This document shows positions 1 through 27,989 of a stretch of 27,989 nucleotides of DNA, piece after piece (the first letter of the stretch is position 1; every line of letters starts with the position of its first letter). Origin of the DNA: a virus. Location of the stretch: IMG/VR virus record IMGVR_UViG_3300048015_000353, positions 1-27,989 of that record; one strand, given 5' to 3'. The notes beneath the pieces are model-generated. The model did no database searches, was not told where the DNA came from, and saw nothing but the letters and a program-made list of their open reading frames with translations. The translations under genes were made by a program, and so were the position numbers.

Positions 1-636
1 TCAACCTTCCCAAGCAGAAATAGTAGTCAAGATCGGAGAGTAGACAACGATTGCACCGCGATTCACATAAGCCCCGCTTTCGTAGAAGCTGCCTGCCGGA
101 AAATAAACGCAGTCTGGAAGATTGGGTCCCGCCGTGCCACCCAAGAAGTTTACCCATATGGAATTACCCTGTGGCGCCTGAAACGCCATATAATGACGGG
201 CGGAATTGGCCGAGAATAGCGCAGTGCTGGTCATTGCTGGCAGATTCGACAATGTCCGTGAAACTGGCTGCCCGCCGATTGGCATCGCCTGGATTCCGTT
301 CGCCAGCGCGGCGGATAAGCCTTTCAGGAGCGAGACCATCGAACCCGATCCGCTGGTATAGATTGGATCGGCGGGACTACCTAAAGCCTGCGACATGACC
401 TGCTGAACAGAAATCTCCGTCGCTTGATTCGCAGATGTTGCGGCTGCCGCGGAAGGTGCCACGACGAGTGGCTGGGCTGACGTTCCGCAAGCAACTGCGG
501 TACCGGGTCCTGTTGCGCAATGCAACGTCACGGCTGGCGCTCGGCTCATTCCGTCTGGCAGAACGTAGGAGTTTCCCGCAAACGCCTGTCCCGACAGGGT
601 CAAGGAAATTGCCAGAGTAGGCATCATAAATCTCAT
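1..636 (-). CDS. Exported protein with phage-structural-like C-terminal domain
   Basis: This 211-residue protein opens with a clear signal peptide: a charged start, a hydrophobic core and an AFA|G cleavage motif near residue 20. The middle is Ala/Ser/Thr-rich. The last ~75 residues read as a compact beta domain (motifs MAFQAPQ, SIWVNFLGG, PAGSFYESG, RGAIVVYSP, ISAWEG). From memory this resembles the small domain ending many phage structural proteins, with an 'iwvN..G' strand, 'pG..yE' turn and 'GaI..ys' strand; that resemblance is inference. The ATG at 636 follows a GAGGGG ribosome site. It is the last gene of the late cluster visible here. An exported protein is unexpected in a tail operon; it could be a surface protein of the lysogen, a receptor mask or a released accessory. 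Function unknown. Confidence 0.7.
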   Translation of the reverse strand: MRFMMPTLAISLTLSGQAFAGNSYVLPDGMSRAPAVTLHCATGPGTAVACGTSAQPLVVAPSAAAATSANQATEISVQQVMSQALGSPADPIYTSGSGSMVSLLKGLSAALANGIQAMPIGGQPVSRTLSNLPAMTSTALFSANSARHYMAFQAPQGNSIWVNFLGGTAGPNLPDCVYFPAGSFYESGAYVNRGAIVVYSPILTTISAWEG

Positions 637-732
637 TGAAGCCCCTCAAATTTGAAATTTTTCTAGCAGCGACCGGGCAATACACATATCTTGCAATCAA
701 TTTAGCTCTTTCAGCCAAATGAACGAATCAAT

Positions 733-1191
733 CTACTGCTTGAGATAATTATGCACAATCACCCACCGGTATATTGGCTCGGCCAGCCACATGGCTGCGC
801 TTCCTAACACACCGACACCTAGAATAAGCCCGGCAGCGCGCGCACGAAGCGTCATGATGTCCGCGACGGGAGCGCGCAGCTCCTGCACTGCACCAACCAA
901 CTGATTGACCGAACGCGCGTTCGCAGCAGCGTCAACCCGCATTCCCTCCAGGTCATGTTGCATGACAAATATGACACGGTCTAATTTCTCCTCAAGATCC
1001 TGCTGATCTTTCCGCAACACTGCGACATCGCCGCGCAGGAGATCTTGCAACTTGTCAACCTGAGCATGCCTTAGTTGTATCGATTCTGAAAGCGCACGTA
1101 GACTCTCTACAACTTCGCCCATTTGTCGGCATAGCGCGTTTAAATCCTGCGACATTAAGGGCTGGGCTCCAATTGCTCCTAATTTACTCAA
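733..1191 (-). CDS. Coiled-coil protein with one C-terminal membrane segment
   Basis: The product has up to 152 residues. Residues ~13-110 are rich in Leu, Glu, Gln, Arg and Asp in heptad-like spacing and read as a long coiled coil. Residues ~115-140 form a single hydrophobic segment (AAGLILGVGVLGSAAMW), followed by a short tail with Arg and Lys. This layout is like XhlA-type phage membrane proteins, although those are shorter, so the comparison is only architectural. The longest start is TTG at 1191, directly behind GGAGAGAGG. An ATG twelve codons later (1155) has GGAG about ten bases upstream and may be the true start. It lies between the tailspikes and the exported protein, where lysis or host-interaction genes often sit. 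No enzyme motif was seen. Confidence 0.6.
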   Translation of the reverse strand: MSKLGAIGAQPLMSQDLNALCRQMGEVVESLRALSESIQLRHAQVDKLQDLLRGDVAVLRKDQQDLEEKLDRVIFVMQHDLEGMRVDAAANARSVNQLVGAVQELRAPVADIMTLRARAAGLILGVGVLGSAAMWLAEPIYRWVIVHNYLKQ

Positions 1192-1265
1192 CCTCTCTCC
1201 CGCCTTGCATTGCCGTCAGCTCCGGCAGTTGCAAGCCGAGCGAATGAGTTGCACTGCTTGAACGA

Positions 1266-3530
1266 TTAGGCGACGAAAAGAGCGCCGTTATTATTCCATA
1301 TTTGACCTGAACCGGATGCAGGCTTAGTTGTTGGCAACCCCGACGCAAAAAGACCTGCTCCCGGAGCGAGCCAAAGACTGCTTTTTGGTTGCACGCTCAT
1401 CCCCCCGGCATTTGTTGTAAGCAAACAAAGGTTTCCCGAAGTGGCATTTTGCAGCACAGGCCAGTTGGTAGAACCCGAGATATTCATGAGACTGAGCAGG
1501 TTCCCGCTGTGACTTGCACCGCCCGACGCATTAATGAACAAATCGCCGCCCTTGGTCTGAATAACGCCATTTACCGTGCCATCACTTCCGTCGAAGATGA
1601 TCGTCGGGGGGTTACCATGCGTCGCGGCTTGATGACGCACAAAGTTGCTGGCAGACAGGACAGAACTGATGGCGTACAGTACCGAACCATCTCTGGCCGC
1701 AAAGATGTGGTCCTTTGTGTTGGCGAGGCCTGCAGGAACTGTGCTGCTAGATGGACTCTTGAACGTTAGATAATTTCCAACATTGGATGATGAATTGTCG
1801 AGAAAGGCCGTGGATAAGGGAACGTTGCCCGGACTCAAGCCAAAGGTGGTAAGCCCAACTGTGCCGTTGGAATTATTAATTTTAATCACCGTCGCCATAT
1901 TTGCAAATTGACATGCGCCGATCGTATTATTGGAAGAATTAAACGTGCTGACGAAATTAAATGCAATGTCTTGCGAACTGCCGCCCGCTGGGCCGCCGTT
2001 AAAATTGCAGCCGATAACATAGAAGTTTGAGCAGCTTGTCAGACTAAAAAGCGTTTGCTGCGTATTCGGGCCGCCATCGCGAGAGATATCCAGGCCGACA
2101 AAAAATCCACCGCCCACGTTTGAGGCATTAATTGTTCCCAGATTTGTATTCACTTCACCATTTGCTGCCCACAACCCCAATAACACCAGCTTGCCGGGCA
2201 CGTATCCGTGCCACTGCGTGATATCTGTTTGACTAAATAAGTAGTCTGTTCCAACAGCGAGCGGATTTGTGAAATATATTCCCTCACAATAGCCTGTTTG
2301 TAATACTACGGTATTACCGTAATAGGCCTGCACGCCATTTATTCTAGTGTCAAACGAGTTGTTTAGCTCGATAACAGCAGAGCTTGAAGCGCCCGCGGCG
2401 GATGGCGGCCCAAACCAACTGACATCGTTGATTTGCACGCTCCAACAATTTATCAATACAAAGCCGCGCAAGAAGGTCTGCGGAAATGGCGGCGTGCCAT
2501 TAGCCCCATTAGGATAACCAAAACATTCAATGTCCGTGATATGAGCCGAGACATAGCCAAATGATACTTCAGTCGGATAGGTAAAGCGGGCCACCGCGGC
2601 TGTCTGGGCAGCCGTATTCTCGGCATAAGCCGAAAAATCCCGCAAGATTGACTTGTTAAACGGATTTGTCTGTGAGATATCAAAACCGATCCCGGTGTGT
2701 TGAAAATGAAGTCTCGTTTGTCCTTTCCCAGAACCTCGGATGCGAAAGGGTTTCCCAGCTAACGCAATCGGGCTCGCCAGCCAGTAATCTCCCGAAGGAA
2801 CAAAAATCTCACCTCCCGAGTTTGGCATGGCAGCGAAAGCCGCGGCAAACGCGGCGGTGCAGTCCGGGCCGTTGGTCTGGGCGCCGAAGTCGAGAACGTT
2901 TAAAATGTCGGTTGTTATTTGCAGGAGGGTTCTTCCAGCACCCGAGACGACAACAGTCCCCAACGTCACTGGTCCAGCAACGGGGGCGGTGATCTGTCCC
3001 TGCGGATTTAGGGTAACATACCCGCCGGTAGGAATTTTGGCCGCGAGTGCCGCGACATTCGCTTCGGTAGTCGTGAGACCGCTCGTAAGGGCCGATATCT
3101 CGCCGGTAACTGTCGGATCTGTTGATGCAGAAATTGTCCCGGCGCTGCTGATCGATACATTGTTGCCTGCAACAAACAGTCCCTGCAAATCCGTCAGCGG
3201 CAAAAGTTGCGGCACGCCATTAGCATTAATGACAGCTTGATTCGATAAAACAAGCGACGGAGCGATCGGGAAGCCCGCGTGATCTGCCCCATTCGCCTGA
3301 ATCGCCCCACTCTGCAAGTCCAACCCAACACCGACCGCGACGGGTTCGGGACCACCAGGACCAAGCGAGACCCGGCCGAGCAGATTTGCGCTCGGCAACT
3401 CGATCGCAGGCTGCGTACTGGCAAGCAGCTCCGCAACTGTAACGGACCTGGTTATGCCTGATTGGCTAACCGGCAGTTCGTCTTGCGCGCCAGATTCGCT
3501 TGCAGGCGGCAGTTGTGGTATAGTCGGCAT
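1266..3530 (-). CDS. Tailspike protein, pectate-lyase-like beta helix (second copy)
   Basis: A 754-residue receptor-binding tailspike candidate. Residues 1-80 align without gaps to the start of the next tailspike (3637-6114), with about 40 identities, including MPTI, DEL.VSQ..ITR and LLGR.S.G. This block is probably the virion anchor. After a repeat-poor linker, a pectate_lyase_3-type beta helix begins near residue 211 (VLDFGAQ...D.TAAF..A, then GG.IFVPSG.Y) and runs through Asn/Gly-rich rungs. Such helices bind and often cleave surface polysaccharide; no catalytic residues could be assigned. The C-terminal ~130 residues contain short strands ending in SGQIWNNNGALFVA, typical of a trimerisation or tip domain. 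I chose the ATG at 3530 because TGAGG lies six bases upstream; the longer frame to 3572 adds an unconserved leader. Confidence 0.85.
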   Translation of the reverse strand: MPTIPQLPPASESGAQDELPVSQSGITRSVTVAELLASTQPAIELPSANLLGRVSLGPGGPEPVAVGVGLDLQSGAIQANGADHAGFPIAPSLVLSNQAVINANGVPQLLPLTDLQGLFVAGNNVSISSAGTISASTDPTVTGEISALTSGLTTTEANVAALAAKIPTGGYVTLNPQGQITAPVAGPVTLGTVVVSGAGRTLLQITTDILNVLDFGAQTNGPDCTAAFAAAFAAMPNSGGEIFVPSGDYWLASPIALAGKPFRIRGSGKGQTRLHFQHTGIGFDISQTNPFNKSILRDFSAYAENTAAQTAAVARFTYPTEVSFGYVSAHITDIECFGYPNGANGTPPFPQTFLRGFVLINCWSVQINDVSWFGPPSAAGASSSAVIELNNSFDTRINGVQAYYGNTVVLQTGYCEGIYFTNPLAVGTDYLFSQTDITQWHGYVPGKLVLLGLWAANGEVNTNLGTINASNVGGGFFVGLDISRDGGPNTQQTLFSLTSCSNFYVIGCNFNGGPAGGSSQDIAFNFVSTFNSSNNTIGACQFANMATVIKINNSNGTVGLTTFGLSPGNVPLSTAFLDNSSSNVGNYLTFKSPSSSTVPAGLANTKDHIFAARDGSVLYAISSVLSASNFVRHQAATHGNPPTIIFDGSDGTVNGVIQTKGGDLFINASGGASHSGNLLSLMNISGSTNWPVLQNATSGNLCLLTTNAGGMSVQPKSSLWLAPGAGLFASGLPTTKPASGSGQIWNNNGALFVA

Positions 3531-3636
3531 CAGGATCCTCAATACTAATAAACAACAGCCAAGCGCATGCAATCAGCCAGGGTAATAGCAAGCGTATCGA
3601 GCGATCCCGAATTGCCGCGTCCTCAACGCGCCTCGA

Positions 3637-6114
3637 CTAGGCTATTGCAATCCATCCATTCGCATCCGTGCCCGTCTGCTTAATCCAAAATGTATTACCC
3701 GCACCGCCATTTAGATTCCGGAAGTCTGAGCCGGGCGATGCGGTGATAAAGCCCGTCGGCGCACCTCTTCCCACCGATGACGAGCAGCCGCTGGGCTCAG
3801 CTTCATTGGCCAGTTGCAGAGATCCACCCGCGCCTGGCCGTAGTGTGACGTCTCCTCCGCTCACGCTTTGTAAAACCGCTCCACCATCGCCAGTCGGCAG
3901 TAGGTAATCCGTTGCGGGAAAAGATGTTGCTCGCCATGCACCGTACGTGCCCTCCAATTCAATGGCGCCACCGGCCGGAATTGTCGCCGCAAAATTCGTC
4001 CAGTTTTGCTGGGGTGGCGAAGAATCATTAATCGCGAGTTGCACCGTGCAATTGCAACTAAGCCGTATTCGCCGGCCCTCGAGTACCGGCAGCCCAACAT
4101 ACGCAGTCGCAGCAGCGCCATTTCCATCGCCTACAATTGACACCATAGCGTCACTGCCGATGTTTCCGTAGCCCGAACCGGGGTTCGTCATTACAATCCA
4201 AATGAGCTGTCCATTGCTGACGATCGCTTGTGCCGCAGCACCGTTCCCATTACCAGAGATGCTAACTTGCGCGTTGGTATAGCCTGCACCTCCGTCAGTA
4301 ACACGAATAAACATAATTTGACCCACCGTATCCGCTTGATGGGTTGTCATAAGCGATGTGATCGGATTTACTGAATTAGTAATAAGCGCATTGTCGCTTA
4401 TATCAGGAATGATCAAAGCCGAAAGCGTACCGAAATTCACGCTTTGAATGGGAAACTTCGGCTGATTATTCCAACTGTTCTGAGCGACAATGGCTTGATC
4501 AGAATGTAGCCATAGAGCCTGATCTACGGTAGCGCTCCCCCAGCCATTAAACTCATTGCCTAAAATGCTCAAGCCGAGGCATCCATCATGCGCGAAGATA
4601 CCGCCGCCTTGTGCTAGGGTGAAGCCAACCCAATTCGTATGAATGGAGATCGCGCTCGTCAGAACAGACGACAAGGCGGGTTCAATCGCAGAGACGTCAA
4701 TTCCCCACTGGTTTGACACAAAGAAATTGCTTGTAGCCAGAATATTCGCACAGCCACCCAGCAGACAGCCAGTCATCGTAGCCGCAACATGATTCGAGCA
4801 AATCAAGCTACCCCAACTTGTGCGAGCATCAATGCCCACCTGTCCTCCAGAAACCCGATTGCCGGCACATTGGGAAACCCCGATCCGCGCAACGATACCG
4901 CCGCCGGCGCCAACTAATCCATTTGCAACAGCCGTATTTCTCTGCAATGATGCGGCATATCCACTGACAGCAATCCCCCAGACTGTGTTGTTCAGACAGA
5001 AATTGTCTTCCACCACACACATTATCCCCCCGGGCGCGGTCGCGGCGGCGATTTGCCAGGAGCCTATCGACATTCCGATATTGTTAGCGGTGCACGTATT
5101 GTTGCGCAAATAGCATCCGGTGCCTTGTGCAATATAGAGGCCCGCCTGTCCGTTGCTTTGGGCTGAGCATCCCGTTACGATAACCGTGCCGCTACCGCTT
5201 ACGGACAAACCATTTAATGCATTGCTGTTAAATTGACAATTGACAACCTCATGCTGGGCGCCGTTCCCACAAAGTATTTCAAGGCCATGCCCATTTTCCG
5301 ATCCAACTGCATTGATAAAGTGACAATCGCAAAATGTAGCTGCCAGGCAGGTGCTACCTACCTGAATGGCCGGCGAATCGACAGCGGCCAAACTATTCGC
5401 ATTAAAGGTGATTCCTGCCGCATACGCAGAAGGCCCGGCGAGCGTGATCCATGGCTGCTGCATCGTCACCTGAGCGCGTTGCACAATTGTGCCGCCCGGC
5501 ACGCCAAGCCAGGTGGTGCTAACCGCAATCGCCAAGGGTCCATTTACGACATAGATCCGGCGGTCGAGCCTTATTGGCTTGTTTGACTGCGCCGCAATCG
5601 CGAATGCGGCGGTGTCGTCAGTTACACCATCCCCGACCGCGCCAAAGCTCTCGATGCTCAGCGCATCTCCCGATATATCCGCGATTCGGCGAACTCCGAC
5701 TCCGCCAGCCGGCGCCGCTAGCAGGTTCGAGCCATCTATTCCCGACAAATCACTTAACCCACCCATGAAGGTGGCATAATTCTCTGCGGCGTTTTCGCCG
5801 CCTTGAGAGACCGCTACCAGATCTTCTGCTTGCGGCGACCCGGCGCCTGGCAGAGCGCTGATCACGAAGGGCGGTGCAGCATTGATTGTGCCGTTGCCAA
5901 GTGTAAGATTGGCCCCGACTATGATACTTTCCGGCGCACCTGTTCCGGCGCTCAGCCGACCAAGCAGGGTATTCTGCGGCACAGCAAGCGCAGGCTGCAC
6001 GCCAGCCAATAGCTGGCTGCGGGTTGCCTTCCTTGTGATATCGGTTTGTGAAACAGCCAATTCATCAATGTCGCTAACCGAGTTCGCTTGCGGAAGTTCA
6101 TCAATTGTGGGCAT
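3637..6114 (-). CDS. Tailspike protein, pectate-lyase-like beta helix (first copy)
   Basis: An 825-residue tailspike. Residues 1-80 match the N-terminus of the neighbouring tailspike at 1266-3530. A second short segment at ~95-150 (LVAVSQGGENAAENYATF) links to the beta helix, which begins near residue 153 (SIESFGAVGDGVTDDTAAF), the hallmark start of pectate_lyase_3/GH28-like spikes. Right-handed parallel-helix rungs follow (VENCQF-like, VTGCSAQSNGQAGLYI, NNTCTANN). Near the C-terminus, at about 4095-4310, are two tandem copies of a G.GY....V.I.G.GNGAAA.A repeat found in phage fibres. The C-terminal segment ends with FWIKQTGTDANGWIAIA, a common virion tip ending. The start is ATG 6114 (MPTI), as in the paralogue. 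A longer GTG frame from 6153 would run into the adaptor gene and lacks the conserved start. Confidence 0.85.
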   Translation of the reverse strand: MPTIDELPQANSVSDIDELAVSQTDITRKATRSQLLAGVQPALAVPQNTLLGRLSAGTGAPESIIVGANLTLGNGTINAAPPFVISALPGAGSPQAEDLVAVSQGGENAAENYATFMGGLSDLSGIDGSNLLAAPAGGVGVRRIADISGDALSIESFGAVGDGVTDDTAAFAIAAQSNKPIRLDRRIYVVNGPLAIAVSTTWLGVPGGTIVQRAQVTMQQPWITLAGPSAYAAGITFNANSLAAVDSPAIQVGSTCLAATFCDCHFINAVGSENGHGLEILCGNGAQHEVVNCQFNSNALNGLSVSGSGTVIVTGCSAQSNGQAGLYIAQGTGCYLRNNTCTANNIGMSIGSWQIAAATAPGGIMCVVEDNFCLNNTVWGIAVSGYAASLQRNTAVANGLVGAGGGIVARIGVSQCAGNRVSGGQVGIDARTSWGSLICSNHVAATMTGCLLGGCANILATSNFFVSNQWGIDVSAIEPALSSVLTSAISIHTNWVGFTLAQGGGIFAHDGCLGLSILGNEFNGWGSATVDQALWLHSDQAIVAQNSWNNQPKFPIQSVNFGTLSALIIPDISDNALITNSVNPITSLMTTHQADTVGQIMFIRVTDGGAGYTNAQVSISGNGNGAAAQAIVSNGQLIWIVMTNPGSGYGNIGSDAMVSIVGDGNGAAATAYVGLPVLEGRRIRLSCNCTVQLAINDSSPPQQNWTNFAATIPAGGAIELEGTYGAWRATSFPATDYLLPTGDGGAVLQSVSGGDVTLRPGAGGSLQLANEAEPSGCSSSVGRGAPTGFITASPGSDFRNLNGGAGNTFWIKQTGTDANGWIAIA

Positions 6115-6127
6115 TGGCGGCCTTGAA

Positions 6128-6610
6128 CTAATTTGTGGTAATGGGATGATCACTTTGGTCGGTGATCGGTGCGCCAGTTTGATCCGTGATTGCGTTTGGC
6201 GGTACCGGTGGGTTCGCCAGTGCCAGCACCGGGAGGTTGATAGTTCGGCCGATTACGCGGCCGCAATTTGTCGCAACGGTAATCGTGACAGCATAAGTTG
6301 TCCCGGAGAATCCGGCAGCAAACCACATGATTGCCAAATCGCCGTCAGCGCTGCATGACTGCAACGTGAGATCACCGGGATTGCTCGGACTTATTGCCAC
6401 ATCAAGCGTTGCGATCGAATCGCCTTCATTCCCCGCAATTGCCTCAGATATGTCGAGCACATAGTCGAGCGTATCGGTCGGATCCTTTATCGGCCAACTC
6501 AACGGCGGCTGTAACAGTTGTAGGGTGCCGCGCGGCACCGCGCCAAACCCGTCTAACACAATGACCCGAGCGGTCGAAGCTATCCATGAATAGGTGGCAG
6601 GCGTTCCCAT
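6128..6610 (-). CDS. Phage fibre-tail adaptor protein (Gp77-like)
   Basis: A 160-residue protein recognised as a fibre-tail adaptor. It has a first beta domain (TYSWIASTARVIVLDGFG) and a second immunoglobulin-like domain whose conserved features are W-P.KDPTDTLDYVLD.S, GD.I and VTITVATNCGRVIGRTINLPVL. It ends in a Pro-rich tail with repeated ITDQ motifs. Adaptors of this family link the baseplate to side fibres or spikes, which fits its place just before the two tailspikes. The ATG at 6610 has GGAGG ten bases upstream; an upstream GTG at 6661 adds a Lys/Arg-rich leader that looks non-coding. The stop is 13 bases from the next start. Family assignment rests on remembered motif pattern and synteny. 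Confidence 0.7.
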   Translation of the reverse strand: MGTPATYSWIASTARVIVLDGFGAVPRGTLQLLQPPLSWPIKDPTDTLDYVLDISEAIAGNEGDSIATLDVAISPSNPGDLTLQSCSADGDLAIMWFAAGFSGTTYAVTITVATNCGRVIGRTINLPVLALANPPVPPNAITDQTGAPITDQSDHPITTN

Positions 6611-6751
6611 TTCGGCAAATCCTCCACGAACTACGCTACAAAAACTTTTTCGTTTCGGCACGCGCTACAACAAATGCCACAACGCGCTGCAGGGTAGTAT
6701 CAAAGCAGCATTTGTCGGCTAGTGCGCGCGCTACCGCACTGGCTGCTTCGA

Positions 6752-7999
6752 TCACCACTCAACGAGAATAAGTCCCGGTCCACCCTGTCCACCCAGGCCG
6801 CTGAATACACCCCCCGATCCACCGCCTCCAAGCGTGCATGACAAACCGGAGATGGCAGCGCCGCCCACAACGGCGGCAACCGATGCGGCGCCAGCACTGC
6901 CAAATGCGCCGCCGCCGCCGCCGCTCAATGCGAACGCCCCAGTCTCAACGCCGGCCGCTCCCGGTTGCCCCGCTACGGCAAACCCTGAACCAACGCCGCT
7001 GCCTCCCGAAGCACCTCCGGCGCCAACACCACCGGGCACGCCATCGGCGCCTCCGGCGCCCCCAGCAGCCGACGCCAGACTGGCAAAACTCGAAGTGCCT
7101 CCCGCAGTGCCTGCGCCCGCCCCTCCATTTCCAACGCTCACGGCGAAATTCTGCCCAGGTGATACGGTGTAGAGCCCCTCTGAATACCCACCGCCGGCGC
7201 CACCACCGCCGGCGCCGCCGAAACCGGCGCCACCGGCGCCCCCGCCACCCCAGATGCGCAGCTTAATCACCGCAACGCCATTCGGCACTGTCCAGGTTCC
7301 TTGCGTCTCAGGCGTGAACGCGGCAATATTGCGCGTGCCTGGAGTGAGTTGCGGCAATTTCCACCTCACGAACGGTGCGCTTGGCAATTGCAGCACATCC
7401 GCTGACGTGACAAACGTCTGACCGGTCTGCACCGTAATGGCGTAAAGACCTGCCCATCCCGCGTCCACCGGTGGCGTTTGTTGTGAGCCAGCAACGCCGG
7501 CTGCGCCGGCCTTCAGCTGCAACTGCACTTGTTGCAGCCGCTGCGTCGTCTGCGGCAACCCATCTCCGCCAGGGCCGCTATATGGCTGTGACGGATTGGC
7601 GGCGTTATAATATGGCAAAACAATGGACGTCGCATCGGTTTCAAGTAAACTTGCTTCGATCAAGTAATTGATTGCTTCCCCAGAACCCGTTGGCGCCGTG
7701 AGTGTAAAGCTCGTCGCATACAGATTAGTCCCCATACGCAACAGCGGCGCGGTCGGCTCCGCTGGTAAAGAGCCAAATGGCAAAGCATCAACCGAACCAA
7801 ATTGGGTTATACATCCGGATCCCACCGACACTTGCATGGAAGGCGGTTGCGTGGCGGAGCATGCCAAACCGTCCGCGACAACGCTTGTCCCCAGGGTCGC
7901 CTGCGCCAAGTAGCCAAGTGCAACCATAATATTGCGCTCGGTGCTCAGTAGATCAGTATCCAGCGGTATCGCCCCGGGATAGACAATCTGTCGGTCCAC
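6752..7999 (-). CDS. Tail fibre or baseplate protein with polyglycine-rich C-terminal domain
   Basis: This 415-residue protein has two parts. Residues ~1-235 are a normal beta-rich virion segment (MDRQIVYPGAIPLDTDLL, a Q-rich RLQQVQLQLKAG stretch, WAGLYAITVQTGQT). Residues ~236-415 begin with FTPETQGTWTVPNGVAVIKLRIWGGGG and become very rich in Gly, Ala and Ser, ending LGGQGGPGLILVEW. The latter is the glycine-rich domain seen in tail fibres and adhesins; in T-even S16-type gp38 adhesins, Gly-rich runs form polyglycine-II helix sandwiches, an analogy only. The start is GTG 7999 behind GGA. It lies between the I-like baseplate gene and the adaptor, the expected place for a fibre or host-binding protein. 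The opposite strand shows a spurious Pro-rich reading frame over the Gly-rich part. Confidence 0.7.
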   Translation of the reverse strand: MDRQIVYPGAIPLDTDLLSTERNIMVALGYLAQATLGTSVVADGLACSATQPPSMQVSVGSGCITQFGSVDALPFGSLPAEPTAPLLRMGTNLYATSFTLTAPTGSGEAINYLIEASLLETDATSIVLPYYNAANPSQPYSGPGGDGLPQTTQRLQQVQLQLKAGAAGVAGSQQTPPVDAGWAGLYAITVQTGQTFVTSADVLQLPSAPFVRWKLPQLTPGTRNIAAFTPETQGTWTVPNGVAVIKLRIWGGGGAGGAGFGGAGGGGAGGGYSEGLYTVSPGQNFAVSVGNGGAGAGTAGGTSSFASLASAAGGAGGADGVPGGVGAGGASGGSGVGSGFAVAGQPGAAGVETGAFALSGGGGGAFGSAGAASVAAVVGGAAISGLSCTLGGGGSGGVFSGLGGQGGPGLILVEW

Positions 8000-8073
8000 G
8001 ATTTTTTCCAGTCCCTATATGCAAATGCAAAGTCTGATGGATCATGCCGCCAGATCGCAGCACGCCCTCCCGG

Positions 8074-8694
8074 TCAGTCTGATAGGCGAGTCCAGGCAAT
8101 TGTTGCCGCGGGCATCAGCGGTGGTATCGCTGAGAAGATGTCGGCATCACTCATTTGCGGAGGTTCCATGCTCAGGGCACCATAAACGGGCACTCCACCA
8201 GTCCCATATCCTGCCAGCAAGGGAATGCCGCTGGCCTGCGGCCGGTAAGCGGTAACAAAAACCTGAAACGGCAATGCAAGGTTGCCCCAGCCGCCGCCAA
8301 CATTGTAGCCGACGCCACCGGTCGTGTATCCTCCGGTGTCACTCGTCAAACCTGGTTCAAAAATCAACGGTGCGCGACCAGTGAGTTCAGTCAGACCCAA
8401 CACTACCGCGCTCCGCGTGGCACGAGGGCGAAGTAGTTCGTTCTGTATGCGCGCTCGAAAATAATTATCCTGCTCAAGCGCAGCGCGCGGCAGTTTGTCG
8501 CCAAAAAAATCAGTGCTGCTCATGTCAAGAAAGATGCCGGTGGCAGTGCCAATTCTTGTCTGTAGAATGACAAATTGCATCAAGCTGTATATGCACGCCC
8601 AACCAGTACCAATTCCTTGAAGCAAGCCACCCAGGACAGGCGCGTCGTCGGCAAACCACCCTGCCGGCAAAATCGCTCTGGTTCGCGCCGCCAT
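8074..8694 (-). CDS. Putative baseplate protein in the gpI position
   Basis: A 206-residue protein directly downstream of the J-like gene, the position of P2 gpI (or the Mu gp48-type wedge component). The N-terminus contains LPAGWFADDAPVLGGLL and LQTRIGTATGIFLDM, then FFGD.LPR and a helical NYFRARIQNELLRPRATR, a layout reminiscent of other wedge-tip proteins that begin with a Leu/Pro-rich segment. The C-terminal half is Gly/Tyr-rich (TGGYTTGGVGYNVGGGWG), suggesting a loop-rich beta region. The ATG at 8694 is used here; a GTG at 8715, two bases after the J stop codon, would add seven residues and has an equally plausible ribosome site. Assignment is by synteny and general pattern rather than a diagnostic motif. 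Confidence 0.6.
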   Translation of the reverse strand: MAARTRAILPAGWFADDAPVLGGLLQGIGTGWACIYSLMQFVILQTRIGTATGIFLDMSSTDFFGDKLPRAALEQDNYFRARIQNELLRPRATRSAVVLGLTELTGRAPLIFEPGLTSDTGGYTTGGVGYNVGGGWGNLALPFQVFVTAYRPQASGIPLLAGYGTGGVPVYGALSMEPPQMSDADIFSAIPPLMPAATIAWTRLSD

Positions 8695-8716
8695 GTCGGA
8701 AGAATCACCCCTCACC

Positions 8717-9838
8717 TCAACTCACCGTGACAGAACTGACGATAATCACACCGCTTGGCGGGGCGGTTAAGTCGGCTGCTGCGCCATTAATCAGTGCGCT
8801 TGTAACACTAATCACGCTTGGGTCGGTATCATGGGCAATCGCCTCGAGCTTTGATGTGGCAAGCGTTCCGGCAATCGGCAGCGTTGCAATCCAATTGACT
8901 ATATTCTGTTGAACGGAAGCTGCGACGCTCGCATGTGTCACCGCGTTGGATGTTTGCAATACGAGGTCGACGGTCGCCAACACCACCACAGGCGCACTTA
9001 TGGTGAACGTCGATCCAATGGGTCGCACGTCGTTGATCGCAGCCCGCGCAGACGATAGCAACGAATTTGCCGGTGCCCCCGTGCCGTCATCCACAATGGC
9101 ACAAAAATTACCAATCATTGTTTGTCCGTCAACAGCCTGATTCTCTAACACGGTATAACGCAAGCCCTGCTGCAAATTGGCGATTGCGGCAAGAACAGCG
9201 ACCTCGGTGGCAAGTGAACGGCTATTAATGTAGAGCTGAAAGCGTGCGCGCAACGCAGCGTCTGATTCGCCGTCCACGCCGCCAGTTGTGGGCAATGCAT
9301 TTGTCACCGAATCAACGCCGGGAATAGGCGAAGCAAGCAGGCTAATTGCGCCGCTTTGCACATTCCCCGCAGCGCCGGGCTGCGACGCCGCAACAGGCAC
9401 CTCGATACTTGCAATTCCTGATGCCAGCGTATAGCCAGAACTGCCATTCCAAGCTGGGTTTGCTGTTTGCTCGGTCACGTAGAAAGTCTGCGAGCCTTGC
9501 GCGACACGAATGCCTGCGCCGACCGGCACCGTCGTCGAAATGCTGGTCGAATACCGACTGAACGTTACGACACCAACAGAAGACGCCGGCGACAAACGAA
9601 AGAACGAAAAATCGGCCATCCAGCTATCGAGATCCGCGCCAACGCTGGTGGCTGCGCGCGTGGCCGACAATACCAGCAACGCGATCCATTGCAGCCAAAG
9701 AGCTACAGATGCACATGCTTCCAGCAACGCGCGCAGCACGCTACCAATGCTCAGGTCCACCAATTGGGATGCGGTCCCCTGCAAGGTCGCCGCCATCTCC
9801 TGAACCATTGTAGAAAAAGTTTGAACCGGCAGCTGCAT
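8717..9838 (-). CDS. Baseplate J-like protein
   Basis: A 373-residue member of the Baseplate_J (P2 gpJ / Mu gp47) family, which forms the wedge arms around the central hub of contractile tails. Visible hallmarks are an N-terminal helix with LVDLSIGSVLRALLEA, the segment GADLDSWMADFSFFRLSPASSVGVVTFSR, and a beta region with IPVGAGIRVAQGSQTFYVTEQ-like strands. Then come AAGNVQSGAISLLASPIPGVDSV and GGVDGESDAALRARFQLYIN, the most characteristic stretch of the family. The length is normal. The ATG at 9838 sits one base after the W stop codon, and the gene is followed immediately by the gpI-position gene, as in P2. Confidence 0.9.
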   Translation of the reverse strand: MQLPVQTFSTMVQEMAATLQGTASQLVDLSIGSVLRALLEACASVALWLQWIALLVLSATRAATSVGADLDSWMADFSFFRLSPASSVGVVTFSRYSTSISTTVPVGAGIRVAQGSQTFYVTEQTANPAWNGSSGYTLASGIASIEVPVAASQPGAAGNVQSGAISLLASPIPGVDSVTNALPTTGGVDGESDAALRARFQLYINSRSLATEVAVLAAIANLQQGLRYTVLENQAVDGQTMIGNFCAIVDDGTGAPANSLLSSARAAINDVRPIGSTFTISAPVVVLATVDLVLQTSNAVTHASVAASVQQNIVNWIATLPIAGTLATSKLEAIAHDTDPSVISVTSALINGAAADLTAPPSGVIIVSSVTVS

Positions 9839-9839
9839 T

Positions 9840-10208
9840 TCAGTTGCTCACCGTGAACGTTAGGGACTGCGCGTCGCCGTTGACAGCGTCTACATAGGAT
9901 ATTGAAAGGTAAATGCTGCCATTTGGCAGCGCGTTTGCGCTTATCGCCGGTTCCGGCTGCCGCGCGACCGCCGCTTCCGCAAATATCTCGCTCTTGATTA
10001 CGCCAACAAGGCTTCGAGCATCAACTGGCATGCCGATAAACTGGCCAAGTCCTGCGCCATAGGTTGGATGCCAGACATAGTCATTTTGGTTTGTCATGAG
10101 GCGCCGCAGCACTCTCTGCTGTCCAAGAATCGCGCCTGAGGTCATCGCGATATCGCCGGTTGGTCCGGCCGCAATATCGCCATTCCAAGATGTATCAGCA
10201 TCATTCAC
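9840..10208 (-). CDS. Baseplate wedge protein W / gp25-like
   Basis: A 122-residue homologue of T4 gp25 / P2 gpW / Mu gp46, the conserved wedge protein that helps connect sheath and baseplate. Seen in the sequence: the start GDIA.TSGAILGQQRVLRRLMTNQNDYVWHPTYGAGLGQFIG, matching the family pattern in which a multi-arginine helix leads to a 'Y.p.yG.gl...iG' motif, followed by a helix (DARSLVGVIKSEIFAEAAV) and terminal beta strands. It starts at GTG 10208 behind AGGTGA at seven bases. It is tightly packed between V (11-base gap) and J (one-base gap), consistent with one polycistronic tail message. Confidence 0.85.
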   Translation of the reverse strand: MNDADTSWNGDIAAGPTGDIAMTSGAILGQQRVLRRLMTNQNDYVWHPTYGAGLGQFIGMPVDARSLVGVIKSEIFAEAAVARQPEPAISANALPNGSIYLSISYVDAVNGDAQSLTFTVSN

Positions 10209-10219
10209 GGTGCAGTCAC

Positions 10220-10744
10220 CTAGTCGGTTGGCACCGGTGGCGCGTCGTCCGGCGGATGAGTATGCATATTGTAGTGGTCGCGCAGCGCACCGAGTGAGCC
10301 ATGAAAGTCTGCAATAGCCCCCGTAACAGTCAGATTGCCGTTGTGCAACCAGGTTGCGGCGCTACTTTCAATTGATCCATCGTTATGCAGTTTTATGAAG
10401 CTACCGGAACCATGAACAAACCAGCATTCGCCAGCCGGCGCTTGCGGTGGCGGTATGCCATTCGACCAAAGTCGTCCCACCACCACGCCTTGCTCGGCAT
10501 CTCCTTCTTGCCACAACACGACAACCTGATCGCCCGCTTGCGGGGGACAGACAAATCCCCAGCCATTGCCGATCCAACATGAGGTAACCGGAAGCCAGCC
10601 TGATAACAGCCCTTCCGGTTGGACAACGACTCGCACGGTGGATGTAGCCGTATCGACGGAACTGACAGTCGCCAGGCGCGGATGAGCCCAAGCCTGATCA
10701 AGCTGTGCCGATTGGCCCTTCAGTATGTTCAGGAACTTGTCCAC
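10220..10744 (-). CDS. Baseplate spike protein V (membrane-piercing tip)
   Basis: A 174-residue gpV-type spike. Residues ~20-95 form the OB-fold (PRLATVSSVDTATSTVRVVV ... VCPPQAGDQVVVLWQEGD.EQGVVVGRLW), and the remainder is a short beta-prism with a C-terminal metal site. The final HTH at residues 161-163 (HxH) corresponds to the motif that coordinates iron at the needle tip of P2 gpV-like spikes. GTG 10744 has AGGAGGG five bases upstream, a very strong site. The start overlaps the end of the hub gene by 16 bases, so the two are translationally coupled. Length and position match P2-type tails. Confidence 0.9.
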   Translation of the reverse strand: MDKFLNILKGQSAQLDQAWAHPRLATVSSVDTATSTVRVVVQPEGLLSGWLPVTSCWIGNGWGFVCPPQAGDQVVVLWQEGDAEQGVVVGRLWSNGIPPPQAPAGECWFVHGSGSFIKLHNDGSIESSAATWLHNGNLTVTGAIADFHGSLGALRDHYNMHTHPPDDAPPVPTD

Positions 10745-11739
10745 GAAGCCCTCCTGGCCAATACATGTTGCGTGCAGCCTCGTTTGCTGGACAAGCAGCG
10801 CTCAACCTCGTATATCTTGTATATTCCGTCAAAGTCGGTGTTTGTCAGAGTGAGTTGCAAAGGTGCTCGCGGCATTGTCACCACATCCGCCGGAGAAGCA
10901 TAAGTAATAATCCGTTCATGCTCGCCCAATTGTAAAGCTGTCCGTATAGCTAATTGCTGCGCATCCGTAAATGATAAGTTAGGTCGCAGAATGATCAGGT
11001 TGCCGACGGCGGACTCGCTTTTTGCATAGTTAGACTGTGCCGATACAGAATTTTGCGTTGCGCAATCCCAACTTTGAACCTCCACCGTAAATCCACTGGC
11101 GATGTCCAAGTCTCGATGCAACTTCATGGCGGAGCATTGTGCAGGTGTTATGGTCAAGGACTGGCTATCAGTTGCGCCGGATTGAAAGAACAAAGTACGG
11201 CCAAAAGTCCATACGTCAAATCCCTCCTGCTGCGCCAGCCAACATAGCACGTCCCATTCGGTAGTTGCACGACCGTGTTGGCTCATCGCCGACCGAGTGT
11301 GGCCGTTCTGGTAATAGCGACCAACGAGCGTGGCGGTTGGTGTCACGGCCACCGACAGACCGTGGCGTTCCGCTAACAAAATCGCGACGTCGCTCGATGT
11401 AAGATTCTCGAAACTTTCATGTGTTTGCGATCTAATAAATAGTGACGTCATGTCGCGGCCGGTAACGTGCAGATCAGCCCGGATTGGATCAACCCGCAGC
11501 GTGTCCGCGACGCCACTAATGAGCAATTGCCATGTTCCATCGATGTTCAGCAGAATTTCAACCCCGACGGGCAGTGCGGCCCAGTCCAACCCCCTCGCAC
11601 CATCCAGCGCTGCGCGGAATTCGAACCGATCTGCGGCGAAATAGGCGTTCGAGGCCACCTCGGCCTCAAATACTGCGTCCAACGGAGATCCATTAAGTAC
11701 AACTTGAAATTTGGGCTGCCGCACTTCACTCTGTAACAA
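10729..11739 (-). CDS. Baseplate hub protein, P2 gpD / Mu gp44-like
   Basis: A 336-residue hub protein. The N-terminal domain (QPKFQVVLNGSPLD....EAEVASN.YFAADRFEFRAAL) and the segment LRVDPIRADLHVTGRDMTSLFIRSQTHESFENLTSSDVAILLAERHGL match the late-control-D / gp44 family: 'sG..d.....p....l.v.GRD....lid', then a helix for the pore ring. The hub caps the tail tube and anchors the spike encoded next. It starts at TTG 11739, supported by AGGAG six bases upstream, and overlaps the X gene by 14 bases. The unusual start codon in a conserved gene is genuine rather than a calling artefact, because the N-terminal family pattern begins within ten residues. Confidence 0.85.
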   Translation of the reverse strand: MLQSEVRQPKFQVVLNGSPLDAVFEAEVASNAYFAADRFEFRAALDGARGLDWAALPVGVEILLNIDGTWQLLISGVADTLRVDPIRADLHVTGRDMTSLFIRSQTHESFENLTSSDVAILLAERHGLSVAVTPTATLVGRYYQNGHTRSAMSQHGRATTEWDVLCWLAQQEGFDVWTFGRTLFFQSGATDSQSLTITPAQCSAMKLHRDLDIASGFTVEVQSWDCATQNSVSAQSNYAKSESAVGNLIILRPNLSFTDAQQLAIRTALQLGEHERIITYASPADVVTMPRAPLQLTLTNTDFDGIYKIYEVERCLSSKRGCTQHVLARRASWTSS

Positions 11740-11911
11740 GAGCCACTCCTGTCACATTCTCCTGATCTGGGATCACAAGCGTGGTCAGCCCACAGATCCA
11801 TGGGTCGGAGATAGCATTAGCAGCGGCAATGGTATGCCAAAGCGTTGCGTCTCCCAGCGTTCGATTCGCGATATCGAAAAGATTACCGCGGCTAATGGTA
11901 ATCGTCTGCAT
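11726..11911 (-). CDS. Tail protein X, LysM-like
   Basis: A 61-residue protein. Almost the whole chain reads as one LysM-like module (ISRGNLFDIANRTLGDATLWHTIAAANAISDP..CGLTTLVIPD), the pattern of P2 gpX (tail_X family). That protein is needed for tail assembly and is encoded between U and D in P2, exactly the context here. The ATG at 11911 overlaps the U stop by one base (TGATG), and the 3' end overlaps the hub start by 14 bases. No better ribosome site is visible, so translation probably depends on coupling to U. Confidence 0.85.
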   Translation of the reverse strand: MQTITISRGNLFDIANRTLGDATLWHTIAAANAISDPWICGLTTLVIPDQENVTGVALVTE

Positions 11912-12588
11912 CAGAAGGCAAGCTGCTTATAGTTTGCCGTGGCACGAGCAACAAAACCGCGGGCGACGGCCGCCATTGCAAGATTGCCCGCGGCGCCGAC
12001 GGCGGTCGGAAGGTCCAATGATGCCAGTGCAATCGCGGACGCCTGAAGTGAATTATCTATCGTCTGCGAAACCGTGGTCAGCGCGATACTTGCGGAAGCA
12101 TAGGACGTTGTGCCATTCCCGTCGGACCCTGCTAGCATAAGTGCCGTCAATGCCTGAGAGACATCGGTATAGGCCGACGCGGTTGTAATATCTGTGATAA
12201 CTGCGTTGACGAGTGGAACAATTGCCGACGGGGCCGCGTTGTCTGGGTCATCGACTATTAGGCAGGTAATCTTATAGTGTATCCACCAACTATTATGGAA
12301 AGCGAATTGCAGGCTCTTTATCACGACTGAATATACAAACTCATCCCAGGCAAGGACAACAGGCTGGCCTGCAATGCGCAGAGCGTCCAATGCACGCGCA
12401 CGATACGTGGCATTTCCTCCCGAAAGCACACCTTTCCAGGCAATATCAGCGTCGTCGGCGCCGAGAGCGTCAACCACCCGAACGCCACCAGGCAGCCGAT
12501 ACACCGCCAATGATTGGGCGCCGCCAAAGCTAACGACCGAGGGTATTTCAAACGAAGCAAACGAAATGGTACCTAATGACAATGTCAC
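11911..12588 (-). CDS. Tail protein U-like (tail completion/terminator position)
   Basis: About 225 residues from the preferred start. The first third, F.SFEIPSVVSFGGAQSLAVYRLPGGVRVVDALGADDADIAWKGVLSG followed by ALDALRIAGQPVVLAWDEFVYSVVI, has the gpU-type pattern 'fGG.Q.l.v..l.GG.rv...lG.d..di.w.G.f.G...RA..L..lr..G..v.l.W'. The remaining part is Ala/Thr-rich and helical. It lies between the tape-measure candidate and X, where P2 has U. GTG 12588 sits two bases after the stop of the upstream gene and directly before the conserved block. A longer frame from ATG 12699 would overlap the tape-measure gene by 109 bases and adds a low-complexity leader, so it was rejected. Confidence 0.7.
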   Translation of the reverse strand: MTLSLGTISFASFEIPSVVSFGGAQSLAVYRLPGGVRVVDALGADDADIAWKGVLSGGNATYRARALDALRIAGQPVVLAWDEFVYSVVIKSLQFAFHNSWWIHYKITCLIVDDPDNAAPSAIVPLVNAVITDITTASAYTDVSQALTALMLAGSDGNGTTSYASASIALTTVSQTIDNSLQASAIALASLDLPTAVGAAGNLAMAAVARGFVARATANYKQLAF

Positions 12589-12590
12589 AG

Positions 12591-13730
12591 CTAAACGCCA
12601 ATCATCGCGCCGGTGGGTAATCTGCTGCGCGTCGGATCGAACGCACTGCCGCTGCACGGCGGGCGGGCAGCAACTTGCGCCAGCCTTTGCTCCATCCATC
12701 GCCCTAACAGGTTACCGTCAAGGTAGAGCTCTCCCGACACAGCAGCTTCACCCAAGGGTGCCGCAGCTGGCTGCTCGGCGGCCGGGGAATTAGCGCCAGT
12801 CGGTCGACCGCGCGTTGCGCCCACCTCAGAGAATGGCGCGTCGTGCATTTTATTCACGACAGAACCAGCGTTCTGAGCCATGATACGCTCCCATGCCGCC
12901 GGGGCGGTCGACTTTTGGCGTTTGGCGGCGGATATGCGGGCCAGGCCTCCGAACGCCCAATCCGGCCGCCTGAGCGCTGAAACACCGCCCGTTAATGGGC
13001 CGAAAGCATAGCCGGGCACACTTGGCGGCAAAGCCGACCCTCGGGTCACTTTAGTTACGCCGCCCGGATTGGCCCGGAACTCTGCGGCGTGCGCGGCGCC
13101 GCTCGCTGTTGCTCCTCTAAGCCTGCCCGCGGAGTGTTCGGCATTCTGTTCAATCCTCGTCGTCACTCGACACGGCGGCTGCACCGTTGTGGAACCGCGT
13201 CTTGCAACGAAGTTCACCTTAGGTTTTGCGGCAGCCTGCTGGTCGGCCGGACCCTGCGGCGTTACCATTGTACGACCATCGCGGCTGGCAAGAAATTGAG
13301 CCTGAGCAAGCTGCAGCTGCACCAATGACTGCGGCTCGCCCGCATTAGCGCGCGCCGCCCGTCTATTTCGGGGTGTCGCGGCATCTGGCGTTTGCAATAT
13401 GAACTCATTATGCCGCCCGGGCACGGCGCTCTTGCCGCCCCGTGGGCGTTCCGACGCAAGAATGGCATTGGCATCAGAAGACGGTCGCGCGCGAAGCTCA
13501 CTCTTGCGCACGACCGAAGATCCAAGCAGCCGGACCCGTAAACGCGGCATCGCAATGATTTTCTCGAGTTTCTTCAGCATCGCCGTGCTGTGTGCGAAAA
13601 TGGCAAGATCGTCCTTGGCTGAGAGAATGGCCCTGGCAATCCACCGGGGTGGGCGCTGCGCGAACGTTACACTCAAGGCTTTTCCTTTGGCAGACAGATT
13701 AGACGAGGCCCGGGCGCCCATAATGGACAT
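12591..13730 (-). CDS. Candidate short tape-measure protein
   Basis: A 379-residue, strongly basic, Ala/Arg/Pro-rich protein. No domain was recognised over most of its length, and no clear hydrophobic segments are present. The last ~45 residues, GELYLDGNLLGRWMEQRLA..A.RPP.SG..FDP....PTGAM, resemble from memory the conserved C-terminus of many tape-measure proteins ('vYLDG..vGr.....La..A'). It lies between the chaperone and U genes, where T is encoded in P2. Tape measures usually have 600 or more residues, so this would be very short. The ATG at 13730 has no good ribosome site, and a small inverted repeat lies just upstream. Alternative: an unrelated tail accessory, with the tape measure absent or encoded elsewhere. 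Confidence 0.5.
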   Translation of the reverse strand: MSIMGARASSNLSAKGKALSVTFAQRPPRWIARAILSAKDDLAIFAHSTAMLKKLEKIIAMPRLRVRLLGSSVVRKSELRARPSSDANAILASERPRGGKSAVPGRHNEFILQTPDAATPRNRRAARANAGEPQSLVQLQLAQAQFLASRDGRTMVTPQGPADQQAAAKPKVNFVARRGSTTVQPPCRVTTRIEQNAEHSAGRLRGATASGAAHAAEFRANPGGVTKVTRGSALPPSVPGYAFGPLTGGVSALRRPDWAFGGLARISAAKRQKSTAPAAWERIMAQNAGSVVNKMHDAPFSEVGATRGRPTGANSPAAEQPAAAPLGEAAVSGELYLDGNLLGRWMEQRLAQVAARPPCSGSAFDPTRSRLPTGAMIGV

Positions 13731-13790
13731 TGCGGCAAGCCCGGTACGGGACCTTTTACTTTCGCACCGAATTACCTACACGGGCAAGTC

Positions 13791-14302
13791 TTATTTGCCT
13801 AACCATTTCTGACTAGCCCAGTCATACTCCAGGCCATCAAGTTGTCCCATGGCAATAATCCACGCCGAGCGCTCTGTGTCAGCTAATGAGAAGGCAACAT
13901 CAAAAGGCACCCCGTTCCTAACCAGGTATAGGCAATCAATGAGATCGGGGTGCCGGCTCAGTTTCCCGTTTTGGCCAACTCCGCGTCGTCTGTCACGTCC
14001 TCGCTAGATGCAGCGGCAATGGCGATTAGCCCCTCGTCACCTAAGCGTTGAACAAGCGATTCCACTTGCGCCTCGGTTACTGGCGAAGGAACCGGCACAT
14101 TATCGATCGCAGTAACCGATACTGCAAGCAATGCCACGCCCAGGTAGGGGAGGTTTTGTGAGAGTTCCGGACCAAGTGCCTTGAACAGGCGCAGCCGATC
14201 GAGCGCCGAGACGCGACGCAAGCAAAGTTGGCGGCCGGTTTCATCGTACAGAACCGTGACCTTCATCGAATCGCTAATAATAAGACTGCTCGGCGTATCC
14301 AT
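13791..14302 (-). CDS. Tail assembly chaperone, frameshift product (E-E'-like / GT-like)
   Basis: Predicted -1 frameshift fusion of the short chaperone (13958-14302) with a 56-residue extension encoded to the stop at 13791. The zero frame reads ACG GGA AAC TGA; slippage on G GGA AAC moves reading one base back to CTG AGC CGG. The extension is open for 57 codons including the stop and reads as a sensible protein: LSRHPDLIDCLYLV, then NGVPFDVAFSLADTER, SAWIIAMGQLDG and YDWASQKWLGK. Tail chaperones of lambda (G/GT) and P2 (E/E') are made this way and set tail assembly stoichiometry. The fusion ends 60 bases before the tape-measure candidate. Slippage frequency cannot be judged from sequence. Confidence 0.8.
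13906..13967 (-). promoter_or_regulatory. Programmed -1 ribosomal frameshift signal
   Basis: Slippery heptamer GGGAAAC at 13961-13967 (minus strand), in the correct zero frame (G GGA AAC) and directly followed by TGA. After a six-base spacer (TGAGCC) comes GGCACCCCG (13946-13954), which pairs perfectly with CGGGGTGCC (13906-13914) across a 31-base loop. The loop itself can fold (CCTA / TAGG). Heptamer, 5-9-base spacer and stable stem are the textbook elements of -1 frameshifting. The open extension behind it supports function. Confidence 0.85.
13958..14302 (-). CDS. Tail assembly chaperone, short form (E-like / G-like)
   Basis: The zero-frame product is 114 residues: MDTPSSLIISDSMKVTVLYD, ETGRQLCLRRVSALDRLRLFKALGP, then an Ala/Val-rich helix (GVALLAVSVTAIDNVPVPSPV) and a C-terminal acidic segment (SSEDVTDDAELAKTGN). 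It sits between the tube and tape-measure genes, where P2 has E and lambda has G. The start is ATG 14302, overlapping the tube stop codon by one base (TGATG), with AGAGG six bases upstream. A longer frame to 14368 would overlap the tube gene by 66 bases. The last codons contain the slippery heptamer of the frameshift described separately. Confidence 0.8.
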   Translation of the reverse strand: MDTPSSLIISDSMKVTVLYDETGRQLCLRRVSALDRLRLFKALGPELSQNLPYLGVALLAVSVTAIDNVPVPSPVTEAQVESLVQRLGDEGLIAIAAASSEDVTDDAELAKTGN

Positions 14303-14730
14303 CAGAGCCTCTGCCGCTGTGTCGCATAGAATTCCAGCTTTTGCTTTACGCTTGTATCGCCACGCCATGAACCCGAGTTTGCCAATCTGAAAACAACACC
14401 ACTAAATTGGTATGTGGATGTCGAACCATCGACTTCGGTGATGTATTGATAGACGAGGCCAGCAGGCAAAGAGCCAGTCGTAAAAAATGCATTCTCGGAG
14501 ATTGCAATAAAATCATCAACCGCGCTGGTTCCGCGCTCCACTTCAAAGCTGCCTTCCCAACCTTTTGGCAACTCCGCGCCCATTGGAACGCCGTCCAACC
14601 GGTCCAGTCGAACCGACTGCGTAATCTGCCGACTCTCAAAGCCAGTAACATATGTGAGGTCGATTCGTCCAAACGGACCCATCACAACGAGCTGGCAGTC
14701 GCGGCCGATCGAGAAGGAATTAATTGGCAT
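14302..14730 (-). CDS. Tail tube protein
   Basis: A 142-residue beta-rich protein directly downstream of the sheath gene, the place of the myovirus tube protein (P2 FII or XkdM-like). Features: SIGRDCQLVVMGPFGRIDLTYVTGFESRQ, a loop with GVPMGAELPKGWEGSFEVERGT, and terminal strands GVVFRLANSGSWRGDTSVKQKLEFYATQR, which fit a tube domain with an exposed 'lPkGWeG.fe..R' strand. ATG 14730 is preferred over an in-frame GTG three codons earlier (14739), whose ribosome site would be too close; GGAAG lies ten bases before the ATG. Coupled to the chaperone by the one-base overlap at 14302. Confidence 0.8.
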   Translation of the reverse strand: MPINSFSIGRDCQLVVMGPFGRIDLTYVTGFESRQITQSVRLDRLDGVPMGAELPKGWEGSFEVERGTSAVDDFIAISENAFFTTGSLPAGLVYQYITEVDGSTSTYQFSGVVFRLANSGSWRGDTSVKQKLEFYATQRQRL

Positions 14731-14874
14731 GGTGCTCACGCTTCCGATCTACGGAGTGATAACAAAAATATTTCTGATATACGGGAACGGCACACCCGCA
14801 GCACGTACTCCGCCATGGCCGCGGCCATCAAGCGTATCATCAGAACCAAGGCAGGTACGCCCTCTTAATCGACA
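14731..14874. other. Sheath-tube spacer with a perfect palindrome
   Basis: A 144-base spacer in an otherwise packed operon. It contains a perfect 14-base palindrome, ATGGCCGCGGCCAT (14815-14828), just downstream of the sheath stop on the minus strand. No T-run follows, so it is not a classic terminator; it could be an mRNA end or processing structure that separates the abundant sheath and tube messages. A 34-codon frame (14736-14840, minus) ends in a GTGA overlap with the alternative tube start but has a weak ribosome site and is not called as a gene. Confidence 0.35.
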
Positions 14875-16440
14875 CTAGGCAGTTGGCAGAATCTGACGCT
14901 GCACAACCACCGTTTGGCCGCCCTCGACATTAACGATAAATATTTCATTTATGCCCTGGAATTGCACCTGAGCATCGCTCTGTACATATCCGAGGCTGGT
15001 GCGGCTTTGAGGATTATTGCTGGCGTCGCAGATGACGGAGAAGGGCAATGACCCGTCGGTACTGCCGAGAATGCCTTGGCCGAATAAATTGTACAAATAG
15101 CTCAGTTGCGTTGCGCGAATTCGGTTAAACAAACCTGTATTGATCACTTGCCCGACGAATTGACCCATTCCGGCTGCCAGCGTTGCGGCTATGAAGTTCG
15201 TCATTCGCGTATAATTATCGCCATTTGTAGCTGGATTACTGGATGTATTGTGTCCGCAGCGAACCCCCCAGTAGGCCCCTCCGGGCTGCGGGTTAGCGAT
15301 CACATCGATACCAGTTTGAAACAGCACTTGAAGTTCGGCGTCGCTGTATACAGAAGACTGGCCGCTTCCCGGCGTCCCTGCGCTTTGCGATCCAACGATG
15401 TTGTAAAGTGGCTTATTTAAACTCGATTGTTCTGGCGATAAATTTCCTAGGACACCAGCGACAAACCCCTGGGGAGAGACGAGTCGAATAATATTGTTGG
15501 TCTGGTCAAACCAGTAAATCCAGTCGCCAAACATCATTTTTGCCGAAAATGAGTCCAGCCCGGACTGCTGCAATACCGTCACAGCATTGGTAATCGTATC
15601 GCCAGCTGGTCCGACAAGTATCATGTATAATCCCTCGGACGCGCCAAAATTCGCCTGCACAACCCATTGCGTTGGGTCGTCCGAGTCACATAGCACACCG
15701 ACGCTGCAACCCTGTCCTCGCAACGCGTACATGCCCTCTCGCGGAACAGTGTCTTGGCCAACCAGAGTTGCTGCGGTGACTCCGGCGGCCCCGTCGGTCC
15801 CACCCAACAATGGCTGACTTGAAATATGCGTTGGCGGAGTGGTTGTGGCAGATCCAATACTGGCGACAATGAGTTGGGAATTTCCCCGCAGCGGACCTTG
15901 GCCGTCATTCACGGCGCTTACCAGGTTCTGCCAAAATTGCGCCGGCGTGGGTGCTTGCAGATTATCAAATACTTCTGGAAGTTGCCCCGGCATCGTGACC
16001 GTAAGGCGCCACGTATTGATGGCCGAACCTGCGCCAAGCGACACCGCCAGCAAATTCCCCGAGGAACCGGTGAACAGCGCGGTAATCATAACTGCAAACG
16101 CCGCGTTGAGCAATCCAAACGCGTAGGTAGCCGACGTGTCAGTGCCGTCCGTGACGCGTACGCAGCGGAAAGCCGAGGCACCCTGTTGCACGGCCGTCGC
16201 AATATTAGTTCCCATATCGTATTTGCGTGCGATGACGGGGCCAAATGAGGATGCAAAGTCTGCCATAGTGCCGATAATTACAGGCTGATTTACCGGACCC
16301 CAACTCGCGGTGCCAACAATCCCGATCAGGTTTGTTGGCACGCCATTCAGGACAAGGTTTTGTGGCGGCACGATCTGCACGTAAAGGTCCGGCACAACAA
16401 GTGCCGTTGTGTTTAAGCTGCCTTGCTGGTAAATAGGCAT
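14875..16440 (-). CDS. Tail sheath protein
   Basis: A 521-residue contractile sheath protein. N-terminal: MPIYQQGSLNTTALVVPDLYVQIVPPQ, then LIGIVGTASWGPVNQPV and SFGP....DMGTNIATAVQQGASAFRCVRV, the sheath pattern of 'vG....Gp.n.pv', '..fG' and 'c.rv'. C-terminal: WGVRCGHNTSSNPATN, NYTRMTNFIAATLAAGMGQFVG and NTGLFNRIRATQLSYLYNLFGQGILG, the conserved sheath C-terminal domain. Its contraction drives the tube and spike through the envelope. ATG 16440 has AGGAG eight bases upstream. The frame stays open to 16614, but that extra stretch has no conserved sheath features and is not included. Confidence 0.9.
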   Translation of the reverse strand: MPIYQQGSLNTTALVVPDLYVQIVPPQNLVLNGVPTNLIGIVGTASWGPVNQPVIIGTMADFASSFGPVIARKYDMGTNIATAVQQGASAFRCVRVTDGTDTSATYAFGLLNAAFAVMITALFTGSSGNLLAVSLGAGSAINTWRLTVTMPGQLPEVFDNLQAPTPAQFWQNLVSAVNDGQGPLRGNSQLIVASIGSATTTPPTHISSQPLLGGTDGAAGVTAATLVGQDTVPREGMYALRGQGCSVGVLCDSDDPTQWVVQANFGASEGLYMILVGPAGDTITNAVTVLQQSGLDSFSAKMMFGDWIYWFDQTNNIIRLVSPQGFVAGVLGNLSPEQSSLNKPLYNIVGSQSAGTPGSGQSSVYSDAELQVLFQTGIDVIANPQPGGAYWGVRCGHNTSSNPATNGDNYTRMTNFIAATLAAGMGQFVGQVINTGLFNRIRATQLSYLYNLFGQGILGSTDGSLPFSVICDASNNPQSRTSLGYVQSDAQVQFQGINEIFIVNVEGGQTVVVQRQILPTA

Positions 16441-16610
16441 CGTGGAATCTCCTGCGGGCTGGGTAGCGTTGAATTCGTTCTTGCATTCACACTCCCTCGT
16501 GGGAGGATGGTTAACCGCCAGCACGCTTTCCCATAGCGATATAAAGAGAAGAATATCCGAGAAATGATAACGTTCGGACACAATGAGCAATCGCGGCTCA
16601 TGGGGGGCCT

Positions 16611-17420
16611 TCACGCGTAAATTGTGGTTCCATTGAAATCAAGATCGCCAAATAGCATTGTTGGATTTATGCCGGCAATCGTTGTTCCGTACTCCACGTC
16701 ATAGTTCAAATCACGACGGTAGATCGAAGCTGCCTGGTCACCATCATGGTTCGCGGTTGAATGATACCGTAGTCGCCCGCCTGTGCCATCGGCCAGGCTC
16801 AAGAAGCTGATTTGCGCAAGGGAGCCAATAATCGCTTTTGCAACGAGATCGCGCACGAAGGGCGTCGGCGCCCATATTGCAACTTGAAACCGTTGCTCCT
16901 GGCGACAGCACTCCTCCAAAGTGCTTACGCCAGATACGCTGCGCGCTGTAAAATGAACCGCGCCGGGCACGGTGATCGTGGATCCAACCAACCAACAAAT
17001 CGTGGATGTGCGAATGGCATCCGCCAAGGCGGCCGCGACCAAACCGGCGGCGTCTCCCGCTTGAGCTTGATAGGTATATGCCTGCTGGTTTACAAGCACA
17101 CCGGCTATATCACCGCTTGCCGCAATCCCGAAGAACGTCGCGGAGTTGCCAGACACGGTTACGGTTAAGCTTGGCGCACAGCTTAAATTGGCAATCTGCA
17201 CACCCCACCGCGTGGTGTTTTTTGTCGCATTTGCCAGCGGACAAACGCTTACGTCTACCGTTCCGGTCGTCCGATCAATTGCAAGGGTGGCATTTGTCGG
17301 TTGCCCTCTGTAGATGCGCCATGCGACACCCAAAGCGCTGATTTTATCAGCCCCCGAAGGGTAAGCTGAAGAAATTATTGCGTCAACCAGAGCCTGTTCT
17401 ACATCTGCAAGTTCAGCCAT
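16611..17420 (-). CDS. Neck/completion protein of unknown family
   Basis: A 269-residue protein between the head genes and the sheath. It opens with MAELADVEQALVDAIISSAYPSGADKISALGVAWRIYRGQP, an initial helix and a position typical of tail-terminator or tail-completion proteins. The middle is beta-rich (TLAIDRTTGTVDVSVCPLA; SLTVTVSGNSATFFG), followed by an Ala-rich helix (AGDAAGLVAAALADAIRT) and a basic stretch (ECCRQEQRFQVAIWAPTPFVRDLVAKAI). It is not assigned to a family from sequence alone. The start codon lacks a strong ribosome site, and 169 bases separate it from the previous gene, more than elsewhere in the operon. Confidence 0.65.
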   Translation of the reverse strand: MAELADVEQALVDAIISSAYPSGADKISALGVAWRIYRGQPTNATLAIDRTTGTVDVSVCPLANATKNTTRWGVQIANLSCAPSLTVTVSGNSATFFGIAASGDIAGVLVNQQAYTYQAQAGDAAGLVAAALADAIRTSTICWLVGSTITVPGAVHFTARSVSGVSTLEECCRQEQRFQVAIWAPTPFVRDLVAKAIIGSLAQISFLSLADGTGGRLRYHSTANHDGDQAASIYRRDLNYDVEYGTTIAGINPTMLFGDLDFNGTTIYA

Positions 17421-17589
17421 GGCGCCGCCCCAGCTATCGGTATCGTGTCCTCACCAAGAGTCCAGCTCTCGAGCCGGGCCTTATCATAACGAATCAAGCC
17501 TTTACATTTACGCTGATCAATAGATCCGAATAAGGACGCCTTCGAGAATTATGGGTTTTGAGCGATGTAGGGAGTGCTATAATGTTGCG

Positions 17590-18213
17590 TTACCCATCGA
17601 CCTGCCGCATTGCCAGCCTCCAGCCGAGAGAAGACAGTTGTGTGCCTCCAATCACGAACCGCCGACCAGAATCGTCGCATAGTATATCTGCGACCTGTGG
17701 AGACGCAGGTAATAAGGGCAGAAATCCCGACCAGTTGTCAAAATGCGATTGCGGCAGGGCGCCAGGAACCCTGTTGCCGGACACTACAAGTTGGGCGGGC
17801 CATCCGGCAATCACATTTTGTGCCGAATTCGATGTGAATCCGCTATACGATGCATTTGTCGCAGCCGATGGCCGTGCAATGGAAACGGTGTTTCCCACCT
17901 GAATGCAAACAATAGGCTGCATAGGCCATTGCGATGCAATAAAGAAGCTACTGGATGGTCCAACGAGATAGTCGCCAGGACAAGTGTATTTCGAGTCAAA
18001 AACACCACGCCACAACACACCTGCGTAGCCGACGGCACCGGTCGCAATCGAGCTGAGCGGAGTGAAGCTGGCTTTGAGTTTGATTACCCGGTTGCTTGAA
18101 GTACACGGATTTGCTGTCCCGTTAGGGCGATATACGGCATAAGGCGATCCGGTCCGCCGCGCGCTTACGCCCCAACCCTTGCTAATCAGATCTTGCAGCG
18201 TTGGGCCATCCAT
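17590..18213 (-). CDS. Putative head-completion/neck protein
   Basis: A 207-residue protein starting at ATG 18213, with a one-base overlap (TGATG) with the upstream gene's stop codon. The N-terminal region MDGPTLQDLISKGWGVSARRTGSPYAVYRPNG is distinctive; the rest is beta-rich (YAGVLWRGVFDSKYTCPGDYLVGPSS, IVCIQVGNTVSIARP). It ends LSSLGWRLAMRQVDG. No assignable domain; position after the connector-like gene suggests a neck or minor head role. A longer frame to 18279 exists, but its leader overlaps the upstream gene. Confidence 0.6.
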   Translation of the reverse strand: MDGPTLQDLISKGWGVSARRTGSPYAVYRPNGTANPCTSSNRVIKLKASFTPLSSIATGAVGYAGVLWRGVFDSKYTCPGDYLVGPSSSFFIASQWPMQPIVCIQVGNTVSIARPSAATNASYSGFTSNSAQNVIAGWPAQLVVSGNRVPGALPQSHFDNWSGFLPLLPASPQVADILCDDSGRRFVIGGTQLSSLGWRLAMRQVDG

Positions 18214-18587
18214 CACACCACCCAGCTCAATCCTGTCGTGTTTAATCCCTCGCCTGGCGGTATCCCCATGAAGGCACAAAGTCGCCGCCTCCAGCTGTCG
18301 AGCAACCTTAATCTGTCGGCAACTTCGTAACGATTATGCTGCCAGCCGCTTGCTGAATCGCTATCCAGGTTTTCAGTCGCGGTAGGAACCGCATACTCTA
18401 GTTGATTGAGGGTCGCAATATACGTTAGCACAACGGACTCTTCTTGCGGGCTCAAATTGTTCATGCGGTATTCAAGCGCGCCATACGCGGTGAAAAAGCG
18501 CCATCCCATGTTGCCATCCGGTGCCGCGCCATAGGCGGGATATCCGCAATATCGACGAATGTCGGTCTTCTGCTGGTCGGTGAACAT
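18213..18587 (-). CDS. Putative head-tail connector protein
   Basis: A 124-residue mainly helical protein: MFTDQQKTDIRRYCGYPAYG, RMNNLSPQEESVVLTYIATLNQLEYAVP, NRYEVADRLRLLDSWRRRLCAFMGIPPG. Small helical proteins directly after the major capsid gene are typically adaptors that join head to tail (a P2 gpL-like or gp6-type position), so the role is inferred from synteny. ATG 18587 is preceded by GGAGGACAG, an ideal ribosome site. The gene follows the capsid gene after about 100 bases with nothing recognisable in between. Confidence 0.6.
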   Translation of the reverse strand: MFTDQQKTDIRRYCGYPAYGAAPDGNMGWRFFTAYGALEYRMNNLSPQEESVVLTYIATLNQLEYAVPTATENLDSDSASGWQHNRYEVADRLRLLDSWRRRLCAFMGIPPGEGLNTTGLSWVV

Positions 18588-18688
18588 CTGTCCTCCAGCT
18601 TGTCGGGATCTTTCAAACGCAAGCTAGACAAAGCGGGCCTTGGTTTGGTCCACATTTGGCCAGATGTCGGTATTGAAGGAGGTAGAGG

Positions 18689-20017
18689 CTAGCTCAAGTG
18701 CTCAACCATGACCGCCCGCTTGAAATTCGCGTTGGTGGCCGTTGCGACGGTGGTGCTGTTCGTTGTGGTGTCTGATGGCGCGCAGAACCCGCCAATCCAA
18801 TACCACGACTGCGCGATGATCTGCTGCAGGCGATCGATCGGCTCTCGGGTGACCATGCATACACCATCCACTAACGAGACAATCGCGTTCTCCGGTGCAA
18901 CATCGTCCGATGCCATACCGGCAAAATCTCCCTCTATCAGAGCGCCTTGGCCGACGATGATCGGTCGCCGAATCACCGCCCCCGGGACCGCGGACGAAGG
19001 CTGCACATAGGATTCGTTTGTGAGAACAAATCGAAGGCCCAAGAACTCGTTTACCACGCCCTGGCCCGGGCGAAATACCTCCACTGCTGATGTCGTGCCG
19101 ATGAACAATCTCTGGAAATCCTGATCCGCGAACAATTGCCGCGCGCTAATCGGGTCGAGATAGCAATTGTATGCGCCATCGATGTCCGGGACCGCGTTGA
19201 CACGCAGATTAGCGACCGCGTCAAGAATGTTTGACATGGAAAGAGTGTCGCCGGCTTGGAGCAAGTTTGTGTTGCTTCTGCCATTTGGCCGTAAGATCAA
19301 CGATGCAGTGCTGGCAAGCACGGTATTGTTGGCTGTCGCATCTGCAACGGGAACGTTAGAGGAAAATGTCAATACGCCGGAGATGCCACCGGGAGTCGTT
19401 GATACGTTTGTTATATCGGCTGCGGCACCAATGATATTGTAAACGCCCGATCCGACGGTGACTGCCAATGGCGTGCTATTTGAAACCGGCTGCTGCACGC
19501 CATTCACGAAAGCAGTTTGAAATCCCCGCAGGTCGTCAACGCTTACGGCGGTCCCAGGGCTCAATATTGTCGATCTGACAAAGCTGTTGCCGGCAAAATA
19601 GGCACCGAAAAGTGCGTTGCGGGCTAGATCATCGAGGCTCCGGGCCGCCTGTTCGCCGTTCACGTAGGCATTTTGCAAGAACTGACTCGCAATTCCCACT
19701 CGGCTGGTCACCAGATTGAGGTCCATTGTGGAAGCATAATTGAATAATGTCAGCGTATACTGTTCCACGCCCCACGAACCTGGCGTCATGCCATTGTCAA
19801 GATTGGTATTCGTTGCTGGCGCCAGTGGCGTCGTCACCGCCGGGCGCAACCCCGCCCGTGTCTTTGTCAAGGTCTCGCCGATGCCCACCGCGAAATCTTC
19901 TCGGTCAGCCACCGCGCGGTACCCAAGTCGAGATTGCAAGGCCTGCTGAAATTCTCGCTCAAGGAATCCCTGCTGAATGATCGGCTGTAGCGCCGCGGGA
20001 AAATTCTGTATGCCCAT
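18689..20017 (-). CDS. Major capsid protein
   Basis: A 442-residue protein in the capsid slot directly after the scaffold-like gene. Recognisable regions: GFLEREFQQALQSRLGYRAVADREDFAVGIGETLTKTRAGLRP, a loop-rich domain (GMTPGSWGVEQYTLTLFNYASTMDLNLVTSRVGIASQFLQ), a helix (NGEQAARSLDDLARNALFGAYFAGN) and C-terminal P-domain-like strands (YNCYLDPISARQLFADQDFQRLF). It resembles HK97-fold capsid proteins with a large insertion at ~200-260; the exact family was not resolved. The ATG at 20017 follows GGGGG. No maturation protease gene lies in the head module, as in SPP1-like systems. Confidence 0.75.
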   Translation of the reverse strand: MGIQNFPAALQPIIQQGFLEREFQQALQSRLGYRAVADREDFAVGIGETLTKTRAGLRPAVTTPLAPATNTNLDNGMTPGSWGVEQYTLTLFNYASTMDLNLVTSRVGIASQFLQNAYVNGEQAARSLDDLARNALFGAYFAGNSFVRSTILSPGTAVSVDDLRGFQTAFVNGVQQPVSNSTPLAVTVGSGVYNIIGAAADITNVSTTPGGISGVLTFSSNVPVADATANNTVLASTASLILRPNGRSNTNLLQAGDTLSMSNILDAVANLRVNAVPDIDGAYNCYLDPISARQLFADQDFQRLFIGTTSAVEVFRPGQGVVNEFLGLRFVLTNESYVQPSSAVPGAVIRRPIIVGQGALIEGDFAGMASDDVAPENAIVSLVDGVCMVTREPIDRLQQIIAQSWYWIGGFCAPSDTTTNSTTVATATNANFKRAVMVEHLS

Positions 20018-20081
20018 TTAAACCCCCAGTTGGCGCGGGTGGCGCCACCGAATCGATGGATAAGAGAATCGCTGGCGATGA

Positions 20082-20495
20082 CTAACGACGACGCAATAAG
20101 TCAGCGCGTGCAGTGCGCCATTCCTTCACGGTCATCTCAGTCGCATGTTTCGTGCGGAGAGAAGAAGTTTTCGGCACCCCAGCCGTACTGCTGGAATTAG
20201 GTGACAGAAAAAGCCATGGTTTTTCCTGACGCAGGCGATATATCGCTGTCGCCACGCCTTCAACATCGCCCGCGTCGTTCACGGCAATGCTTTGCGCCTC
20301 GATCAATTTCAGTCCGTCCAGATCGAACATGCCGTTCTTGAGTGCCTCTGCCTTGAGCTCGGCATGAATGAGGCGGCGGTTCGCCGCCGCCTGCGCCTCA
20401 CGTAGCGCAGTCTCCAACAGGGCATTGCGGTCTTGCAATGCAAGAATTATCGACTCGTTGTCAGTCGCGTCAATTGTATCCGTCATTGCGTGCAT
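20082..20495 (-). CDS. Capsid scaffolding-like protein
   Basis: A 137-residue protein whose core LIHAELKAEALKNGMFDLDGLKLIEAQSIAVNDAGDVEGVATAIYRLRQEKPWLF fits the remembered pattern of phage scaffold proteins (GP20-type: 'A.k.Gi.D.D.lkLi....v..de.G.v.gl...i..lk.ekP.LF'). The first part (residues ~15-45) is a helix likely to form a coiled coil, and the basic tail ends in RRR. Placement between portal and capsid genes supports the role. ATG 20495 follows GAGGTGA closely; an ATG nine bases later forms the ATGA overlap with the portal stop codon and is an equally good start. Confidence 0.75.
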   Translation of the reverse strand: MHAMTDTIDATDNESIILALQDRNALLETALREAQAAANRRLIHAELKAEALKNGMFDLDGLKLIEAQSIAVNDAGDVEGVATAIYRLRQEKPWLFLSPNSSSTAGVPKTSSLRTKHATEMTVKEWRTARADLLRRR

Positions 20496-21877
20496 TCACC
20501 TCGTATGCGTGCCAGCTCCGCCGTTACGTCTTCTATGTCGTAGGTCGGCGCGAGGATATGCAGACCACTCTCGCGCGAGAGCAGGCCGCCTTGGATCATC
20601 GACTCGATGGCTTGAACGTCACGCTGGCGGTCCAGAGCGTCCGGCGGATACCAGTCCGGCCACCGCAATGTAAGCGGCGCTTCGGAATCAAGCTTTGCCA
20701 AGGTACGTCCGTCAGCGCATATTTCGTACATGCGGCTTGCGCGTAGCATCATGCGCACAAGGGCAAGTATGCCGAATTCGCCGTAGCTGACGCGAAGATT
20801 ATCGGCGAGCCACATTAACCCTTGATTCATGAGTTCCAAGGATCGTCCGCTCTCCGGCGCCGTCAAACGGCTTGGTTCTGTCCGATTTCCATGGACACTC
20901 TCCAGCGCAAGTTCGCGCAACGTCCTGACATACTCCAGAACCGCGTGCGACGCGGTGCCGCCAATTTCAAGTAGCTTAGCATCCCCTTTCTCACTAACAA
21001 CAAGCGCGTTGGCGGCCCCGCGTACCATATTTGCATTGAGACCGACCGGTTCACGGATAAGCAATGTTGGATCGCTGCTATATTTTAAACCGCGACCTGC
21101 CTGGCTCAGTTGATAATCAATTTCTATCGATGTATCGACTGCGGCCTGAAAGGTGCAGCCCCCATCAATACCAGTGCCGCCTGGCAAATTGGGAATCCAT
21201 ACCAGGGGAACGAACCCTAAGCCATGCCTGACCGTTCGGCCATCATCCAACGCCGCGGTGGCTGCTGCGCCGACAGGTATTGGCTCGAACCATGTTTCGT
21301 AGTTCTTGTCCCAGCGCCGCATAAACCAATAGTCGGCGGTGGGATCGGCAATGTCGTATCCTTGCGCAGCAAGCTCGGATCCGCAAACCTTGTAGCGTTC
21401 CGTAATGTAGCGCAACGTATCCGGTAGATCAGGTTCCCAAACCGGCGACAGGTACAGGGTGTCGAGCACTTGCAGAAATATGCGGCCGCGCAACACGCGA
21501 AGCAGGATTGCAACGGAGCCGACACTGCCGCGCAACGCAGCCTCTGTCATAACCGAGTTAAGTCGAGTCGCACTTACCAGGGACGACACAGCATCGCGGA
21601 CATTGCGGTCCGTGGAATCGATGACCGGAAAATGACCGTCGCTGAATAGAAGCGCCACGCTATCTTCCACGACAGTGCGCGCGAGGGCGTAGCGCACGGA
21701 CGGCCTGCGCTTACGTAGTGGAATATATTCGCCTGCGTCAGTACGTTCCTCGTGGAATTCGTACGGTAGCGTATCGTAGAGTGTCCCTCGAAGAACGCGT
21801 TGCAGTATGTCGAGCCGTCGCGTACGCGGCGGAAAATCACGATCAAGAGGAATGGAGTTCGTTATCGTGCCCAGCAC
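20483..21877 (-). CDS. Portal protein (SPP1 gp6-like)
   Basis: A 464-residue portal protein, the dodecameric ring at the packaging vertex. Indications: residues ~25-70 form a helix-rich wing (RRLDILQRVLRGTLYDTLPY), the stem region includes VVEDSVALLFSDGHFPVID, and the body contains GLGFVPLVWIPNLPGGTGIDGGCTFQAAVDTSIEIDYQLSQAGRGLKYSSDPTLLI, a pattern like the SPP1-type portal family. C-terminal: SGRSLELMNQGLMWLADNLRVSYGEFGILALVRMMLRA and TLRWPDWYPPDALDRQRDVQAI. It starts at GTG 21877 behind AGGA, ten bases after the terminase stop codon. Confidence 0.85.
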   Translation of the reverse strand: MLGTITNSIPLDRDFPPRTRRLDILQRVLRGTLYDTLPYEFHEERTDAGEYIPLRKRRPSVRYALARTVVEDSVALLFSDGHFPVIDSTDRNVRDAVSSLVSATRLNSVMTEAALRGSVGSVAILLRVLRGRIFLQVLDTLYLSPVWEPDLPDTLRYITERYKVCGSELAAQGYDIADPTADYWFMRRWDKNYETWFEPIPVGAAATAALDDGRTVRHGLGFVPLVWIPNLPGGTGIDGGCTFQAAVDTSIEIDYQLSQAGRGLKYSSDPTLLIREPVGLNANMVRGAANALVVSEKGDAKLLEIGGTASHAVLEYVRTLRELALESVHGNRTEPSRLTAPESGRSLELMNQGLMWLADNLRVSYGEFGILALVRMMLRASRMYEICADGRTLAKLDSEAPLTLRWPDWYPPDALDRQRDVQAIESMIQGGLLSRESGLHILAPTYDIEDVTAELARIRGECTQ

Positions 21878-21886
21878 AACCGGATC

Positions 21887-23281
21887 CTATCGACCGATAA
21901 AGGAAAGCGCCGTATAGTGTGTCGGCGTAGGTGCGGTCGACAATATCTGAAATGCCCTTGAAAGTGCGTCGACCTGATCATCTTTCTTGCCGTGTGGAAA
22001 TGCCGCCAGTTCCTCGAGGAACCCGTCGTTCCACGGTGCTCGGCTGAGATGGAGGTTGCCAACGCCTACCTGTGACGAAACAGCACTGGCGCGGACCGTT
22101 TTTGATCCAGTTTCAGGACTACTGAGTACGCGGAACCCGGCAAGCATGCGCGTCATGATCGCGATTTGATACAGACCCGCCTGGCCAGGGTCCCTTGGCA
22201 AGCCGACAATAACGCCCGTGCCATCTTGTTCGGCTATGCTGCGTACCAGCCCATTGAGTTCGCCCGCGGGTATGCGCACGCGGTGAACATCTTCGACTAT
22301 ATATCCTGCGTGCTCATCTTGTAGTAGCCGTAAGCCCACTGTCCAATCAGGGTCGGCGCACGCGTCGCCGGTCCCGGCCAGGTCCCATGCGCGCACGGAA
22401 ATGCCGAGCGGAATTCTATCGACGATGCGAACCTTTGACAGATCGAACAATCGCCCTTTCGCGGCGATTGGAGTTTGCTGGAATAGCGCTGCAAAGCACC
22501 GTTCGCCCAGGGTGGTTTGTTTTGCCAACAGGGCGGCGCGGTCCTCCCATTCCGGCCACAAGGCGGCGCCGATCTCGCGGCCTAATGGATCCGCCTCGTT
22601 CGCCAGGGCGGGCAGGCAAATCACCTTCCATCCGTTGCGCTGTAACAATCTACCTGCCAAATCATCTTCGTGCCACCGATTCATTATCAGAACGGTGTTT
22701 GCGTTAGGCTTAAGGCGTGTTACCAACTCGGCGCGGTACCAATTCCACAGACGCTCGCGCGAACTGCGGCTTTCCGCGTCCATGAATGACGCGATTGGAT
22801 CATCTATCAAGGCAAGATCTGCGCGTCGGCCGGTCACCGCACCGCCGACGCCAATGGCGAAATATTCTCCTCCGCCTTGCGTCGCGATTCGCCCGCCTGT
22901 CCGTCCGTCGCGGCATAAATGTACGTCCAGCCGGGCTTCATGTTCCACAAACATGGCGCGAACGCCGCGGCCGAAATGTGCGGCCAGGCCTGCGGTATGG
23001 CTGGTCGCAATAACCGAGGATTGCGGGTTTTGCGCCAGCCACCAGGCGGGAAAAATAATGCTCGCATAAGTGCTTTTTGCCGAGCCCGGCGGCATGAGCA
23101 ACATTAATTGCCGGCACTCGCCGCGGGCAAGTTCTTCCAGTGCGGCAAGGATCAGGATATGATGACGAGCCGGTGTCAGTCCCCGTAATTCAAGCGCGTA
23201 CCTGGCCCACGCGGTCAGGCTCGTCCGGATCGTCGCACGCAGCGCTGTCTCGTGGTCCCTCCGGCGCGCCGATGTCGTCAA
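21887..23281 (-). CDS. Terminase large subunit
   Basis: About 464 residues from the preferred TTG start. ATPase: Walker A MPPGSAKST (residues ~63-71), Walker B-like LALIDDP (~157-162), coupling region VLIMNRWHEDDL. RNase-H-like nuclease: AWDLAGTGD with Asp ~299, DWTVGL, and KKDDQVDALSRAF (~431-442); the LPRDPGQAG stretch is also typical of large terminases. This enzyme cuts and pumps phage DNA into the head. The frame stays open to a TTG at 23434, but the extra leader is Arg-rich and overlaps a better-looking frame. The family-like N-terminus (TSLTAWARYALELRGLTPARHH) lies within the shorter form. No ATG is available before the Walker A motif region. Confidence 0.9.
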   Translation of the reverse strand: MTTSARRRDHETALRATIRTSLTAWARYALELRGLTPARHHILILAALEELARGECRQLMLLMPPGSAKSTYASIIFPAWWLAQNPQSSVIATSHTAGLAAHFGRGVRAMFVEHEARLDVHLCRDGRTGGRIATQGGGEYFAIGVGGAVTGRRADLALIDDPIASFMDAESRSSRERLWNWYRAELVTRLKPNANTVLIMNRWHEDDLAGRLLQRNGWKVICLPALANEADPLGREIGAALWPEWEDRAALLAKQTTLGERCFAALFQQTPIAAKGRLFDLSKVRIVDRIPLGISVRAWDLAGTGDACADPDWTVGLRLLQDEHAGYIVEDVHRVRIPAGELNGLVRSIAEQDGTGVIVGLPRDPGQAGLYQIAIMTRMLAGFRVLSSPETGSKTVRASAVSSQVGVGNLHLSRAPWNDGFLEELAAFPHGKKDDQVDALSRAFQILSTAPTPTHYTALSFIGR

Positions 23282-23591
23282 GCTTGGTTTCCCGCATCGT
23301 GCCAAGGGCGTGCTGCGCCGCGCGATCTTTTTTCGTCGGCTGCGCCCAGCTCGGCGCGGCTGTGTTGCGCCGACGCCGTCCCACCCAACGCACACCGCAT
23401 CGCGGTCGCGATGAGTGTCGGCTCGCGATGACAAGCATCCGCTCGCCGCCGTTTACGCGGCAAAAATATCCATTGTCGCTTGGCGTGGACATGGGCAGGA
23501 GAAGCGTTTTGTCCGCGTGCCTGTGCGTTGCGGCGGCGCCCATGCGCGCAATCCGCCATCGTTGAGATATATTTAGCGAAAGTTGGGTCAT
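23190..23591 (-). CDS. Unidentified ORF in the small-terminase position
   Basis: A 133-codon frame starting at ATG 23591 and ending inside the terminase N-terminus. Its base composition by codon position (low GC at position 2, high at position 3, judged by eye) looks more protein-like than the overlapping terminase frame between 23281 and 23434. The C-terminal part is hydrophilic (KKDRAAQHALGTMRETKLDDIG, then an acidic DDPDEPDRVG). No HTH, DNA-binding motif or terminase small-subunit signature was recognised. It would overlap the terminase gene by about 90 bases and share a short promoter region with the divergent lipoprotein. It could be the small subunit, a frameshifted relic or a false frame. 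Confidence 0.4.
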   Translation of the reverse strand: MTQLSLNISQRWRIARMGAAATHRHADKTLLLPMSTPSDNGYFCRVNGGERMLVIASRHSSRPRCGVRWVGRRRRNTAAPSWAQPTKKDRAAQHALGTMRETKLDDIGAPEGPRDSAACDDPDEPDRVGQVRA

Positions 23592-23607
23592 CTGGGCAAG
23601 AGAAAAA

Positions 23608-24006
23608 ATGCTTCCAGGAAGAAAAACATCCTATCGCGCGGGTGCGAAATGTGCCGCCCTGTGCGCCGCCGTTGCGCTCACGATAGTAACCGCATGTTCG
23701 CCAGATTTGCCACGCCGGTACAGCGGCGATTTGGTGCCGTTTGCCGGCACGTGCGACGAGGGCGGCAGGGCCGTGCTCGACCGCGCCGGATCAGCGATCG
23801 TGTTTGCGCCGAAGGAAGGGGTCGTCACGCTCAGTGGCCGCATTTCATCCAGCGGCACGGTGACCGCCATGCGGGAATTGCCCGGCATGAATCATGCGAC
23901 CTACAAGCTTGTTTTCACGGGTCAACTGGCCGGCGGCGGAATTTCCGGCACCTACGTAACGCCGCGCTGCCGCTATAATGTCCAGCTGCACGCTGTTTCA
24001 GGTTAG
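23608..24006 (+). CDS. Small lipoprotein of unknown function (possible lysogeny cargo)
   Basis: A 132-residue protein: basic N-terminus (MLPGRKTSYRAGAK), hydrophobic core (CAALCAAVALTIV) and lipobox TAC|S near residue 30, so it is predicted to be lipidated at Cys and exported. The rest is a small beta-rich domain: FAGTCDEGGRAVLDRAGSAIVFAPKEGVVTLSGRI, then HATYKLVFTGQLAGGGISGTYVTPRCRYNVQL, with three Cys in the mature part that may pair. It lies on the strand opposite to all neighbouring phage genes and its last nine bases overlap the end of the converging gene at 23998. Start ATG 23608 has a purine-rich leader. Such a solitary reversed gene is typical of a 'moron' expressed in the lysogen; function unknown. 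Confidence 0.7.
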   Translation: MLPGRKTSYRAGAKCAALCAAVALTIVTACSPDLPRRYSGDLVPFAGTCDEGGRAVLDRAGSAIVFAPKEGVVTLSGRISSSGTVTAMRELPGMNHATYKLVFTGQLAGGGISGTYVTPRCRYNVQLHAVSG

Positions 24007-24525
24007 TCTCGACCCAAGGCTGACAGTGGTCGCACCGGGGCCAATCCGCGCGCCTTCATGGCTTTGCAGCGCCACCAGGGCCGCCACCACCATATCAATG
24101 CCCTGCGCATGCCAGCGTTGGACCGCTTTATGGTCAGCACCAAGAACTTGGCCCAAACGGCGCCAGGAATATAAGTGTCGCTCAGTCACCGGGCTGACCA
24201 GGCTGCGGGCGCCAAGGATGCGGCGCAGAACGTAGCGCCCATCTGGAATAAGGCTTATCCATTGTAAAGCTTGGTCCATGCGAGAAATCCGGGCCGCGGA
24301 CGGTATCGGTGGTCGTATCCGGCCACGTTCCCAGCCATACGCCTCAAGCGCCGAATGCACGATGTCAAGCTGTGACAGCCGTAATCGGGTTGTATGCCCG
24401 CTACATGGCAAAGCAAGCAATGTCGCACCCGCTTCTTCCAGACGGTAGTTTACGAACGCCGCATCCAGCTTTTCGTGCTTTGTCGGCTCGGCACGGACCC
24501 GCTCCTGCGCGGTAAGAATGGCCAT
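23998..24525 (-). CDS. DUF6362-like protein
   Basis: A 175-residue protein starting at ATG 24525 behind AGGGGGG. It follows the pattern of the DUF6362 family: VNYRLEEAGATLLALP near the start, then VHSALEAYGWERGRIRPPIPSAARISRMDQALQWISLI.DGR.VL, and the C-terminal helix-turn-helix-like segment SWRRLGQVLGADHKAVQRWHAQGIDMV. Members occur in phage-related regions of alphaproteobacteria; a small-terminase or DNA-binding role is suggested by its place near the terminase, but is unproven. It begins 13 bases after the GcrA-like gene stop, so the two are likely one operon, and its 3' end overlaps the lipoprotein gene. Confidence 0.65.
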   Translation of the reverse strand: MAILTAQERVRAEPTKHEKLDAAFVNYRLEEAGATLLALPCSGHTTRLRLSQLDIVHSALEAYGWERGRIRPPIPSAARISRMDQALQWISLIPDGRYVLRRILGARSLVSPVTERHLYSWRRLGQVLGADHKAVQRWHAQGIDMVVAALVALQSHEGARIGPGATTVSLGSRLT

Positions 24526-24538
24526 ATGATTTACCCCC

Positions 24539-24829
24539 CTACAGGAAGACGGGATAAGGGTAAGGTTGGCCGTCAAGGACCGTCCCTCGTGTCAGAAGCG
24601 CCCAAGTCGCAGGGTGCCCGGGCGGCCGCGCCGGGCGGTCGTGTGGTTCAAGTTCAATCCGTCCGACGCTGCGGCGCGGCCCGCATGCGCCAAGTCTTCG
24701 GCCGCGCTCCAACACTGTGTTGCGGCCAAGTCCCATCTCGGTGGCCATCTGGTCCCATGTCAGGCCAGTTGCCCGCAGCGTCCGCAGCCTCTGATCCAGA
24801 GCCGCCGTCCAACAGGTCTTCTCACGCAT
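24539..24829 (-). CDS. GcrA-like helix-turn-helix protein
   Basis: A 96-residue DNA-binding candidate. Residues ~7-47 form a helix-turn-helix of the kind found in GcrA and related small regulators (WTAALDQRLRTLRATGLTWDQMATEMGLGRNTVLERGRRLG), followed by an unstructured Pro-rich tail. GcrA controls cell-cycle transcription in alphaproteobacteria; prophages often carry small variants of such domains, so it may regulate phage or host genes. ATG 24829 has GAGGTG seven bases upstream. The longer frame to 24877 extends into the divergent operator region. It is the first gene of the minus-strand unit. Confidence 0.65.
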   Translation of the reverse strand: MREKTCWTAALDQRLRTLRATGLTWDQMATEMGLGRNTVLERGRRLGACGPRRSVGRIELEPHDRPARPPGHPATWALLTRGTVLDGQPYPYPVFL

Positions 24830-24855
24830 ACCAGCACCTCGCCGCTTACCACTGA

Positions 24856-24909
24856 AAGTTATTATAATTAACTTCATAGGTCAAGAAAAATGACTGGATT
24901 TGTTAGTCA
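24856..24909. promoter_or_regulatory. Divergent promoter/operator region of the lysogeny switch
   Basis: Between the repressor-like gene (plus) and the GcrA-like gene (minus) lies an AT-rich island. AAGTTA-N7-TAACTT (24856-24874) is an inverted repeat, and its spacer contains a TATAAT in both orientations (24863-24868 plus; 24861-24866 minus). TGACT-N9-AGTCA (24891-24909) is a second inverted repeat, lying between the TATAAT and the repressor start. On the minus strand TTGACC lies 17 bases from TAACTT. These are good candidates for repressor binding sites and promoters. Confidence 0.5.
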
Positions 24910-24929
24910 ACTTATCCCATTCTGCCGCC

Positions 24930-25259
24930 ATGGCAGCAACCGAAGACACAGTAGGCATGCGAATCCGGGCTCTCCGGCGTAGTCAAGGCATGACGCAGGA
25001 GGACCTGGCCGTAGCGTGCGACGTTAGCCGAAGCGCCGTGGCGCAGTGGGAGACCGACCGTGCGGGACAGTTGCGCGGCAACATTACACGTATCGCCGAG
25101 GCACTCGCCACAACGGTGGAATATCTTCTGCAGGGTGAGCGGCCGCATAGTGATGTCACCGGCGACGAACTTGCCCTGCTTCGCCTCTATCGCGCCTGTG
25201 ATGCGGAAGATCGGTCTTTCCTGCTCCGAACGGCCCACAAATTGGCGCGTAGCCATTAA
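24930..25259 (+). CDS. XRE-family repressor-like regulator
   Basis: A 109-residue protein (or 119 with a TTG start at 24900) carrying a complete HTH_XRE domain at residues ~9-62: IRALRRSQGMTQEDLAVACDVSRSAVAQWETD, then ITRIAEALATTVEYLLQGE, the lambda-Cro/P22-C2 pattern with its turn and recognition helix. The C-terminus (ELALLRLYRACDAEDRSFLLRTAHKLA) is helical and has no S24/LexA-type autoprotease domain, so induction by RecA-stimulated self-cleavage is not expected. It faces the phage genes across the palindromic spacer, as a lysogeny repressor would. Neither start has a clear ribosome site; a leaderless message is possible. It could also be a host regulator. Confidence 0.75.
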   Translation: MAATEDTVGMRIRALRRSQGMTQEDLAVACDVSRSAVAQWETDRAGQLRGNITRIAEALATTVEYLLQGERPHSDVTGDELALLRLYRACDAEDRSFLLRTAHKLARSH

Positions 25260-25452
25260 GCTGGCTGCTTGTCGGCCTGCTCACCCACGGCCTCGCCTCG
25301 GCCTTGTATTTACAGTATTTCCATATTCACAAACGCGACGGTAAATGCCTTCACAACATTCGGGGCGCCAGGTCGATGCCAACGCTGAAAACTTGCGCCA
25401 CAACGCCTAATTCAGCGTTCAAGATAAGACACCGAATCGGGAGTTGCTCACC

Positions 25453-25626
25453 ATGACCTACGCCGCCCCGTCCTACGACTTCTACGATGACGGCCTCGTG
25501 CACTCCCATGAGTGGTCGCGCGCCGTTCCGCCCGGCGGTCGTCACGCCGAAGCCCGCGTGCCGGCAGCGCCGTTCCGCCCGAGCCGCGAAAAGGAAGCAT
25601 CATCGTCCGCTAATGCCTGCCAGTAG
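25453..25626 (+). CDS. Small hypothetical protein
   Basis: A 57-residue frame starting at ATG 25453 with GGGAG nine bases upstream. Its N-terminus (MTYAAPSYDFYDDGLVHSHEWSR) has natural-looking, aromatic-rich composition; the rest is Arg/Ala/Pro/Ser-rich. No motif was recognised and no signal peptide is present. It lies alone between the regulator and ligA, so it may be a host gene or the outer edge of the prophage. Calling is uncertain. Confidence 0.4.
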   Translation: MTYAAPSYDFYDDGLVHSHEWSRAVPPGGRHAEARVPAAPFRPSREKEASSSANACQ

Positions 25627-25910
25627 CCCAGCCGGCGTTGCCGTGGGAGCAAGCAAATGAACGCAGACATTCGCTTGCCACTGGAAATGCCAAACGGAGT
25701 GCATTAACCTGAACCGGACACCAACTGAAAAATTCGGCGCCCGCCAAACAGACAAAAGTTTTTTGGTTCTTTTTTTCAAAAAAGAACCACTTCCTGTCCA
25801 GCCACTCGGTTCGTATCCAGTCATTCATTGTTCGGAATATCTACAGTGGCAGGTGCGAAATAATAAGCCGGCAAACTTGGTCAAAAAATCCGTGCAAGCG
25901 TGCGGTGCCG
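25627..25910. repeat. Intergenic region with a perfect AT-rich palindrome
   Basis: No gene was seen in these 284 bases downstream of ligA. They contain a perfect 11-base inverted repeat with a two-base centre: GGTTCTTTTTT-TC-AAAAAAGAACC (25765-25788), preceded by an AAAAGTTTTTT run. Similar palindromes recur in intergenic regions of Acetobacteraceae genomes as I recall, so this may be a dispersed repeat or a bidirectional transcription end rather than phage DNA. No attachment-site pair could be tested because the other prophage end is outside the window. Confidence 0.45.

Positions 25911-27989
<2,079 letters not shown>

Follow-up and report, generated by a model that had tools for sequence, protein, structure and literature searches.

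The locus described here raises the question of whether a short open reading frame (ORF) in a viral tail gene cluster, which stops at a TGA directly behind the heptamer GGGAAAC, is also extended into a longer protein by a change of reading frame. The ORF lies on the minus strand of the window, i.e., the whole 27,989-nucleotide stretch of viral DNA that was analysed, and a first-pass annotation had proposed a −1 frameshift in a tail assembly chaperone gene at this place. Our analysis makes it very probable that the gene uses a programmed −1 frameshift of the gpG/gpGT type. This reading follows from the anatomy of the junction, the conservation of the heptamer, the stem and the coding capacity of the −1 frame, and the chaperone-like predicted fold; from these we infer the slippage itself, its rate and the roles of the products. 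The features of the locus are:

14875–16614, minus strand: tail sheath (phrog_23, tail sheath, E = 1.6e-47)
14302–14739, minus strand: tail tube by position, between the sheath and the chaperone as in Mu (phrog_12993, unknown function, E = 7e-41)
13958–14302, minus strand: short form of the putative tail assembly chaperone, 114 amino acids, ATG at 14302 and TGA at 13960–13958
13961–13967, minus strand: slippery heptamer G_GGA_AAC in the frame X_XXY_YYZ, with the zero-frame TGA directly after it
13955–13960, minus strand: six-base spacer, starting with the zero-frame TGA; the distance is equal in relatives
13946–13954, minus strand: 5′ arm of the putative stimulatory stem, GGCACCCCG
13915–13945, minus strand: loop of 31 nt, with a small inner helix predicted within it
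13906–13914, minus strand: 3′ arm of the putative stimulatory stem, CGGGGTGCC, with nearly invariant GGG and GTG codons
13791–13961, minus strand: −1 frame extension, 56 codons and TAA (13793–13791); the fusion would have 170 amino acids
12591–13730, minus strand: gene of 379 codons, tape measure by position only; with matches to portions of the corresponding gene in relatives

The short-form ORF, whose ATG shares bases with the stop codon of the tube ORF, ends with AAA ACG GGA AAC TGA. The −1 frame is open from 14003, i.e., it overlaps the short-form ORF, and its translation from 13961 gives the 56 residues LSRHPDLIDCLYLVRNGVPFDVAFSLADTERSAWIIAMGQLDGLEYDWASQKWLGK. The two arms of the stem are exact reverse complements over 9 bp, and the stem starts 6 nt past the heptamer. 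All of the coordinates in the first-pass annotation (heptamer frame, TGA, 6-nt spacer, 9-bp stem, 56-residue −1 extension and TAA) were correct. On the minus strand of the window, GGGAAAC or AAAAAAC directly 5′ of a stop occurred once against a chance expectation of 0.09, and at random sites, a perfect 9-bp stem followed as closely in 0.17% of cases. The fold of the junction as a single sequence was only moderately better than those of its shuffles (z = −2.2), and therefore, the weight was placed on the comparison of relatives.

The identity of the short form was examined by family profiles and by structure prediction. It matched phrog_20383, listed with unknown function, with an E value of 1.1e-19, and the same family was matched by 16 of 16 members. 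A weak match to phrog_508, “tail assembly chaperone”, was obtained for five of the 16 (best E = 0.0028), and no Pfam TAC family was found in any of the 16. Scans of the short form against Pfam and NCBIfam gave nothing usable. The AlphaFold (AF2) model of the short form had a pLDDT of 87, and its best PDB match was the HK97 tail assembly chaperone 2ob9 with a probability of 0.77, a match with a Foldseek E value of only 0.14 and a TM score of about 0.45; the other matches listed had probabilities of 0.18 or lower. The matches of this model in the viral library BFVD include named chaperones. The gene order of sheath, tube and short form and the predicted fold, with the HK97 chaperone as the top PDB match, fit a tail assembly chaperone and support the original reading of this gene.

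In the profile scans, including Pfam and NCBIfam, the gene at 12591–13730 had no family match. It has a low-complexity look, and the same place in relatives appears as gaps of roughly 0.7–1.7 kb; in the distant relatives L107 and phiKX2, the tape measure position is occupied by genes of 636–742 codons. Further along, two overlapping ORFs at 11726–12699 correspond to the N-terminal and C-terminal parts of phrog_21362, as if split, and the second of them carries a LysM-like end. The major head protein of the window belongs to phrog_1357 by profile. From gene order and sequence, other genes of the window are presumably those for terminase, portal and scaffold, and from its translation we take the gene at one window end to be ligA. 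A conserved insertion beside ligA was ruled out, because no ligA was located near the chaperone gene in 20 other genomes.

Homologues were collected from genome collections, viral collections and genomes of the host bacterial family, and 220 usable sequences, or 154 without near-copies, were obtained. The first-pass annotation had named a missing heptamer, or random sequence past the stop, in homologues as evidence against a frameshift. We found a conserved extension and an in-frame heptamer in 216 of the 220, in a sample that favours members keeping the extension, because most of them were retrieved by patterns from the conserved extension. A profile search of genomes, independent of these patterns, led to the same result at the loci that were inspected. 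The heptamer was GGGAAAC in 180 homologues and of the A6 type in 36 (AAAAAAC in 34, AAAAAAG in one and AAAAAAT in one), and the frame relation was −1 in all heptamer-bearing homologues. The zero-frame stop was located directly after the heptamer or 18 nt on, and 3 nt on in two rows. On a tree calculated from an alignment without the junction residues, the GGGAAAC and A6 types were exchanged at least five times, despite the difference of three bases and of the encoded residue (G or K). The four rows without a canonical heptamer represent two distinct cases. L178 and L179 lack the canonical heptamer and retain the −1 geometry. In L107 (2435–2995), both the heptamer and the stem are gone, and the extension stands as an in-frame, separate ORF that has an ATG of its own and lies behind TAGGCTATG; this is a natural loss of the frameshift. 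Since hundreds of related phages keep the signal, it is almost certainly real.

These homologues also bear on two other explanations of the frame change. A sequencing error or a decayed gene is conceivable in principle, because single-base indels occur in metagenome contigs; one such contig, L052, was omitted because of a one-base deletion in the heptamer, which we read as an error or a fresh mutation. However, the arrangement recurs in 216 homologues, which come from numerous species, isolates and assemblies, and this conservation already refutes error and decay, to which we assign a negligible probability. The frame could also be changed by slippage of the RNA polymerase and not of the ribosome, as the A6 runs at the site in some relatives would allow. 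The GGGAAAC of the window and most members, however, has no long homopolymer run, and what it has in common with the A6 type is the tandem re-pairing of tRNAs in the −1 frame. Polymerase slippage, which in addition needs no positioned stem, is extremely unlikely in our judgment, and we retain ribosomal frameshifting.

The extension was then compared among relatives as a protein. For 1500 pairs, the pN/pS ratio across the extension was 0.33 when read in the −1 frame, whereas the two remaining frames gave 1.26 and 1.86; for the window alone, the ratio of the extension was 0.37. Stops were detected across the extension in none of 140 sequences in the −1 frame, and in 140 and 111 of the 140 in the other frames. 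These values, which come from sequence comparison, indicate that purifying selection acts on the extension in the −1 frame only. The conserved residues include VPFDVAF and tryptophans near the end. The AF2 model of the extension is small, helical and confident (pLDDT 86); a fold search of this model against the PDB found no match, and Pfam and NCBIfam scans gave nothing usable.

A protein under selection could also be made without a frameshift, as a separate small product that starts internally in the −1 frame at the conserved GTG of codon 18, or by coupling at the stop. The GTG was present in all 145 sequences checked, the extension is annotated as a separate ORF in phiKX1 and phiKX2, and in L107 it truly is one, with an ATG. 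A start at this GTG would, however, leave codons 1–17 untranslated, and these are the most conserved part of the extension, with a mean identity of 81% as compared with 64% for the rest, and with mostly synonymous changes (pN/pS 0.20). Moreover, only 41 of the 145 sequences have a Shine-Dalgarno-like motif ahead of the GTG, the GTG is located inside the stem, and an internal start leaves the heptamer unexplained. We consider this explanation quite unlikely, and the programmed frameshift remains the preferred reading.

The stem was the third element that was compared. Its codons are frozen: Gly is GGG in 71 of 71 sequences, Val is GTG in 72 of 72, Pro is CCC in 65 of 72, and Arg is CGG or AGG only, while in the Pro codon that follows, any of the four bases occurs at the third position, which falls just beyond the stem. 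Among 158 distinct sequences, all nine pairs were formed in 152 and eight pairs in the other six. In L127, L133 and L158, which belong to one clade, a C-G pair is replaced by G-C, by a change from P to A on the 5′ side and a silent change on the 3′ side. Diverged relatives (plasmid records of Pantoea, Aquitalea, Rhodovastum and Paraburkholderia, and the contigs L188–L190) form 7 or 8 of the 9 pairs at the same codon positions from different sequences, for example GGACGTTG with CAACGTCC and GAACCCCG with CGGGGTTC. In an alignment of 20 such sequences, which were chosen to contain the stem, 94.4% of the cells pair, and both sides have changed in five of the nine pairs. The cells changed on both sides numbered 18, as compared with 3.7 ± 1.6 in shuffles, and the covariation score was 0.379 as compared with 0.138; when the partner was slid by 1–3 bases, the pairing was at most 48%. 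The subclade L180–L187, which was left out of this alignment, keeps the A6-type heptamer, has no stem in the conserved register and shows folding z-scores near zero. In these comparisons, the stem is conserved as RNA, with its codon register fixed.

A conserved hairpin could also be an intrinsic terminator or another RNA element, with the −1 frame as a by-product, and in the window the stem is indeed followed by TTTT. This T run is not conserved, as seen in the free third base of the Pro codon past the stem. The loop of 31 nt, the absence of any matching Rfam family for the hairpin, and the selection on the −1 protein likewise argue against a terminator, and we give this explanation almost no weight as compared with a stem that stimulates frameshifting.

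In the proposed mechanism, most ribosomes would end at the TGA after G_GGA_AAC and produce the 114-amino-acid chaperone, and the 9-bp stem located 6 nt downstream would delay a minority of them. On the delayed ribosomes, the tRNAs on GGA and AAC would move back by one base and pair with GGG and AAA, so that the TGA is bypassed and translation continues in the −1 frame to give the 170-amino-acid fusion. If lambda gpG/gpGT is taken as the model, coating of the tape measure protein would fall to the short part, and recruitment of the tube subunits to the extension. Phage chaperone fusions of a different cluster, tested by experiment, gave a rate of 6–7% (PMC3711429). For mammalian ribosomes, G_GGA_AAC and A_AAA_AAC rank with the most slippery sites; A_AAA_AAG is a far better site in E. 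coli, an organism with a single lysine tRNA, and heptamers ending in AAC shift poorly there as compared with those ending in AAG (PMC5009743). Because of this poor shifting on AAC in E. coli, the rate may be low, or may depend on the stem and the host tRNAs.

The lysine tRNAs were searched for in 20 genomes of the host family. An exact match to the tRNA-Lys(CUU) pattern was found in 17 and to the UUU pattern in all 20, and ARAGORN confirmed the tRNA-Lys loci submitted to it (three and two). The near absence of AAG-ending sites may arise because the CUU tRNA would read AAG, and the distribution of tRNA-Lys(CUU) fits such avoidance without proving it. It is possible, although we lean against it, that the shift needs both an A-site AAC and the stem because a dedicated tRNA-Lys(CUU) in most hosts stops AAG-type heptamers from slipping; if this were true, the choice of slippery sites in phages would follow the host tRNA set. 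The arrangement of an A-site AAC with a stem is better known from animal viruses. Two features make this system mildly unusual: heptamers that end in AAC, in a set of hosts most of which have tRNA-Lys(CUU), and the deeply conserved stem.

The −1 frameshift of lambda gpG/gpGT and its counterparts in long-tailed phages have been described (Xu, Hendrix and Duda 2004; reviewed in PMC5009743). As in lambda, the gene of the window is located beside a gene placed as major tail or tube gene and before the putative tape measure position; it has a −1 extension, and its short ORF carries a heptamer suited to tandem slippage close to the 3′ end. The lambda heptamer is G_GGA_AAG, whereas that of the window is GGGAAAC and its family has a conserved covarying stem; the comparison of the two is one of mechanism. 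For gp18/gp19 of the Burkholderia phage KL1, a −1 shift on GGGAAAC directly before TGA, with a downstream stem-loop, has been predicted (PMC3483164). KL1 agrees with the window in all of these features, but it is a siphovirus with a longer extension, and its stem comes from prediction. P2 gpE/E′ and Mu gp41 share the contractile tail and the gene order, and have the two chaperone forms that are proposed here, although the Mu shift is annotated as −2. In hhalign comparisons, the chaperone showed no similarity to P2 gpE (0.1% probability) or Mu gp41 (2.4%); therefore, P2 serves as an analogy of mechanism and not as a shown relative.

The Komagataeibacter phages phiKX1 and phiKX2 (LC644975 and LC644976) have a homologous gene (33% identity) with the identical 9-bp stem, but their heptamer is of the A6 type (AAAAAAC before TGA) and two hypothetical proteins are annotated. 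Mitomycin-inducible contractile-tailed particles were reported for the strains (PMC8566455), and frameshifting is not mentioned in the text of that paper. The kind of system is thus already known from lambda G/GT and its relatives, and GGGAAAC-TGA was predicted earlier for KL1. What is new is that an unannotated family belongs to this kind, that its covarying stem holds a fixed codon register, and that AAC sites are used almost exclusively.

Gene callers had been expected to miss the extension. This held for four of four plasmid records, in which it is unannotated (the gene table describes itself as incomplete), but not for phiKX1 and phiKX2, whose GenBank entries show it as a hypothetical ORF of its own. 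Our analysis leaves the understanding of frameshifting as such unchanged. For phrog_20383, on the other hand, it provides a likely function and a second product, and the covarying RNA motif could serve in automatic searches for genes of this type and in tests of the influence of host tRNAs on frameshift sites.

The chaperone profile matched 125 of 299 genomes of the host family (the family of G001). As an observation in itself, this is a very high prevalence for one prophage type. In five genomes, the chaperone gene lies in a cluster of about 26 kb between groES and ppk, and a sixth is alike in the part examined (G096, G196, G263, G153, G232 and G288; loci L257–L263, L245, L248 and L253–L256). 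This cluster is related to the phage genes of the window, extends from terL to fibres and spanin-like genes, and contains head and contractile-tail genes with the frameshift signal intact; the repressor and TerS of the window had no match in it. No tyrosine integrase was found within 40 kb of the chaperone gene, among the matches listed, in ten element-bearing genomes. In a genome with the element elsewhere, groES and ppk are close neighbours. The cluster is a candidate for a vertically kept, possibly domesticated (gene-transfer-agent-like) contractile-tail element, and it may be more novel than the frameshift finding.
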